DNA from: Sphingomonas sp. SORGH_AS_0879
GTDB taxonomy: Bacteria; Pseudomonadota; Alphaproteobacteria; Sphingomonadales; Sphingomonadaceae
Assembly (NCBI RefSeq): GCF_030819175.1
Contig: NZ_JAUTBJ010000001.1
Coordinates: 49,185 to 113,184, forward strand
Direction of reading: 5' to 3'
Length of the DNA: 64,000 nt
Under the pieces are notes generated by a model that was not told the DNA's origin, searched no databases, and worked only from the letters and a program-made list of their open reading frames with translations. Shown here in pieces: positions 1 to 64,000 of this stretch; the stretch's first letter is position 1; the number at the start of each line of letters is the position of its first letter. Made by a program: the position numbers and the translations under genes.

Positions 1-19
1 GGGATTCTTGATCCCTTTG

Positions 20-41
20 AACATGCGTCGTGACGCATGTT
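20..41. promoter_or_regulatory. 22-bp dyad (10-bp arms, 2-nt centre) downstream of parA
   Basis: Perfect inverted repeat AACATGCGTC-GT-GACGCATGTT. It lies beyond the 3' end of parA on the side where a parB or rep gene would be expected. It could be a ParB or Rep binding site or an operator; only one copy is visible, so the role is inferred. Confidence 0.45.
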
Positions 42-43
42 GC

Positions 44-120
44 GGTGCCAGCCCGCTCCCCCACCCGGCCTCCCATCAGGATACCGTGTGGGGGGCCGGG
101 TGGGGGAGCGGGCTGGCACC
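44..120. repeat. Long GC-rich stem-loop with 27-bp perfect arms
   Basis: Arms at 44-70 and 94-120 are exact reverse complements, beginning GGTGCCAGCCCGCTCC, around a 23-nt loop. It sits 36 bp past the restored parA stop, so it may act as a terminator. Equally it may be a REP-type mobile hairpin of the kind scattered through the left half of the window. No T-run follows it. Confidence 0.7.
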
Positions 121-1365
121 GCCCCGAAACGCGCCCTCTCGCGAGTTTCGCAAGCTCAAGCCACCGCATGGATCACCGCCTCCTCGCTCGCCGGTTCGAT
201 CCGGCCCCAGCCCTGGCGGACCAGTTGCTCGACCTGGCGCATCGCCTCGTCCAGATTGGCGCGGCAGCGTTTGTGCGTCTTGGGCGTGCCGATCGGCTTT
301 TCGAGTTCGTAGACGGTCCATCATCCGCATCGCGGCATGGCTGATCTCGGCGGATTCCAGGATCGGCACGGGCAGCAGCGCGGGGCCGAAGCTTTGTTCC
401 ATGATCGCGCGCACCATGGCGTGGCTGGGGTCGTTGCCGTCGAACTTGGAGCAGATCAGCCGGACGAACTGGTAATCCACCTCGATTCCCGCGCTGGTCA
501 GTTGGTTCAACACCTGGTCCATCATCGACAGGAACTGGACGGTCGAGCAGAAATCCGGCGTCGTCGCGGCGAGCGGCACGAGCAGCGCATTGGCCGCCTG
601 CATCACCGCCAGGCTGATCGTGCCGAGGGCAGGGGGAGGATCGAGCAGCACCACGTCATAATCGCGCGCCAGTTCGGCCAGCCCGCGCTTCAGCTTGCGG
701 AACCGCGCGGCCAGCACCGACCCGCCATCGCTGCCCGCCGCGGCCAGTTCATATTCCACGTCGAACAATTCGAGGTTGGAAGGGATCAGATCGACATTGG
801 GCCAGGGCGTCGGCTTGACCGCATAGGCCAGGTCGGTCTGGGTCGGGTCGATCGACAGATAGGGGTAGAGCGTCTCTTCTCGGGTGACGTTGAAATGCGG
901 GTTGAAGCCGAACAGCGTCGTCGTCGTCGCCTGGCTGTCGCAATCGACGACCAGCACGCGGTAGCCCTGCACCGCGAAATAATGCGCCAGATGGGTGGTG
1001 ACGGTCGACTTGCCGACGCCGCCCTTGAAATTCTGGACCGCGATGATCGCGGGCACGTCATGCGCCGCGCGGGCAGGGGAGGCGCCCAGAACGTCGCGCA
1101 TCGTCAGCATCTGCTCGACGCTATAGCCCAGCCGACGGCCATTGTCGGTGATCGGGGCAGGGGGGAGGCGGCCATCCTCCTCCGCCATGCGGATGCGGTT
1201 GGTCGAACAGCCGAGCAACTGCGCCGCCTCCGCGATGCCGAAGCGGAGATGCAGGCCCTTGCGGCTCTCGGGCAGGAACGCCTTGCGCCGCAACCGCTCG
1301 ATCATCCGCTCGCCGGCGCTCGCCAGATCGCCAATCTGGGACAGCATTGCATGATCTTCCGCCAC
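76..1365 (-). CDS. parA: Plasmid partition ATPase ParA (frameshifted near its C-terminus)
   Basis: ParA-family Walker ATPase of the large type Ia class that positions plasmid copies together with ParB and parS. Residues ~40-95 form a MerR-like helix-turn-helix (AAQLLGCSTNRIRMAEEDGR) as in P1 ParA and RepABC RepA. Then come the deviant Walker A motif FKGGVGKST near residue 115, the switch region DCDSQATTT and the Walker B-like VVLLDPPPALGT. The start is GTG. After MRMM the frame is lost through an extra C at 318-319. Removing it restores a natural tail, TVYELEKPIGTPKTHKRCR and onward, ending at 156 rather than 76. No parB lies in the window; it should lie left of position 1. Family call is sure; the break may be a sequencing error. 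Confidence 0.9.
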   Translation of the reverse strand: MAEDHAMLSQIGDLASAGERMIERLRRKAFLPESRKGLHLRFGIAEAAQLLGCSTNRIRMAEEDGRLPPAPITDNGRRLGYSVEQMLTMRDVLGASPARAAHDVPAIIAVQNFKGGVGKSTVTTHLAHYFAVQGYRVLVVDCDSQATTTTLFGFNPHFNVTREETLYPYLSIDPTQTDLAYAVKPTPWPNVDLIPSNLELFDVEYELAAAGSDGGSVLAARFRKLKRGLAELARDYDVVLLDPPPALGTISLAVMQAANALLVPLAATTPDFCSTVQFLSMMDQVLNQLTSAGIEVDYQFVRLICSKFDGNDPSHAMVRAIMEQSFGPALLPVPILESAEISHAAMRMMDRLRTRKADRHAQDAQTLPRQSGRGDAPGRATGPPGLGPDRTGERGGGDPCGGLSLRNSREGAFRGGASPLPHPAPHTVS

Positions 1366-1443
1366 TCGCGCACCCCTTGAAGCTTTTGGGGCAGCCTAAT
1401 GGCAAATTTCATTCAATCGGGCAAGGTGCGGGGGCGGGGCGAT

Positions 1444-1459
1444 GTTTCCCCGGGGAAAC
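1444..1459. promoter_or_regulatory. parS-like 16-bp palindrome, copy 1
   Basis: Perfect palindrome GTTTCCCCGGGGAAAC, 78 bp upstream of the parA start. An identical copy lies 155 bp further upstream. The GTT-N10-AAC shape resembles parS of RepABC plasmids (GTTNNNNGCNNNNAAC) but with CG at the centre. Two identical palindromes next to parA make a centromere or an autorepression operator likely; this is inference. Confidence 0.6.
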
Positions 1460-1460
1460 T

Positions 1461-1594
1461 TATCCTCCCCGGCACGGGGAGGGGGACCGCCGCGAAGCGG
1501 TGGTGGAGGGGGATCGCCACAAAGGTCGTCCCCCGCCGCACGCCCCCTCCACCATGCTGGCGCATGGTCCCCCTCCCCTTGCAGGGGAGGATAG
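1461..1594. repeat. Intergenic REP-like hairpin element
   Basis: A compound GC-rich inverted repeat built of TCCTCCCCGGCACGGGGAGG, a GCGAAGC-type minihairpin, and its partner CCCCCTCCACCATGCTGGCG. Related units occur at 2890, 7930 and 16470. It lies between the two parS-like palindromes. Confidence 0.7.
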
Positions 1595-1598
1595 ACGC

Positions 1599-1614
1599 GT
1601 TTCCCCGGGGAAAC
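1599..1614. promoter_or_regulatory. parS-like 16-bp palindrome, copy 2
   Basis: Second identical copy of GTTTCCCCGGGGAAAC, 155 bp from the first, with a REP-like hairpin between them. It lies just past the 3' end of the glutaredoxin-MauE gene and upstream of parA. Confidence 0.6.
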
Positions 1615-1643
1615 CTGTCCCTACGAGCACGGAAGGAGCGGGA

Positions 1644-2402
1644 TCACCCGTGCCGGACCACCATCCAAACCGCCATCGCGATCATCATCACATTCTCGGT
1701 CAGCGACAGGAACCCCAGCGGCACATTGCTCGCCCCGCCGACACAGGCGCATTTCAATTCGCGCCGGTCGATATAGACCGCCTTGACCACCGACACCGCG
1801 CCCACGCCCCCGATGAACAGCGCGACCGGCACCGAGATCCAGGTCAACACGCCCGCGATCATCAGCACCCCCGCCAGCCCCTCGGCAAAGGGATAGGCAT
1901 AGGAATAGGGGACCCAGCGCTTCGCCAGCAGGTCGTAGTTCAGGAACATGGTCGCGAAGCTCTCGACATTCTGGAGCTTCAGCAGCGCGAGCACCGCCAT
2001 GCTGAACGCGACGAACCATTCGCCCGCGCGTAGCGTGAACGGCGTGGCATAGACCGCCTGGGATGCGGCCAGCGCCATCAGCGCGGTCATCGCGAACAGG
2101 GCGGCGACCGGGCGATAGCTGGTCGCCCTGGGATCGGCCACCCGCTTGCCGAAGAAACGGCGCAGATCGTCATAGCCGCCGACCCGCTCGCCCCCGATAA
2201 AGACCTGCGGCGTCGTCTTCACGCCATGCTCGGCCTTGAAGGCGTCGGTTTCCTCACGGGTGCGCAAGAGGTGATCCTCGACCTCGTAACCTTGTCGGCG
2301 CAGCAGGTCCTTCGCCTTCAGGCCATAGGGGCAGGTGTGGGTGGGCATCACCATGCGGTACAGGGTCGCAATCTTGCGTAGGGGCGGGGGCGTCGCCATC
2401 AT
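1644..2402 (-). CDS. Glutaredoxin-MauE/DoxX fusion membrane protein
   Basis: Two fused modules. Residues ~1-80 are a glutaredoxin fold with a monothiol-like active site, HTCPYGLKAKDLL (CPYG in place of CPYC), and the cis-Pro stretch TTPQVFIGG. From about residue 95 on are four predicted membrane helices of the MauE/DoxX redox-associated type, with a late CxC pair (LKCACVGG) that could take part in disulfide exchange at the inner membrane. Start set at 2402 (MMATPPP) because the MerR-type -10 box covers the longer ATG at 2429; GGAGA precedes it. It diverges from the MerR gene and is probably its target. Likely a redox or metal-stress function; substrate unknown. Confidence 0.8.
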   Translation of the reverse strand: MMATPPPLRKIATLYRMVMPTHTCPYGLKAKDLLRRQGYEVEDHLLRTREETDAFKAEHGVKTTPQVFIGGERVGGYDDLRRFFGKRVADPRATSYRPVAALFAMTALMALAASQAVYATPFTLRAGEWFVAFSMAVLALLKLQNVESFATMFLNYDLLAKRWVPYSYAYPFAEGLAGVLMIAGVLTWISVPVALFIGGVGAVSVVKAVYIDRRELKCACVGGASNVPLGFLSLTENVMMIAMAVWMVVRHG

Positions 2403-2424
2403 CTTCTCCGGCTGGGGTCCGATC

Positions 2425-2459
2425 CCCATATGGCATGCGTACCATGGTACGGAGTCAAG
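2425..2459 (-). promoter_or_regulatory. MerR-type promoter with 19-bp spacer and central dyad
   Basis: On the minus strand TTGACT (2454-2459) and CCATAT (2425-2430) are separated by exactly 19 bp, the over-long spacer typical of MerR-activated promoters. The spacer holds the dyad CCGTACCATGGTACGC, close to the classical mer operator core. It drives the glutaredoxin-MauE gene and lies just upstream of merR on the other strand. Confidence 0.75.
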
Positions 2460-2462
2460 ACG

Positions 2463-2867
2463 ATGGCCGACTGGACGATTGCCGGACTGGCGCGCGAGGG
2501 CGGCGTCGGGGTGGAGACGATCCGCTATTATCAGCGGCGCGGCCTGATCGACACGCCCGCGCGGCCCGAGGGACCGGGATCGGGTGGCCGCATCCGCCGC
2601 TATGGCGAGGCGGACGTGCGGCGGTTGCGCTTCATCCGGTCCGCACAGAATGCGGGCTTCACGCTGGAGCAGATCGGCGAATTGTTGGCGCTGGACGCGA
2701 CCGACGACCGGGCGCGGGCCAGGTCGCTGGCCCAGGAACGCATCGCCGCGCTGGACGCCCGGATCGCGGAGTTGCAGGCGGCGCGCGATGCCCTCCAGAC
2801 GCTGGCGAGGGAGTGCGGCAGCGGGTCGGCGGGGCCGTGCCCGATCCTGATGTCGTTCGATCGTTAG
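2463..2867 (+). CDS. MerR-family transcriptional regulator
   Basis: 134-residue MerR regulator. N-terminal winged HTH: MADWTIAGLAREGGVGVETI followed by RYYQRRGLI, then RRYGEADVRRLRFI. A dimerisation coiled coil spans roughly residues 75-115. The C-terminus has two cysteines (CGSGSAGPC) matching the metal-binding pair of mercury-type MerR, but the third mercury ligand (Cys82 of Tn501 MerR) is absent: the equivalent stretch LDATDDRARARS has no Cys. Mercury sensing in the usual trigonal mode is therefore doubtful. Start chosen at 2463 so that the promoter dyad stays outside the gene. It diverges from the glutaredoxin-MauE gene. Confidence 0.88.
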   Translation: MADWTIAGLAREGGVGVETIRYYQRRGLIDTPARPEGPGSGGRIRRYGEADVRRLRFIRSAQNAGFTLEQIGELLALDATDDRARARSLAQERIAALDARIAELQAARDALQTLARECGSGSAGPCPILMSFDR

Positions 2868-2889
2868 CGAAAATTCAGATCAATCGCCA

Positions 2890-3026
2890 TTCCTCCCCTG
2901 CAAGGGGAGGGGGACCAGCGAAGCTGGTGGAGGGGTGTCCCCGGTCGCGAGTGCACCCTGTCCTCGCCAACGGCGACACCCCTCCGTCAGGCCTACAGCC
3001 TGCCACCTCCCCTGCAAGGGGAGGAA
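2890..3026. repeat. Intergenic REP-like hairpin element
   Basis: Begins TCCTCCCCTGCAAGGGGAGG and ends with the matching CCTCCCCTGCAAGGGGAGGA, enclosing CGAAGCTGGTGGAGGGG and its partner CCCCTCCGTCAGGCCT. It lies between merR and the kinase gene. The flanks are inverted and related to the elements at 1461 and 16470. Confidence 0.7.
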
Positions 3027-3117
3027 TGGCGATCACCTCCGGCGACGCGCACTCCGTCCCGTTCCGGTCATGGCGGGGCCGACGGAACCAAGCCGCACGC
3101 CCGCCGCTATCCCGGTC

Positions 3118-4461
3118 ATGACCGATAACGACGACAAGCCCACCCACAACGCCACCCACCGCCCGGTTCCCAGCGGCCGCATCGCGCGCGCCGGCGCGTT
3201 CGGACGGCTGGCGGGCGGGGTCGCGGGCGGGATGCTGGCGGAGGGCGCGCGCAGGCTGGCCAGCGGCGAGCGGCCGCGCCTGGGCGACCTGATCCTCACC
3301 CCCGGCAATGCCGCGCGCGTCGCCGACCGGCTGTCGCACCTGCGCGGGGCGGCGATGAAGCTGGGGCAGATGATCTCGATGGATGCGGGCGACCTGTTGC
3401 CGCCCGAACTCCAGACCATCCTCGCCCGGCTGCGCGACCAGGCCTATCGGATGCCGCCCGCGCAGCTCGACAAGGTCTTGCGCACGGAGTGGGGAGCCGA
3501 CTGGCGACGTCGCTTCCGCCATTTCGAGGCCGCACCGATGGCCGCCGCCTCGATCGGGCAGGTCCACCGCGCGACCCTGCCCGACGGGCGGGTGCTGGCG
3601 ATCAAGGTGCAATATCCCAGCGTGCGCGACAGCATCGGCTCGGACGTCGACAATGTCGCGACGCTGCTGCGCGTCTCCAACCTGCTGCCGCCCGCGCTGG
3701 ACCTCAAGCCGCTGCTGGCAGAGGCCAAGCGCCAATTGGCCGAAGAAGCCGATTATCTCCGCGAGGCGGACCGGATGCGCGCCTATGGCGAGCGGCTGGC
3801 CGGTGATCCGCGCTATGTCGTGCCCCGCCCGGAGCCGGTGCTGACCACGCCGCTGGTGCTGGCGATGGACTATATCCCCGGCCAGCCGATCGAGACGCTG
3901 GCGGAGGCGGACCAGCCCGCCCGCGACGCCGCGATGACCGCGCTGATCGAACTGGTGCTGCGTGAGCTGTTCGACTTCGGCATGATGCAGACCGATCCGA
4001 ACTTCGCCAATTACCGGTGGCAGGCGGATACCGGGCGGCTGGTCCTGCTCGACTTCGGTGCGACCCGCGACGTGCCGGCGGAGACGGTCGCCTCCTATCG
4101 CCGGTTGATCGAGGCGGGGCTGGCGCATGACCGCGACCGGATCCGCGAAATTGCGGTGGAGACGGGCTTTCTGGGCGAAGCGGCGGTCGCCGCGCACCGC
4201 CCGGCGGTGGACCGGATCATCGCCGCGATCGACGACACCATGGCGCGGGCAGGGCCCTTCGACTTCGGCGACCGCGCCTTCGTGCCGGTGGTGCGCGAAG
4301 AGGCCCGCAGCCTGATCGCCGACCGCGACACCTGGCAGGTGCCCCATGTCGAAACCCTGTTCGTCCAGCGCAAGATCAGCGGCAGCGCCCTGCTGTGCGC
4401 CCGGTTGAAGGCGCGGGTCGATGTGCGCGGGCTGGCGGCGCGGGCGATCGGGAACGGGTGA
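3118..4461 (+). CDS. ABC1/UbiB (AarF)-family atypical kinase
   Basis: 447-residue member of the ABC1/ADCK/UbiB family, atypical protein-kinase-like ATPases tied to ubiquinone biosynthesis and lipid handling. The family KxGQ motif is present (MKLGQMISMDAGDLLPPEL), then the Ala-rich loop AAASIGQVHRATL, the lysine in VLAIKVQYPSV, the E-rich EADYLREADRM segment and the catalytic/Mg region TDPNFANYRW with LLDFGATRDV. Start set at ATG 3118; an in-frame ATG at 3070 would add 16 residues. No membrane helix was recognised. There is no obvious tie to its neighbours. Confidence 0.85.
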   Translation: MTDNDDKPTHNATHRPVPSGRIARAGAFGRLAGGVAGGMLAEGARRLASGERPRLGDLILTPGNAARVADRLSHLRGAAMKLGQMISMDAGDLLPPELQTILARLRDQAYRMPPAQLDKVLRTEWGADWRRRFRHFEAAPMAAASIGQVHRATLPDGRVLAIKVQYPSVRDSIGSDVDNVATLLRVSNLLPPALDLKPLLAEAKRQLAEEADYLREADRMRAYGERLAGDPRYVVPRPEPVLTTPLVLAMDYIPGQPIETLAEADQPARDAAMTALIELVLRELFDFGMMQTDPNFANYRWQADTGRLVLLDFGATRDVPAETVASYRRLIEAGLAHDRDRIREIAVETGFLGEAAVAAHRPAVDRIIAAIDDTMARAGPFDFGDRAFVPVVREEARSLIADRDTWQVPHVETLFVQRKISGSALLCARLKARVDVRGLAARAIGNG

Positions 4462-4632
4462 GGAACCGGGTGCATCATGGCCCGGGGGTGCGCAGGCTCG
4501 CCGCATTTCCGGACGATGTCCGTAGTCACGACGTGAAGGCGGCACTCCGCTGATTCTCTGGCATTGAGTATCGCGATCGGAATAATCCGGCGCGGCAGTG
4601 GAAACGACAACCGCCGACCATGATGAACGAGA

Positions 4633-4676
4633 TTTCATCATAATATCATCGCCATTCCTCCAAAATGTCATCACGC
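4633..4676 (+). promoter_or_regulatory. Pho-box-like 11-bp repeats upstream of TonB receptor 1
   Basis: Units TTTCATCATAA (4633), TATCATCGCCA (4644) and TGTCATCACGC (4666) sit on an exact 11-bp register; the unit at 4655 is degenerate. This matches the direct-repeat architecture of PhoB boxes (CTGTCAT units every 11 bp). The gene start is 57 bp downstream. PhoB binding is inferred. Confidence 0.5.
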
Positions 4677-4732
4677 CGCAATGATCCGGCACCAAGGGAT
4701 CGCGGCATAATCCTTTGGGGGGAATAACCATC

Positions 4733-7090
4733 ATGACTTCGTTCAACCCGCGTTGCGCGGGGCGGTTCTTTGCGTCCAGCGTCCTGGCTCTTCTGATCGC
4801 CACGCCTGCCATGGCCGCCGATCCCGAACCGGCGAAAACGACCGCGCCCGATGAGCAGAAGACGACCGATGACGGCACGCTGGCCGAGGTCATCGTCACC
4901 GCGCAGAAGCGGCCCGAAAGCCTTCAGAAGACGCCGATCGCCATCTCGGTCCTGTCCGCCGACGACCTGAAGAACCGCCATGTCCAGTCGCTGGTCGATC
5001 TTCAGGACGGCGCGATCCCGTCGCTTCGCGTCGCGCCCTTCTATTCGCGCAACTCGGCGCTGATCATGAACATTCGCGGCATCGGCGTGCTGGCCGACAG
5101 CAACCAGCCCGCGCGCGACCAGGGCGTCGGCGTCTATATCGACGGCGTCTATCTCGGCCGCGCCCAGGGGCTGGGCACCGCGCTCTACGATATCGAGAGC
5201 ATCGAGGTGCTGAAGGGTCCGCAGGGCACGCTGTTCGGCCGCAATACCGAGGGCGGCGCGGTCAGCATCGTGACGAAGAAGCCCACCGGCGAGTTCGGCC
5301 TGTCGGCGACGGCGGGCATCGGCAATTTCGGCGCGCACAAGATCGAGGCGCATCTCAACCTGCCCGAATGGCAGAATTTCAGCGTCAAGCTGGACGGCAT
5401 CGTCACCAAGCGGAACGGGCTGGTCGACAATCCGCTGCCCGGCCAGTCGGACTTCAATGGCTTCGACCGGCATGGCGGGCATGTGGAAGTGCTGTGGAAG
5501 CCGCAGGACGGCGTCAGCGCGGATTATGCCTTCGACACCTCCTACGACGCCTCGACCCCGCTCTATCTCCAGACGATCACGGCGGGCACACTGACCCGCG
5601 CGCCCGCGCTGCCGCTCCAGCCCGACCGGGTGCGCACCGCCAGCGTCGGGGTGCCGCAGCAGGACAGCATCGGCAAGACCCATGGCCACCGCCTGACGCT
5701 CGGCCTCGACCTGGCGCCGGGACTTCAGCTCAAGTCGATCACCGCATACCGCGAGCTGGACCAGAGCCAATATGACAATGGCGGCCAGAACAGCACCACC
5801 TACAAGCCCAACGGCGCGTTCAGCCGCTACAGCCTGGCGGGCTTTACCCAGAACCAGTTCAGCCAGGAAATCCAGTTGATCGGCGACACCCCGCGCCTGA
5901 AATATGTCGCGGGTGCGATGGCGTATCGCGAGCATAGCGAGGACAATGCCCAGGCGTTCAACACCATGGTGTGGAATGCGGACGGCACCGCCGCGACCGT
6001 CGCCACCTATAATATCGCGACCGTCCCCTTCGACCGCGCCAGCCGGATCACGACGCGCAGCATCGGCGCCTTCGGCCAGGCGACCTGGACCCCGGCGATC
6101 CTGGACGACCGCCTGCACCTGACCGGGGGCGCGCGCTATACCCGCGACATGAAGCATGGCGAGTTGTTCATCGTGAACGGCGCCACCCCCAATGTCGACG
6201 GGGTGACGGGGCCGCGTCGCCTGAATGCCGCCTGGTCGCGGGTCGATCCGCTGCTGACGCTGGCCTATGACGTGACCGGCGACGTGCATGTCTATGGCAA
6301 ATGGTCGGAGGGGTATAAGTCGGGCGGCGCCAATTCGCGCTCGCTGCGCTATGCGCCGTTCAACCCGGAAATCCTGTCGATGTTCGAGATCGGGGCGAAG
6401 ACCGAGTTTCTCGACCACCGCGCCCGCCTGAACCTGTCCGCCTATACCGGCGCGTACAAGTCGATCCAGATCGACTTCCAGGCCAATTACCTCCAGGTCG
6501 ATGCGCAGGGCAATCTGCTCCAGACCAACCGGACGACCATCGAGACCGCCAATGCGCCCGGCACCGGCCGCGCCAAGGGGTTCGAGGCGGAGCTGACCTT
6601 CGCGCCGATGACCGGGCTGACGCTGGGGGCCAGCTATTCCTATAACGACCTGACCATCCCGGCGACGGTCAATCCCTTCCCGCAAGGGGCGAGCGGCGTG
6701 GTGGTGACGACGCCGATCAAAATCTACCCGGTCTATACCCCGGCGCACGCCGCCAGCGGCGCGATCGACTATGATCGGCCGATGGGTGATGTCACCTTGG
6801 TCGCGCATCTCGACGGCAATTACGACAGCGGCTTCTACGCCAATTACAACGACCCCGCGCCGGGGGTGAGCCAGCCCAAGGGCGATCCGGGCTTCGTCGT
6901 CAACGGTCGGCTCGGCATCACCGATATCGCGCTGAACGGCACCGGCGCGACGCTCAGCGTCGCCGCCTGGGCGCGCAACCTGCTGAACGAACAGCATATG
7001 TTCTACAAGGGGCTGAACACGCTGACCGGCGTGTCGGGCTTCTTCAACGAACCGCGCACCTATGGCCTCGAAGCCACGGTGAAGTTCTGA
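4733..7090 (+). CDS. TonB-dependent outer-membrane receptor 1
   Basis: 785-residue receptor that imports a ligand across the outer membrane using TonB energy. Signal peptide ends near ATPAMAA. A TonB-box-like segment (LAEVIVTAQKRPESLQKTPI) is followed by the plug with IESIEVLKGPQGTLFGRNTE and then a C-terminal barrel ending in FNEPRTYGLEATVKF, with terminal Phe. Start set at ATG 4733 behind a GGGGGG stretch. The stop overlaps the start of a secreted phosphatase by one base, so the two are co-transcribed, and Pho-box-like repeats lie upstream. A phosphate-ester ligand is suggested by context, not shown by the sequence. Confidence 0.9.
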   Translation: MTSFNPRCAGRFFASSVLALLIATPAMAADPEPAKTTAPDEQKTTDDGTLAEVIVTAQKRPESLQKTPIAISVLSADDLKNRHVQSLVDLQDGAIPSLRVAPFYSRNSALIMNIRGIGVLADSNQPARDQGVGVYIDGVYLGRAQGLGTALYDIESIEVLKGPQGTLFGRNTEGGAVSIVTKKPTGEFGLSATAGIGNFGAHKIEAHLNLPEWQNFSVKLDGIVTKRNGLVDNPLPGQSDFNGFDRHGGHVEVLWKPQDGVSADYAFDTSYDASTPLYLQTITAGTLTRAPALPLQPDRVRTASVGVPQQDSIGKTHGHRLTLGLDLAPGLQLKSITAYRELDQSQYDNGGQNSTTYKPNGAFSRYSLAGFTQNQFSQEIQLIGDTPRLKYVAGAMAYREHSEDNAQAFNTMVWNADGTAATVATYNIATVPFDRASRITTRSIGAFGQATWTPAILDDRLHLTGGARYTRDMKHGELFIVNGATPNVDGVTGPRRLNAAWSRVDPLLTLAYDVTGDVHVYGKWSEGYKSGGANSRSLRYAPFNPEILSMFEIGAKTEFLDHRARLNLSAYTGAYKSIQIDFQANYLQVDAQGNLLQTNRTTIETANAPGTGRAKGFEAELTFAPMTGLTLGASYSYNDLTIPATVNPFPQGASGVVVTTPIKIYPVYTPAHAASGAIDYDRPMGDVTLVAHLDGNYDSGFYANYNDPAPGVSQPKGDPGFVVNGRLGITDIALNGTGATLSVAAWARNLLNEQHMFYKGLNTLTGVSGFFNEPRTYGLEATVKF

Positions 7091-7929
7091 TGCGCGGCCT
7101 TCTCACCCTGGCGCTGCTGGTCGCGGTTCCGTTGGGGGCGGGGGCTTCGGCCTCCGCGCCCGTCGCGGCCCCGGCGCACCAGCGGGTGCTGCCGCTTCAG
7201 GGCGGGCGGAATTTCCGCGACCTGGGCGGCTATCGCACCCTGGACGGGCGGACGGTCAAATGGGGGCTGCTCTATCGCTCGGGCCAGATGCACGACCTGA
7301 CCCCGGCGGATTATGCCTATCTCCAGAAACTGGGCATCCGCACCGTCTGCGATTTCCGCGACACCCGCGAACGCACGGGCGAGCCGACCAACTGGCCCGC
7401 CGGGCAAAAGCCCAAAGTGTTGAGCGACGATTATGCGCTCGACATGAGCGGCATGATGCTGCCCGGCGATCCATCGACCTGGACGCATGAACAGGTGGTG
7501 GCGGCGATGACGGCGACCTATCCCAAGCTGCTCGACCAGTTCCGGGGGCAGTACCGCCGCATGTTCGCCGAACTGCTGGCCGGGAACGCGCCGCTCGCCT
7601 TCCACTGCACGGCGGGCAAGGACCGGACCGGCGTGGCGGCCGCGCTGCTCCTGTCGGCGCTGGGCGTGCCGAGGGCGACTGTCATCGAGGATTACCTCCT
7701 CTCCAACCAGCATATGGCCCCGCCGCCCGCGCATCCGACCGGCTTCTGGGCCAAGCTGTCGCCCGAGGCCGCGCGAACCTTCGCCGGGGTCGACCGCCGC
7801 TATATCGAGGCGGTGTTCGCCGTGACCGACCGGCATCCGGGCGGCACCATGGGCTATCTGAAGGACGAACTGGGCGTGGACCCGGCCAGGATCGCGAAGC
7901 TGCGGGGGCTGTACTTAACCAGGAAGTGA
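7090..7929 (+). CDS. Secreted tyrosine/dual-specificity-type phosphatase
   Basis: 279 residues with a Sec signal peptide (LLTLALLVAVPLGAGASA), so periplasmic or exported. The family opening GGRNFRDLGGYRTLDG leads to the catalytic P-loop HCTAGKDRTG near residue 175, which holds the CX5R signature of Cys-dependent phosphatases (the bacterial Y_phosphatase3 type). ATG overlaps the stop of the TonB receptor (TGATG). With the upstream Pho-box-like repeats this suggests release of phosphate from organic esters in the periplasm. Activity on lipids or phytate is possible for this fold; the true substrate is not known. Confidence 0.88.
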   Translation: MRGLLTLALLVAVPLGAGASASAPVAAPAHQRVLPLQGGRNFRDLGGYRTLDGRTVKWGLLYRSGQMHDLTPADYAYLQKLGIRTVCDFRDTRERTGEPTNWPAGQKPKVLSDDYALDMSGMMLPGDPSTWTHEQVVAAMTATYPKLLDQFRGQYRRMFAELLAGNAPLAFHCTAGKDRTGVAAALLLSALGVPRATVIEDYLLSNQHMAPPPAHPTGFWAKLSPEAARTFAGVDRRYIEAVFAVTDRHPGGTMGYLKDELGVDPARIAKLRGLYLTRK

Positions 7930-8058
7930 TTCCTCCCCGGCACGGGGAGGTGGCATCGCGTAGCGATGACGGAGGGGGGCTTCCTCATAGGACGTCCCGT
8001 GCGGCGATCCCCCTCCACCATGCTTCGCATGGTCCCCCTCCCCGTTTCGGGGAGGATT
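7929..8058. repeat. Intergenic REP-like hairpin element
   Basis: Starts TCCTCCCCGGCACGGGGAGG and ends CCCTCCCCGTTTCGGGGAGG, enclosing GCGTAGCGATGACGGAGGGG and CCATGCTTCGCATGG minihairpins. It lies directly after the phosphatase stop and may end its transcript. Same family as the element at 1461. Confidence 0.7.
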
Positions 8059-8097
8059 CAGCCGTATGTCGTCCTTGGAAATCGATCCTGACGACGG

Positions 8098-8130
8098 CGT
8101 CATGTAAACGTCATCTGGTTAACATCGCGC
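8098..8130 (+). promoter_or_regulatory. Pho-box-like 11-bp repeats upstream of TonB receptor 2/phytase
   Basis: Three units in perfect 11-bp register: CGTCATGTAAA (8098), CGTCATCTGGT (8109), TAACATCGCGC (8120). The first two share CGTCAT, very close to the CTGTCAT core of PhoB boxes. The receptor start lies 81 bp downstream. This is the clearest of three such sites in the island. Confidence 0.6.
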
Positions 8131-8211
8131 CGTAACATTGCGCCGCCACGGGGGCGGGAAGGACCGATGCCGGGGAGGGTGTCGGCACGACCAGCGCCCA
8201 GGGGGAGCATC

Positions 8212-11007
8212 ATGCACGCCATTCGTTCCGGCATCCGCGGTTTCGCGGGGGCCTCGCTCATCGCATTGGGGCTTGCCGCCAGCCCGGCATTCGCCCTTGC
8301 CAGCGATGCCGCACCGGCGGGCGTGCCCGCCTCCGGGCCGATCCTGTCTGGGCGCATCTATGACGCGACCGGCGTTGCCTTGCCCGGCGCGCGGGTCGTG
8401 GTCGAGGGGACGGGGGTTCAGGCGACCACCAACCTCCAGGGCGAATTCAGCATCGTCACGCCCGAGGAAGCGGGCGACGTCACCCTGCTGATCGACTATC
8501 TGGGGCGCGCAGGCATCACCCATGTCGTCGCGGCGGCCGATCGCGGGCGTCCCGTCTCGCTGACCCTGCCCGCCGCCAGCGGCGAGCCCGGCGATATCGT
8601 CGTCACCGGCGCCTCGCTGCTCGACAATACCGCGCGCGCGCTCAACCAGCAGCGGACGGCGGACAACACCGTCACCATCATCTCGGCCGACGCCATCGGC
8701 CGCTTCCCCGATCCCAATATCGCCGAAGCGCTGCAACGCGCGCCCGGCGTCGGCATCGAGCGCGACCAGGGCGAGGGCCGCTATATCAACGTGCGCGGCG
8801 CGCCGAGCGAGTGGTCGGCCGTGTCGGTCGACGGCATCCAGATCCCCTCGGTCGACCCGACCACGCGGGCCGTCGACTTGGACACCTTGCCCTCCGACAT
8901 CGTCGCCAATCTGGAGGTGACCAAGTCGCTGCTCCCCTATCAGGATGCGGACTCGATCGCGGGCGCGGTCAACATCACCACCCGCTCGCCCTTCGACCGC
9001 AAGGGCTTCGCGCTGACCGGCATGGGCGGCATGAGCTACAACCAGTTCGGCAAGGGCCATGACTATCGCGGATCGGCCGCGGTCAGCGATACCTTCGGCC
9101 CGGATCGCCAGTTCGGCCTGCTGCTCTCGGGCAGCTATTCGATGACCCATCGCCGCCCCGACAATGTCGAAAACACCTGGACCCAGACCCCGGCGGGGCT
9201 GCGCGTCACCGAAACCTTGTTCAAGGATTACGACACCAAGCGCCAGCGTATCGCGGGCACCGGCGCGTTCGAATGGCGTCCGTCCGACCTGACCCATGCC
9301 TGGGTGCGCGGCACCTATGCCCGGTTCGAGGATGACGAGTTTCGCGATCGCATTGGTATCCTCTGGAGCGAGGGCACGCTCCAGGCCGGATCGACCGACC
9401 GCGCCGCGACGTACCGCAACACCCGCATCGAGAAGCAGGTCCGCCACCGCAAGCAGGTCAACGAAATCTGGTCGGCCACGGCGGGCATCGAACAGCGGCT
9501 GGGCGAGGGGACGATCCGCGCGGATGTCGCCTATAGCGAAAGCTCGCAGACCTATCCGCGTCGCGACGAACTGCTGTTCCGCTCCAGCCTGCGCCCGACG
9601 CTGTCCTATGATTTCGCCGATGCCGACCTGCCCGGCTATTCGCTATTCACCTCGAAGGAGCATCTCCAGACCGGAACCTTCGCCTTTCGCGAGAACGCCT
9701 ATCGGTCGAACACGACGAAGAATGACGAACTGACGCTGGCGGTCCGCTCCGACCTGCCGGTGGGCGAGACGGTGACCTTCTCGACCGGCGGCAAATATCG
9801 CGCGCGGCATATCAACGCCGATGAAGAGCGGTTCCGCGACCGCCGCGCCAGCGCCGCCCCGAGCCAGAGCCTGACGGGGCTGCTGTCGGATCAGGACTCG
9901 CGCAATTTCGGCTATGACCTGGGCCAGCGGTTCGACACCGGGCTGGCGGACGCCTATTTCGACGCGACCAAGGCCGCCTCGGAACGCCGCCTGCCGCAGT
10001 CGCTGACCGCCGATTATGTCGCGGAGGAGAAGATCCTCGGCCTGTTCGGCATGGCGAAATATGTGAAGGACGGCACCACCCTGATCGCGGGGCTTCGCGT
10101 CGAGACGACCGATTTCGAGAGCAGCGCGCCCAGCGTCTCGCGCACCGGCGCGGTCACCAATGCGCGTGGGCATAACAGCTATGCCGATGTCTTCCCGAAC
10201 CTGACGCTGCGCCAGGCCTTCACGCCCAACCTGATCCTGCGCGCCGCGCTGAGCCGCGCGATCAACCGTCCCAACTTCCCGCAGATCGCCCCGCGCGTGC
10301 TGGAGACGAGCGAGGGCAATACGGTGCGGGTCGAGTTCGGCAATCCCGACCTGAAGCCGACCCTGTCCAACAACGCCGATGCGGGTCTGGAATATTACAT
10401 CCGGCCGCTGGGCGTGATCTCGGTCAACGGCTTCTACAAGGACCTGTCCGACTATCGCTACACGCTGACCAGCACGGGCATCTACAACGGCGTGGGGGGC
10501 GCGATCCTCAGCCGCCCGGTCAATGCGCGGGCTGGCGAGCTGTACGGCGTCGAGGTCAACTGGCAGCAGCATCTCAGCTTCCTGCCCGGCGTGCTGAGCG
10601 GGTTCGGGGTGTTCGCCAATTACACCTATACCAAGGGCCATGCGACGTTCGACACCGCCTATGCCGGGCGCAGCCGCTTCGCGCTGCCGGGCCAGTCGAC
10701 GCATATGTGGAACGCCAGCCTCTTCTACGAGCGCGGGCCGTTGAATGTCCGCGTCGCCTATACCAAGCGGTCGGACTATCTGGACGAGATCAACGCCGAC
10801 AACCCCGCGCTGGACCTGTATTGGGAAGGTCGCGGCCAACTCGACGTGACGGGCAGCGTGCAGCTTGCCAAGGGCATCAACCTGTTCGCCGAGGGCAAGA
10901 ACCTGACCAACACGCCGGGCGTGCGCTATTTCGGCGAACGGTATCGGACGTACGAATATGAGAAGTTCGGCTATACCGTCTTCGCCGGTGTGCGGGTGAA
11001 GCTGTGA
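8212..11007 (+). CDS. TonB-dependent receptor 2 with N-terminal carboxypeptidase-regulatory-like domain
   Basis: 931-residue receptor. Signal peptide ends near ASPAFALA. Residues ~40-120 form a CarboxypepD_reg-like beta domain (GRIYDATGVALPGARVVVEG), then a plug with FPDPNIAEALQRAPGVGIER and RYINVRGAPSEWSAVSVDGI, typical of the large sphingomonad/Caulobacter TonB receptors. The barrel ends GYTVFAGVRVKL. Start ATG 8212 follows GGGGGAG; an upstream ATG at 8167 is less likely. The stop overlaps the GTG of a phytase gene by 4 bp (GTGA), so the pair is translationally coupled. Phytate or another phosphorylated compound is a reasonable ligand guess. Confidence 0.9.
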   Translation: MHAIRSGIRGFAGASLIALGLAASPAFALASDAAPAGVPASGPILSGRIYDATGVALPGARVVVEGTGVQATTNLQGEFSIVTPEEAGDVTLLIDYLGRAGITHVVAAADRGRPVSLTLPAASGEPGDIVVTGASLLDNTARALNQQRTADNTVTIISADAIGRFPDPNIAEALQRAPGVGIERDQGEGRYINVRGAPSEWSAVSVDGIQIPSVDPTTRAVDLDTLPSDIVANLEVTKSLLPYQDADSIAGAVNITTRSPFDRKGFALTGMGGMSYNQFGKGHDYRGSAAVSDTFGPDRQFGLLLSGSYSMTHRRPDNVENTWTQTPAGLRVTETLFKDYDTKRQRIAGTGAFEWRPSDLTHAWVRGTYARFEDDEFRDRIGILWSEGTLQAGSTDRAATYRNTRIEKQVRHRKQVNEIWSATAGIEQRLGEGTIRADVAYSESSQTYPRRDELLFRSSLRPTLSYDFADADLPGYSLFTSKEHLQTGTFAFRENAYRSNTTKNDELTLAVRSDLPVGETVTFSTGGKYRARHINADEERFRDRRASAAPSQSLTGLLSDQDSRNFGYDLGQRFDTGLADAYFDATKAASERRLPQSLTADYVAEEKILGLFGMAKYVKDGTTLIAGLRVETTDFESSAPSVSRTGAVTNARGHNSYADVFPNLTLRQAFTPNLILRAALSRAINRPNFPQIAPRVLETSEGNTVRVEFGNPDLKPTLSNNADAGLEYYIRPLGVISVNGFYKDLSDYRYTLTSTGIYNGVGGAILSRPVNARAGELYGVEVNWQQHLSFLPGVLSGFGVFANYTYTKGHATFDTAYAGRSRFALPGQSTHMWNASLFYERGPLNVRVAYTKRSDYLDEINADNPALDLYWEGRGQLDVTGSVQLAKGINLFAEGKNLTNTPGVRYFGERYRTYEYEKFGYTVFAGVRVKL

Positions 11008-12023
11008 GGGCCGCGTTCCTGACGCTGCTGCTCGCCGGGTGCGCCAGCGTGCCCGCCGCGACGCCGATCACCGCGCCCAATGTCGCCGCCAGCGCCGAGA
11101 CCGATCCGGTCGACAGCACATCGGATGCGGCGGACGATCCCGCCATCTGGCGCAACGCCGCCAACCCGGCCGCCAGCCTGGTCATCGGCACCGACAAGCA
11201 GGCGGGCATCCATGTCTATGACCTGAAGGGCAAGCGCCTGTCCTTCACGCCGGCCGCGCGGCTCAACAATGTCGATCTGCGCGAGATGGCGGGGGGCCGG
11301 GTGATCGTGGCGGCCAGCGACCGGGCGGACAAGGCGAACGCGCATGTCGCGCTGTTCACGCTCGACACCACCGCGCGCCGACTGGTGCCGATGGGCCGCT
11401 ATCCGGTGGGGGCGGGCGAGGCGTACGGCATGTGCCTGTGGACCCGCGCGAAGGACAAGGCGCTGTTCGGCTTCGTCGTGCTCAAGGACGGGCGGATCGA
11501 TCAGGTCCGCATCGACCTGTCCACCGCCACCCCGCGCGTCGAACGGTTGCGCAGCATGAAGCTCGCCAGCCAGGCCGAGGGCTGCGTGGTCGATGACCGC
11601 ACCGGCCTTCTCTATGTTGCCGAGGAAGATGTCGGGCTGTGGCGCTTTGCCGCCGACCCCGCCGCGCCGACCACCGGCACGCCGATCGCCAGGGTAGACG
11701 GCCGCACGCTGGTCGCCGATGCCGAAGGGCTGGCGCTGGCGCCCAAGGGGGCGAAGGGCGGCTATCTGGTCGTCTCCAGCCAGGGGGACAATGGCTATAG
11801 CCTCTACCGCCTGCCGGGCGTGACCTATGCCGGGCGCTTCCGGATCGGCGGGGGTGCGATCGACGGGACGAGCGACACCGACGGGATCGAACTGGCGCTG
11901 GGCGATTTCGGGCCGGATTATCCCAAGGGCCTGTTCGTCGCCCAGGACGGCGACAACGCGCCGGATACGCAGAATTTCAAATATGTCGGCTGGGGGAAGG
12001 TCGTCGAGGCGCTAGGGCTGTAG
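11004..12023 (+). CDS. Beta-propeller phytase (lipoprotein)
   Basis: 339 residues. Beta-propeller phytases hydrolyse inositol hexakisphosphate in a Ca-dependent way. Seen here: DDPAIWRNAANPAASLVIGT and DKQAGIHVYDLKGKRLSF near the N-terminus, a late GLFVAQDGDNAPDTQNFKYV, and a mid-protein QAEGCVVDDRTGLLYVAEED, all family landmarks. A lipobox (LLLAGC, Cys near residue 13) predicts membrane anchoring. Start is GTG, overlapping the receptor stop by 4 bp. With the receptor and the Pho-box-like site this makes a phytate-use operon. Confidence in the family is high; substrate preference is inferred. Confidence 0.92.
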   Translation: MRAAFLTLLLAGCASVPAATPITAPNVAASAETDPVDSTSDAADDPAIWRNAANPAASLVIGTDKQAGIHVYDLKGKRLSFTPAARLNNVDLREMAGGRVIVAASDRADKANAHVALFTLDTTARRLVPMGRYPVGAGEAYGMCLWTRAKDKALFGFVVLKDGRIDQVRIDLSTATPRVERLRSMKLASQAEGCVVDDRTGLLYVAEEDVGLWRFAADPAAPTTGTPIARVDGRTLVADAEGLALAPKGAKGGYLVVSSQGDNGYSLYRLPGVTYAGRFRIGGGAIDGTSDTDGIELALGDFGPDYPKGLFVAQDGDNAPDTQNFKYVGWGKVVEALGL

Positions 12024-12033
12024 GGTCCTCGAC

Positions 12034-12138
12034 GCTCCCCTCCCCTTCAGGGGAGGGGCCGGGGGTGGGGCGCTTCCGCAAACGCGACGCCGGTTGGAGA
12101 GGCCCCACCCCAACCCCTCCCCTGAAGGGGAGGGGCTC
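12034..12138. repeat. Paired GC-rich hairpins between convergent genes (probable terminator)
   Basis: Two copies of a CCCCTCCCC-TTCA-GGGGAGGGG type hairpin in inverted order, with GGGGGTGGGG and its partner between them. They lie between the phytase stop and the convergent TonB receptor stop, so they probably act as a two-way terminator. A half copy recurs at 30936. Confidence 0.6.
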
Positions 12139-12153
12139 GGCCCGGATCGCGCT

Positions 12154-14705
12154 TCAGAACAGCTTGCGCACCCCGACCCGGACCGAGCGGCCGATGGGGT
12201 CGAGATAGGCGGGCTGGAAGCGGTTGGGCGTATCGCCGTTGCGGTCGGTGACGTTGATCCGGTCGTTCAGCAGGTTCTCGACCGTGACATTGACGTTCAG
12301 CCCCTTGGTCCAGGGCCGGTCGAGGATCTTGTCGACCTTGAGGAAGCTGTACAGGACCAGCCAGGTCCGGCCGGAAAAGCGCAGGTCGGACGCGGCGATG
12401 TCGCTGCGGATACGGGTCGGCCCCTGGACGCGGCCATAAAGGCCGAGATTGAACAGGCCATAGTTGACATAGCCGTTCAGCTCGACATCCCAGCGCGGGC
12501 GGCCCCCGGTGCCGTTCAGCGTCGCCCCGTCCAGCAGGTCGAGCACCGGCCCGCCGCTGCGCAGGGTCAGCCGGTCCTCCAGCCGGTAATTGGTCGTCGC
12601 CGACACCGACAGGAATCCCGGCTCCTTGCGCGGGCGGGGCGGCGGGGCGGTCTTTGCCGCATCGGGGGAGGGGGCCGCGGCGGGCGGGGGCGGGGTCTTG
12701 CCCAGCCGGGTCTGGAGATTGACCGCGATCCGCAGCTTGCGCTCCCGCTCGAACGCCAGATTGACCGGGCGCAGATCGACGCTGACCAACTGCCCCAGCG
12801 CGTCGGGACGAACAGGTCGGGAAAGACGCGCTGAAAGGCCGGCGTCGCCCCGCCCAGCGAAGCCGCCTGATTGTCGATCCGCGTGTCGAGATAATCCAGG
12901 CCGAAGCGGATTTCCTTGTCCCTGACCGGCTGGACCGCGATGCCCAGCGTCGTGACCCGCCGCTTTTCGGGCGCCAGATCGGGATTGCCGCCCATGATCG
13001 TGGTGACCAGCGTCGAGCGCCCCGTCACGAAGTCGAAAAAGGGGATGTTGGGCGTCGCCAGCACCGGCGCGACCAGTTGCGTCATGGCGGGCGCGGCCTG
13101 TGCGATGTTGACCGAGGCGCTGAACTGGACGGGGCGGAACGGCGTCCAGTTCAGCCCGATATTGGAATTGCTCAGCCGCCCGAAATCCGACACCTGCGAC
13201 ACACCCGCCATGCCGTCCAACTGCAATTCGCCGAGAAAGCCCAGCGAGCCCTCGCGCGCCGAGGCGAGGGGCAGGCTGGCATTGACGCTGGCCCCGCGCG
13301 TAGTGCGGCCGACCCCGTCGTCGGGCAGCGCCAGGCTGGTGGTCGCGCGGCTGTCGATCCGGGCATAATCGGTGGTGACGGTCAGCAGCGCGTCGCCGGC
13401 GGGCAGATGGACGACGGGGCCGTCGGCGGTCGCCTTGATCCCCAGCGTGTCGGACGCCGCTCGGCTCCGGTTGCGGGTACGAAGGGCAGCGGTCGCGGGA
13501 TCGATCGCCGCCATCGGGTCCCCGCCCGCATCGATCGCCGCCTGAAGCGCGTTCAGCGGCACTCCCGTCTCGGAATTGCTGCGCGACGCCAGCCGGTCGT
13601 AATTGCCGGTCACCGCCCAGCTCCAGCGGCGGACGGTGCCGGTCAGCGAACCGCCCGCGTGCAGCGCCATGCTGGTCGTCCGCTGGCGCAGCACGCTGTC
13701 GGGCAGATAGCGATAGAGGAGGGTGTCATCGGCGAAGGGAAAGCCCCCCAGCCCGCCGGGCACGCGCAGCAGGGCGGGGGACAGGCCGTTCAGCCCGCGC
13801 GTCTGGACCGCCGCCATCGACAGCATCACCGACCCCGACACCGTCTTGCCGAGCGGCGAGGCCAGGCTCGCCTCGCTATGGATCGTGTCGCTCAACGGCT
13901 GGAGCGTGCGATAGGGCCCCAGATCGGTGACCCCCGCCGGGCTGTTCGCATAGGCGGCAAGCGTGCCCCGCATCGCCGGATCGACCGGCACCCCGGCCAC
14001 AGTGACGCTCCGCCCCGCCAGCAGGTCGAGGCGGGGGTCCAGGCTGGCCCCGTTCACGCCGGTCACATTGCCACCGCTCGCGAACAGCGTGTCGGGATCG
14101 GGCACGATATCGCGCTGGCTCTGCAACACCGGGTCCTGCCGCAGATGCGAGACGTTGAAGGTCAGGCGGCGCGGCCCGTCGATCCGGGCCGAGGTGACTT
14201 CGCTATATTTGGTGCCGCCCCCGCCCTCGGTGGTGATGCCGGGCAGGAGCTGGACCGTGACCGCGCGGAATCTCTTCTTGGTGATGAAGTTCATCACACG
14301 GACATTGGGCGGATAGCCGAAGCGCGCCGCCTCCTGCTCGGGCAATATCTCGATCCGCTCCATCGCCTCATAGGGCAGGCTCTGGAATTCGGCGAAGCCC
14401 GAGACGCGGCGTCCGTTGAGCAGCATCACCGGCTCGCCCCCGCCGGACGAACTGGTCAGCGCCTTCACCCGCTTGAGCAACTCGGTCAGGTTGGGGGCGC
14501 CCATGGCGTCCAGCGCCTGGGCATCCAGCACCGCGACCGGCTCGACCGCGCCGATGACGGAGCCGGGGATGCGCTTGCCGGTGACGGTGACTTCGGCGGG
14601 CGGAGCGCCCGTGTCGGTCTGGGCGAAGGCCGGGGCCGACAGGCCCAGGGCGACGACCGACCATGCCGCGCGGCGCTTCGGCCGCACGCTCCCCTTAGCT
14701 CGCAT
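12154..14705 (-). pseudogene. TonB-dependent receptor 3, split by a 1-base frameshift
   Basis: About 850 residues when the frame is restored. Signal peptide ends near SAPAFAQ. The plug carries MLLNGRRVSGFAEFQSLPYE and AMERIEILPEQEAARFGYPP instead of the common GPQGTLFG, a divergent plug class. The barrel ends GRSVRVGVRKLF. The frame breaks after FPDLFVP: the minus strand has CCC (12805-12807) where CCCC would continue as DALGQLVSVDLRPVNLAF. A Pro/Ala-rich insert (PPPPAAAPSPDAAKTAPPP) sits in the last third. The upstream region has Pho-box-like repeats. The gene may be intact if the missing base is a sequencing error. Confidence 0.8.
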
Positions 14706-14751
14706 CGTCCAGCCACTCCCATCGCCGACGTGAAGGCGGCAGATACTGTGG

Positions 14752-14773
14752 CAACCATGTCACAATTATGGCA
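14752..14773 (-). promoter_or_regulatory. Pho-box-like tandem repeat upstream of TonB receptor 3
   Basis: On the minus strand TGCCATAATTG is followed directly by TGACATGGTTG: two 11-bp units sharing CAT and TTG, as in PhoB boxes. It lies 47 bp upstream of the receptor start. Weaker units (ATGTCAAGCTT, CTCTCAAAAAA) continue upstream in the same register. Confidence 0.5.
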
Positions 14774-14909
14774 TTTTTTGAGAGAAGCTTGACATACTCT
14801 CAAGACACTTCCGCGCGACAGAAAATATTGAGCATCAGGAGAGACTTGAACGAGCAGGGCAGCGCGGGGATTTTCTCATGCCGCCTCTTCGCATGCGGTG
14901 CGAACCCGC

Positions 14910-16070
14910 TCAGTTCGTCGGGACGACCGGTTCGGTGATCAGCGGGGCGGGGGCCCTTTTGCTGCGAAGGACGCCGCGCATCACGCGGACATAATGGTCC
15001 GCGCCATGCTCGATGGTGAAGCGTCGCGCCTGGTGCAGCGTGCGCCGGGCGTCCTGGGCGTGGGGACGCGCCGTGGCGATCGCGTCGGCGAAGGCGGCCT
15101 CGTCGCCGACCGGGACCAGGGTCCCCAGCGCGCCCTGCTGCAACAGCGCCGCCATCGACCGGCTGCAATCGGTGGCGATGATGCCGATATTGGCGGCCAG
15201 CCCCTCCAGGATCACCGCGGGCACGCCCTCATAGTGCGAGGACAGCAGCAGCATGTCGTACTGCCCCAGCAGCGCGGCGGGATTGGTGACATAGCCCCGG
15301 AAATCGACCCGGTCGGCGATGCCCAGCGTCACCGCCAGCGCCTCCAGCGCGGGTCGCTCCGGCCCGTCGCCGAACAGGGTCAGCGTATCGTGCGCGCGGG
15401 CCCCGCGTGCGAACCCGCGCAGCATCAGCGCGAGATTCTTCTGCGGGGCCAGCCGCGCGATGGTGACGAAGCGGCGTCCGTCCGAGCGGATCGGGGCGGG
15501 GAGCGGCTCGCGCAACGCCATGATCTGTGCCTCGGACAAGGCCGGGTCGGGGATGATCGCCACGCGGGCGGGGGAGACGCGCACGCCCTGCACGATCTCG
15601 GCGCGCATCGGCTTTTCCATGCCGACGAAATGGTCGATCGCCAGCCCCTGGATGCGCAGCCAGATACGATAGAAGGCCCGATAGAGCCGCGAGGCGTCGG
15701 TCCGGTCCAGATTGTTGCTGATCTTGGCAACCACCGGCGGGCAGTCGCGGCCCAGGATCAGCTTCAGCATCACCGCGACAAAGGCATAGGTGTTGCCCGC
15801 ACAGAACAGCATGTCGGGCCGCACCGCGCGCACGACGCGCGGCAGGGTTAGGACCATCCAGATCGTCTCCCAATGCGCGATCCCCGGCCAGCGGCGGGGC
15901 GGCGTCACGAAATCAAGCCCCGCACCGACATCCTCGGCCATCGCGCCATCGGTCCGCCCCAGGAAGAGCGGCGCATCGATCCCCGTCTCCCGCCAGCGGC
16001 GGACGAGGCGCAGCGCGATCCGCTCCACCCCGCCGGGCTCGAAACTGTGCAGGAAGGTCAGGACGCGCAA
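14910..16070 (-). CDS. GT4-family glycosyltransferase
   Basis: 386-residue GT-B-fold glycosyltransferase of the GT4 type. N-terminus LTFLHSFEPGGVERIALRL is the family acceptor-domain loop. The C-terminal nucleotide-sugar domain shows RFVTIARLAPQKNLALMLRG, LFGDGPERPALEALAV and SSHYEGVPAVILEGLA, with the E-X7-E signature. No signal peptide or helix was seen, so it is cytosolic or membrane-associated. Sugar donor and product are unknown. A membrane GT-C-like protein is encoded divergently 580 bp away, hinting at glycan or exopolysaccharide work. Confidence 0.88.
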   Translation of the reverse strand: MRVLTFLHSFEPGGVERIALRLVRRWRETGIDAPLFLGRTDGAMAEDVGAGLDFVTPPRRWPGIAHWETIWMVLTLPRVVRAVRPDMLFCAGNTYAFVAVMLKLILGRDCPPVVAKISNNLDRTDASRLYRAFYRIWLRIQGLAIDHFVGMEKPMRAEIVQGVRVSPARVAIIPDPALSEAQIMALREPLPAPIRSDGRRFVTIARLAPQKNLALMLRGFARGARAHDTLTLFGDGPERPALEALAVTLGIADRVDFRGYVTNPAALLGQYDMLLLSSHYEGVPAVILEGLAANIGIIATDCSRSMAALLQQGALGTLVPVGDEAAFADAIATARPHAQDARRTLHQARRFTIEHGADHYVRVMRGVLRSKRAPAPLITEPVVPTN

Positions 16071-16651
16071 AATGCCGCCCGCTTCGCCCGAAGCCGTGCC
16101 CCATCACCCGAACGTCGCGGAAATCGCCCCATCGCTCCACCCATAGATCGGCCAGGGAAAATGGTCGACACCGCCCCTATAATCGGTCGTGAAGCCTCTG
16201 TCATGTTGGGGGATTCTGTGGCCCGTCCCGTTTCGTCACTCGGGAGCGGATCGGCATTTATTTTTCACGCGAAGGCGCGAAGAATGTGTTCGCGCGGAGG
16301 CGCGGAGGACGCAGAGAGGTCGTGCACGGGGCGTCGGCAGTCCATTTTCCTCATCCGACGTTTTGGCGAGGCGCTGCCGCGCGAGCCTGATTCCTCTGCG
16401 CCCTCCGCGCCTCTGCGCGCAAAAAAAGGCGACGTCGCCCGGATTTCAGGCCGGATCGACATTCCCCATTCCTCACCTGCCACTGGGGACCATGCGAAGC
16501 ATGGTGGAGGGGTGTCCCCCTATCGAGAGCGCGACACCCCTCCGTCAGGCCTTCGGCCTGCCACCTCCCCTTGCAGGGGAGGAATGGGGAATGTCCATCA
16601 GCGCCGATTCCCGCTTGCCTTTGCACCCAAAGCCACCCACCCGCCGACAGG
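16071..16651. repeat. 580-bp divergent intergenic region with two repeat elements
   Basis: No gene was recognised. At 16290-16316 the sequence GGAGGCGCGGAGGACGCAGA is mirrored at 16397-16423 by CTCTGCGCCCTCCGCGCCTC, giving a long imperfect inverted repeat with about 80 bp between. At 16470-16588 lies a REP-like element (CCATGCGAAGCATGGTGGAG with CCTCCCCTTGCAGGGGAGGA). Promoters for the two flanking glycosyltransferase genes must lie here but are not evident. Confidence 0.55.
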
Positions 16652-18175
16652 ATGAACGACGCAAGCGGACAGGGGCGCGGGATCGGGGCGGTCGCCACCT
16701 TGGGGCTGTTGACCCTGGTGGCGCTGATCGTGCGGGCGCAGGGTTTCGGCAATCCGGTGATCGGGTTCGACGAGCAATTCTATCTGCTGGTCGGCGACCG
16801 GATGCTGCACGGCGCGCTGCCCTATGTCGATATCTTCGACCGCAAGCCGATCGGGCTGTTCCTGCTCTATGCGGGCGCGCGGGCGCTGGGGGGGGACGGA
16901 TTCCTCGCCTATAAGCTGGTCGCGACCGGATTCGTCGTCGCCACCGCTTACGGGGTGCAGCGGATCGCGCGGGCCTTCGCCCCGCCTATGGCCGCGATCG
17001 GGGCGGCGATCCTCTATATCCTCTGGCTGAACCTGATGGAGGGGGAAGGGGGGCAGTCGCCCGTCTTCTACAATGCGCTGATCCTGGTCGCCGCGACGAT
17101 GATGCTGCGCGCGGTGGAGCGGCGCGGGTCGCTCTTCGGATCGGGCGCGGGCGCGATGGCGGCGATCGGGCTGGCGCTCCAGATCAAATATTCGGTGCTG
17201 CCCGAAGGGTTCGCCTTTGGCTGTATCCTGCTCTGGTGCGGGTGGCGCGAGCGGGTGGCACCGGTCCGGCTGGCGGGGATGGCGCTGGCCTGGGTCGCGC
17301 TGGCGCTGTTGCCGACTTTGGCCGCCTGGGGGGCCTATGCCGCGATGGGGGAGGGGCAGGCGTGGCTCTTCGCCAATTTTCTCTCGCTCGGCGGACAGGC
17401 GGCGCGACCGCTGGCGACCGAGCTGGAGGGGCTGGCCGCCTGTGTCGGCATCCTGCTGCCGCTCGCCCTCGTCATCGCGCTGGGGCGGCCATGGCGGCAT
17501 GTCGCGGCGGAGCGGCGGGGGGGGTTTCGCTTCCTGATCGTCTGGCTGGCGGTGACGGCGGTCGCGGTGCTGCTCTATGGCCGGTTCGGCAGCCCGCATT
17601 ATGCCATGCCGATCGTCCTGCCCGCGACCATCGTCGCCGCGCCGGTGCTGGGCCGCTGGCGGCGCGGGTGGCTGGTGGCGCTGATCGCGGTGATCGCGCT
17701 GGCGGGACAGGTCGTGCTCGCCTTGAGCGAACGCGCCAAGGGCGGTCGCGCCGAGGCCTTGGCCGTCGCCCGCGCCGCCATGCCCGAACGGGGGCCTGAT
17801 CGGGGCTGCCTCTATGTCTATGACGGCTATCCCGCGCTCTACATGCTGACCCATAGCTGCCTGCCGTCGAAATGGGTGTTTCCCGGCCATCTCAACACGC
17901 TGGACGAAGCGAGCGCGAGCGCGATCGGCACCGATCCGGTCGCCGAGGTCCGCCGCATCCTGGCCGCGCGACCGGGGGCGATCGTCGACGACTATCCGCG
18001 CTTCGCGTTCGGCAACCCCGCGACGCGCAAGGTGCTGGGCGAGGCGCTGGCCAGGGACTATCACCTCGCCGCCTGCGTCCCGACCGGGCCGAGCCGGGTG
18101 CGGCTGGTCTATCGACGCGGGCCGGGGCCCATGCCCGCCCATTGCCCGAGCGAGGCGATGCTGGCGATACGCTGA
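16652..18175 (+). CDS. Polytopic GT-C-type (GT39-like) glycosyltransferase, putative
   Basis: 507-residue membrane protein with about ten hydrophobic helices. Near the N-terminus is the GT39/ArnT-like first-loop pattern IGFDEQFYLLVGDRMLHGAL then PYVDIFDRKPIGLFLLYAG, whose acidic pair is typical of lipid-linked-sugar transferases. The C-terminal ~130 residues are soluble (LYVYDGYPALYMLTHSCLPS). Start ATG 16652 after ACAGG; upstream codons fall in the repeat. The lipid-sugar donor and target are unknown. It is followed by a GH43 enzyme on the same strand. Confidence 0.75.
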   Translation: MNDASGQGRGIGAVATLGLLTLVALIVRAQGFGNPVIGFDEQFYLLVGDRMLHGALPYVDIFDRKPIGLFLLYAGARALGGDGFLAYKLVATGFVVATAYGVQRIARAFAPPMAAIGAAILYILWLNLMEGEGGQSPVFYNALILVAATMMLRAVERRGSLFGSGAGAMAAIGLALQIKYSVLPEGFAFGCILLWCGWRERVAPVRLAGMALAWVALALLPTLAAWGAYAAMGEGQAWLFANFLSLGGQAARPLATELEGLAACVGILLPLALVIALGRPWRHVAAERRGGFRFLIVWLAVTAVAVLLYGRFGSPHYAMPIVLPATIVAAPVLGRWRRGWLVALIAVIALAGQVVLALSERAKGGRAEALAVARAAMPERGPDRGCLYVYDGYPALYMLTHSCLPSKWVFPGHLNTLDEASASAIGTDPVAEVRRILAARPGAIVDDYPRFAFGNPATRKVLGEALARDYHLAACVPTGPSRVRLVYRRGPGPMPAHCPSEAMLAIR

Positions 18176-18221
18176 CCAGGAACCGTATACGATATCGACA
18201 AGTTTGGCGGGGTCCGTCAGG

Positions 18222-19751
18222 ATGGCGGTCATGATCCCCGTCCTCCTCGCAGCACTTCTCGCTCCCTCGACGCCCGAGACGGTCCGCACGACCGGCAATC
18301 CGATCCTGTCCGACGGACGCTATTACTCCACCGACCCTGCGCCGCTGGTCGATGGCGATACGCTGTGGATCCTGGCGGGGCGGGACGAAGCGCCCGATGG
18401 GGTCAACGACTTCATCATGAACGAGTGGCAGTTGCTGTCGACCAAGGACCCCGCGAGCGGCGTGTGGCGGCATTTCCCCGCCATCGCCCGGCCGGAGGCG
18501 GTCTTCGCCTGGGCCGAGCCGGGCCGCGCCTATGCCGGGCAGATCGTGAAGGGGCGGGACGGGCGCTTCTATCTCTACGCCCCGGTGCTCCAGCGGGAGG
18601 GGGACGCCAGGGACCGTTTCGCGATCGGCGTGGCCGTCGCCGACCGCCCGACCGGGCCGTGGCGCGATGCGCATCCGTCAGGGCCGATCATCTCGCAGCA
18701 AACGCCCGTCGCCAACGACATCCAGAATATCGACCCCAGCGTGCTGATCGACGATGACGGGCGGGTCTATATCTATTGGGGCACGTTCGGGCGGCTGCGC
18801 GCGATGGAGCTGGCCCCCGACATGGTCACACCCAAGGGGCCCGAGCAGATCGTCACCGGCGCGACCGGCTTTTTCGAGGCGCCCTGGATCATGAAGCGGC
18901 GCGGCACCTATTATCTGCTCTACGCCGCCAATAATGCCGGGCCGGACAGCCCGTGCACCCCGACGCTTTATCATGCGTGCCAGGCCTATGCCTCCGCGCC
19001 GTCGCCGATGGGGCCATGGACCTATCGCGGGGTGGTGCTGCGCCCGGTATCGTCCACCACCTCCCATGCGGGGGCGGTGGAGTATAAGGGGCGCTGGTAT
19101 CTGACCTATCATACGGCGGATGCGAAGGGCGGCGGCCATTTCCGCCGTTCGGTCGCGATCGATCCGATGGACTGGGACGACAGCGTCTCGCCCCCCGCCA
19201 TCCGCGCCGTGACGCCGAGCAGGGCACCCGCTCCGCCACCTCCGCCGACGCGCAATATCGCGCCGAGCGCCTGGGCCAGCGCGTCGAACCAGCCGGTGCC
19301 GGTGCAATATTGGATCGCCGCGCTCAACGACGGCAAGGTCCGCAGTGCGCCGCTGCCCCCCGACATGTGGGGCAACTGGACGCGGGCGAACCCGGCGAGC
19401 GCCTGGATCGCCTATCGCTGGCCCCGCCCGGTGACGCTGAACGCCAGCCGCATCCGCTTCTTCGCCGACCATCCCGCCGGGGCCGGGGAGGGCGTCGCCC
19501 CGCCCGCCGCCTGGCATCTGGAATATTGGGACGGCGGATGGAAGCCGATCGCGGGCACCTATCCCACCGGCACGGACGGGTTTCAGGAGGTCCGCTTCCG
19601 ACCCGTCACCACCCGCTGCCTGCGCGCGGTGCTGGAGGCGTCGGGGAGCAAGGACCGCCATGCCGGGCTGGCCGTGGAGGAATGGGAGGCGCTGTCGCCA
19701 GGTATCGCCAAGCCGATGCCGCGTCCCGACGCCATGCCGCCATCCTGCTGA
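18222..19751 (+). CDS. GH43-family glycosidase, secreted
   Basis: 509-residue enzyme of the arabinofuranosidase/xylosidase family GH43 with a signal peptide (MAVMIPVLLAALLAPST). The three acidic catalytic positions are visible: Asp in YYSTDPAPLVDGD (base), Asp in DIQNIDPSVLIDDDG (pKa modulator) and Glu in GFFEAPWIMKRRGTYYLLYA (acid). Residues ~345-500 form a second beta-rich, probably carbohydrate-binding module after a Pro-rich linker (APAPPPPPTRN). Start ATG 18222. It probably trims plant hemicellulose side chains; exact sugar unknown. Confidence 0.87.
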   Translation: MAVMIPVLLAALLAPSTPETVRTTGNPILSDGRYYSTDPAPLVDGDTLWILAGRDEAPDGVNDFIMNEWQLLSTKDPASGVWRHFPAIARPEAVFAWAEPGRAYAGQIVKGRDGRFYLYAPVLQREGDARDRFAIGVAVADRPTGPWRDAHPSGPIISQQTPVANDIQNIDPSVLIDDDGRVYIYWGTFGRLRAMELAPDMVTPKGPEQIVTGATGFFEAPWIMKRRGTYYLLYAANNAGPDSPCTPTLYHACQAYASAPSPMGPWTYRGVVLRPVSSTTSHAGAVEYKGRWYLTYHTADAKGGGHFRRSVAIDPMDWDDSVSPPAIRAVTPSRAPAPPPPPTRNIAPSAWASASNQPVPVQYWIAALNDGKVRSAPLPPDMWGNWTRANPASAWIAYRWPRPVTLNASRIRFFADHPAGAGEGVAPPAAWHLEYWDGGWKPIAGTYPTGTDGFQEVRFRPVTTRCLRAVLEASGSKDRHAGLAVEEWEALSPGIAKPMPRPDAMPPSC

Positions 19752-19790
19752 TCCGGCGGAGCAAAATGGCGTCGCACCTGTCATTCGCTC

Positions 19791-19820
19791 TTTCCCCTTG
19801 CAGGGGAGGGAGGCGGGGGC
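19791..19820. repeat. Short REP-like half element after the GH43 gene
   Basis: CCCCTTGCAGGGGAGGGAGG matches the ends of the larger REP-like elements of this window, here without a partner. It may serve as a terminator hairpin (CCCCT-TGC-AGGGG) for the GH43 gene. Confidence 0.4.
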
Positions 19821-19878
19821 GGCCTGGAGAGCGGGCCTTCCCACAAAGCTGAATAGGCACCCCACGCGGTTTGCTTCA

Positions 19879-19897
19879 TTATAGGTTTACCCTATAA
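19879..19897 (+). promoter_or_regulatory. Inverted repeat upstream of fic (possible operator)
   Basis: TTATAGG-TTTAC-CCTATAA has 7-bp perfect arms and is followed by ACCCTAAATAAG, in an AT-rich pocket 53 bp before the fic ATG. The Fic protein has a C-terminal winged HTH, so autoregulation at this site is plausible but unproven. Confidence 0.5.
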
Positions 19898-19949
19898 CCC
19901 TAAATAAGAGCCGCCCAAGCAGTGTCCTGTTCAAGCTTATGAGGAGCCG

Positions 19950-21143
19950 ATGCGCCGGGACGATCTTTGCCACGCGGTTCGCGAGCGGCTCCAGCGGCTG
20001 CCCGAGCCCCATGCCGCACATTATGGCGTGGTCCCGCTGCCGCCCCCGGGGGAGGGCATCCCGCTGGGCACCGCCATGGCCAGCCACCAGCGCGCGATCG
20101 AGGCGCTGGCACGGGTGCGCGCGCTCGCGGCCGACATGGCCGATCCCTATGTCGTCAGCCGCCTGCTCGTCCGGCGCGAGGCGGTGAGCAGTTCCTCGAT
20201 CGAGGGGACGAACAGCACGCTCGACGAACTCCTCTCGCTGGAAGAGGAGGCGGGCGAGGAGCAGCGCGACGCCGCACGCCAGGTGCGCGACTATGCGCTG
20301 ACGCTCGACCGGCTGATCCCGCGCGCGGCGGGGGAGGGGGCCGCCCTCTTCACCCCCGAACTGGTGGCCGAGCTTCATCGCGAGGTGATGCGAAGCGATC
20401 CCCGCTATGCCGATGCGCCGGGCATGCTGCGCACCCATGTCGTGTGGATCGGGGGCGGGGGGCATGACATCGCCTATTCGACCTATAATCCCACCCCGCC
20501 CGACCGGATCGAAACCTGTCTGGCTGAGAGCATGGCCTATATGCGCGGCCAGGGCATGCAGGTGATGACCCAGAGCATCGTCGCGCGGCTGGCCATCGCC
20601 CATGCCCATTTCGAGGCGGTCCACCCGTTCCGCGACGGCAATGGCCGCGTCGGGCGGCTGCTGATGCCGCTGATGATGGCGGCGGACGGCCAGGTCCCGC
20701 TCTATCTCTCCCCCTATATCGAGGCGAACCGACAGGCCTATCATGACAGCCTGAAAGCGGCGCAGCAGCGGCTGGACTGGAGCGCGGCGATCGCCTTCAT
20801 CGCCGATGCCATTACGGGCACGGTCGACGAACTGATGGTCACGCGCGCCGCCCTGACGCGGCTGGTCGCCGCCTGGCACGGGCGACGTGCCTTTCGCCGC
20901 AACTCCGCCGCGCGGCGCGCGCTGCCGCTGCTGGCCGATTATCCGGTCATCACCGCCCGGCGGCTGGGCGAGCGGCTCCGGGTCTCCGCCCCCAGCGCGC
21001 ATGGTGCGATCGAGCAACTGGTCCAGGCCGGAATCCTGCACGAACGCACCGGCTATAGCCGCAACCGCGTCTTCGCCGCGAACGAGGTGCTGGGCATCCT
21101 CAACCGCCCCTTCGGCGCCGAGCCGATCGAGGAAGTGCGATAG
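19950..21143 (+). CDS. Fic-family AMP-transferase-like protein with C-terminal HTH
   Basis: 397 residues. The Fic active-site motif HPFRDGNGRVGRLL is complete near residue 225, with catalytic His and the anion-binding GNGR loop. The inhibitory helix motif (S/T)xxxEG appears as SSSSIEGTNS near residue 75, N-terminal to the Fic core: a class II, self-inhibited Fic protein. A Fic N-terminal domain precedes it and a winged-HTH follows at ~320-380 (ARRLGERLRVSAPSAHGAIE). GAGGAG precedes the ATG. It stands alone, with no separate antitoxin. It probably adds AMP to a cytosolic target, perhaps regulating its own promoter. Confidence 0.9.
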   Translation: MRRDDLCHAVRERLQRLPEPHAAHYGVVPLPPPGEGIPLGTAMASHQRAIEALARVRALAADMADPYVVSRLLVRREAVSSSSIEGTNSTLDELLSLEEEAGEEQRDAARQVRDYALTLDRLIPRAAGEGAALFTPELVAELHREVMRSDPRYADAPGMLRTHVVWIGGGGHDIAYSTYNPTPPDRIETCLAESMAYMRGQGMQVMTQSIVARLAIAHAHFEAVHPFRDGNGRVGRLLMPLMMAADGQVPLYLSPYIEANRQAYHDSLKAAQQRLDWSAAIAFIADAITGTVDELMVTRAALTRLVAAWHGRRAFRRNSAARRALPLLADYPVITARRLGERLRVSAPSAHGAIEQLVQAGILHERTGYSRNRVFAANEVLGILNRPFGAEPIEEVR

Positions 21144-21155
21144 GGGCGACGGGGG

Positions 21156-21223
21156 CTATCGCATATCCTCGATCTTCAGGTTCCTGACCTTCACCGCCTT
21201 CCCCTCGCGATCGGTGGTGAGGA
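21156..21223 (-). pseudogene. Vestigial C-terminus of an unknown gene
   Basis: On the minus strand about 21 codons read LTTDREGKAVKVRNLKIEDM then R and stop, a coherent-looking C-terminus that loses meaning upstream, just before the MFS gene end. It is reminiscent of DUF1080-type hydrolase tails but too short to assign. Confidence 0.3.
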
Positions 21224-21246
21224 CTGGGGGGGCTGCTGCAACTTGT

Positions 21247-22506
21247 TCATGAGCTTGGGTATCGCGGCCGATCCACGAGCCTTGGGCTCCGCAGCAACAG
21301 GAGGAGTGCGGCGGACAGGATGACCAGCGCGATCAGGGTCAGGATGGGAATATCCGCGCTGGCGAACCGGCCGAGCAGCATGGCGAAAAGGGGCGGTCCC
21401 ATGGCGGCGCCGAGCAGGAAGCTGACATTATGCCATGCGTAGATGCGGGAGATCGCGCGCTGCCCGAAATATCGTCCTACGAGGATCGAGAGCAGGTCGG
21501 TCTCGGCGCCCATCGCAACGCCCATCAGCACGCTCATCGTGACGGCGGAGACGCCGATGCTGTCGATGCGGAGCAGGATGCCCAGCGCAGCCGCGGCGCA
21601 CAGCACGCCGCCCGCGCCGACGATCGGGACGGGGAAACGGTCGAGCAGCCAGCCGAACACCAGCCTGCCGACGATCATCGCGACACCGGCGATCGACGAC
21701 AGCATCGCGATCTGCGGCAGCGTGCCGGCCCCACGCTGGAGCATCAGCGCGACGAAATTCGCGGTCAGCGCGTAGCTGGTCATTCCGAACAACAGGAAGA
21801 CCGCGATGATGATCCAGAAGGCACGGGTCCGCAGCGCCTGGGCCACGGTCAGACCCGATGATACCGCCGGCTGGTCGATGCGGACGGGATCGGCCGCATC
21901 GGCGAAGGGGACGCCCGCCTCTGCCGGATCGTCACGCACGAACAGGGCGACGAGCGGCAGCACGAGCAATATCAGGCCCGCCGCCAGAGCATGGAAGGCA
22001 TGGCGCCAACCGAAGGCTTCGCTGATGGACTCGACGGCCATCGGCAGGATCGCGCCGCCCACGCCCTGGCCCGCCACCGCAAGGCCGAGCGCGAAGCCGC
22101 GGCGACGGTCGAACCAGGCGGACAGCGCCTTGATATAGACGATCGGATTGGTGAAAGCGCCGACCGCCCCGAACAGGGCGTAGAAGACCATCAGGCCGCG
22201 CAGCGACGTGATCCCTCCCCCCGCCAGTGCGAGCAGCGCCGCGAAGGCGAGGGTGCCGGCCATGGCCGTGCGCCGCGAACCGAAGCGGTCGACGGCGATG
22301 CCGACCACCGGCACCGCCAGCGTGGTGGCGAGCAGAAAGAGCGACAGCGCGGACGCCATCGCGCCCTGGCTCCAGCCGAAGGCACGGGTCAGATGCGCGG
22401 TGACGATGCCGAAGGTGGTGACGATCGTGGTGGTCCCGCACAGCATCAGGGCGACGAGCACCGCCCCGACCATGTGCCATCCGCGATAGACGGGGCGGGC
22501 GCTCAT
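21247..22506 (-). CDS. MFS transporter
   Basis: 419 residues with 12 predicted helices. The MFS loop 2-3 signature appears as GIAVDRFGSRRTAMAG and the mid-protein equivalent as GRLVFGWLLDRFPVP. N-terminus YRGWHMVGAVLVALMLC is typical of the monocarboxylate/OFA-type MFS subgroup. Its ATG overlaps the stop of the flavin monooxygenase gene by 4 bp, so it probably carries the substrate or product of that enzyme. Direction of transport is unknown. Confidence 0.87.
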   Translation of the reverse strand: MSARPVYRGWHMVGAVLVALMLCGTTTIVTTFGIVTAHLTRAFGWSQGAMASALSLFLLATTLAVPVVGIAVDRFGSRRTAMAGTLAFAALLALAGGGITSLRGLMVFYALFGAVGAFTNPIVYIKALSAWFDRRRGFALGLAVAGQGVGGAILPMAVESISEAFGWRHAFHALAAGLILLVLPLVALFVRDDPAEAGVPFADAADPVRIDQPAVSSGLTVAQALRTRAFWIIIAVFLLFGMTSYALTANFVALMLQRGAGTLPQIAMLSSIAGVAMIVGRLVFGWLLDRFPVPIVGAGGVLCAAAALGILLRIDSIGVSAVTMSVLMGVAMGAETDLLSILVGRYFGQRAISRIYAWHNVSFLLGAAMGPPLFAMLLGRFASADIPILTLIALVILSAALLLLLRSPRLVDRPRYPSS

Positions 22507-23786
22507 GCCGTGCGTCCGGCCGGGCGGGCCAGGCCCAGGTTCGCCCGCAGCGTATCCCCCTCGTAATCGGTGCGGAACAGGCCGCGCCGCTGCAATTCGG
22601 GGACGACGAGCCGCGCGAAGTCATCCAGGCCGTGCGGCAGGATCGGTGGCATGATGTTGAAGCCGTCCGCCGCGCCTGCGCGGAACCACGCCTCCATCTC
22701 GTCGACGATCTGCGTGGCCGTGCCGATGACGACCTTGTGACCGCGGGCGACGGCAACGCGGACGGCCAGTTGGCGGATCGTCAGACCCTCGGCATGGGCG
22801 AGGTCGAAGAACAGCTTCTGGCGGCTCTGCCAGCCTTGCGTGGGCGGCAGGTCGGGAACGGGGCCGTCGAGCGGATATTGGCCGAGGTCCGCGCCCATCA
22901 TCGCGGAGGCGAGCCCGATCGCGATCCGCGGATCGACCAGCGCCTGGAGTTCGTCGTGAAGGCGCTGGGCCTCTTCCTGCGTTTCGGCGACGAAGGGCAT
23001 CAAGCCGGGCATGACCACCACGTCGTCGCGGCGACGCCCGGCCGCGACCGCGCGGTCGCGCACCGTGTCGGCGAAGGCGACCGCCTCGCCCAGCGACTGT
23101 TGCGCGGTGAAGACCAGTTCCGCCGTGGCCGCCGCCAGTGCGATGCCGTCCGCCGAGGATCCGGCCTGCGCGATGACCGGATGGCCCTGGACCGGGCGAC
23201 CGGCCTGCAACGGACCCTGGACGCGGAAGTGGCGTCCGTCATGCTCGATCGCCCGGACCCTGGCCGGGTCGAGGAAGCGGCGGCCCGGCTGATCGAACAG
23301 CAGCGCGTCGTCGCCCCAACTGTCCCACAGCGCCTTGACCACATGGATATATTCGGCGGCCCGCTCATAGCGCTCGGCATGGCCGATCTGGGCGTCGAGG
23401 CCGAAATTGCGCGCCTCGGCATCGGAGCCGGACGTGACGCAATTCCATCCGGCGCGCCCGCCGCTGATATGGTCGAGCGTCGCGAACTTCCGCGCGAGAT
23501 GATAGGGGGGCAGGTAGGTCGCCGACACCGTCGCGACCAGCCCGATCCGCCGCGTCGCCGGGACCAGCGCGCCGAGCAGCATCAGGGGTTCGAGGTAATA
23601 GACCGGGGCGGCCTGCGCCGACAAAGGCGACAATGGCGGCGCGGCGACATTGTCCGCGAAGAACAGGGCATCGAACCGCGCCGCCTCCGCGGCCTGCGCG
23701 ATGCGGACATAATGATCGAGCGACACCAGATCGCGCGGCTCGACCGATGGGTGGAGCCAGGCGGCGATATGATGGCCGACGCCCAT
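22503..23786 (-). CDS. LLM-class flavin-dependent monooxygenase (NtaA/SnaA/DszA type)
   Basis: 427-residue FMNH2-dependent luciferase-like monooxygenase. Landmarks: FDALFFADNV, ISGGRAGWNCVTSGSDAEARNF split over residues ~107-127, RYERAAEYIHVVKALWDSW, and HPVIAQAGSSADGIALAA, all typical of the nitrilotriacetate/dibenzothiophene-sulfone monooxygenase group. The family N-terminus (RQIKLGAFIMGVGHH) continues upstream in frame but meets a stop. A start at ATG 23830 behind GGAGGG would fit if the C6 run at 23813-23818 were one base shorter. It forms a unit with a TonB receptor upstream and MFS downstream. Substrate unknown. Confidence 0.87.
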   Translation of the reverse strand: MGVGHHIAAWLHPSVEPRDLVSLDHYVRIAQAAEAARFDALFFADNVAAPPLSPLSAQAAPVYYLEPLMLLGALVPATRRIGLVATVSATYLPPYHLARKFATLDHISGGRAGWNCVTSGSDAEARNFGLDAQIGHAERYERAAEYIHVVKALWDSWGDDALLFDQPGRRFLDPARVRAIEHDGRHFRVQGPLQAGRPVQGHPVIAQAGSSADGIALAAATAELVFTAQQSLGEAVAFADTVRDRAVAAGRRRDDVVVMPGLMPFVAETQEEAQRLHDELQALVDPRIAIGLASAMMGADLGQYPLDGPVPDLPPTQGWQSRQKLFFDLAHAEGLTIRQLAVRVAVARGHKVVIGTATQIVDEMEAWFRAGAADGFNIMPPILPHGLDDFARLVVPELQRRGLFRTDYEGDTLRANLGLARPAGRTA

Positions 23787-23851
23787 GATGAAGGCGCCGA
23801 GCTTGATCTGGCGGGGGGTGGGTGGTCATGATGCTGGTCCCTCCCGATCGC

Positions 23852-26080
23852 TCAGAATGTGTAGCCGAGCGTCGCGCCATAGGTGCGCGGCGTGCCGTAC
23901 AGGATCGCGGCATTGCCGAGGATCGCGGTGCGATTGGCGAAGCGGATATAGTGCCTGTCGAAGATGTTGCGGCCCCATAGCGACGCGCGCCACCGGCCAT
24001 CGGCGGATGTCAGCCCGATCCGGGCGTCGGCAAGGTCGTAGCCCGGAATGGAATAGGCCTTCCCGAACACCGGATTGGCGACCTTCGGATCGAAATTCTC
24101 CGAGGACTGGACGCTATAGCCGATATGCGCCTGCCAGCGCGGCAGGCCCGCACCCAGCGCCCCCTCGTAATCGGCCGAGACATAGGCCTTGTGACGCGGC
24201 GCATAGGGGGTCTGCACGCCATCGGCATCGAGAACTTTGGTGCCGACCGTGCCGCCACCCCCCGGATACCGGTCGAACACGCTGTCATTATAGCTATATT
24301 GGGCGGCCAGCGTCAGGCCGGCGACCGGGATGATCGCGATTTCGGTCTCGATCCCCTTGGACGAGACCTTGCCGACGTTCGACAGGCTGCTGGCCAGAAC
24401 CGTGCGACCGCCGACGGTGGCGTTGACGAAGGTGAAGACCTGGAAATCGTCGAACCTCTCGTAGAAGCCGGTCACGTTGACGCGGGCGCGGCGATCGAGG
24501 AAATCGCTCTTGAGCCCGATTTCGTAGCTGGTCACCGTTTCCGGCCTGAAGCGGATACCGGCGGCAAAGGCAGCGGCGCTGGTCGCCTCGACATTCCATC
24601 CGCCGCTCTTGAACCCACGGCCGATCGTCCCGAACAGCAGCACGTTGCGCCGCAGATGCAGGTTGATGCCGCCCTTGGGCGTGAAGAAGGTGTTGGCGAG
24701 CGCGTCTCGGTAGCCGCTGATGGGTATCGAGAACAACCCGGTCGGGTCGGCGGTCGTGATGTCGTTCAGACGCTTGCGCTCATAGGTCAGCCGCGCCCCC
24801 GCGAACAACTCGACAAGGGATGACGGCCGCACGTTCGCCTGGAAGAAACCGGCTATCGAGTCGGTGCTGACCGACGTCGCAAGCGTCGCGGCCTTGCCCA
24901 CGGCGGCCCCGAGGCCGAGGGCGCGCAGGCCCGAGCCGAAGGTCAGCGCCTGCCGGTCCCGGTTGTCGCCCCGGAAGTAGAAGACGCCCGCGACGAAATC
25001 ATAGCGGCGCTCGCGCGGCGACGCGATCCGCAGCTCCTGGGTGAACTGGTCGGTATATTGACGCAGGTCGGCGGTCAGGATCGGCGTGGGGCCGGTTTCG
25101 TTGTTGAAGTGCAGGAACTGGTGACCCGATCGCCAGGCGGTGATCGACGTGGCCTGGAACCCTCCGCCAATGTCCTTCTGCGCGGTCAGCGACACGCCGC
25201 CCATGCGCCGTCGCGCGCCATCGTCGACATAGGAGCGGATCGCGAACGGATCGCTGCCCGCTGGCGGCACATAGGTGTAGTGCAGCGTCGAATTGTCGTC
25301 GTCGGTGAAATCCGCCGCAAGCGTGACATCGAGCCCGTCGTCCGGATGCACCCGGAGTTGCGCGCGGACAGCGTCCGAATTGACGCCCTGGTTGCGTTTG
25401 CCCAGCAGGACGTTGCGGTAATAGCCGTCGCTTTGGACATGGGTGCCGCCGAGTTGCAGGCTGACGCTGTCGTTCAGCGGCAGGTTGCTGCGCGCCGCGA
25501 TCTGGCGATAGCCGAAATTGCCGATATCCGCGCTGACCTCGCCCCCCAGCGTCTTCGACGGCTGGATCGTGGTGATGGAGAGGGCGCCGGCATCCGTGTC
25601 CTTGCCGAACAACGTGCCCTGCGGACCGCGCAACACATCGATCTGCCGGATACCGGACAGCGTCAGGTTGTTCATCCAGGACCGGCTGTAATAGACGCCG
25701 TCGACATAGACGCCGACGCGGGAATCATAGCCGGCGTTGCGCGAGTAATCGATGACGCCGCGAATACCGGTGCGGCCCTGTTCGCTGCCGTCGCCGAACG
25801 ACAGGGACGGCGTGGCGACCTCCACGTCGCTCAGGCGGCGCGCGCCAAGGGTGTCGAGCGCCTTGGTATCGAGGGTCTGGATCGAGATCGGCACCTGCTG
25901 CGAATTCTCGACGCGGCGTTGTGCGGTCACGACGATGTCGGACAGGCCCGTCCGATCCTGTGGCGGCGCGGCGCGAACCGCAGCGGGAACGAGCGCGACG
26001 GCAAGCGTGCCCGCGCGCCATAGCCACGCATGCCCCGCCGCCCGCGCGGCGATCCTGTGCCTAGAGTGGCGATCAGCCAT
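23852..26080 (-). CDS. TonB-dependent receptor 4
   Basis: 742-residue receptor. An unusually Arg/Ala-rich leader (ARAAGHAWLWRAGTLAVALV) ends near RAAP. The TonB-box region TGLSDIVVTAQRRVENSQQV precedes a plug with IRQIDVLRGPQGTLFGKDTD. The barrel ends LYGTPRTYGATLGYTF, with terminal Phe. Start at ATG 26080; the in-frame ATG at 26095 is alternative. A 16-bp inverted repeat lies 34 bp upstream, and a TetR gene precedes on the same strand. It probably imports the substrate of the downstream monooxygenase. Confidence 0.9.
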   Translation of the reverse strand: MADRHSRHRIAARAAGHAWLWRAGTLAVALVPAAVRAAPPQDRTGLSDIVVTAQRRVENSQQVPISIQTLDTKALDTLGARRLSDVEVATPSLSFGDGSEQGRTGIRGVIDYSRNAGYDSRVGVYVDGVYYSRSWMNNLTLSGIRQIDVLRGPQGTLFGKDTDAGALSITTIQPSKTLGGEVSADIGNFGYRQIAARSNLPLNDSVSLQLGGTHVQSDGYYRNVLLGKRNQGVNSDAVRAQLRVHPDDGLDVTLAADFTDDDNSTLHYTYVPPAGSDPFAIRSYVDDGARRRMGGVSLTAQKDIGGGFQATSITAWRSGHQFLHFNNETGPTPILTADLRQYTDQFTQELRIASPRERRYDFVAGVFYFRGDNRDRQALTFGSGLRALGLGAAVGKAATLATSVSTDSIAGFFQANVRPSSLVELFAGARLTYERKRLNDITTADPTGLFSIPISGYRDALANTFFTPKGGINLHLRRNVLLFGTIGRGFKSGGWNVEATSAAAFAAGIRFRPETVTSYEIGLKSDFLDRRARVNVTGFYERFDDFQVFTFVNATVGGRTVLASSLSNVGKVSSKGIETEIAIIPVAGLTLAAQYSYNDSVFDRYPGGGGTVGTKVLDADGVQTPYAPRHKAYVSADYEGALGAGLPRWQAHIGYSVQSSENFDPKVANPVFGKAYSIPGYDLADARIGLTSADGRWRASLWGRNIFDRHYIRFANRTAILGNAAILYGTPRTYGATLGYTF

Positions 26081-26114
26081 CGAACTTCCCCCCATGACCG
26101 CATCCGGCGCGGAT

Positions 26115-26130
26115 TAAGTGCCGCCACTTA
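26115..26130 (-). promoter_or_regulatory. 16-bp inverted repeat, likely TetR operator
   Basis: TAAGTG-CCGC-CACTTA has perfect 6-bp arms and lies between the TetR gene and the TonB receptor gene. Position and size fit an operator of the adjacent TetR regulator; inferred. Confidence 0.5.
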
Positions 26131-26211
26131 TCCTATCCGATCGATGGGGATTTGAAGAAGCTTTTGGTTGCGGGGGTGCAACTTTCCCTTCGCGCGTGGG
26201 GGCCGGGGGGC

Positions 26212-26901
26212 TCAGCCGCGTCGCAATATGAAGCGGGCGGCCGCCTCCAGCGCGGGTACGGTCATGGCGATGGTCTGATCGATCAGCTCTTCGAGCGACA
26301 ATATGGCATGTCCGCGAAAGGCGAAATTGTCACGTGCCGCCAGCCCGACGATCATCGCGAAATGCTGCTGGGAAAAAGCCAGCTCGAATTGCGATGTGGT
26401 CAGGTCGAGCAGAGCGGCCATCCGCTCCATCAGGGACACCGCGAGTCCGCGCCGCGCGTTGAACGGGTCGTCGCGGCGATGCGGATCGAACCCGATCCGC
26501 GTCGTATATTGCAGCAGCAGCCGTGCGTAGCTGTGGTGGCCGTTCGCGTCGATCTGCTCCGACATCGGCAGGAACACCGCCTCCAGCAGACTGCCGAGAT
26601 CATCCGTCAAGCCGCGCTCTTCGGCCTGGCGGATACATTCCTGGCGCCGCATGACGATGTGTCGCATCCGGATCGCGAAGATGGCGTCGATCAGCCCGTC
26701 ACGCCCGCCGAAATGATATTGCACCGCGAATTTGTTCGCCTGACCCGCTGCGGCCGCGATCTCCTGTAGCGACGGCGTATCGATGCCGTGCGTCCCCATC
26801 AACCGCTCGCCGGCGTCGGCAAGCCGGCGCTTGGACGGCGTTTCCTCGCCCTCGATATCGAACAGCGTCACGGGCCTGGGATGAGCGATGAGTCTGGGCA
26901 T
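26212..26901 (-). CDS. TetR-family regulator
   Basis: 229 residues. N-terminal HTH: RLADAGERLMGTHGIDTPSL then QEIAAAAGQANKFAVQYHFG, with a recognition helix ending in the family QYHFG step. The ligand domain is helical, with many Met and His in its middle (MRHIVMRRQECIRQAEERG). It is the first gene of a same-strand run: TetR, TonB receptor, flavin monooxygenase, MFS. It probably represses those genes until their substrate is present. Confidence 0.87.
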   Translation of the reverse strand: MPRLIAHPRPVTLFDIEGEETPSKRRLADAGERLMGTHGIDTPSLQEIAAAAGQANKFAVQYHFGGRDGLIDAIFAIRMRHIVMRRQECIRQAEERGLTDDLGSLLEAVFLPMSEQIDANGHHSYARLLLQYTTRIGFDPHRRDDPFNARRGLAVSLMERMAALLDLTTSQFELAFSQQHFAMIVGLAARDNFAFRGHAILSLEELIDQTIAMTVPALEAAARFILRRG

Positions 26902-26992
26902 AGCGGGTCAGGATAGAGGCGTCGGGGAATAAATCGATCGTCGCTTTCTGGGTGGCCGGTCTCGACGCGGAGCCCCGGACATTCCCGGAGCA

Positions 26993-28120
26993 TCACCGAT
27001 CCCGCGAACGCCTGCGCCGTCGCAGCCAATGCAGGATGCCGGTCGCCCATAGCAGCGAGGGGACGAGGCCCGCCACCACGGCCAGGATGCGCGTAGCCAG
27101 GCCTCCGACCGTCCCGTCATGCAGCGTGCGGATCCAGCTCGCCACGGCGGTTCCGCTATCGGCACGGCGGACATCGTGCACCGCCAGCACCTGTCCCGAG
27201 ACCCGGTCGATGAAGACGTAGCTTCCCGGAAAGCGCGCATGGGGGTCGCCGGGCACCTGGAGGCGCACGCGGATCGGTGCGTCGTGCGCGCCGGGTATGT
27301 CGATGAAGACGATCCGGCCATCCGGCAACGCCCGATGCGCCACGTCGAACGCTCGCACGATCGTCGTGCCCGCACCCGGGCCGCCCACGGACTTGGGAGC
27401 CGGAATGGCATCGGGCCGCAACATGGCCTGGGTGACGGCAGGCAGCGCGAGCAATATGCCGGTCGCGACCAGCACGAACAGCAGCACCACGCTCCAGAGG
27501 CCGGACAGCTTGTGCAGGTCGCGCAGGCGGCGGATCGGCGCCGCGTCGCGTTTGAAGGCAACCGCCTTGCGCCAGCTTCCGCGCGGCCACCAGACCGCGA
27601 TGCCGGTGACCAGCAGCAGGAGCATCGCCACGCCCGACCAGCCCACCACCTGACCGCCCAGGTCGCCGGCCAGCAACGCCATGTGAAGCTGGTAGAGCCA
27701 GCTCATCAGATAGCCGCCCCAGGGTTCGGCACGGACGATCCGCCCGCCATCGGGCGAGAACCAGACCATTATCCGATCGGCGTGATGACCGTGACCGGAC
27801 GACGGATAGAAGCGCGCCGGGATCGCGCCGCCTTCGCCCGTCACCTCGATGGTCCATTTGCCGACGGGATCGTGCCAGCGGGCACGCCCGGCCGCCAAGG
27901 CCCGATCCCAGACCGGCGACGTCAGGTCCGGCGCACCGTCGCTCCGCCCGCCCTCGACCACGGGATGAAGCGCGGCGTCGATGCCGGTGTAGAACACCAG
28001 TGCCGATCCGGTGAGGCCCAGCACCGCGAACAGCAACCCCAGGCCCATGCCCAGCCAGAGATGAACATCGCGCACCAGGATGCGCGCGCGCGATGCCGTC
28101 GATCGGCGATGGCCGGGCAT
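26993..28120 (-). CDS. PepSY-associated membrane protein
   Basis: 375 residues with four predicted helices: one near the N-terminus (LWLGMGLGLLFAVLGLTGSA), two mid-protein (VVGWSGVAMLLLLVTGIAVW and VVLLFVLVATGILLALPAV) and one near the C-terminus (RILAVVAGLVPSLLWATGIL). PepSY-like periplasmic loops lie between them (ALVFYTGIDAALHPVV, RIVRAEPWGGYLMSWLYQLH). Such proteins are encoded beside siderophore receptors and are thought to serve as inner-membrane ferric reductases. Its ATG overlaps the stop of the TonB receptor (TGATG), so the two are co-expressed. Confidence 0.85.
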   Translation of the reverse strand: MPGHRRSTASRARILVRDVHLWLGMGLGLLFAVLGLTGSALVFYTGIDAALHPVVEGGRSDGAPDLTSPVWDRALAAGRARWHDPVGKWTIEVTGEGGAIPARFYPSSGHGHHADRIMVWFSPDGGRIVRAEPWGGYLMSWLYQLHMALLAGDLGGQVVGWSGVAMLLLLVTGIAVWWPRGSWRKAVAFKRDAAPIRRLRDLHKLSGLWSVVLLFVLVATGILLALPAVTQAMLRPDAIPAPKSVGGPGAGTTIVRAFDVAHRALPDGRIVFIDIPGAHDAPIRVRLQVPGDPHARFPGSYVFIDRVSGQVLAVHDVRRADSGTAVASWIRTLHDGTVGGLATRILAVVAGLVPSLLWATGILHWLRRRRRSRDR

Positions 28121-30333
28121 CAGAACCGCGTCGCCAGCGCCACCTCGACCGATCGCGGCGCGCCGATATAGATGTTGGTGGTCGGATAGCCGGAATATTC
28201 GCCGTAAAAGGCGTTGGTCAGGTTCCGGCCGCGCAGCGTCAGGGTCGCCTGCGGCGCGACGGGCACCGACAGGCTGGCATCCGGCACGATATGCCCGGCG
28301 ACCTGGATGGTGTTGGCGGTGTCGGTATAGAAGGCGCCGGCATGTCGCAGGAAACCGCCCAGCGTCACCGCGCCGGCGATGGTATAGAGCGCCGAGGCAT
28401 TGACCGTCGTCGAGGGGATGTTGATCGGGCGGTTGCCGCTTCGATCGACCCGCACGCCCCCGACCAGCTCGGAAAGCGCGTCATAGCGCGCGTCGGTGTA
28501 GGACACGCCGCCCGACAGGCGCAGCGCCTTCACCGGAGAGAGGACGCCGGACAGCTCGACGCCCTGCGAGGACTGCCGCCCGCCCTGCACGGCCAGTGCC
28601 GGGTTGTCGGGATCGCGCGTCAGGATATCGCGCTGTTCGATCCGATAGGCCGCGCCGGTGACGCTTGCGCGCCCGCCCCAGCCACTTGCCTTGAAACCGG
28701 CCTCATAGGCACGCCCCTTCGTCAGCCGGAAGCGGCTGTTGGCGATCGAGGCCAGCAGGATCGAGGATACCGGCGATACCGCCGTCGTATATTGCGCATA
28801 GAGCGTCAGGCCCGGCGCCACGTCCCAGGTCGTGCCCGCACGCCACGAGACGGGATCGAAGGTCGGGCGGTTGCGATCGACCGCACCGGTGACATTCTGG
28901 ATCGTCGCGCGGTCCAGTTCCATATGGTCCCGGCGTATCCCGCCCACCAGCAGCCACTTCGGCGTCAGGTTCAGCGCCTCCTCCGCAAAGACCGAGGTCT
29001 GTTTCAGCCTGGAATCGAAGGTGACGTTGCCGGCGGTGAAGATCGCTGTCCCGGTGGGCAGGGGCAGGACGGCCGGGTTGCGCACGTCCACCGCCGGGAG
29101 GGCGGAGGGGGAGGCGGTCTGCCGCAGGCTGACGAAATCGGTGTCGTTATGCTCGACGCCCAGGCCGAAGCGGTTGCGCAGGCCGATGATCCGGCTGTCA
29201 TGGCCGATCACGCCGCGCGCGTTCCAGAACCGGTGATCGTGGCGGAAATCCTGATAGGTCTGGCGGAAGCTGCCGCTCGGGAACGCCGGGGTGGGCGAGA
29301 CGAAGGTCTGGCTGTCCGCCAGCAGGAACGCGCGCTTGGCCGTATAGCCGGTCAGGTCGAGCGCGACGGTCCAGCCACTGCCGATCGACCAGTCGAGCCG
29401 TGAGCGCAGCGTCGTTTCGTCGGCACCGGAATAGGCGCCCCGGGGATTGTAGTTGCGGCGACGCAAGCCGCGATCGGCGACCAGGCCGTTCGCCGTCGTG
29501 ACGGCATCGGTCGGGTGCAGCGCATATCGGCCGGGGATCAGCGGCAAACCCTGATAGGTGGCGTCGTAACGATCCTCGAAATGATAGACCGCGACGAGCA
29601 GCGAGAGGCGATCACTGGGCTTCCATAGCGCGCTGGCGGTCAGTCCGGCCGAGAAGCTGGCGTTGTCGTCGACATCGTAGAGACTGTCCGACCGCTGGTA
29701 GCTGGCGTCCGCGCGCACCGCGATCGTCGACGAAACCGGCAGGTTGACCCCGCCGCCTGCGAACACCGTGTCGAAGCTCCCGACCGACAGCAGGGTATCG
29801 AGATGGCGTTCGCCCAGCACGGGCTTGCGCGTGACCTTGTTGATGACGCCGGCCAGCGCGCCTTCGCCGTAGAGGACCGACGCCGGGCCCTTCAGCACCT
29901 CGATGCGGTCGTAATGCCAGTTGTTGCTGTCGCGCTGGACGACGGTCGATGCCGACACCCGCACCCCGTCCTGAAGGATCGAGACGGTGTTCCCGGCGAA
30001 GCCGCGCAGCGAGACGACCGCCGGGTTCCCCGGCACGTTGCCCGCGATCGCGCCCACCACATCGTTGAACGTCTCCCGCGCGGTGCGAAGGCCGCGAAGC
30101 TGGAGATCGTCCTGCGTCAGCACCTCGACGCTCGCCGGCGTCTCGCGGATCGAAAGGCCGAGCCGACTGCCGGCCTGCGCCTGATCGTCCAGCTTCAGCG
30201 GATCGCGCTGGCCGGTGACGACGATCGTCGCATCGGTGCGATCGTCGGTGGCGTCGCGGGTCTGTGCCGCGACCGGCACGGCCAGCAGCAGGCAGGACGC
30301 AGCCGCGCCGACCGGAAGATGTTTTCGAAGCAT
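28120..30333 (-). CDS. TonB-dependent siderophore-type receptor 5
   Basis: 737 residues. Signal peptide ends AVPVAAQT. The region ATIVVTGQRDPLKLDDQAQ is followed by the siderophore-receptor plug with IRETPASVEVLTQDDLQLRG, VVSLRGFAGNTVSILQDGVR and RIEVLKGPASVLYGEGALAG. The barrel ends GAPRSVEVALATRF. The plug pattern is that of ferric-hydroxamate/FoxA-like receptors. It overlaps the PepSY gene downstream and follows a DUF2946-like gene. No convincing Fur box was seen in the 82 bp upstream. Confidence 0.9.
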   Translation of the reverse strand: MLRKHLPVGAAASCLLLAVPVAAQTRDATDDRTDATIVVTGQRDPLKLDDQAQAGSRLGLSIRETPASVEVLTQDDLQLRGLRTARETFNDVVGAIAGNVPGNPAVVSLRGFAGNTVSILQDGVRVSASTVVQRDSNNWHYDRIEVLKGPASVLYGEGALAGVINKVTRKPVLGERHLDTLLSVGSFDTVFAGGGVNLPVSSTIAVRADASYQRSDSLYDVDDNASFSAGLTASALWKPSDRLSLLVAVYHFEDRYDATYQGLPLIPGRYALHPTDAVTTANGLVADRGLRRRNYNPRGAYSGADETTLRSRLDWSIGSGWTVALDLTGYTAKRAFLLADSQTFVSPTPAFPSGSFRQTYQDFRHDHRFWNARGVIGHDSRIIGLRNRFGLGVEHNDTDFVSLRQTASPSALPAVDVRNPAVLPLPTGTAIFTAGNVTFDSRLKQTSVFAEEALNLTPKWLLVGGIRRDHMELDRATIQNVTGAVDRNRPTFDPVSWRAGTTWDVAPGLTLYAQYTTAVSPVSSILLASIANSRFRLTKGRAYEAGFKASGWGGRASVTGAAYRIEQRDILTRDPDNPALAVQGGRQSSQGVELSGVLSPVKALRLSGGVSYTDARYDALSELVGGVRVDRSGNRPINIPSTTVNASALYTIAGAVTLGGFLRHAGAFYTDTANTIQVAGHIVPDASLSVPVAPQATLTLRGRNLTNAFYGEYSGYPTTNIYIGAPRSVEVALATRF

Positions 30334-30415
30334 CGAAATACCTTTGACCGGCCCGACGCCAAGGGCGCGAACCGCGGTTCATGGACGCGCCGGATCAAGC
30401 GCGTGGAACGACAGG

Positions 30416-30862
30416 TCAAAGGGAGGTCGGCGGTCCTCGCAGCGGCGGACGGAGATAGGCGGGACATGAGGGGGCCCGCGGGACCGTGGCGATCAGGCCA
30501 AGCGCCAGGACGAATGCGATCAGCGCGGCGAGCTGGACGGGATCGATCGCGCCCAGCATCGCGGCCGACAGACCGGAGAAGGCACAGGGCGTCTCCGCCT
30601 TGCCATGGTCCTTCAGCCCGCCATGGTCGGGCATGTCACCATGCAGGCCCGGCATCGCCATCGTCATCGCGCGCGGCGCGGTGCCCGGGCAGAGGGTGAC
30701 GGTGATCCGCCCATGATCGGTGTCGATCATGTAGCCGACGGGGACCAGCAGCTTCAGCAGCAGCGTCGCCGCGCAGATCAGCACGGCAAGATGGCGTTGC
30801 GCCAGAAGATGCCGGACGGCGTGCACGGAGGACGACTTACCCTTGCCATCCGCTTGTGTCAC
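30416..30862 (-). CDS. DUF2946-like small membrane protein
   Basis: 148 residues, with a helix near the N-terminus (HLAVLICAATLLLKLLVPVG) and one near the C-terminus (LAALIAFVLALGLIATVP). The middle is rich in His and Met (MTMAMPGLHGDMPDHGGLKD) with cysteines in VTLCPGT and TPCAFSGL, as in DUF2946 proteins found beside TonB metal receptors. His/Met richness suggests copper or another metal. It leads the same-strand run with the siderophore-type receptor and PepSY gene. Confidence 0.7.
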   Translation of the reverse strand: MTQADGKGKSSSVHAVRHLLAQRHLAVLICAATLLLKLLVPVGYMIDTDHGRITVTLCPGTAPRAMTMAMPGLHGDMPDHGGLKDHGKAETPCAFSGLSAAMLGAIDPVQLAALIAFVLALGLIATVPRAPSCPAYLRPPLRGPPTSL

Positions 30863-30935
30863 TTGGACATTCCGCCCCGCTCCGGCTTTCCCCTAGCGCG
30901 CCCCGGTCAGGCTATGGAGACACCCGGGCCGAGCC

Positions 30936-30968
30936 CCTCCCCTTCAGGGGAGGGGTTGGGGTGGGGCA
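30936..30968. repeat. Half copy of the CCCCTCCCC hairpin repeat
   Basis: CCCCTCCCCTTCAGGGGAGGGG followed by TTGGGGTGGGG, the same unit as at 12034. It lies between the DUF2946-like gene and the DUF2306-like gene and could terminate transcription. Confidence 0.45.
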
Positions 30969-31018
30969 TCTCCGCACGCGCCGCATTTGGGGAAGCGCCC
31001 CAGCCTCCGACGGGTCGA

Positions 31019-31531
31019 TCAGCCGAACAGCCAGGTGCCGAGCAGACGGTGAAAAGGGAAGGTGAAGAAACCGGCGACCAGCAGGGCGCCGATCACCATG
31101 CCGTGCACCGCCCGGCGATGCCGGGCCACATCGTGGCGACGCGCCGTCCACCAGATCAGCGGCACCTGCACCAGGGTCCAGAACGACAGGAGGTGGATGA
31201 CGGAGAACCGCCCCGGCCCGGAGACGTGGATGAACAGCGAGGAGATCGCCGTCGCCAGCATGGCGACGATCCACAGCTTGCCGATCGTCCGGTGTCGCCG
31301 GTCGCCGCGAACGCGCAGCAGCATGACCGGCGTCAGCGCGGTCGCGACGAGGATGGTCGCAAGGTGCAGCCAGATCAGCGCCGGTACCATCCGCCACTGA
31401 TCGTGGCCCCGCAGGATCGCTGCGACGGCCGCGACGAACAGGATGACCGCACCAGCCGACAGCAGGCGGTCGATCCGTTCCGGCCGCACGGAGGCGCGGG
31501 GCGCGGCGGGATGAGCGACGGACGCCATCAT
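31019..31531 (-). CDS. DUF2306-like membrane protein
   Basis: 170 residues with four predicted helices (LLSAGAVILFVAAVAAILRG, LIWLHLATILVATALTPVML, LWIVAMLATAISSLFIHV, and a last one around GMVIGALLVAGFFTFPFHRL). Conserved His positions (WLHLAT, RRHRTIGKLW, HLLSFW, HRRAVHGM) match DUF2306/YjeK-like heme-type membrane proteins. ATG overlaps the stop of the upstream TMEM175-like gene by 4 bp, so they form a two-gene operon. Function unknown. Confidence 0.7.
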   Translation of the reverse strand: MMASVAHPAAPRASVRPERIDRLLSAGAVILFVAAVAAILRGHDQWRMVPALIWLHLATILVATALTPVMLLRVRGDRRHRTIGKLWIVAMLATAISSLFIHVSGPGRFSVIHLLSFWTLVQVPLIWWTARRHDVARHRRAVHGMVIGALLVAGFFTFPFHRLLGTWLFG

Positions 31532-32169
31532 GCCTCCGATCCCTCACCCGACACGCCGGAACGATGGCCGAGGCGGGTCAGGACCAGCAGGACGAACGGC
31601 GTTACGACCACCATGGCGACCAGCCCGGCGACCGGCGACACCATGCCTGCGACGAAGCCGGTCGCGGCGATGACGAGCGGCGACCACATCGACCGCCGCA
31701 ACTGTCGGGCATCCTCCGCCACGTCGGGATCGCCTTTCGACAGGTGCCGCATCGCGACGGTGATGACCCGGACATTGGCGAGCCCGACCAGCAGCAGATA
31801 GGCCGTGTAGAAGCCGATCGCGACGCGCATCAGCGAATAGTCGCTCAGCACCGCGGTCGGGAACGGCATGAAGGCGATCGCCATCAGCAGCAGCAGGTTG
31901 GCGCGGACCAGCGCCGGATCGGCCGCGTCGATCATCGCCATCAGCCGGTGATGCCCGGTCCAGAACCGGCCGATGACCAGGAAGCTGATGATGAAGCCGA
32001 TATAGTTGGGCAGCAGGTTCGCCAGCGCCTGCGCCAGTGATGATTCCGTGACGGCGTGCAATTCCGGCAGGCGCACCTCGATCACCAAAAGCGTCATGGC
32101 GATCGCGAACACCGCATCCGAGAAGAAGGTCAGCCGTTCGAGTTTGGCGTGTCCACGGTCGTTCGTCAT
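31528..32169 (-). CDS. TMEM175-family (DUF1211) potassium-channel-like protein
   Basis: 213 residues. The hallmark FSDAVFAIAMTLLV lies in the first helix, followed by about five more helices (GFIISFLVIGRFWTGHHRLM, LLLMAIAFMPFPTAVLSD and others). Bacterial TMEM175 proteins have one six-helix unit and assemble as tetrameric K+ channels. Upstream gene of a two-gene operon with the DUF2306-like protein (ATGA overlap). Confidence 0.85.
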   Translation of the reverse strand: MTNDRGHAKLERLTFFSDAVFAIAMTLLVIEVRLPELHAVTESSLAQALANLLPNYIGFIISFLVIGRFWTGHHRLMAMIDAADPALVRANLLLLMAIAFMPFPTAVLSDYSLMRVAIGFYTAYLLLVGLANVRVITVAMRHLSKGDPDVAEDARQLRRSMWSPLVIAATGFVAGMVSPVAGLVAMVVVTPFVLLVLTRLGHRSGVSGEGSEA

Positions 32170-32346
32170 GGTCGTCCCCCCAGCGCCGCATCTTCACCGC
32201 AGGTCGACGCCAAGGCAAGCCGCAGAGAAGGCCGAGCGCAAGGCCCGGTCATCGAAACGCTTCCGACCGTTCACCGCGGACACGTCATGGCCGATCGAGA
32301 CGGCCCCGGCCGTTTCGATCGCCTTGCGTTCCAGGAAGCGTCTTGG

Positions 32347-33192
32347 TCAGGTCGCGAAGCTGGTCGAACGGGAGAGCGCGTCCCACCGGTCGCGTTCCTC
32401 TTTCATCGCCTCCAGCTTCTGATCGACCAGGCCGAGCGCGTCGGCCCCGAGGAACAGCCGCGTGGGCGGCGTTTCCGCGTCGATCAGGGCCAGCAGCGCC
32501 TGCGCGGCCTTGGCGGGATCGCCCGGCTGGTGGCCGCTCTTGGCCTGCCGTGCCGCGCGGAGCGGGTCCATGACCGCGTCATAGTCGGCGATGCTGCGCG
32601 GCGTGCGGTCCATCGAGCGCCCCGCCCAGTCGGTGCGGAACTGACCGGGGGCGAGCGCGGTGACGCGGATGCCGAAGCCCGCGACCTCCTTGCCGAGCGC
32701 TTCCGAAATGCCCTCCAGCGCGAATTTGCTGCCGCAGTAGAAACCGATCCCCGGCATGGTGATGAACCCGCCCATCGAGGTCACGTTGACGATATGGCCC
32801 GCCCGGCGCGCGCGCATGCCGGGCAGCACCGCCTTCATCATCGCCACCGGCCCGAACACATTGGCGGCGAACTGACGCTGGAGATCGTCGATCGACGATT
32901 CCTCGACCACGCCCTCGTGACCATAGCCCGCATTGTTGACCAGCACCTCGACCGCACCCGCCCTCCGCTCCGCGCGGGCGACGGCGTCGGGGATGGCGGC
33001 ATAGTCGGTCACGTCCAGCACCAGCGGATGCGCGCGATCGGGATCGAGCGCCGCAAACGCCTCGGCGTCGCTCTCGCGCCGGACGGTGCCGATGACCCGG
33101 TGCCCGGCATCGAGCGCCCCTTGCGCGAAGGCGCGACCCAGGCCCGAGCTGACACCGGTGATGAGGAAGGTCTTTGGCGAGACGGCGTTCAT
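32347..33192 (-). CDS. Short-chain dehydrogenase/reductase (SDR)
   Basis: 281 residues, classical SDR. NAD(P) motif TGVSSGLGRAF near residue 12, NNAGYGHEG, a catalytic Ser in NVTSMGGF and the YxxxK pair in YCGSKFALEGISEALG. The Arg-rich loop after strand 2 (GTVRRESD) suggests NADPH preference. It diverges from a TetR gene across a 16-bp perfect palindrome, so it is probably that regulator's target. Substrate unknown. Confidence 0.9.
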   Translation of the reverse strand: MNAVSPKTFLITGVSSGLGRAFAQGALDAGHRVIGTVRRESDAEAFAALDPDRAHPLVLDVTDYAAIPDAVARAERRAGAVEVLVNNAGYGHEGVVEESSIDDLQRQFAANVFGPVAMMKAVLPGMRARRAGHIVNVTSMGGFITMPGIGFYCGSKFALEGISEALGKEVAGFGIRVTALAPGQFRTDWAGRSMDRTPRSIADYDAVMDPLRAARQAKSGHQPGDPAKAAQALLALIDAETPPTRLFLGADALGLVDQKLEAMKEERDRWDALSRSTSFAT

Positions 33193-33217
33193 ACGATAAC
33201 CCTGTGAAACCGGATAA

Positions 33218-33233
33218 CTATATCATGATATAG
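33218..33233. promoter_or_regulatory. 16-bp perfect palindrome between SDR and TetR genes
   Basis: CTATATCATGATATAG, perfectly symmetric, in the 41-bp gap between divergent starts and directly before the TetR start. This is the expected place and form for a TetR-family operator that controls both genes. Confidence 0.7.
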
Positions 33234-33857
33234 GTGCGTATGACGCTAAGCAAGCCCAACGGCTCCCCCGGCGAACGGGGAGCGCCCGTCCGCCAGCGGG
33301 TGCTCGAAGCGGCGGAACGGCTGCTCCGCTCGGGCAAGGCCGGATTTTCGATGCGCGACCTGGCGGCCGAGGCGGGGGTCAGCTTCGCCACCCCCTTCAA
33401 CCAGTTCGGCAGCAAGGCTGGCGTCATGCACGCCCTGTCCGGCCGACGGATCGAGACGATGGCGATGCGCTACACCGCGGCGACGCCGCCAGCGGACAGG
33501 GCAGGCCGTATCAGGCTGGCGGTCGCGGTCGCGGTCGCCGTCATGCTGGAGGAGCCGGACGTGAACCGCGCCGTGATGGGATCGCTCGGCACCGCCGGCC
33601 CGGCTCGAACCGATGCCCTGGAACGATCCGCGGCCTTTTGGGCGCTGGCATGGACGGGCGAGGCCATGGTCGGCGTTTCACGTCGACCATCGGCCAGCGA
33701 CGGACCCTACCAGCTCGCCCTCGCCTTTCGCGGCGCCTTGTCCTTCTGGTCGGCTGGCGAGCTATCCGACGACGAACTTCGTCAGGCGGCCCTCGCCATC
33801 GCCGACACGCTGGCGCCCGTTCCGCCTCACTTGCCGTGCCGGACGTCGCCTGGATAA
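33234..33857 (+). CDS. TetR-family regulator, divergent from the SDR gene
   Basis: 207 residues. HTH: RQRVLEAAERLLRSGKAGFS then MRDLAAEAGVSFATPFNQFG. The C-terminal helical domain (AFWALAWTGEAMVGVSR, LAFRGALSFWSAGELSDDEL) would bind the inducer. Start GTG 33234 or ATG 33240; both touch the palindrome, consistent with autorepression. It probably represses itself and the SDR gene. Confidence 0.87.
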   Translation: MRMTLSKPNGSPGERGAPVRQRVLEAAERLLRSGKAGFSMRDLAAEAGVSFATPFNQFGSKAGVMHALSGRRIETMAMRYTAATPPADRAGRIRLAVAVAVAVMLEEPDVNRAVMGSLGTAGPARTDALERSAAFWALAWTGEAMVGVSRRPSASDGPYQLALAFRGALSFWSAGELSDDELRQAALAIADTLAPVPPHLPCRTSPG

Positions 33858-33982
33858 CCAAGGGGTCGGGCGATCATGGAAAGCGGAATGGCCCCGGAAG
33901 AGGGAAGGGTTCCCTTGAGGCAAAGGGCGAACGCGATGAACCAGGCCGATCCGCAGGTCCAGAACGACCTCCGGCAGACGAT

Positions 33983-33992
33983 TTAACGTTAA
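33983..33992 (+). promoter_or_regulatory. AT-rich palindrome upstream of the TadG-like gene
   Basis: TTAACGTTAA within TTTAACGTTAATTATACAAT, the only AT-rich pocket in the 163-bp gap, 29 bp before the TadG-like ATG. Probable promoter region; no assigned regulator. Confidence 0.35.
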
Positions 33993-34020
33993 TTATACAA
34001 TATCGTGCCATTCGGGTGCC

Positions 34021-35866
34021 ATGCCCGTTCGAAGATCGCTCAAGCACGTTTTCGCGGCCGCTGGAAACGCCGAACCAAAGTCGCTTACTTTCCGAAGCGA
34101 TCGGCGAGGGTCGGTCAGCCTGCTCGGCGTCCTCGCACTGCTCAGCCTGATCGGCACCGCGGCCTTTGCCGTCGAACTGGGGCAAGGTTACCGATCGAAG
34201 ATCAGCCTGCAGGGCCCGGCCGATGCCGCGGCCCTGGCGGCGGCAAACGCCTATGTGCAGTCGCCCGATGATGCCGTGCTGGCCGCCGCTGCCAAAGATG
34301 TCGCACTGGCGAACGGCATCCTGCCGCAGCGGGTGACGGTCCGGCACATCACCGGATACAGCGCCACGATCAGCGATGTCGTGCAGGTCACGATCACGAC
34401 GTCCATTCCGCTCCACCTGGCCCGCATCTTCACGCCCAAGACCAGCTATGACGTCACGGTCGCGTCGATCGCCTCCTTGCCGAGCAGGCAGGCGCCGCCC
34501 TGCATCCTGGCGCTGGCGCCGTCCAATGGCGTGACCCTGTCGGGCGGCACGTCCGTCAGCGCGTCCAATTGTGCCCTGCTCTCGAACGGCCCCATCGCGA
34601 TCAGCGGTGGCTCGACGATCAGCGCCAAGGCGGTCACGTCGTCCGGCGATATCGGGTTGAGCGGCGGTAGTGGGCTGAAGGCCGATACGATCACCTATGG
34701 CGGAAGCCTGACCAATGCCGGCGGCAGCAGCGTCACCGGCCGCCAGGTCAAGGCGACGGGCAGCACGCCCGACCCGCTGGCGAACAACAGCGCGCTGGCG
34801 GCGGCTTTCTCCCGGCTCGGTTCCTATACCGCCCCCCGAAGGGCGAGCGTGCCGACCGGCGACGACCTTTCCCTGTCCTATTATCCCACGACGATGACGT
34901 TCCAGGGCAAGACCGGCACGCTGTCGGACGGGACATGGACATTCCCGGCGGGCGAATATCATTTCGCCAATCTCAATACCGGGTCGCTGAAGCTGAACAT
35001 CCAGGGGCCATCGGTCGTGACGGTGAGCGGCAGCGTGACCGTGGGCGGGGGCGGGGGGCTGATGCTGCCCGATGGGCCGGTGACCATCAACGCGCCCGTC
35101 GCGCTGAGCGGGGGCACCACCCTGACCGTGGGAGCCGGTCGCCACTATTTCGGTTCGATCTCGCTGGGCGGCGGGTCGACCGCCACGATCGGCGCGGGCG
35201 ACATGGATGTGGCGGGCGCCATCCTGGTGGATGGCGGCGGCAGCCGCCTGACCGTGGGGGCCGGAAACTATGCCATCGGGAATGACGGCAAGGGCACCGC
35301 GATCGGCCTATCGGGGGGGTAGCGAAGCCAGCTTCGGCGATGGCGCCTTCAGTGCCAACGGCGCGGTCAAGACCGCCGGCGGCAGCAACATCGTCTTCGG
35401 GGCGACCGGTACCCATTATATCAACGGCGATCTGGACCTGAACGGCGGTTCCACCTTCGGGTCCGGCACCTACCTCATCAATGGCGGCTTTACGAACAAT
35501 ACCGGGGGCACGATGGCGGGCCGCGACGTCAGCTTCATCCTGGCGGGCACGTTGAAAGCCGCCGGGGGAACGGCCATCGCCCTGAACGCGCCGTCGAGCG
35601 GATCGTCCTTCGGGATCGCCGACATTCTCTTCGCGACGCGCTCCAGCGCCACGACCACGCTGGGCGGGGGGACCCAGGATGCCTATTCCGGGATCATCTA
35701 TGCGCCCAATTCCGACTTTCGCATGAGTGGCGGCGCGAGCATCGGGGGCGGATGTTTCTCCCTGGTCGCGAAGACCGTGACGCTCTCCGGGGGGCCGAGC
35801 GCGGCGACCGCCTGTGCCAGCATGTCGGCGGGCGGGAATAGCGGCAATGTGGGACTGGTGCGATGA
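34021..35866 (+). pseudogene. TadG-like pseudopilin/secreted beta protein, broken in a G7 run
   Basis: About 614 residues when joined. The N-terminus has the TadE/TadG anchor: RRGSVSLLGVLALLSLIGTA then AAFAVELGQGYRSKISLQGP and ADAAALAAANAYV, as in Flp-pilus TadG proteins. The rest is a long Gly/Ser/Thr repeat region (SGGTSVSAS, LSGGSGLKAD, AGGSSVTG, VSGSVTVGGGG), probably a right-handed beta structure. The frame stops at GLSGG in a run of seven G (35313-35319); with six it continues as SEASFGDGAFSANGAVK to 35866. It overlaps the next TadE-like gene by 4 bp. Confidence 0.75.
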
Positions 35867-36381
35867 CCAGGAAAGCTCCGTCACAGCTCCTCCGGGACAC
35901 CCGGGGTGTCGCGGCGATCGAGTTCGCGCTCTGGTCGCTGCTCATCTTCGGCGCGCTCCTCCCGGCGCTCGATTTCGGCGTCTATCTCGTCAGGAGCGCC
36001 AGGCTGAGCAGCGCGGTCGAGCAGGCCTCGATCCTTGGCTATAACATGCGCAACGCCAATGCGTTGGACGTCGACCGGCTCTCCCGATATGTCGTCGCCG
36101 CCAGCGCCCTTCCCGCCGATGCCGTCACCGCGACCATCCGTTGCAACGGCCAGGCGCAGAATTGCGCCGTCGCCCCGTCCGCGCGCTCATGCTCCTGCGT
36201 GGCGCCCGGCCTGCCGACGACCTATGTGCCTGCGTCCTCCTGCGGCGCGCCCTGTCCCAGCGGCGCTACCTCGGGCTTCTATGTCACGATCGCCGCAACG
36301 TCGAACTATCGCTCGATCATCCGGAATCCGTGGCTCGATGGTTCGACCATGGCGAGCGCGGTGACGGTGAGGCTGCCATGA
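35863..36381 (+). CDS. TadE-like pseudopilin
   Basis: 172 residues. Short basic N-terminus, then the TadE/G helix GVAAIEFALWSLLIFGALLP, whose Glu follows the processing-like AAIEF step. The C-terminal domain has six Cys (RCNGQAQNC, SCSCVAP, SCGAPC), likely disulfide-bonded outside the cell. ATG overlaps the previous stop and its own stop overlaps the next gene (ATGA on both sides), so the three genes form a tight operon. Confidence 0.82.
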   Translation: MTRKAPSQLLRDTRGVAAIEFALWSLLIFGALLPALDFGVYLVRSARLSSAVEQASILGYNMRNANALDVDRLSRYVVAASALPADAVTATIRCNGQAQNCAVAPSARSCSCVAPGLPTTYVPASSCGAPCPSGATSGFYVTIAATSNYRSIIRNPWLDGSTMASAVTVRLP

Positions 36382-36785
36382 TCCGACGCCTTCGAGCCGA
36401 CCGCAAGGCAGCCAGCGCGGTGGAATTCGCGCTACTCGCACCGGCCCTGCTCAGCTTCATATTCCTGCTGATCGAAGGGGCGCTGCTGGAATGGCGGCAG
36501 CAGGGGCTTCAGCAAGTGGCATCGGAAAGCGTCCGCTGCTTCGCCCTCGGCGCATCGGGGTGCGAGACGCCGGAGGCGACGCAAGCCTATGCCAGTGCCC
36601 TCGCTCAACAACGGGGCATCCCCGCACCGCCGAGCAGCGTGACGGTATCGACCGACCAGATTTGTTCCGGGGCGAATGGCATGAACAAGGTGACGATCGT
36701 CGTTCCGATCAGCCTCGCCACATCGCTCCTTCCGAAATCCCTTTCGACCCTCAACGCGAATTCCTGCTTCGTCGCGCCGAATTGA
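36378..36785 (+). CDS. TadE-like pseudopilin, second copy
   Basis: 135 residues. Start ATG 36378 by 4-bp overlap with the upstream gene. N-terminus MIRRLRADRKAASAVEFALL then APALLSFIFLLIEGALLEW is the TadE helix with its conserved Glu. The external part has three Cys (RCFALGASGC, QICSGANG) plus a late one. Last gene of the TadG-TadE-TadE operon; none of the TadA/B/C, RcpA/C or CpaA machinery is in the window. Confidence 0.82.
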   Translation: MIRRLRADRKAASAVEFALLAPALLSFIFLLIEGALLEWRQQGLQQVASESVRCFALGASGCETPEATQAYASALAQQRGIPAPPSSVTVSTDQICSGANGMNKVTIVVPISLATSLLPKSLSTLNANSCFVAPN

Positions 36786-36991
36786 AGGGGCGCCACTCCT
36801 TGGGTGAGGGGTCGAGCGGGCCATAGGCTCGGGATCGCAAGCGCGACGGATCGGGAGATTGCCCGCCTCGCTTGCCGTTCGATTTCGGGCACACCGCCGC
36901 TTGCGGGAATAGCAGCCGCCATTAACCTGCATCAGCGCGACCCGGCCGATCCCCGACCGCCGGTCGCGCCCTCGAATTTGGAGACAGGACC
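36786..36991. other. 206-bp gap, nothing assigned
   Basis: Separates the TadE operon from the esterase gene. No hairpin, promoter-like AT pocket or conserved ORF was recognised. Confidence 0.4.
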
Positions 36992-37999
36992 TTGTCGCGC
37001 TTCCGGTGTGTCGTGCCCTCGCTTCTCGCCCTCGGACTTGCTGGAGCGGCTTGCGGCCAGGCGAGCAGGAGCGACACGCCGACGGACAGGATCGAGGTTC
37101 CCAAGGTGGAACGAAAGGGCGTTTGGCAACCGACCGTCGGCGGAACCCAAATGCCGTTATGGCCCGCCGGCGCCGCTCTCGCCAAACCGGACACCGGCGA
37201 CGAGGCCGAAGCCACGGGCAACGGCTCGCCGCTGGTCGGTGGCAGGAAGTGGCATTGGGTGAGCTATGTCACCCGGCCGACCATGACGATCTACCGGCCG
37301 AAGGGGCGGAACACCGGTGCGACCATGCTGGTGCTACCGGGCGGGGGCTTCTACGCGGTCGCGACGGATCTGGAAGGGACCGAGATCTGCGACTGGGTCG
37401 TCACGAAGGGCATGACATGCGTCATGCTGAAATACCGGACGCCGCAGGTCTGGCCCAAGGTGAATGGGCGGCAGAAGCGGCCAGACATATTGCTGGGTCT
37501 GGAAGACGCGCAACGCGCCATGGGCTTGTTGCGTCACCAGGCGACGGCCTATCGGATCGACCCTCATAAGATCGGCGTGATCGGCTTTTCGGCGGGCGCG
37601 TATCTCGTGACGAACATGAGCAACGATTACGAAAGGACCTATCCCGTCCGCGATGCGGCGGATCGGGTATCGCCCCGGCCCGACTTCGCGATCGTCGCCT
37701 ATACGGCCCGTGTGTGGGACACCGGCAAGGGCAGGAACGAACTCGAACTCGCCCCCTGGGTAAAGATCAACCCCAAGGCACCGCCGACGCTCATCATCCA
37801 TGCGATGAACGACCCCGTCGACAATATCCGGCAGCCCATGGCCTATGCGCTGGCGCTCAACGACGCTGGCGTGCCGGTGGATATGCGCCTCTACGCAAGG
37901 GGAGGGCATGCCTTCGGCATGCGGCCGACCGCCGATCCGATCACAAGGCAATGGCCCGGGCAGGTCGAGCAATGGCTGCACGACATCGGCATGCTGTAG
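36992..37999 (+). CDS. Secreted alpha/beta-hydrolase, acetyl-xylan-esterase-like
   Basis: 335 residues with an N-terminal export signal (VVPSLLALGLAGAACG). Alpha/beta-hydrolase fold: oxyanion LVLPGGGFYAVATDLEG, nucleophile elbow GVIGFSAGAYLV (Ser), Asp in HAMNDPVD and His in RGGHAFGM, a full catalytic triad of the BD-FAE/Axe type that removes acyl groups from plant polysaccharides. Start is TTG 36992 behind GGAGACAGG. With the GH43 enzyme at 18 kb it fits plant-polymer use. Confidence 0.85.
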   Translation: MSRFRCVVPSLLALGLAGAACGQASRSDTPTDRIEVPKVERKGVWQPTVGGTQMPLWPAGAALAKPDTGDEAEATGNGSPLVGGRKWHWVSYVTRPTMTIYRPKGRNTGATMLVLPGGGFYAVATDLEGTEICDWVVTKGMTCVMLKYRTPQVWPKVNGRQKRPDILLGLEDAQRAMGLLRHQATAYRIDPHKIGVIGFSAGAYLVTNMSNDYERTYPVRDAADRVSPRPDFAIVAYTARVWDTGKGRNELELAPWVKINPKAPPTLIIHAMNDPVDNIRQPMAYALALNDAGVPVDMRLYARGGHAFGMRPTADPITRQWPGQVEQWLHDIGML

Positions 38000-38027
38000 A
38001 TCGGGATAGCCTTTGCGTCCGCCCGTC

Positions 38028-39178
38028 TCACCGGGCGGGCTTTGCGGGATCGTTCGCGGGCGTATCGACGGACGGGACGGTGTCGGCATAGAGGTCCCAA
38101 TGGTCGAGCAATTCGTGCACGACGGGAACGCCGACGCGGTAATTGGCCTCATAGGCGACCATTTGGCCGGGGCCCTCGTCGCCGACACTGGCGGTCGCCG
38201 AGGTGCCCGGCGGTGGCATGGACGGATTGCTGCCCGTGCGGAGAACCATGACCCGCCCCGGGTCCACCAGTTTGAGCTTGGCGCCCAGTTCGATCGCTCC
38301 GGCCAATGTCTGGCGTTTTCCATATTGGTCATGGCGAACACGCCCTTCTGGTGCGTCCACAATCTGACCCAGTCGCGCGCCCAGCGGGTACGTCCCGGAC
38401 CATGCCAGTAGCGGCGCGAACCCAGCGTTTCGCCCATCAGCACGAACGGCGGACGCTGCGCATTGGGATAGCCCTTCCACGCCGCCCGCGCCCGGCGCAG
38501 CGACGGAGAATCCGGTATCCGGACCGAACGCGTCCGCTCGAAGGCCCAGCGTGCCAGGCCCTGGTTCAATTCGATCGCCATGCCCAGTCCGGATATGTCG
38601 TCGGTTCCGCCGAAGCTGTTGCCGTTGGTCGGCAGCCGATCGGGCTTGTCCGCGCCGATCGCGAAAAGGCCGTAGGGCCATGATGTCGGCACCTCGCGAT
38701 CGTCGAATTCGCGCAACGTATCGCCCTGTACCACCCAGCGAGCCCATGCCGCGCTACCGACGGAGGCCACGGCAGGATCGACGCCGGAAATCCCCGTGAA
38801 CAGCCAATATGTCTTGGTGAAATCGAAGCGGGGGTCCATCAACAGCCCGATCAGCTGCTGGCCATTGTCGCTGAACAGGGTGCCGGTGCTGCCCCAGACC
38901 ATGCCGTACAGTCCCTGCGCATTTCGGCGCAGCGGGTGTGTCGCACCCGGCAGGGGAATGACTTCGTCCAGATGTTCGCGCTCGGCCCAGAGCTGGAACT
39001 CGCCGGGAACATCGCCCATGTCCTTGCCCGGCTCGAAATTCGCGATGACGATCACCTTGACCGCTATGCGCCGGTTCGTGGGCAGGGGAGGCACCGGCGG
39101 CTCCTGCGCCGTCGCCACCGATGGCGGTGCGAAAGCCAGGGCAAGGGAGAAGACGGATAGACGGAGGATCGATCGCAT
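38028..39178 (-). pseudogene. Purine nucleoside permease (NUP)-like exported protein, frameshifted
   Basis: About 383 residues when joined. Signal peptide MRSILRLSVFSLALAFAPPS. Conserved NUP-family segments: VKVIVIANFEPGKDMGDVPG, LFSDNGQQLIGLLMDPRFDF, FTGISGVDPAVASVGSAAWA, and after the break RVMVLRTGSNPSMPPPG and VHELLDHWDLYADTVPS. The frame changes at MTNMENA, where GG at 38312-38313 should be GGG to continue as QTLAGAIELGAKLKLVDPG. NUP proteins are linked to nucleoside uptake. Either a real decay event or a base-calling error. Confidence 0.8.
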
Positions 39179-39517
39179 TGCTGACTCCCGCGACTGGAAA
39201 ACCGATACGCGCTCGCCAACCATGCCCCCGGAACCCGGCATGCCCGGTGTCGGCGCTAAGGCATGGCATCGGACCGACGACCAGCGAGCCGCCAGCAACT
39301 ATCGATTATAGATGTGCACGCAAACGCAATGAATCTGACGCAGCGTTGCAGGAAGTAGAGCAGCGACACGGACCGCAGCCTGGGACAGACGCCGTGGGAA
39401 TCGTCTCGGCTGCGTCATGCCGCCATGCTATCCATGCGCCATCCCGGCTGACGGCCATCCCCGATCGCGGCGCATCGCCTGACGCCCTTCGACGACACGG
39501 CAACGGAGACAGGAACG
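39179..39517. other. 339-bp divergent intergenic region
   Basis: Holds the promoters of the nucleoside-permease-like gene and the exported 180-residue gene. No repeat, palindrome or small gene was recognised. Confidence 0.4.
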
Positions 39518-40060
39518 ATGGTGAAGAGATATTCCCGCATTCTCGTGATCGCATGCATGGCCCTGAGCAGTCCGCTGTCAGCCCAGGACAGCGACGGCCA
39601 GGATCACCCCGATCTTCCGCGCTATCCGCAATCCGTCATCGACGGCTACCGGGCGCCCTCGCTCGACGAGATCGTCATCCCGACCGGCCCGATCGCCGAT
39701 GCCGAGGGGCAAGCCAACCGGCAGGTCGTCGAAGGCACGGTCACCCATATCGATTACCGGGTGAAACCGGCGACCGCGCCCTTGCAGATCGAGCGCTATT
39801 ATGACGGCGTGCTGCGAAAGGCGGGGTTCGCGATCGCCTATTCCTGCGTCGGCCCCGCCTGCGGGCGCGATATGGGCGCGTTGATCCTCAATTCGGGCAA
39901 GGTGGCGCCGGTCGGGCTGGCGGACGGCCTGTTCAACGACCGGATACGGGTGATGGTCGCCCGGCGCGCCGAAACCTGGGTCGTGCTGCACATCGCCGAA
40001 GGACCGGATCGGTCGCAGATATACGAGGCGGTCGTGGAAGGCGCATCGGCGCGTCGGTAA
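39518..40060 (+). CDS. Exported DUF4892-like protein
   Basis: 180 residues with a signal peptide (ILVIACMALSSPLSAQ). The mature start DHPDLPRYPQSVIDGYRAPS and the central IERYYDGVLRKAGFAIAYSC resemble DUF4892 (OmpA-linked periplasmic) proteins. Two Cys (YSCVGPACGRD) may form a disulfide. Family match is tentative and function unknown. Confidence 0.6.
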   Translation: MVKRYSRILVIACMALSSPLSAQDSDGQDHPDLPRYPQSVIDGYRAPSLDEIVIPTGPIADAEGQANRQVVEGTVTHIDYRVKPATAPLQIERYYDGVLRKAGFAIAYSCVGPACGRDMGALILNSGKVAPVGLADGLFNDRIRVMVARRAETWVVLHIAEGPDRSQIYEAVVEGASARR

Positions 40061-40072
40061 AGGATGTTCATA

Positions 40073-40384
40073 TCATGACGGTGCGCCGACCGGCCGATCC
40101 GACAGGGCCTTTTGCAGGCGGTCGGCCATGTCGGCGAGGGGGACTTGCGCGATCGCATCCCGATCGGCCCCCGCGCGCAACAGGTCGGCGACGACCAGCA
40201 GATGCTGGGTCACCTCGTCGACCGATTGCAGGCTGGTCATATGACGCCGCAGCGTCTCGTTGTCGCTGCCGAGGTCATAGGCCAGTTCGCCGAGCCGCTG
40301 GGACGCCAGCAGCAATTCGTCGGCCAGGGCGCCATAGACGATGGCACCACCGCCCTCGGCAGGCCCGGTCATGATTTCGAGCAT
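40073..40384 (-). CDS. Small helical protein of unknown function
   Basis: 103 residues, acidic, predicted all-helical (ADELLLASQRLGELAYDLGS, VDEVTQHLLVVADLLRAGAD), with no signal peptide or membrane segment. Its ATG lies inside the 3' end of another reading frame whose body is cut off by the Tn3-family transposon, so it was probably the second gene of an operon and may now lack its promoter. Not recognised. Confidence 0.55.
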   Translation of the reverse strand: MLEIMTGPAEGGGAIVYGALADELLLASQRLGELAYDLGSDNETLRRHMTSLQSVDEVTQHLLVVADLLRAGADRDAIAQVPLADMADRLQKALSDRPVGAPS

Positions 40385-40479
40385 TGCTTGACGATCATCG
40401 CGGCCAGGCCGTCCCGCGCCACCGGCTGACTGGCCATGCCCCGGGCGAGGACATAGCCGCCGCCCGGCGCGGGCGAGAA
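40369..40479 (-). pseudogene. 3' fragment of a gene interrupted by the Tn3-family transposon
   Basis: Minus-strand reading gives SPAPGGGYVLARGMASQPVA then RDGLAAMIVKQCSKS and stop at 40369, overlapping the start of the next gene. The coding sense ends exactly where the 38-bp transposon end begins (40480), so the upstream part was displaced by the insertion. The protein is not recognised. Confidence 0.45.
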
Positions 40480-40517
40480 GGGGGCCGGTGAGAGGATGGT
40501 CGAAAACGTACGCTAAG
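40480..40517 (+). repeat. Tn3-family terminal inverted repeat (38 bp)
   Basis: GGGGGCCGGTGAGAGGATGG continuing TCGAAAACGTACGCTAAG: 38 bp with the GGGG outer end and the ACGNTAAG inner end typical of Tn3-family elements. It touches the tnpA stop, as usual. The partner end was not found between tnpA and the Tn402-like element, nor elsewhere in the window. Confidence 0.75.
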
Positions 40518-43499
40518 CGTCGCGGCCGGTCTGATGGAGGCGAAGCGGTCTGAACCGCTCGCGGGGCTTGTGGATCTCGCCCCAGAGATAGTCACCGGTG
40601 AGGCCGATATGCTCCCAGCCCAGCGGGGCGACATGGGCGAGCAGTTCGTCGGGCACGTCGACGCCGTTGCCACGCAGATGCCGGACGGCTCGGTCGAGAT
40701 AGACGGTGTTCCACAGCGTAACGGCTGCGGTGACGAGGGTCAGGCCGGAGGCGCGATGGCGCTGGTTCTCGAAGGTGCGGTCGCGCAGTTCGCCGAGCCG
40801 GTTGAAGAAGATGGCGCGGGCGAGCGCGTTGCGGGCTTCGCCCTTGTTGAGGATGCTGCCGGTGCGGCGCCGCTGGTCGGGATCATCGAACCAATCGAGC
40901 ATGAACAGGGTGCGCTCGATCCGCCCGATCTCGCGCAGGGCACGCGCGACCGGGTTCTGGCGCGGGAAGCCCGCCAGCTTGCGCAGCATGATCGAGGCGC
41001 TGACGGTGCCGGCGCGGATCGAGGCGGCAAGGCGCAACGTCTCGTCCCAGTCCGCCTCGATCGCACGGACGTTGACCGGACCGGCCACGAGGGGGCGAAG
41101 GGTCGGCCACGGGTCGAGCGGCGACAAGCCATACAGCCGGCGTTCGTTGAGGTCACGGATGCGCGGTGCGAAGCGGAAGCCGAGCAGGTGGCATAGGCCG
41201 AACACATGATCGACCGCGCCTGCGGTGTCGGTCGCGTGTTCGCGGATGACCAGCTCGCTTTCATGGTCGAGCAGGCCATCAAGGACGTGGGCGGCCTCGC
41301 CGGCATTGGCGGCGATGACCTTGGTGTGGAACGGGGTGAAGCGGTCGGTGACGTGGGTGTAGAACAGCACGCCGGGTTCGGTGCCGTAACGTGCGTTGCG
41401 ATCGGCGCGCGCCTCGCCCTGGCCCCCGGCGCGGAAGAACTGGCCGTCCGACGACGATGTGTCGCCCGGTCCCCATACCGCTGCGAGCGGATGCGCGGTG
41501 TGGCAATCGACGATCGCGGCCAGCGCCGACAGGTAGGTTTCATCGCGCACATGCCATTCCGCCGTCCAGCGCAGGCGCGGCAGCGTCAATCCGCGCGAGC
41601 TTTCCGCCATGCGGCCCAACCCGAGATTGGTCGCATCGGCGAGGATCGAACCCATAAGCGCGGACGGGTCGGAGGCGGGTGCGCCGCTGCGCGCATGGAC
41701 GAAACGGTTGGCGAAGCCCGACCATGCGGCAACCTCGACCAGCAGGTCGGTGATGCGGACACGCGGCAGCATCGCGTAGAGCCGCACCTTCAGCGCATCG
41801 GCATCGTCGGACGGGGATCGCCGGATCGGGGAGATCAGCAACTGCCCGCGTTCGATCGTCACGTCGACCAGCTCGCCCGCTGCTGCTGCGCGTTCCACCT
41901 CCGTCATGCGCCGGGCCAACAGAGTGCGGCGTTCCTCATACCATTCGCGAAAGTCGCTCGGCACGGCCAGACGAAGATCGCCGGTCGCGCGCAGGCCTCG
42001 AAGGCGGGCACGGGCAGTTGATAGTCGTCGAGCGTGCGATAGGCGCGGCTGCCATCCACCCAGATGCTACCCGACCCGAGCCGTTCGCGCAAATGGACGA
42101 TCACGGCAATCTCATAGGCGTGCCGGTCGATCGCACCTTCTGCCGGTTGCACCACCTTACGCCAGCGGGGCTTGATGAAGCTGGTCGGCACCCGCTTCGG
42201 CAGGGCCGATCGACCGTCGCGGTACATCGTCCGCAACACCTCGATCGCGCCGAGCAGCGGGTCGCCCGACCGCGCCGTGCGGAAGGTGAAGGCGGCGAGG
42301 AAGGTCGGGGCGAACCGTCGCACGGCGGGATAGCGTTCGACCACTTCCTCCAGACCGTCATCGGCCGCGCGCGTCAGATCCTCGGCGAAACGGATGCTGC
42401 GTTCGAGCTGGTCCCAGCCCAGCTTGGCGTCGATTGTGCGGAAGGCATCGCGACCGCTCGCGCGGGCGTCGACCAGCAGACGACCGAGCCGGGCATGGAA
42501 ACGCGCGGTATCCTTCAGCATCCGTGCCTGGCCGATCAGTCGATCGGACCGCGTGCGGTCGGCACGGCGAAACAGCGCGCCGACCATCTTCTCGACCATG
42601 ACCAACGCAGCATCGGTCAACGCCGCTTCCACCTCGATCATGGAAGCGACGAGCATGGCGAGCCGGCGCGGGCGTTCGAGACGCCGCAGGTGCTGTGCGG
42701 TGACGATGCCGGCGGTCCGTGCGATGACGGCATAGCGGGCGGCATGAATGCGGCGCGCCCGGTCGGCTGCGATGCCGATGCCGCGCACCGCGTCGAGCCG
42801 TTCGACAATCCCTTTCAGGTTGGCGGCCGATGGGGCTTCGGGCCATTCGCGTATCCATCCGAGCCGGGTACGGCCGTGGTCGTCGGAAGCGATCAGATGT
42901 TCGAGCGCCGCTTCCTGCTCGGCCGAACAGTCGCGGATCAGGTTGGAATGGGCCGCCTTGCGCGCTCGTGTCCGCACGATGAGCGCGAGCCGTTCCAGCG
43001 TCGATGCCGCCGGCAGCACGATCCGGTCTGCCCGCAGACGATCGACCATCCCGGCGACGATCGTCTCGCCCCGGTCGGTCGAGGCGGCGATCTCCGATCC
43101 CAGCGCCAGCATCACTCGCACGTCCACTCGCGCAAAGGCACGCAGACCGAGCAGGGCTTCGATTTCGGCACGGTGTTCGCGCAATGTCGTGGGGCGCATG
43201 GCATAGCTGGTAAAGTCGTCGGCCGCGCACCCAATCTGATCGGCGAGCAGCACGAGCATGGCATCGGGCACCGCCTCGTCCGTCAGCAACCCCCGGCCGG
43301 GATGACGCAGGTAGCAGAGCTGCACCGCATAGCCGATCCGGTTGGCCCCGCGCCGACGTTGCGCCACCTGCGCCAGATCGTCGGGACCGAGCGTGTAGAG
43401 CCGTTCGATTGTCGCACGATCGGCAGGCGGATCGAAGATCGCGGTACGCTGTGCAGGCGACAGGATAGTCTTGGTCGGCATCGGTGTCCTGTTCGTCAC
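40513..43499 (-). pseudogene. tnpA: Tn3-family transposase TnpA, frameshifted
   Basis: About 995 residues when joined, full length for Tn3 TnpA. The N-terminal part has the DNA-binding region (SPAQRTAIFDPPADRATIER, AVQLCYLRHPGRGLL). The C-terminal part has the DDE core: AVWGPGDTSSSDGQFFRAGG, HVTDRFTPFHTKVIAAN and a Glu region near VNVRAIEADWDETLRLAA. The frame breaks after PVPAFEA, where GG at 41994-41995 should be GGG to give LRATGDLRLAVPSDFREWY. Cointegrate-forming transposase; inactive if the break is real. Confidence 0.88.
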
Positions 43500-43521
43500 G
43501 AAACAGGAAAACGGGCCTGTT
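43488..43521. promoter_or_regulatory. Triple CCTGTT/AACAGG dyad upstream of tnpA
   Basis: Half-sites CCTGTT (43488), AACAGG (43502) and CCTGTT (43516) are spaced exactly 14 bp apart in alternating orientation around the tnpA start. They may be part of the Tn3 res/operator region, of which the rest is displaced by the Tn402-like insertion. Confidence 0.4.
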
Positions 43522-43568
43522 CATGGAGCATAGACCGAAAGACGGGTTATGTGACATTATGAGGATCG

Positions 43569-43674
43569 TGTCAGTTATCGAAGCCAATGTCAGCGCAAGC
43601 CGAATGACCACTTGCTAGGCGGTGCCGGCTTTTGTCACAGTCGGTGTCGCTGACGATCGGAGTCGATGTCAGCA
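43569..43674 (+). repeat. Left end of the Tn402-like element with TniA-site repeats
   Basis: Terminal TGTCAG at 43569, repeat GAAGCCAATGTCAGCG at 43580 and a related GAGTCGATGTCAGCA at 43660. Multiple short repeats in each end are usual for TniA/TnsB-type transposases. Confidence 0.7.
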
Positions 43675-43706
43675 GCTTGCACTTCTATCGGAGTGGAGGT
43701 CGGCAG

Positions 43707-45374
43707 ATGGCGGAAACAGTCCCGGACCTGAGCCTCGTGCCCCAGCCCCTGTGGCAGGAGGCAGAGCGGCGTGCGTTGGTGCTTCGGCCACTTGCGGCGC
43801 TGCGGGCCTGTCCTCGCGAGCAGGCCCGCGCAGCCGCAGTCGCCTTGGGCGTATCCGAGCGTCAGGTTTACCGTTTGCTTCGTAGATGTCGTGAGGGTGG
43901 CGGTACGCTAACCGCGCTGGTCAGCAGCGGGTCGGATGGCGGACGCGGCAAGAGGCGGATCGAGGAGCGCCGCGATGCCCTGATCCGCGATGCCGTTGCC
44001 GAACTGTACCTGACGCCGCAGCGGCTGTCGGCCGAGAGGATCGTGGTTGAGGTTCGCCGGCGCGCTCGCGACCAGCATGTGCGCCCGCCCTCGGCGAGCA
44101 CCGTTCGGCGCAGGATCGCGGCCTTGTCGCAGGAGGAGCGGCGTCGGCGGGGGGATATGGAGGTGCCGGAAGCGGTGCTGGGATCGATCGTGACGGCCAA
44201 GGCACCGCTCGATGTGGTGCAGATCGACCATACGCCGGTAGACCTCATTCTGGTCGATCCGATCGAGCGCCGCCCGATCGGCCGACCTTGGGTGACGGTA
44301 GCGATCGACGTGTTCAGCCGCTGCATTGCCGGCTTTCTCATCACGTTGGAAGCACCGTCCGCCACCAGTGTCGGCCTGTGCCTGGCGCACGTCGCGTCGG
44401 ACAAGCGGGTATGGTTGGACGCTATCGGGGTCGATGCGGACTGGCCGGTGATGGGGCGTCCTCGCTGCATCGGCGTGGACAATGCGGCCGAGTTCCACTC
44501 GGAGGCGCTGGAGCGCGGCTGCGCCCAGCACGACATCACGATCGACTGGCGACCGCTCGGGCGACCGCAGGTCGGTGGTATCGTGGAACGGGTGATCGGC
44601 ACGCTGATGGAGTTGGTGCATGGCCTGCCGGGCACGACCTTCTCCAACGTCATGCAGCGTGGACGCTACGACAGCGACAAGGCCGCGTGTCTGACGCTCG
44701 CGGAGCTGGAAAGATGGTTGGCCGTCGCTATCGCCAAGCTTTACCATCTGCGCCCCCATGCCGGGTTGGACGGCGAAGCCCCATTGCGACGCTATCAGGA
44801 AGGCGTGCGTGCCCTCGCCGCTGACGGTCGGACACCGCCCACGCCGCGTGATCCGCGCGCGTTCCTGATCGATTTCCTGCCCGTGGTCCGGCGGACCTTG
44901 CGCCGCGACGGGGTAGTGATCGACCACATTCAATATTTTTCGGATGCGCTGAAACCGTGGATCGAACGGGACGGACCACCCCGGCGCATACTCATCCGCC
45001 GTGATCCCCGCGACCTCAGCCGAATCTACATCCATGACCCCGACGACGGCGGCTATCTCGAAGTCGGCTACCGTGAACTTTCCCGGCCACCCGTCTCGCT
45101 GTGGGAACACCGTCTCGCCCGATCCCGCCTGCGTCGGCAACGGCAAAGTGACATAGACGAAGGTGTGCTGTTCGCCGCGATCGAGGAGATGCGAGAGATC
45201 GAGGTGCAGGCGCGGACCACGACGCGCACGACCCGCCGCAATCAGGCCCGCCGGCTCGGGCTGCGTGTCATCCCCGAGCCCGAGCCACGGCTGAGCGAGC
45301 CCGCCTCGCTCTGTCCGGTGCGAGCGGTCGAGAACACGGCGTCATCCGAGCCTTTCGATGTAGAGGAGTGGTGA
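43707..45374 (+). CDS. tniA: TniA: DDE transposase of the Tn402-like element
   Basis: 555 residues, Mu/TnsB-type transposase. N-terminal DNA-binding HTHs (AAAVALGVSERQVYRLLRRC, RPPSASTVRRRIAAL). Catalytic core: Asp in VVQIDHTPVDLILVD, Asp in CIGVDNAAEFHSEALER, Glu in GGIVERVIGTLMELVHG. Mu-type C-terminal barrel region (GYRELSRPPVSLWEHRLAR). Start set at ATG 43707 with GGAGG seven bases upstream, leaving the end repeats outside the gene; an earlier frame extends to 43632. It appears intact and overlaps the start region of tniB. Confidence 0.9.
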   Translation: MAETVPDLSLVPQPLWQEAERRALVLRPLAALRACPREQARAAAVALGVSERQVYRLLRRCREGGGTLTALVSSGSDGGRGKRRIEERRDALIRDAVAELYLTPQRLSAERIVVEVRRRARDQHVRPPSASTVRRRIAALSQEERRRRGDMEVPEAVLGSIVTAKAPLDVVQIDHTPVDLILVDPIERRPIGRPWVTVAIDVFSRCIAGFLITLEAPSATSVGLCLAHVASDKRVWLDAIGVDADWPVMGRPRCIGVDNAAEFHSEALERGCAQHDITIDWRPLGRPQVGGIVERVIGTLMELVHGLPGTTFSNVMQRGRYDSDKAACLTLAELERWLAVAIAKLYHLRPHAGLDGEAPLRRYQEGVRALAADGRTPPTPRDPRAFLIDFLPVVRRTLRRDGVVIDHIQYFSDALKPWIERDGPPRRILIRRDPRDLSRIYIHDPDDGGYLEVGYRELSRPPVSLWEHRLARSRLRRQRQSDIDEGVLFAAIEEMREIEVQARTTTRTTRRNQARRLGLRVIPEPEPRLSEPASLCPVRAVENTASSEPFDVEEW

Positions 45375-45376
45375 GC

Positions 45377-46294
45377 ATGACGGGCGAACCAGATCATCTC
45401 TCGCCCGCCGCCCGTGACATCGCCGACCTGCCATCGTCGGAGCGCCTGGCCCATATGCACGGCCAATGGTGGATCGCGCATCCCCATGCGGAAGCAGCTC
45501 TGGCGCGGCTCGATGACGCTTTCAGATTTGGACCAGGCCGCATCCGGCCGCCCAATCTGCTGATCGTGGGGCCTACCAACAACGGCAAGAGCATGATTGC
45601 CGAGAAATTCCGGCGCCTGCATCCGCCGTCGCCAAGTCCGTGCGGCCAGCGCGAGGTGGTGCCGGTCGTGGTTATGCAGATGCCGACCGAACCGAGCGTC
45701 CGACGCTTCTACGGAGCGATCCTGACGGCGCTTAACGCGCCGGTGTCGTTCAACTTACCCGGCGAACGTCTCGAACGCTATGCGCTCGACCTGCTGCGCG
45801 CCGTCGAGGTGCGGGTGCTGATCGTGGACGAGCTGCACAACCTGCTCGCCGGCACGCACCGTCGCCGCGCCGAATTCCTGAACATGCTCCGGTTCCTCGG
45901 CAACACGCTCCGCATCCCGATTGTCGGCCTGGGCACCAAACAGGCTCAGATCGCGGTGCGCAGCGACGACCAGCTCGAGAACCGCTTCGAGCCGATCCCG
46001 CTGCCGGCATGGCAGGATGACGGTGTGTTCGCGCGTCTCCTCGCCAGTTTCGAGCGTGCGTTGCCTTTGCGCGAACGATCAGCGCTGGCGGACGCGCCCG
46101 AGTTGCGCAGCATGGTGCTGCGCCGATCGACCGGCTTGATCGGCGAGGTTGCAGCATTGCTTACCGCCGCGACCGTCCATGCGCTGCTGCACGGACGCGA
46201 ACGGATCGACCGCGTGATGCTTGAAGGGTGCGACTTTCGTGGGCCGGACGAACGGCGTGCGCTCTTCGAAGCGTCCTTCCCCCGTGTTCGATGA
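45377..46294 (+). CDS. tniB: TniB: AAA+ ATPase of the Tn402-like element
   Basis: 305 residues. Walker A LLIVGPTNNGKSMIAEKF near residue 60, Walker B VRVLIVDELHNLLAG, sensor-like IPIVGLGTKQAQIAV and RFEPIPLPAW. TniB/TnsC-like ATPases choose and license the target for TniA. Start ATG 45377; GTG codons at 45368 and 45371 overlap the tniA stop and are alternatives. It appears intact. Confidence 0.9.
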   Translation: MTGEPDHLSPAARDIADLPSSERLAHMHGQWWIAHPHAEAALARLDDAFRFGPGRIRPPNLLIVGPTNNGKSMIAEKFRRLHPPSPSPCGQREVVPVVVMQMPTEPSVRRFYGAILTALNAPVSFNLPGERLERYALDLLRAVEVRVLIVDELHNLLAGTHRRRAEFLNMLRFLGNTLRIPIVGLGTKQAQIAVRSDDQLENRFEPIPLPAWQDDGVFARLLASFERALPLRERSALADAPELRSMVLRRSTGLIGEVAALLTAATVHALLHGRERIDRVMLEGCDFRGPDERRALFEASFPRVR

Positions 46295-46670
46295 AGTCGA
46301 GCTGATGGGCGACCTGCCGCACCCACGCTGGCCGCTGCATCCGCAACCGCGTCCGTTGGAGAGGCTCGACACCTATATCCGCAGACTGGTCGACACCTAC
46401 GGCATGGGTGTGGCGACCTTCTGTCGATATGGCCTCGGCTGCAATGTCGGCGACCTTGATCGATGCGCGGACGATCCGCCCCAAGCCTTGCTGGATCGAC
46501 TGTCGAGCGGCACCGGTCAGTCGATCCGCCGGCTCCGCAACATGACCGACGCCCGCTGCCATGCTCGAACAAGGGTGGCAGCGCGCTGGGTGATCCGCTG
46601 CGATCCGGAAATCGTCCACAAAATGAGGTTCAGATTTTCTGGACACGGCGGATTTGTGGACGGTATTTAG
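46284..46670 (+). CDS. tniQ: TniQ-like target-selection protein, very short
   Basis: 128 residues beginning GTG inside the tniB 3' end. The N-terminal TniQ-type domain is visible: LPHPRWPLHPQPRPLERLDT, YIRRLVDTYGMGVATFCRYG, RLSSGTGQSIRRLRNMTDAR. Family members of Tn5053/Tn402 elements are about 400 residues, so some 270 residues, including any zinc-finger region, are missing. The reading ends inside the res-like repeats, suggesting a deletion up to the res region; a minimal functional TniQ cannot be excluded. Confidence 0.75.
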   Translation: MFDEVELMGDLPHPRWPLHPQPRPLERLDTYIRRLVDTYGMGVATFCRYGLGCNVGDLDRCADDPPQALLDRLSSGTGQSIRRLRNMTDARCHARTRVAARWVIRCDPEIVHKMRFRFSGHGGFVDGI

Positions 46671-46745
46671 GGACGGTCAAGCCGTAATTTTGCGGATGCC
46701 GGAGCGCTCGTCCACAAACCGAGCGGATTAGGGACGAGGGGTGAT
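46613..46745. promoter_or_regulatory. res-like resolution region with repeated half-sites
   Basis: CGTCCACAAA at 46613 and 46709 and its inverse TTTGTGGACG at 46653, with GGGACGGTC and GGGACGAGG flanking. It lies directly upstream of the resolvase gene, where the res site of Tn5053-family elements is found. It should contain both the crossover site and the resolvase promoter. Confidence 0.65.
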
Positions 46746-46748
46746 ACA

Positions 46749-48368
46749 ATGCCGGACGTGCTGGGTTATGCCCGCGTCTCCACCAGCGACCAGGACCTGG
46801 AGGTGCAGCGGCGCCGGCTGACCGAGGAAGCCGGCGCGATCCGGGTGTTCGACGACATCATGTCCGGCAAGGGCTTCGATCGGCCGGGCCTGACCGAGAT
46901 GCTGGACTTCTGCCGTGCCGGCGACACCATCTGTGTCGTGCGCCTCGATCGGCTCGGCCGCTCACTAAAGGAGCTGCTGGAGACGATCGACATGTTCAAG
47001 GCGCGGGGGCTGGCGTTCCGATCGCTGGAAGAGCGTTTGGATACGTCGTCAGCGGCCGGCGAACTGGTGTTCCACGTCTTTGGCGCCATCGCGCATTTTG
47101 AACGGCGGCTCATCATCGAGCGCACGCGCGACGGGATCGCTGCGGCACGCGCGCGCGGCAAGGTGCCGGGTCGGCCGACGCTCGACACGGATAAGCTGGC
47201 GTCGGCATTGAAACTGGTCGAGGCTGGCATCCGCCCTGCGCAGGTTGCGAAACAACTTGGGCTTGGGCGTTCTACTCTTTATCGAGAGTTGGCCCTGATC
47301 CGTCAAACGGCTCCGGGACACGCCAGCGTTGGAGGAAGTGATTTAATGGCTCGCCATTCCGTTCTCTCTCCCGAGCTGTTGAGCGCTTTGGACATAGTCG
47401 GCGCTAAACTGCGGGAAGGGAGTAAGGCTGGCCGTGAACTCGAAGTAGCACTGAGTTTGCTATTCGGCTTGGACCCCAGGCACGTTGCCAGAGCGGATGG
47501 CGAAATCGCGGACGCTGCTGGCTTGTACCGCCATCCGCCGCAGCCGCTTATCGGGCGGTTGCTGGCGCGGCAGCCGAGTGGAGCCGAACAGTTGCTGGCA
47601 CTGCCGGGCCTTGAATACCTTTTCCTTTTCCACCGTGATGGGCGCCTCCGTGAGGCAGCACTCCTGAAGATAACAGGTGGCTTGCCCAGTCCGTTCGTAT
47701 TTGCAGCAGTGCTTTGGCGATTGAATGATTGGGCCGAACCCGTCCGTCAGGCAGCCGCTAGATGTGCAAGCCGCACATTTCCCGTTACTGCCGCCGTCAT
47801 TGTAGCTCGCACTGCCGCGGAGTTGCTGGTTCGCCAAGCGAGCTGGGGTAGATGGCGGGACGAACGCACGCTGCTCGATCGCGTGTTCAGCCGGGAAGAC
47901 GTGGCAGCGCGCCTTGCCGAACTGATCGCTGAGGAGGAAACCGGCCCGCAAGCATCAACGCTTCGCTATGCTCTTCGTACCCCCGCACTCGACCAGCACT
48001 TAGAGAGACTTGCTCGGGAGGCGGTACAGCCTTCCGTCCGGGCTGTAGCTCTCAGTGCCCTGATCGACGGTAAAGCAGAATGGCCAACCGGCACCGCATG
48101 GCAGTGGATCGACAAATCTATGGGGCTGCGGCGCCGCATACCGGTTTTCGATCATCGTCCGCTATCTGTAGCCGTGCCCAGAGAAGCCCTGATCGAGCGA
48201 GGCATCGCCGATCGCTCAGCGGCCGTGCGGAAGGTGGCACTAACGGGCGTCATTCGGCATTTGCTCGGTACGAACGAGGCCGCCGCAATCGCCACGCCAC
48301 TTCTTCAAGACCGATCACCCTCGGTGCGGGAGCGAGCGGAGTTCATCCTGCGGCCAAGGGTGGCCTAA
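46749..48368 (+). CDS. Serine resolvase (TniR-like) fused to a HEAT-like repeat domain
   Basis: 539 residues, far longer than the ~200 of normal resolvases. Residues 1-190 are a complete resolvase: [16 protein letters not shown] (catalytic Ser), [32 protein letters not shown] and a C-terminal HTH ([18 protein letters not shown]). Residues ~200-539 are unrelated and helical, with HEAT-like units ([60 protein letters not shown]). At the joint, GGAGGAAGTGATTTAATG looks like a former ribosome site and start codon (ATG 47346), suggesting an older separate gene. The fused half uses less GC-biased codons. Confidence 0.82.
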
Positions 48369-48384
48369 GACCCCGCGTTGGGCG

Positions 48385-48434
48385 CGCTGACATCGGCTTC
48401 GACAAACCGCTGACGTTGGCTTTGGAAACTGACA
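48385..48434 (-). repeat. Right end of the Tn402-like element
   Basis: Read inward on the minus strand: TGTCAGTTTCCAAAGCCAAC, with repeats AAAGCCAACGTCAGCG and GAAGCCGATGTCAGCG. It ends at 48434, and the next base begins the IS3 remnant. Confidence 0.75.
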
Positions 48435-49138
48435 ACGGCATCACGATCAACCGCAAGAAGACCCAGCGGCTCTATCGTGAGGAGGGTTTGACGGTCAGGC
48501 GCCGGAAGGGACGAAGGCGCGCCACAGGCAGCCGTGCGCCCGCGTCAGTGCTGGCGCTTCCCAACCAGCGCTGGAGTCTGGACTTCGTCCACGACCAGCT
48601 CGTGACCGGCCGTCGGTTCCGCGTGCTCAACATCGTCGATGACGTCACGCGCGAATGCCTTCGGGCGGTGGTGGACACGTCGATCTCGGGCCGGCGGGTC
48701 GTGCGCGAGCTGGCCGATCTGATCGCCGAGCGTGGCAGGCCGAAGATGATCGTCAGCGACAACGGGACCGAACTGACGTCGAACGCGGTGCTCGCCTGGT
48801 CCGGCGATGCCCGCATCGAGTGGCATTACATCGCGCCGGGCAAGCCCACGCAGAACGGGTTCGTCGAGAGCTTTAACGGTCGCATGCGCGACGAGCTGCT
48901 CAACGAGACGCTGTTCTTCACCATCGGTCAGGCCCGCTCGATTCTGGCCCGCTGGGTCGACGACTACAACAACGAGCGTCCGCACTCCTCGCTCGGCTAC
49001 GCCACTCCGGCAGCCTTCGCTGCCGGGCTCGAACAGCAACGGGCGGGGTTAACCCCGCCCGTTGCTTCACCTGCGCTTATGCGCGAAAACCACGGTCGGT
49101 CTCTGGTTGCCGCTGGATGAAAGACCGGGGTCACGTCA
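48435..49138 (+). mobile_element. 5'-truncated IS3-family element (copy A1)
   Basis: The 3' 704 bp of an IS3-family element. The orfB remnant keeps the DDE core ([42 protein letters not shown]). The right terminal repeat read inward is TGACGTGACCCCGGTCTTTC, matching the left end of copy A2 at 62340. Bases 48435-48657 are identical to 62885-63107. The 5' part is missing exactly at the Tn402-like right end. Confidence 0.85.
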
Positions 49139-49144
49139 GGGGGT

Positions 49145-49882
49145 ATGTCCGTCGTCGATTTCGCGAACGTCATTGACGAAATGACGCGGCGCATCACCGA
49201 AAACCCGCTGAGCGACGTGACGTTCGCCGGTGCGCTCCGCTTCCAGTTCCAGGCCGGTCGCAAACGTCTCAACGAGCGCAAGTTTTTCGAGACGATCCGC
49301 GCCGTGCCTGTCGCCGACGCCGAACCGGTGATTAAGGCTCTCCGGGATCTGCTGATTTCCTATGGCGACGCGGCTCGGCGACATGCCACGGAGTGTCCCG
49401 GTGACAGGCTGATGAGCGGCACCGACGACCACGCGCCCGCCGCGTTGTCGGAAGCCGCGCTGTCGCTCGCGACGCTGGATAATGGGAGCGCAGCCGCCCT
49501 GCGGGTCTGGTTTCGGACAGTCGATCAGGAGCACGACAGCTTCGCGGCTGAGAAGGTCTTTCCGGCCTATGCCGCGCGGACAGGCTTTCTGGGTGTGGAA
49601 GCATTGCGCTTCGGCATATGGTTCTTCCTAAACCAATGGCAGACGGTCAGCTTCGAGCAAAGCTGGCTGGGGCTGTTCGACGTCGCGAGCCGGACGATCG
49701 CGCCGGAAATGTTCGCGCGGATAGCATGGGAAGAGGCGTGCCTGGTCGCGAATGACGAAGCGCGCGCAGATGAGGCTGCCCAGCTCTCCGACTATCTCGA
49801 CCGCCTGACCGGGCAAATCGGGAACACCGAGTGGGGGAACGCGGCAGCGGATCAACTGAGGAAATTGGAACGCTTGCCGTGA
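49145..49882 (+). CDS. Protein of unknown function beside the IS3 end
   Basis: 245 residues, predicted soluble and mostly helical, with no signal peptide (SVVDFANVIDEMTRRITENP, FAGALRFQFQAGRKRLNERK, EALRFGIWFFLNQWQTVSFE). Not recognised. The ATG lies 7 bp after the IS3 terminal repeat, so the native promoter and perhaps the true N-terminus were removed; expression would need an IS-derived promoter. It is followed by TGCGAGCAG repeats. Confidence 0.55.
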   Translation: MSVVDFANVIDEMTRRITENPLSDVTFAGALRFQFQAGRKRLNERKFFETIRAVPVADAEPVIKALRDLLISYGDAARRHATECPGDRLMSGTDDHAPAALSEAALSLATLDNGSAAALRVWFRTVDQEHDSFAAEKVFPAYAARTGFLGVEALRFGIWFFLNQWQTVSFEQSWLGLFDVASRTIAPEMFARIAWEEACLVANDEARADEAAQLSDYLDRLTGQIGNTEWGNAAADQLRKLERLP

Positions 49883-49925
49883 CATCGGATCGACGATCCA
49901 AACGCGCTGGCCGGCAGGCTATCAA

Positions 49926-50052
49926 TGTGAGCAGGACACCGCCGTTTGCGAGCAGACGGAGCTGATGGCGAGTACATTGTCACATAGTGTGAGCAGCATA
50001 ACGTACTGGCTGTCAGTCAATGCGAGCAAAAAATGGCCCTGTTTGCGAGCAG
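49926..50052 (+). repeat. Five direct repeats of TG(T/C)GAGCA(G/A)
   Basis: Copies at 49926, 49947, 49988, 50021 and 50044, spaced 21, 41, 33 and 23 bp. They lie between the unknown gene and the IS110 remnant. Such irregular short repeats resemble a multi-site transposon end (IS21 or TnsB type) or iterons; no replication gene is close. Confidence 0.55.
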
Positions 50053-50084
50053 GCGACGCTACGTGTGCAAGCGCCTACACCTAG

Positions 50085-50648
50085 GCGGGCGAACGCGACC
50101 CTGGCTTTCTTGAGGCCGCGCCGCTTTGCGATCTTGAGCGCCCAGGGCTTCAACGCGAAGGTCTGCCGCGTTCGGGTCAGGATCGAGTTCGCTGCCTCGT
50201 GGAGGAGCTTGCGGACGGTGCCGTCACCCTGCTTGGTGATCCGCCCAGTCCAGTCAAGCTCGCCCGACTGGTGCCGCCGCGGGACGAGGCCGAAATAGGC
50301 CCCCGCCGTTCGCGATCGCTTGAACCTGCCGGCGTCATCGATGACAGCGGCGAATGCAGCCGAGGTCTGCACGCCGACGCCCGGGATGCTCATCAAGGCC
50401 TGGCAGGCCGGAGAGGCAACGCTGATCGCCTTGAGCTCGCGGTCCATCTGGCGGATCTCCTCGACCAGGCCAGCTCGCGCCCGGAGCAGCGAGGCCACCG
50501 CCTCGCCAAGACCCGGGATGGCGACGGCGGCCTGCACCCGCGCAAGGAACCGCTCACCCTGACCGGTTCCCGGCCTGATCCCGAAGGTGGCGCAGAGGCC
50601 ACGGATGGTGTTGTCGAGCCGGACACGCGCTTCCTTAAAGTCCGACAA
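50085..50648 (-). pseudogene. IS110-family transposase remnant
   Basis: C-terminal Transposase_20 region of IS110 proteins: ALMSIPGVGVQTSAAFAAVI, GAYFGLVPRRHQSGELDWTG, RITKQGDGTVRKLLHEAANS, ILTRTRQ and KIAKRRGLKKARVAFAR. The N-terminal DEDD catalytic half is absent upstream of 50648, and the last ~24 codons (to 50013) are unrelated sequence. Not functional. Confidence 0.8.
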
Positions 50649-51151
50649 CCAGAAGGTGCGCCGCTCAGCCAGCCCGAGGAAGCAGTCACAAATTACACGA
50701 TGACCGGTTCATCGTTAACCCGATCCACCAGATGCCGGGACTGAATACCTAGGACCCGCGGGTCACCGACGCGTGGCTTGCCGTGGCTTTAGGGAAAGAA
50801 CGATCGTAGCCGCTCCATCTACTCGTCCGTCAGCCAAAACAGGTCGCTCATGCCAGCCTCCTCGCGGAGCCCGGATCAGATCGAAGCCATCACATCAATG
50901 GGTCCTGATCCCCACATATTAAAATGCAAACATTCCGCACACTCTATCGTTAAAAAGATTATCTTGTGTTTGATAACATTAAACAAATGTCGTTATCACC
51001 ATGAAATAGTTGGTTACAATATTTCTGATATAATTTCAGCGAGCATGCACACACGAAATTAAGAATTTCAAATATAGTATCGCCCGGTGCCATATGCTAG
51101 GCAAGAGGCGGTTCATGCTTCGTGTTGCGTAATATCGGGGGGTTAAGTCAC
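50649..51151 (+). promoter_or_regulatory. AT-rich promoter region with an extended -10 box
   Basis: The stretch 50900-51090 is far more AT-rich than the rest of the window. TGATATAAT at 51026-51034 is a perfect extended -10, about 120 bp before the autotransporter ATG, and GAAATT-AAG-AATTTC (51055) forms a small dyad just after it. It probably gives strong sigma-70 transcription of the autotransporter. No gene was seen. Confidence 0.5.
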
Positions 51152-54100
51152 ATGAAAAATCGGGTAAAATTGTTGGCATCGACCGCGCTCGCAATGGCGA
51201 CGATCGGGGGGGCCGGCGCGCAGGCGCAAACCACGACTGTGGTTAATGACGGCGCGGGCGGCAAAGGCTTCATCGTTTCCGCCAACGTTTCGGCCGGGGC
51301 AAATCCGACCGTCCTGCCGTCCACCACTACGATCGGCAGCGATGGCCAAACCACCGTCTACACCAATTACAACACCGAAGGTGGAGCCGGCTCGGGCGGC
51401 GGTGGCGGCTTCGGCGGCGTGTTCTTCATCGACAGCGGGTCACGGTTGACGCTCAACAATGTCAGCTTTTCCAGCAACACCACCAAGGGCGGCGAAGGCG
51501 GTGGGGCGCCGATCTTCTCGGTCGCGCCCAAGGTCTTTTCGCTGGCCACCAATAGCGCCGATGCGGCCGCGGTGCAGCTGTATTTCCCGAAGGTGACCGC
51601 CAGCTACGACGGCACCCACCTGCGCATCACCGGCTTCACGCTGGACAATGAGAATTCGCTGATCGGCGTCGGCGCGGGCGTCGCGATGGGCGGCGGCGCG
51701 ATTGGCGCAACGATCAGCGCGGTCACCGTCGACAATGATGGCAAGCAACACGTCTCGCTGGCGCAGCCGTACACGCTGGACTCCAGCAGCGTCATCACCG
51801 CCTCCTATCAGGCGGCCCCCGCGAACGGCGACCCGGCGGGTTATTACGTCACTCCCGGCACGATCGACGCCGCCAAACTGCTGCCGGGTTCGGTGGTGTA
51901 CGGCAATGGAGTCGGCGCCGGCGTAACCGTCAAGAACGTCACCTACGACAGCAACCAGAAGGTCAAGAGCTTCACGCTGTCGGACGGCTCGACCGGTGCG
52001 TTGAACGTCGCAGTGTCGTCGGCGACGCAGTTCGACATCACGCGCTTCGCCGCCTCGATCACCCCGCAGGTGTCCAACGTCATCACCCCCCCGTCGGGCG
52101 GAACCCTGGCCGGGTTCGAGGTCGGGATGACCGTGACCGGCAACGGCGTTCCCGCCGGCACCACCGTCACCGCGATCGACGAGGCGACCGGTGCGCTGAC
52201 GCTGTCGAACGCGGTCGACCTGAACACCGTCACCTCGTTGAAGGCGGCGTCGAACCCCATCGTGTCGAACAGCGGTAACGCCGTGGTGAAGGTCAATTCG
52301 ACCAACGGGATGCGTGTCGGCCAGAAGATCAGTGGTCAGGGCATCGCCGACGGCACGACGATCACCGCCATCAACGGCGACGGCACGATCACGCTGAGCG
52401 GCACGATCGGCAGCGAAGGGCTGAACGCGATCAGCAAGGGCAAGATGCTGATAACGCTGAGCCCGGTCGCCAGCATCGACACCAACGCGCGCACCGTGAC
52501 GCTTGTGTCGATCAGCGGGATGAAGGTCGGACAGGTATTGTCGGGTGACGGGGCGATCCCGGCCAATGCGGTCGTCACCGCGATCGACGCCCAGAGCAAC
52601 ACGGTCACCTATGTCATCAACCCGGCGGTCGCCAACCTGGTCAAGGGTGGCTCGATGAACGCGATCGTGTCGACCGGGACGGTCGGTTCAGACGGTGGTG
52701 GCGGGCGCACCGGCAGCAATTTCAACGCGATCCTCAACGATGGCGAGGGTTCGGTCGGCACCAACGGCTATAACGCCGGGGCGGGCACCGCCGCGGCGGG
52801 CGGCAACGGCGGTTCGGGCGGCGCCGGCAGCGGCGGCAAGCCGGTCAACACCGCGATGGTGATCGACACCGTCAATAACGGCATCGAGGTCGGGCTGAAG
52901 GCCGCGGAGGTCGCGGGCGCGCTCGCCACCTTCCCGCCGGGCGCGGCGCTGTCGGCGGCGCTGGCGGTCGAGACCGCGCGCGCGGGCGTGCTGCTCGCCA
53001 AGTCGATCGCCGATCTGGTGACGTGGAACATCGACATGGCTAACGGCAAGGTCGCGTTCGGCGGCGCCGGTGGTGCGGGCGGCACCGGCGGTGCGGGCGC
53101 GACCTTCTTCGGCGGCGGTGCCGGCGGCGGGGGCGGCTCGGGCGGCGCGGGCGCGTTGTCGATCACCGACGGCGGTGCCGGCGGCGCGGGCGGTGCCGGC
53201 GGTGCCGGCGGCTTCGGCGCGGGCGGCGGCTCGGGCGGTGCTGGCGGTGCGGGTGGCTCTGGCGGGCAAAGCCTAGACGGCGCGGCGGGGGCGGGCGGCG
53301 CAGCCGGATTCGGTGGCGGTGTTGGCTCCTCGAACGGCCAGGGCGGCGGCGGCGGCTCCGGCTATGGTGGCGCAATCTTCGTGCGCGACGGCGGTACGTT
53401 GCAGATTAACGGCAATGCGCTGTTCGACGGCAATGCGGCGCTGGGCGGTTCCAGCAACAATGGCGGCGCGGCCGGCGGTGCGGCGGGCAGCGACCTGTTC
53501 ATCATGCGCGGTTCGACCGTCATCCTGTCACCGGGCGCGGGCAAGACGATCACCTTCAACGGCACGATCGCCGACGACAGCGCGGCCAGCATCGGCAACA
53601 CGTCGATCGCGGCAGGCTATGGCGCCGACATCACGATCGCGGGTGGCGGCCTCGTCCGCTTCAATAACGTCAACACCTATACCGGCAACACTCGCCTGCA
53701 GGGCGGCACACTGCGTGCCGATGACGGCGTGGGCATCAACGCCAACAGCCACATCCTGTTCGAGGGGCAGAGCACGATCGGCGGCTCGACCGAGCTGGCG
53801 ACGGCCAATGCCGGCACGCTCCTGACCTCGGGTACGGTGACGCGTCGCGTCGGCGTTCAGCCGAACCAGGTGTCGTGGACCGACGTAACCAGCACCGCAG
53901 GGGGCAGCGGCGGCTTCGCCGCGCTCGCCAACGGCCTGACGCTCAACTTCGGCTCGTTGAACGGCGGTCAGGGGCAGGACCTCACGTGGAACTCGGGAGG
54001 GTTCGTGCGTACCGCCGACACCCTGGTGTTCGGATCGGACGCCGTGGACGCGACCGGCGCGGTGCGGTTGATGAACAACATCAACCTGAACGGGCTGGAC

Positions 54101-57100
54101 GGCAAGGTCGCCGTCTATGACAATCTCGGCAGCACCGGCGACTTCGCGCTGCTGACCGGCAATGTCACCAACGGCTTCCTGACCGCCAACAGCACCAACT
54201 ACAGCGGCAGCCTGTACCTGACCGGGCAGAACACGCTGCGCGGCATCACCGTCAACAGCGGCGCGGTTTCGACTAAGCTGAACGATCTGTCGGGTCGGTT
54301 GATGGATGCGGTCAATCGGCGGCTATGCCACCGTCAATGGCGGCACGCTGCACCTCGCCAATGCCGAAAAGCTGAACGCCGTCACCGTCGCCAGCCAGGG
54401 CATGCTGCTCGCCGATGCCGCGGTCAGCACCGCCGCGATCGTGAACGCCGGCACGATCCGCTTCGCTTCGAGCGCCAGCACCGGCGGTATCAGCAACACC
54501 GGGCGGATCGTGTTCAACGGCACGACCACGGCCGGCAACATCCTGAACGATCAGGCTGGCCTGCTGCTGCAGAACGCCGACCTGACGGCTGGCATCGTCA
54601 CCAACAATGCCAGCTGGGCGATGAACGGCGCGATCACCGCCTCGGGTGCGGTCGCCAACAATGGCCTGCTGACCGTCACCGGTACGCAAACGCTTCAGAC
54701 GCCAACCTTCACGGGTAACACCAGCGGCGGCGTGCTGCTGGGCGGTGTCGATGGCACGGCGGGATCGCTGACGATCGACCAGTCGGGCACCAGCACCTAT
54801 GCCGGTATCGTCACCGGCGCGGGCACGCTGACCAAGGCCGGGCTGGGTACGCTGACGCTGACCGGCGCCAACACCTTCACCGGCGGGCTGGCGATCAACG
54901 GGGGTACGATCGACACGACGGGCGGCGGCACCTTTGCCGATACGATCGACGTCTCGGTCGCGCAGGGCGCCAGCTATCACGTCGGCACGGTTGATACGAT
55001 CCGTAACCTCACCAACGCGGGTGTCACGATCGCCCACGCGGCGTTCGGCGTCGCGGCGGCGAACAACAGCGGCTTCATGCGCGTCGACAACGCCTTCCTG
55101 GCGACCGGCGACGTGACGAACGGTGGCGAACTGCAGATCGGCAACCAGGCGGTCGCACATCTGCAGGGCGCGCTGTCGAACACCGGTTCGGGCGTCATGC
55201 ATGTCGGCGGCCAATTGCTGGTCGACGGCACGGTTACCAATGCGACGAATGCGAGCATGACGCTGTACAGCGGCGGTGCGACGCAGTTCGCGCGCCTGGC
55301 GAACGCCGGGTTCGTGCTCGCGAATCACGCGCTGATCGTCACCGGTGCGGTCGACAACGCCCAGAACGCCACGCTGAACCTGGATGTTGGTTCGACCCCC
55401 TGGCTGGGCAGCGTGAGCAACGCGGGTACGGTTACCACCGCCTCGGCGCTGACGGTGGCGAATGCGGTCGACAATGGAGCGACCGGTACGATCGCGCTGG
55501 GCGCGGCGGCCAGGATGGGCAGCCTCGCCAACGCCGGCACGATCACCGCGACCGACACACTGACCGTGGCGGGCGGCTATGCCCAGAATGCCGGCTCGCT
55601 GACCACCAACGCCAATGTCGCCACCGGCGCGTTGTCGGGTGCAGGTGGTGACATCGTGCTCAACGGCGCCAGCCACATGCTGGTGAACCAAGACGTTGAC
55701 GGCAGCTATGCCGGCACGCTGTCGGGCACGGGCACGCTTACCAAGACGGGTGGTGCGACGTCGACGCTGGCGGGTGCGGCGAACAGCATCGCGCCGAGCA
55801 CGCTGACCGTGGCGCAGGGCCAGGTGATCGCCGCGAACGCGGACATCTTCGGCCAAGCGCTGGCGGTGGCCGTCTCGGCGCCGGGTACACTGTCGGTACA
55901 GGGCGATCAGGCGATCGCCACGCTCGTCAATGACGGCGTGACGCGTCTCAACGCGAACCTGACCACCACCGGCGGCACCGTCAACAACGGCGGGATCGCG
56001 GTGACGGGCACGCAGACGCTCCACACTTCGACCTTCGCGGGCAATGCCGGTGGCGTGGTCGCGGTCGCCGAAGCGGGGAAGCTGACGATCGACCAGTCGG
56101 GCACCAGCACCTATGCCGGTATCGTCACCGGTCGAGGCGCGCTGACCAAGATCGGCGCGGGTACGCTGACGCTGACCGGTGCCAGCAACTTCACCGGCGG
56201 TTTCGCGATCGACGCAGGTGGCATCGACACGACGGGCGGCGGCACACTGGCCGATACGCTCGACATCGCGGTGGCACAGGGGGCGAGCTACACGGTCGGC
56301 ACAAACGACATCGTGCAGAACGTCACCAATGCGGGCCTGCTGACCACCAATGCCGATTACGGCGCGGCGTCGTTGATTAATAGCGGCACGGCGCAGGTCA
56401 ATGCGATCCTTGCCACCAGAGGCGACGTGACGAACAGTGGGCAGCTCGACCTGGCCACCACCTCGGCAAGTCGCGTGATGGGCAAGCTGGTCAACACCGG
56501 CACTGTCAATGCGGCGGGCGCGCTGGTCGTCGATACCGACGTCACCAACGCGGCGAACGCGCTGCTGTCGATGACCAACGGTGGGACCAGCCAGTTCGGC
56601 AGTCTGACCAACGCCGGCACGGTCAAGGCGGCGCATTCGCTGGTCGTCGTGGGGGCAGTCGACAATGCCGCGACCGGCGCGATCACCTTCGCCTCCACTT
56701 CGGCGCCGATGCTGGGCAGTCTGACCAACGCGGGCACGATCGTCGCCAACGACGTAGTGACCGTGGCGGGCGGCTATACCCAGAACGCCGGCACGCTGAC
56801 CGCCAACGCCAATATCGCGACCGGCACGTTGTCGGGTGCGGGTGGTGACATCGTGCTGAACGGCGCGACGCAGATGCTGGTCAAGCAGAGCGTCGACGGC
56901 AGCTATGCCGGCACGTTGTCGGGCACGGGCACGCTCACCAAGACCGGTGCGGCGACGCTGACCCTGGCGGGTGCGGCGAACAGCATCGCGCCGAGCTCGC
57001 TGACCGTGGCGCAGGGCCAGGTGACCGCCGCGAACGCGGACATCTTCGGCCACGCACTGGCGGTGGCCGTCTCGGCGCCGGGTACACTGTCGGTACAGGC

Positions 57101-60100
57101 CGACCAGACGATCGCCACGCTCGCCAATGATGGTCTGGTGGCGCTCAACGCCGATCTGACTACCACTGGCGGGACGGTCAACAACGGCCAGACCGTGGTG
57201 ACCGGTAATCGCACGCTCCACACCTCGACCTTTACGGGCAACGCCAGCGGCGTCGTCACGCTGGCCAATATGTCGGCGCTGACGATCGACCAGTCGGGCA
57301 CCAGCACCTATGCCGGCATCGTCGCCGGTGCGGGGATGCTGACCAAGGCGGGTGCGGGCACGCTGGTCCTGACTGGCGCGAACACCTTCACCGGCAGCTT
57401 CACGATCGCTGCAGGCAATGTCGACACGACGGGCGGCGGCACCTTCGCCGACACGCTGGACGTGACGGTGGCGCAGGGTGCGGGCTACACCGTCGGCACC
57501 GCCGACATGGTGCGCAACGTCACCAACGCTGGCTCGCTCACCGCCAACGCCAATTATCGTGTCGGCACGCTCACCAACAGCGGGACCGCGCGGTTCGACG
57601 CCAACTTCGTTGCGCTGGGCGACGTGACCAACACTGGGTCAACCACTGCGGCTTCGACCTTCGCGGCGGGTGGCACCGTCACGAACGCGGCAAATGCAAC
57701 GCTGTCGTTGAATGGCGCGGCGTCGATGGCCAGCCTGGCGAACGCCGGGACGGTCACCGCCGCCTCGATGTTCGGGGTGAGCGGCGCAGTAAGCAACGCC
57801 AGCGGCGGTACGATGACGCTGGCGGCGGGTTCGGCTCCGACGCTGGGCAGCCTCGTCAACAGCGGTACGATCGTCGCCAATGACACGCTGACGATTGCGG
57901 GTGCCTACCAGCAGAATGCGGGTTCGCTGACGGCGAACGGGGCGATGTCGACCGGCTCGCTGTCGGGTGCGGGCGGCACGATCACGATCAACGCCAACCG
58001 CCTGACCATCAACCAGACGGTCGACGGCACCTATAACGGTGTGATCGCGGGCACCGGTACAGTGACCAAACTAGGTTCGGCGACGCTGACGCTGGCTGGC
58101 GCGGTTGACAGCTTCGCACCGACGTCGCTGGCGATCGAGGCGGGGCAGCTGACTGTCGTCAATGCCGGGCTGCTGGACAAGGCGCTAACGGTGTCCGTCG
58201 CGGCGCCCGCCACGCTGACGCTGCAGGCCAACCAGACGATCCGCGACCTGACCGGCGCGGGTACGCTCAACATCGGGGCCAGCACCCTGACGCTGGCCAC
58301 CGGCGGCAACTTCACCGGCAAGGTGAACGGCACCGGGCAGATCGCGCTGACCTCGGGCGCGCTTGACCTGAACACTGCGGGCACCGTGTCCAGCGGCACC
58401 TTCGCAGTGCAGCCGGGCAGCACGCTGAACGTCGGCAGCACCACGACGCTGGCCACTCAGACGCTGAGTGCATCCAACAGCCGGATCAATCTGGCGGGTG
58501 CCGCGACGGCGACCATCACGACGGTCACCGACAACAGCACGCTGCACCTCGGCAACGGGCTGGCACTCAACACCGCCGGCTCGACGTCCGGTCAGCTCAC
58601 CAGCACCACCACCCTCGTCAATGGCGGTGGGCAGCTCACCGGCAACGGCTCGGTCAGTGGTTCGACGATCGTGGGCGGCGCAAGCAAGGGCGTGGTCGCA
58701 CCGGGTAACTCGCCGGGCGTCATGACCTTCGCGAACCTGTCGTTCGGCGACAATGCGGTGGCCGCGATGCAGATCGACGGCAATGCCGGGCCGGGCGTTG
58801 CGAACGGGTATGACCGTATCGTCGTGACGGGTAAGCTGGCGCTGTCGGGCACCTCGGTACTGGCCCTGGACAAGAGCGTCCCCGCGAACAGCTACGAGCT
58901 GCCGCTGGGCACCGCGATCCAGATCTTCCAGTTCAAGCCGGGTGCGATCAGCGGGTCGTTCGGTTCGGTGACGAAGGCGAACTTCGGGCAGAACCTGGCC
59001 TTCAACCTGTCGAACGGCGCCGTGATCGGTATGGGGTCCTACACGCCGCAGACGCTGTCGGATGCCACCGCGATTACCGCCAGCCAGAAGGGCGCACTGG
59101 CCGCGATGCTGGTCAAGACAACCGGCGGGGTGCCGCAATATTATGGTGGCAACCTCCTCCAGTCGCTGGCCGCCAATGTCGCAGGCGGACGCAACGCGAC
59201 GCAGGCCAGCTTCGCACGCTGGTCGCCCGATGCCTATGCGGGCATCAGCGACGGGATGCGCGCGTCGATGATCGACGGTCTGGTCGAGGTGAGCGATTAC
59301 AACACGCTCACCCCGGGCAAGAGCGCGATGACCGGCGACATCCATGGCGGACAACTGCGCGGGCTGGAGCGTGACGGTTATGCACATAACCGCTTCCGCG
59401 ACACGACCTACCAGATCGGTGTCAGCCACGACCTGTCGATCTTGCGCGCCAATATCAGCTATGCGCATTCGGAAGGCGGCTTCCGCAGCACGAACATGAA
59501 CGCCAAGCTGAATGGCGAGCAGTTCGGGCTGGGCGTGTCCGCGCCGCTGACGGGCGACCAGGCGCTGCGCCTGATCGGTCGGGTCGCCTACGGCACCTAC
59601 AAGGCTGGCGGCACGCGTGGCGTCATCGGCGGCACTGCGCGCTTCCATTCGGTGGACGGGAACAGCTTCGTCTATGGTGGCGGCTTCGGCTACTACAAGC
59701 CGTTCGGGCGCGCCGTGCTGAGCGGGTCGGCCGAGGTGCTGGGCATCAGCCAGACGGTCGATGCCTTCTCGGAAAGCGGCGAGGCGGGGCTGGATCTGTT
59801 CAACATCCGTCGCCAGCGTCGCGACAGTGCGATCAGCCGCCTGAACGCGCAGGTCGGCTATTCGGTCACCCCGAACGCGCTGACCTTCGTGAAGGTGGGT
59901 TATGTCCACGAATTCAAGAATGGACTGACCCCGATCACGGCCGATGGCGCGATCGACCCGATCGGCGTGACCATGACCAATCCGGGGCTGGCGCGCGACC
60001 GCGTCAACGCTGGGGTTGGCGCACAGGTCGACGTCGGTCAGGGCGTGCGGATCGGGCTGGACGCAAGCGCGGGCAATTACGAAAGCTACCGCATCGGCGG

Positions 60101-60122
60101 GAACGTCCGCTTCCGCTTCTGA
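51152..60122 (+). pseudogene. Giant autotransporter adhesin (type Va), split by one extra A
   Basis: About 2,989 residues when joined. Signal peptide LLASTALAMATIGGAGAQAQ. Residues ~60-800 are Gly-rich, with a long GGAGGAGG tract around 52780-53370. The passenger then forms a beta-helix with autotransporter repeats (LTIDQSGTSTYAGIVTGAGT, LTLTGANTFTGG) in three large tandem units. The C-terminal ~280 residues are the barrel (YAGISDGMRASMIDGLVEVS, SYAHSEGGFRS) ending GGNVRFRF with terminal Phe. The frame breaks at 54314-54315 (AA instead of A); corrected it reads MDAVIGGYATVNGG. A surface-exposed adhesion or biofilm role is likely. It lies between IS remnants. Confidence 0.87.
54650..58000 (+). 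repeat. Three large tandem repeats inside the autotransporter passenger
   Basis: The marker ACGATCGACCAGTCGGGCAC recurs at 54771, 56085 and 57282, giving unit lengths of about 1,314 and 1,197 bp. Each unit carries the same order of blocks (TIDQSGTSTYAGIV, TTGGGTFADT, NAGTI series, SGTGTLTKTG, TVAQGQV). A strong substrate for recombination and for assembly error. Confidence 0.8.
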
Positions 60123-60169
60123 TGCGATCCAACCGGTCGGGCGAGGCCACGACCGGTCTGGAAAAACTG

Positions 60170-60205
60170 ACGCCCGTTGCCTCCTCGATGGGAAGCAACG
60201 GGCGT
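60170..60205 (+). terminator. Stem-loop after the autotransporter
   Basis: ACGCCCGTTGC and GCAACGGGCGT form an 11-bp perfect stem with a 14-nt loop, 48 bp past the autotransporter stop. No T-run follows. A likely transcription end. Confidence 0.55.
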
Positions 60206-60207
60206 AG

Positions 60208-61039
60208 GTGTTTGAAGGTGCTGGAGGAAGAGAATGTCCGGTTGAAGCGGCTGACCGACGCGGTGCTGGAAACCGTCTCGGAATGGCAGGGCCGCCCGCT
60301 CGACACCTGCTACCCGCTGGTGTTCTTCGACGCGATCCGGGTGAAGATCCGCGACGAGGGCTTCGTCCGCAACAAGGCGGTGTACATTGCGCTCGGCATT
60401 TTGCCCGACGGCACCAAGGACATCCTCGGCATCTGGATCGAGCAGACCGAAGGTGCCAAATTCTGGCTGCGAGTCATGAACGAGCCCAGGAACCGCGGCG
60501 TCGCCGATATCCTGATCGCCGTCGTTGATGGCCTGAAGGGGTTTCCTGAGGCGATCAACGCAGCCTTCCCGCAGACGCTCGTCCAGACCTGCATCGTCCA
60601 CCTGTTGCGCAACTCGATGAGCTTCGCGTCGTGGAAGGACCGCAAGCCGGTCGCACAGGCGCTCCGTAGCGTCTACCGGGCCGAAACCGCCGAGGCCGGC
60701 CTGGCGGCGCTGGACGCCTTCGAGGCCGGTCCCTGGGGCAAACGCTACCCCGCGATCGCGCAGAGCTGGCGGCGCCATTGGGATCAGGTGATCCCGTTCT
60801 TTGCCTTTCCCGAGGGCGTCCGCCGGATCATCTACACTACCAACGCCATCGAGGCGCTGAACTCCAAACTACGCCGGGCGGTGCGGGCCCGCGGACACTT
60901 CCCCGGTGACGATGCCGCGATGAAGCTGCTATACCTCGTGCTCAACACCGCCGCTCAGGAGTGGAAGCGTCCACCCCGCGAGTGGTCCGAGGCAAAAACC
61001 CAGTTCGCCGTCGTCTTCGGCGAGCGGTTCGTCATCTGA
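60208..61039 (+). pseudogene. IS256-family transposase, 5'-truncated, with an IS3-like leader
   Basis: From about 60250 on this is the Mutator/IS256 transposase core: FFDAIRVKIRDEGFVRNKAV (first catalytic Asp), QTCIVHLLRNSMSF, YTTNAIEALNSKLRRAVRAR (late catalytic region). The first residues LKVLEEENVRLKR resemble the leucine-zipper stretch of an IS3 OrfA (compare RSLEEENARLKRL at 62576), so the open frame looks like an IS3-IS256 chimera. The N-terminal DNA-binding part is missing. Confidence 0.82.
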
Positions 61040-61042
61040 TGG

Positions 61043-61165
61043 GAATTTGTCCACGTCGCCATCGACGACAACTCGCGTATCGCCTTCAGCCAGGTGCTCG
61101 CCGACGAGAAGAAGGAAAGCGCCATCGCCTTCCTTCACGCCGCCGTCGCCTATTATCGAAGCCTC
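61043..61165 (+). pseudogene. IS481-family transposase fragment
   Basis: A 41-codon in-frame fragment: EFVHVAIDDNSRIAFSQVLA and DEKKESAIAFLHAAVAYYRS, the central DDE segment of IS481 transposases. It is cut on both sides, by the IS256 3' end and by the ISNCY fragment. Confidence 0.75.
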
Positions 61166-61686
61166 AGCTCGCTCGTGGCGTCGTCGATGAACACCAGCAG
61201 CGTGCATTGCGGGCCGCGTTCCTCGAACCACCAATGTTTTGAGCCGTCGACCTGGACCAGCTCGCCGCGACAGTCGCGCCGGTAGCGGGGCTGATAGGGG
61301 CGAGGGCGCCTAGCTGCGCGGTCTTTCCAGAGGCCGGCTTCCATCATGATCTGTCGCAGCGTTTCACACGACAGTCCCAGACCATGGCGCTCGGCGAGGT
61401 ACTCGCGCGCGAGCGTCGGGCCGAAGTCGGCATAGTGTTCGCGCACCAGCGCGACCACCTCGGCGCGGAAGGCATCGCTAAAGCGCCGGTTGCTCGGCCG
61501 CCCGCGCTTGCGCGAGACGAGGCCCGCAGCGCCTTCCTGCCGAAGACGGCGGAGCAGCCAGTAAATTTGCCGCCGCTGGAGGCCCAGCAGTTCCATCGCG
61601 TCCGGGATCCGGATCTCGCCGCGGTCGACCCGCATCAACGTGTCGAACCGGGTGATCTCTGCAGCACTCATCGTCAGCACCGTCAT
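61160..61686 (-). pseudogene. ISNCY-like transposase, N-terminal part
   Basis: About 175 residues: a double HTH (RIPDAMELLGLQRRQIYWLL, FGPTLAREYLAERHGLGLSC) and the first catalytic Asp region ELVQVDGSKHWWFEERGPQC then LLVFIDDATSEL, where it stops abruptly. The C-terminal two-thirds are gone, replaced by the IS481 fragment. A short inverted repeat at 61773-61854 may mark the 5' end of this element. Confidence 0.75.
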
Positions 61687-61748
61687 ACCATGCGCGTCCT
61701 CGTTGCCGAGGAAGGCTATGACACCGGCGACCCGCTGACAGCACCGGC

Positions 61749-61854
61749 AGTGCCATTTCTATCTAGCAGAGTGGTGTCATTTGTATCTGGTGCTTACACT
61801 CCTTGTTCCCGCAATTTAGAAAAGACATAATCGTCGCCAGATAGAAATGACACC
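61749..61854. repeat. Short repeats marking an IS end
   Basis: GGTGTCATTTGTATCTGG (61773-61790) and CCAGATAGAAATGACACC (61837-61854) are inverted copies with one mismatch, and a third similar GTGCCATTTCTATCT lies at 61751. Probably terminal repeats of the adjacent ISNCY-type element or of its neighbour. Confidence 0.55.
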
Positions 61855-61863
61855 GTCTGGTAG

Positions 61864-61913
61864 CAGCGGGGGCAGCGTGGAGCCATCCAAGCAGCGCAGC
61901 GCTGCCCCCGCTG
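61864..61913. repeat. GC-rich stem-loop (14-bp arms)
   Basis: CAGCGGGGGCAGCG and CGCTGCCCCCGCTG are exact inverted copies with a 22-nt loop. In a gene-free stretch between the ISNCY fragment and the GFA fragment. Confidence 0.55.
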
Positions 61914-61995
61914 ATGCGACACCCCTCGGCTCCTAACCCCGGACCCGCTGCGCCAGCAGCGGGCTCGGTCACGCCGGTTTTCAGACGACCCGCCC

Positions 61996-62130
61996 TTTCC
62001 CGAAACTCCATGTCCGATGGCGCATTTCGGGAAAAGGCAATCGGGAACAGATTTCGGGAAATTCGTCTTGGAAGCGCGCGGCCCGGACGGTCGGTGGCCC
62101 GGAATCTCACCCGACCTTCGATTTCGGGAA
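61996..62130. repeat. Cluster of TTTCGGGAA repeats
   Basis: TTTCCCGAAA (61996, inverted), TTTCGGGAAA (62025), TTTCGGGAAA (62052) and TTTCGGGAA (62122), plus a partial TCGGGAA at 62041. Dense and in mixed orientation, like a recombinase or regulator binding region. Owner unknown. Confidence 0.5.
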
Positions 62131-62144
62131 GGTCAGGCCAGCTT

Positions 62145-62339
62145 CTATGCGGGCGGTCCTTCAGGATACTGTGGCCTGCCATCGTTGAGAATGAGCCACG
62201 CCTGTTTGCTGGAAGTCCAGATATGCTCGGTCGGTTCGAACAACTCGGGCCTGTCGAGGCTTCCCATCGACAACCCTATGGTGCCGGCGCTCAGGCGTTC
62301 GGAAAACAGCGTCGTTCCGCACTTCGTGCAGAAGCCGCG
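62145..62339 (-). pseudogene. 3' fragment of a GFA-family gene cut by IS3
   Basis: The last ~64 codons of a GFA/CENP-V zinc-domain protein: RGFCTKCGTTLFSERLSAGT, IGLSMGSLDRPELFEPTEHI, WTSSKQAWLILN, with the CxxC of FCTKCGT. The 5' part is removed by the IS3 element whose left end is at 62340; the frame continues 9 codons into the IS. Confidence 0.75.
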
Positions 62340-62404
62340 TGACGTGACCCCCGTTTCTTCATCCAACTGGAAGTAGAGACCGTCTCCTTAAAGGGACGGA
62401 CGGA

Positions 62405-62671
62405 ATGAAGCGGAAGCAGTTTTCGGAAGAGCAGATCATCGGCATCCTGAAGGAGGCCGAGGCGGGTGCGGTGGTGACGGAGCTGTGCCGCAAGCACGGG
62501 ATGTCGAGCGCGACTTACTATGCGTGGAAGGCGAAGTTCGGCGGCCTGGAGGTATCCGACGCAAAGCGCCTGCGGTCGCTCGAAGAGGAGAACGCCCGGC
62601 TCAAACGGCTACTGGCGGACACGATGCTGGACAATGCGGGGTTGAAAGACCTGCTGTCAAAAAAGTGGTGA
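62405..62671 (+). CDS. IS3-family OrfA (copy A2)
   Basis: 88 residues: HTH KRKQFSEEQIIGILKEAEAG with ELCRKHGMSSATYYAWKAKF, then a leucine zipper RSLEEENARLKRLLADTMLD. The 3' end carries the slippery run AAAAAAG (62658-62664) for -1 frameshifting into orfB. Confidence 0.9.
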   Translation: MKRKQFSEEQIIGILKEAEAGAVVTELCRKHGMSSATYYAWKAKFGGLEVSDAKRLRSLEEENARLKRLLADTMLDNAGLKDLLSKKW

Positions 62672-63107
62672 CGCCCGCCGCGAAGCGGCAAGCGGTCGCG
62701 CATCTCCAGGCGACGCTGGGGATGAGCGAGCGGCGGGCATGCACGGTCGTTGGGGCAGACCGCACGAGCATGCGGTATCGCTCGTGCCGGGCGGATGATG
62801 GCGACCTGCGGTCGCGGCTGCGCGAGCTGGCGCAGCAACGCCGACGGTTCGGCTATCGGCGTCTGCACATCCTGCTGCGCCGGGACGGCATCACGATCAA
62901 CCGCAAGAAGACCCAGCGGCTCTATCGTGAGGAGGGTTTGACGGTCAGGCGCCGGAAGGGACGAAGGCGCGCCACAGGCAGCCGTGCGCCCGCGTCAGTG
63001 CTGGCGCTTCCCAACCAGCGCTGGAGTCTGGACTTCGTCCACGACCAGCTCGTGACCGGCCGTCGGTTCCGCGTGCTCAACATCGTCGATGACGTCACGC
63101 GCGAATG
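62662..63107 (+). pseudogene. IS3-family OrfB (copy A2), 3' end replaced by another IS
   Basis: Reached by -1 frameshift from orfA. Shows VAHLQATLGMSERRACTVVG, HTH-like RRFGYRRLHILLRRDG and the first catalytic Asp in [14 protein letters not shown]. The reading loses sense after DDVTREC at 63107, where the second IS3-type element begins, so the other two catalytic residues are absent here. Confidence 0.85.
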
Positions 63108-63183
63108 TGAACTGGCCCCCATTTCGACCGGACGGATTTGAGCCTAGGAAGGAGGCTTGGGGCTATCCCCTGAGCATAGGCTT

Positions 63184-63561
63184 ATGTCCGTGTCCGAGAT
63201 CATCACCGACGGCGGTCGTCGCCGTCACTGGAGCACGCCCGAGAAGCTGAGGATCGTCGAGGAGACGCTCGATGGTCGGGAGAGCATATCGGTGGTGGCG
63301 CGCCGCAACGGCGTGGCGCCGAACCTGCTGTACCGTTGGCGGCGGCTGATGCTGGAAGGCGGGAGCGTTGCAGTTGCCGGCGACGACGACGTGACCAGCA
63401 ACCGGCAGGTCCGCGAGATGGAAACCCGCATCCGCGAACTGGAGCGCCAGCTCGGGCGCAAGACGCTGGAGGTCGAGATACTGAAGGAGGCGCTGGAGCG
63501 CTCGCGCCCAAAAAAAGCGAGCTTGCTCATGCACTCGCCGCTGCCGGAGACTATCCGGTGA
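63184..63561 (+). CDS. IS3-family OrfA (copy B)
   Basis: 125 residues: HTH HWSTPEKLRIVEETLDGRES then ISVVARRNGVAPNLLYRWRR, and a coiled coil VREMETRIRELERQLGRKTL. The A7G run at 63510-63517 allows -1 slippage into orfB. Start at ATG 63184; a longer frame begins at 63157. Confidence 0.88.
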   Translation: MSVSEIITDGGRRRHWSTPEKLRIVEETLDGRESISVVARRNGVAPNLLYRWRRLMLEGGSVAVAGDDDVTSNRQVREMETRIRELERQLGRKTLEVEILKEALERSRPKKASLLMHSPLPETIR

Positions 63562-64000
63562 GCCTGGTCGCCAGCACGCTCGGGGTCGGGCGTTCGACGG
63601 TGTACGACCGCCTGACGGGAACCACCAGGACGCGCGGGCCGTACGCCAAGGCCGACGACACGGATCTGCTGCCCTGCATTCGCCAGATCGCCGCGCAACG
63701 GCCAACATACGGCTACCGCCGCATCGCGGCGGTCCTCAATCGGCAGCGGCGCGCCGAAGGACTTGCGCCGGTCAACCACAAGCGCGTCTACCGCATCATG
63801 GCGGCGGACCGCCTGCTGCTGGCGCGGCGCTACGCCGAGCGAGCCGACTATGGGCATGACGGCGTCGTAGTGACGATCCGCTCGAACCTGCGCTGGTGCT
63901 CCGACGGCTTCGAGTTCACCTGCTGGAACGGTGAGGTCGTGCGCGGTGCCTTCATCATCGACGCCCATGACCGCGAGATCATCTCGTGGCGCGCGGTTGC
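63516..64000 (+). CDS. IS3-family OrfB (copy B), partial at the window edge
   Basis: Open reading frame in -1 relative to orfA, without a stop to the window end. After the slip it reads SELAHALAAAGDYPVSLVAS, then RPTYGYRRIAAVLNRQRR and HKRVYRIMAADRLLLARRY, ending near the first catalytic Asp (FIIDAHDREIISWRAV). IS2/IS51-like subgroup. Incomplete only because the window ends. Confidence 0.85.

Follow-up and report, generated by a model that had tools for sequence, protein, structure and literature searches.

Do the TonB-dependent receptor (TBDR) genes clustered in this stretch of Sphingomonas DNA, two of them followed directly by genes for predicted phosphate-releasing enzymes, answer to phosphate starvation? 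An earlier note placed all three receptors in a single phosphate-starvation regulon. Judging from sequence comparisons, we think it quite probable that the PhoB regulon includes two operons located on a plasmid, one of TBDR1 with a PF13350 phosphatase and one of TBDR2 with a beta-propeller phytase: the boxes before both receptors are conserved. For TBDR3, in contrast, the first CAT unit is lost in 3/3 full-length relatives, and its frame is broken. The window, by which we mean the whole stretch analysed (64,000 nucleotides), contains the following features:

76..1365, minus strand: ParA-type ATPase (AAA_31/CbiA match)
4633..4694, plus strand: PHO-box-like promoter of TBDR1 (matrix 13.8 bits at 4663; units 4666/4677/4688 plus TTTCATCA at 4633)
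4733..7090, plus strand: TBDR1, TonB-dependent receptor, 785 aa (Pfam Plug, 62 bits)
7090..7929, plus strand: tyrosine-phosphatase-type enzyme (PF13350, 230.6 bits, cut-off 22.2)
8095..8137, plus strand: PHO-box-like promoter of TBDR2-phytase (15.2 bits; 11-bp units 8098/8109/8120)
8212..11007, plus strand: TBDR2, TonB-dependent receptor, 931 aa (TIGR01782; PF00593, PF07715, PF13715)
11004..12023, plus strand: predicted beta-propeller phytase (PF02333, 258.2 bits, cut-off 21)
12154..14705, minus strand: TBDR3, TonB-dependent receptor with a broken frame near 12.8 kb (ORF reading; 2.6-kb genes in relatives)
14747..14764, no strand assigned: 18-bp inverted repeat TGTGRCA-N4-TGYCACA before TBDR3 (single occurrence in the 4.33-Mb genome)

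Two receptor-enzyme operons on a plasmid

The contig carrying the window is a plasmid, identified by its RepA-ParB-ParA genes. RepA (PF10134, 218.2 bits with the Pfam profiles) and ParB (SoPB_HTH) are located just beyond the window edge (L046), and S. parapaucimobilis p2 has RepA-ParB-ParA in identical order. Exact overlap of the contig ends was absent at the lengths tried, from 15 to 500 bases. A profile search found no PF00486-type regulator on the plasmid, and its two operons would therefore answer to the chromosomal PhoB. The chromosome encodes phoR-pstSCAB-phoU-phoB, with PhoB matched by its equivalog model (TIGR02154, 334.8 bits, cut-off 296.2); PstC, PstA, PstB and PhoU exceed their cut-offs, and PstS and PhoR each have their own model as top match, though under its cut-off.

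Each of the two receptors is paired with its own phosphatase, as the earlier note had it: the start of the PF13350 enzyme gene overlaps the TBDR1 stop by 1 nt, and the phytase gene overlaps TBDR2 by 4 nt. We infer co-transcription of each pair. The description of these receptors as SusC-like holds as an analogy only, with TIGR04056 scores of 44.8 (TBDR2) and 40.2 (TBDR1) against 368.25 bits, and no SusD partner was found among the neighbouring ORFs scanned. TBDR2 passes TIGR01782, the model for TonB-Xanth-Caul receptors (568.9 bits, cut-off 310), and has a carboxypeptidase-regulatory-like domain at its N-terminus. The best NCBIfam match of TBDR1 is TIGR01783, a siderophore-receptor model, at 107.6 bits, which is under the cut-off of 223.5.

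The product of 11004..12023 is a predicted beta-propeller phytase, of which residues 27-338 align with the solved phytase 1poo; its leader contains a lipobox-like LLLAGC. A CX5R loop is the rule for PF13350-type tyrosine phosphatases, and the translation of the TBDR1 partner contains one (HCTAGKDRTG). This enzyme matches the solved chains 8dhi and 1ywf/PtpB and has an apparent leader peptide. Both leaders were judged by eye, and they suggest that the enzymes may be exported. The PF13350 enzyme did not match the Pfam model of the PTP-like (cysteine) phytases; for P0002 at E <= 0.001, Pfam gave solely PF13350 and PF22785.

PHO-like boxes before TBDR1 and TBDR2

We scored promoters with a PhoB-box matrix trained solely on 29 pstS promoters from other genomes of the family, with the genome's own pstS promoter excluded from training. 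The scan covered the window, a 400-kb sample of the genome and further stretches (chromosomal and relatives' loci). Over the whole window and both strands, the top three sites were at 8095 on the plus strand (15.2 bits), 14744 (15.2 bits) and 4663 on the plus strand (13.8 bits). In the 400-kb background from the same genome, none of 798,680 positions reached 15.2 bits and one reached 13.8. Random promoter regions scored at least 13 bits in 1/192 cases on the gene's strand, the sole match being phoD, and in 2/192 on the other strand. In the ranking test that the earlier note suggested, run here on the window plus 400 kb, TBDR1 and TBDR2 thus stand above random promoter DNA, but their boxes are far weaker than that of the genome's own pstS (13.8-15.2 versus 34.1 bits), which is a counterpoint to PhoB control.

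The matrix also flags phoD, a pitA operon, a phosphoesterase-glycosyltransferase operon and a chromosomal TBDR-PI-PLC pair, the last similar in design to the plasmid receptor-enzyme operons; some matches adjoin genes with no evident phosphate link. The genome has 85 matches to Plug, 84 of which were scored with the matrix. On the gene's strand, eight of these receptor genes, TBDR1 and TBDR2 included, score 13 bits or higher; on the wrong strand five do, so one isolated match is not decisive. The plain two-half-site pattern GTCATNNNNNCGTCAT proved uninformative as evidence, giving 2 window matches at up to one mismatch versus 1.17 expected. Exact matches number three in the 4.33-Mb genome, including one at 8099; the third, C2:3094376, was dropped as a box because it lies at a receptor's coding start and scores -3.6 with the matrix. 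At up to two mismatches there were 745 forward and 689 reverse matches (reversed pattern: 78 and 101); these counts pool coding and other DNA, and we drew no conclusion from them. A simple consensus scan returned no sites in the window at its own threshold.

We counted CAT pairs at 11, 22 or 33 bp against 2000 mononucleotide shuffles per promoter. The 11-bp-spaced CAT units previously reported before all three receptors are borne out for TBDR1 (3 pairs; 0.002 of shuffles reach that many) and TBDR2 (3 pairs; fraction 0) but not for TBDR3 (1 pair; 0.0755, not significant). The TBDR2 units are 8098 CGTCATG, 8109 CGTCATC and 8120 TAACATC. For TBDR1, the units first named were 4633 TTTCATC, 4644 TATCATC and 4666 TGTCATC; 4633 and 4666 are kept but 4644 is not, as judged from two aligned relatives, and the proper box, which is conserved and scores best, is 4666/4677/4688 (TGTCATC-ACGC-CGCAATG-ATCC-GGCACC). 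It lies at -70 in the window and in two plasmid relatives, scoring 13.8, 15.1 and 8.7 bits, respectively.

The TBDR2 promoters of seven plasmid relatives all have the box, at 12.4-20.3 bits. Across the family, a receptor-promoter box of at least 8.5 bits, a threshold chosen after the first scores were known, is present in 30/38 evaluable phytase loci versus 1/599 control windows, with the remaining 8/38 below 8.5 bits on the receptor's strand. At higher thresholds, 22/38 loci remain at 10 bits and 16/38 at 13, and the controls stay at 1/599. This tally excludes L212 (promoter masked, 5501 N) and L086 (no TBDR2 match). Among PF13350 loci, with positions judged from the listing, a box precedes the receptor or phosphatase in 6/20, and in four of the five closest; the 14 without one include the genome's own chromosomal paralogue (L102).

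Proposed import and cleavage of organic phosphate

We infer PhoB binding, induction, substrates and transport along the following lines. At low phosphate, chromosomal PhoR-PhoB would activate the tandem 11-bp boxes just upstream of both receptor genes. TBDR2 would import a phosphate ester, probably phytate, and TBDR1 a phosphomonoester, which may be an inositol phosphate or the head group of a phosphoinositide. The enzyme of each operon would cleave the ester brought in by its receptor, and the released phosphate would enter via PstSCAB or PitA.

The order of these steps could be different. It is possible, though we doubt it, that the phytase and phosphatase act before the receptor, at the surface or in the medium, or independently of it, in which case the receptor would import their product, or else a metal complex or unrelated ligand, and the operon would merely link both to phosphate starvation. 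The lipobox-like phytase leader and the siderophore-receptor model that best matches TBDR1, under its cut-off, are consistent with this order. So is the survival of TBDR2 at 92% identity on two plasmids on which the search found no phytase; receptor-phytase coupling is therefore not obligatory. However, the receptor and enzyme genes overlap, a TBDR2 match lies in the same stretch in 39/40 family phytase loci, and a published study suggests that a receptor of this kind takes up phytate (PMC3400609). Import followed by cleavage is the reading that we prefer.

TBDR3 and other regulators

TBDR3 is not one intact ORF; from ~12.8 kb the C-terminus runs on in another frame, and full-length 2.6-kb genes are annotated in relatives (L167, L170 and L275). 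Its minus-strand units read 14774 ATGCCAT, 14763 GTGACAT and 14752 GCCACAG. The unit at 14752 had been listed as containing CAT, which it does not, so the CAT units are two only, 14774 and 14763. With a CAT unit that is not conserved, the best score wrong-stranded and scores dropped in most relatives, we rejected TBDR3 as a regulon member; on this comparison with plasmid relatives, it is probably outside the Pho regulon. Membership via a degenerate or reversed box seems rather improbable. Such a box could be read from the 15.2 bits at 14744 on the strand opposite the gene (7.7 on the gene's strand), from the position of the site near -71, similar to that of the TBDR1 box, and from the 12.3 bits on the gene's strand in L275. 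However, in other relatives the gene's strand yields 3.4 and 4.1 bits, the opposite strand in relatives gives 6.8, 6.1 and 3.5, the first CAT unit is CTT in 3/3 full-length relatives, and the conserved core is nearly an inverted repeat. The 18-bp inverted repeat is exact in one of these three relatives and has one mismatch in the other two; it is perhaps the operator of some other regulator.

Other members of the OmpR/PhoB family also bind direct repeats and can regulate TonB receptors. Another such regulator, e.g., ChvI-like or OmpR-like, might recognise the tandem 11-bp repeats, which we regard as quite improbable. In favour of it, the larger contig has 16 PF00486 matches, a paper on the Caulobacter envelope regulator ChvGI also names TonB-dependent proteins (PMC9731502), and the boxes score well under pstS. 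Against it, the matrix was trained on pstS only, its other matches cover phoD, pitA and an operon with a phosphoesterase, and both operons encode predicted phosphate-releasing enzymes.

Implications of the probable PhoB control

Much of the phosphorus in soil is organic, with a big share as inositol phosphate. The substrates of TonB receptors are mostly unknown, with 85 Plug matches in this genome alone, and a PHO-like box before a receptor and phosphoesterase in an operon yields a testable substrate prediction. The pst-trained matrix also points to other receptors and enzymes as candidates for such a test. The plasmid location suggests a trait that can be gained or lost, with control remaining with the chromosome. 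As a tentative extension, which we would not expect to hold in full, the plasmid receptor and inositol-phosphate-hydrolase operons might serve the host Pho regulon as a mobile “plug-in”, with chromosomal PhoB reading their boxes. Together with the chromosomal receptor-PI-PLC pair, they would form a network for scavenging inositol phosphates and phosphoinositides, in which every substrate class has its one dedicated outer-membrane importer.

Comparison with known systems

The arrangement is conserved, yet it resembles systems described in other bacteria. Plasmids of Sphingomonas paucimobilis, S. insulae and Sphingomonadaceae OTU29 (PLSDB) carry the same TBDR-phytase operon at 81-92% protein identity, with the box in 5/5 promoters scored (L167, L172, L173, L174 and L175). 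Unlike our plasmid, they gave no TBDR1 or TBDR1-phosphatase match in the stretches examined, which are parts of plasmids. Our literature search, which covered titles and abstract starts and left subscription journals mostly outside its coverage, found no PhoB-controlled plasmid phytase-receptor operon of Sphingomonas.

In Citromicrobium, a TBDR likewise adjoins a phytase, with phytic acid as the proposed substrate; PhoB is absent from the main text and a plasmid link from the passages of that study (PMC3400609). The PhoB regulon of Caulobacter crescentus similarly includes several TonB-dependent receptors and a phytase, but receptor-enzyme operons and a plasmid location are not described in the passages of its report (PMC11208175). 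Flavobacterium johnsoniae has phosphate utilisation systems (PusCD) and a low-phosphate-inducible TBDR beside a 3-phytase, according to passages of PMC8115612. It belongs to the Bacteroidetes and has SusD lipoproteins in its PusCD clusters (same passages), whereas the Sphingomonas operons are alphaproteobacterial and plasmid-borne, with PHO-like boxes and no SusD seen beside them. The likeness lies in starvation-induced TonB receptors beside phosphomonoesterases, phosphodiesterases or phytase, and the same passages previously proposed an import-and-cleave model for organic phosphate (PMC8115612).

Two receptor-enzyme operons with predicted PHO boxes

The region as a whole is probably best explained as two plasmid operons in the PhoB regulon, acting by import and then cleavage. 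The genes concerned are as follows.

4733-7090, plus strand, TonB-dependent receptor gene TBDR1
7090-7929, PF13350 tyrosine-phosphatase-type gene, partner of TBDR1 (1-nt overlap)
8212-11007, plus strand, TonB-dependent receptor gene TBDR2
11004-12023, beta-propeller phytase gene, partner of TBDR2 (4-nt overlap)
minus strand, TonB-dependent receptor gene TBDR3, frame broken near 12.8 kb, C-terminal part in another frame

The solved phytase 1poo aligns to the window phytase across residues 27-338 of 339, and the phosphatase, which matches two solved sequences (8dhi and 1ywf/PtpB), carries an HCTAGKDRTG loop.

PHO boxes were scored with a 34-bp weight matrix. pstS was matched in 91 of 99 family genomes, and the 29 best, excluding the pstS of the window's genome, formed the training set; their promoters share a three-unit motif with an 11-bp period, approximately TGTCAT-nAAA-nTGTCAC-nAAn-nTGTCACA. 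An earlier note had placed possible PhoB boxes before all three receptors, and its sites are indeed the three best of the window on both strands (8095+, 15.2 bits; 14744+, 15.2; 4663+, 13.8), above a background of 400 kb evenly sampled from C2, the genome's other, larger contig (at least 15.2 bits at 0 of 798,680 positions, at least 13.8 at 1), although they score far below the genome's own, left-out pstS (34.1 bits). Among 192 control promoter regions, whose genes were called by a simple ORF and third-position-GC rule made for this analysis, 4 reached at least 8.5 bits and 1 at least 13 on the gene's strand, with 4 and 2, respectively, on the opposite strand. The sole control above 13 on the gene's strand (13.6 bits) is phoD, which supports the matrix.

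Conservation of the boxes

A phytase match was found in 88 of the 199 family genomes searched. Of these we sampled 40 loci, half of them the top-ranking ones after the query and half hand-picked lower in the list, spanning 34 genera as labelled; 38 were evaluable, one without a TBDR2 match and one with a masked promoter being left out. The box was sought on the receptor's strand, in its promoter or the receptor-phytase intergenic region, with 599 windows from the same loci as controls. At a threshold of 8.5 bits, set once the first scores were known, a box occurs in 30/38 loci versus 1/599 controls, but the genomes are related, so the 30 are not independent events, and some of the genomes also supplied pstS training promoters. 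Stricter cut-offs leave 22 loci at 10 bits and 16 at 13 bits, with controls still at 1/599; the opposite strand gives 5 of 38 at 8.5 bits or more. In seven plasmid relatives, TBDR2 promoters score 12.4-20.3 bits.

The TBDR1 box lies at -70 (13.8 bits) and recurs in the same place in two relatives (15.1 and 8.7 bits); this corrects the 11-bp units given in the earlier note to 4666/4677/4688. For PF13350, we compared 20 loci (19 from relatives plus L102, the genome's own chromosomal paralogue), judging box positions from the score listing. Six, including four of the five closest, have a box before the receptor or phosphatase (L097-L100, L110, and L114). The matrix found none there in the other 14, L102 included; in four of these, one is located elsewhere in the stretch.

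Two plasmids carry TBDR2 at 92% identity with no phytase found on either, which counts against strict receptor-enzyme coupling. In the relatives L168 (15204-18292) and L170 (3092-6042), no phytase separates TBDR2 from a nucleotide-sugar dehydrogenase gene, and the PHO-like box upstream of TBDR2 is retained.

A different candidate operator at TBDR3

The third receptor does not bear out the same proposal. Its site reaches 15.2 bits solely on the strand pointing away from the gene, and the first-unit CAT is CTT in all three relatives. For the gene's strand these relatives give 3.4, 4.1, and 12.3 bits; the opposite strand gives 6.8, 6.1, and 3.5. The conserved core is approximately an 18-bp inverted repeat (14747-14764); TGTGRCAN4TGYCACA, exact in the window and one relative and with one mismatch in the other two, occurs once in the genome. 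With modest certainty, we exclude TBDR3 from the Pho regulon on these grounds and regard the repeat as a candidate operator of another regulator. TBDR3 is annotated at full length in three relatives, and the copy of S. paucimobilis Kira, like that of the window, is annotated in pieces; the frame break may reflect either sequencing error or decay.

Plasmid location and proposed chromosomal control

The window's 113-kb contig, C1, carries RepA (PF10134), ParB, and ParA in the same order as S. parapaucimobilis p2, followed on both by glutaredoxin-type, MerR-type, ABC1/AarF, and TBDR1-phosphatase genes. This succession is shared in part with pNP2-R2 of S. sanguinis, and additional genes are interspersed in p2 and pNP2-R2 relative to C1. 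Judged by its replication and partition genes and gene order, C1 is a plasmid; its two ends show no exact overlap at the tried lengths of 15 to 500 bases. Phytase matches in PLSDB comprise 17 plasmids, 7 of them sphingomonad (81-91% identity). All 16 PF00486 matches in the genome lie on C2, not C1, as does phoR-pstSCAB-phoU-phoB.

Most likely, phosphate shortage would lead PhoB to induce both operons; the receptor would import phytate or another phosphate ester, and the partner enzyme would free phosphate for PstSCAB or PitA. We infer PhoB regulation from strong comparative evidence, and transport and substrates solely from gene neighbourhood.

A wider candidate regulon

The genome has 85 Plug matches, TBDR3 not included; upstream regions were scored for all but one, which lies at a contig end, giving 84. 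At least 13 bits was reached by 8/84 on the gene's strand, including TBDR1 and TBDR2, and by 5/84 on the opposite strand. The best receptor box (27.8 bits, overlapping one of 24.0; C2:807892; stretch L264:9553-9598, C2 about 808.6 kb) precedes a 1093-aa receptor; a scan of 7 ORFs around it revealed no phosphatase. A Ca-dependent phosphoinositide phospholipase C gene (PF16670, 385 bits) shares 1 nt with the gene of a receptor that has a 17.8-bit box (C2:4036058; L266:3891-7627). The phoD box shares its locus with a divergent receptor, and an 11.5-bit box lies upstream of a PhoU-like-pitA operon. A calcineurin-like phosphoesterase-GT4 glycosyltransferase operon, preceded by a 19.7-bit box (L274:3003-3965, C2 about 1686-1687 kb) and with a transposase downstream, possibly serves lipid remodelling during phosphate starvation. 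Part of the matches adjoin genes without an evident phosphate link (for example, alanine racemase, thiolase, and trehalase).

A 1025-aa receptor, from a group of three clustered receptor-like genes, has five units of the form GTCAT/GACAT/GTCAC upstream (L041:4827-4879, C2 about 462.8-462.9 kb); the final three keep an 11-bp phase and score 16.5 bits.

Comparison with known systems

As far as excerpts of the published accounts describe them, systems of the same kind are already known. Flavobacterium has low-phosphate-induced receptors adjoining phosphatases and a phytase, for which the import-and-cleave idea is in print (PMC8115612); the Caulobacter PhoB regulon includes TonB-dependent receptors and a phytase (PMC11208175); and in Citromicrobium a receptor adjoins a phytase, with phytic acid the proposed substrate (PMC3400609). 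Less expected here are the location on a plasmid that would be controlled from the chromosome and the involvement of three enzyme families (phytase, PF13350 phosphatase, and PI-PLC), two of which, by their family names, act on inositol phosphates or phosphoinositides.
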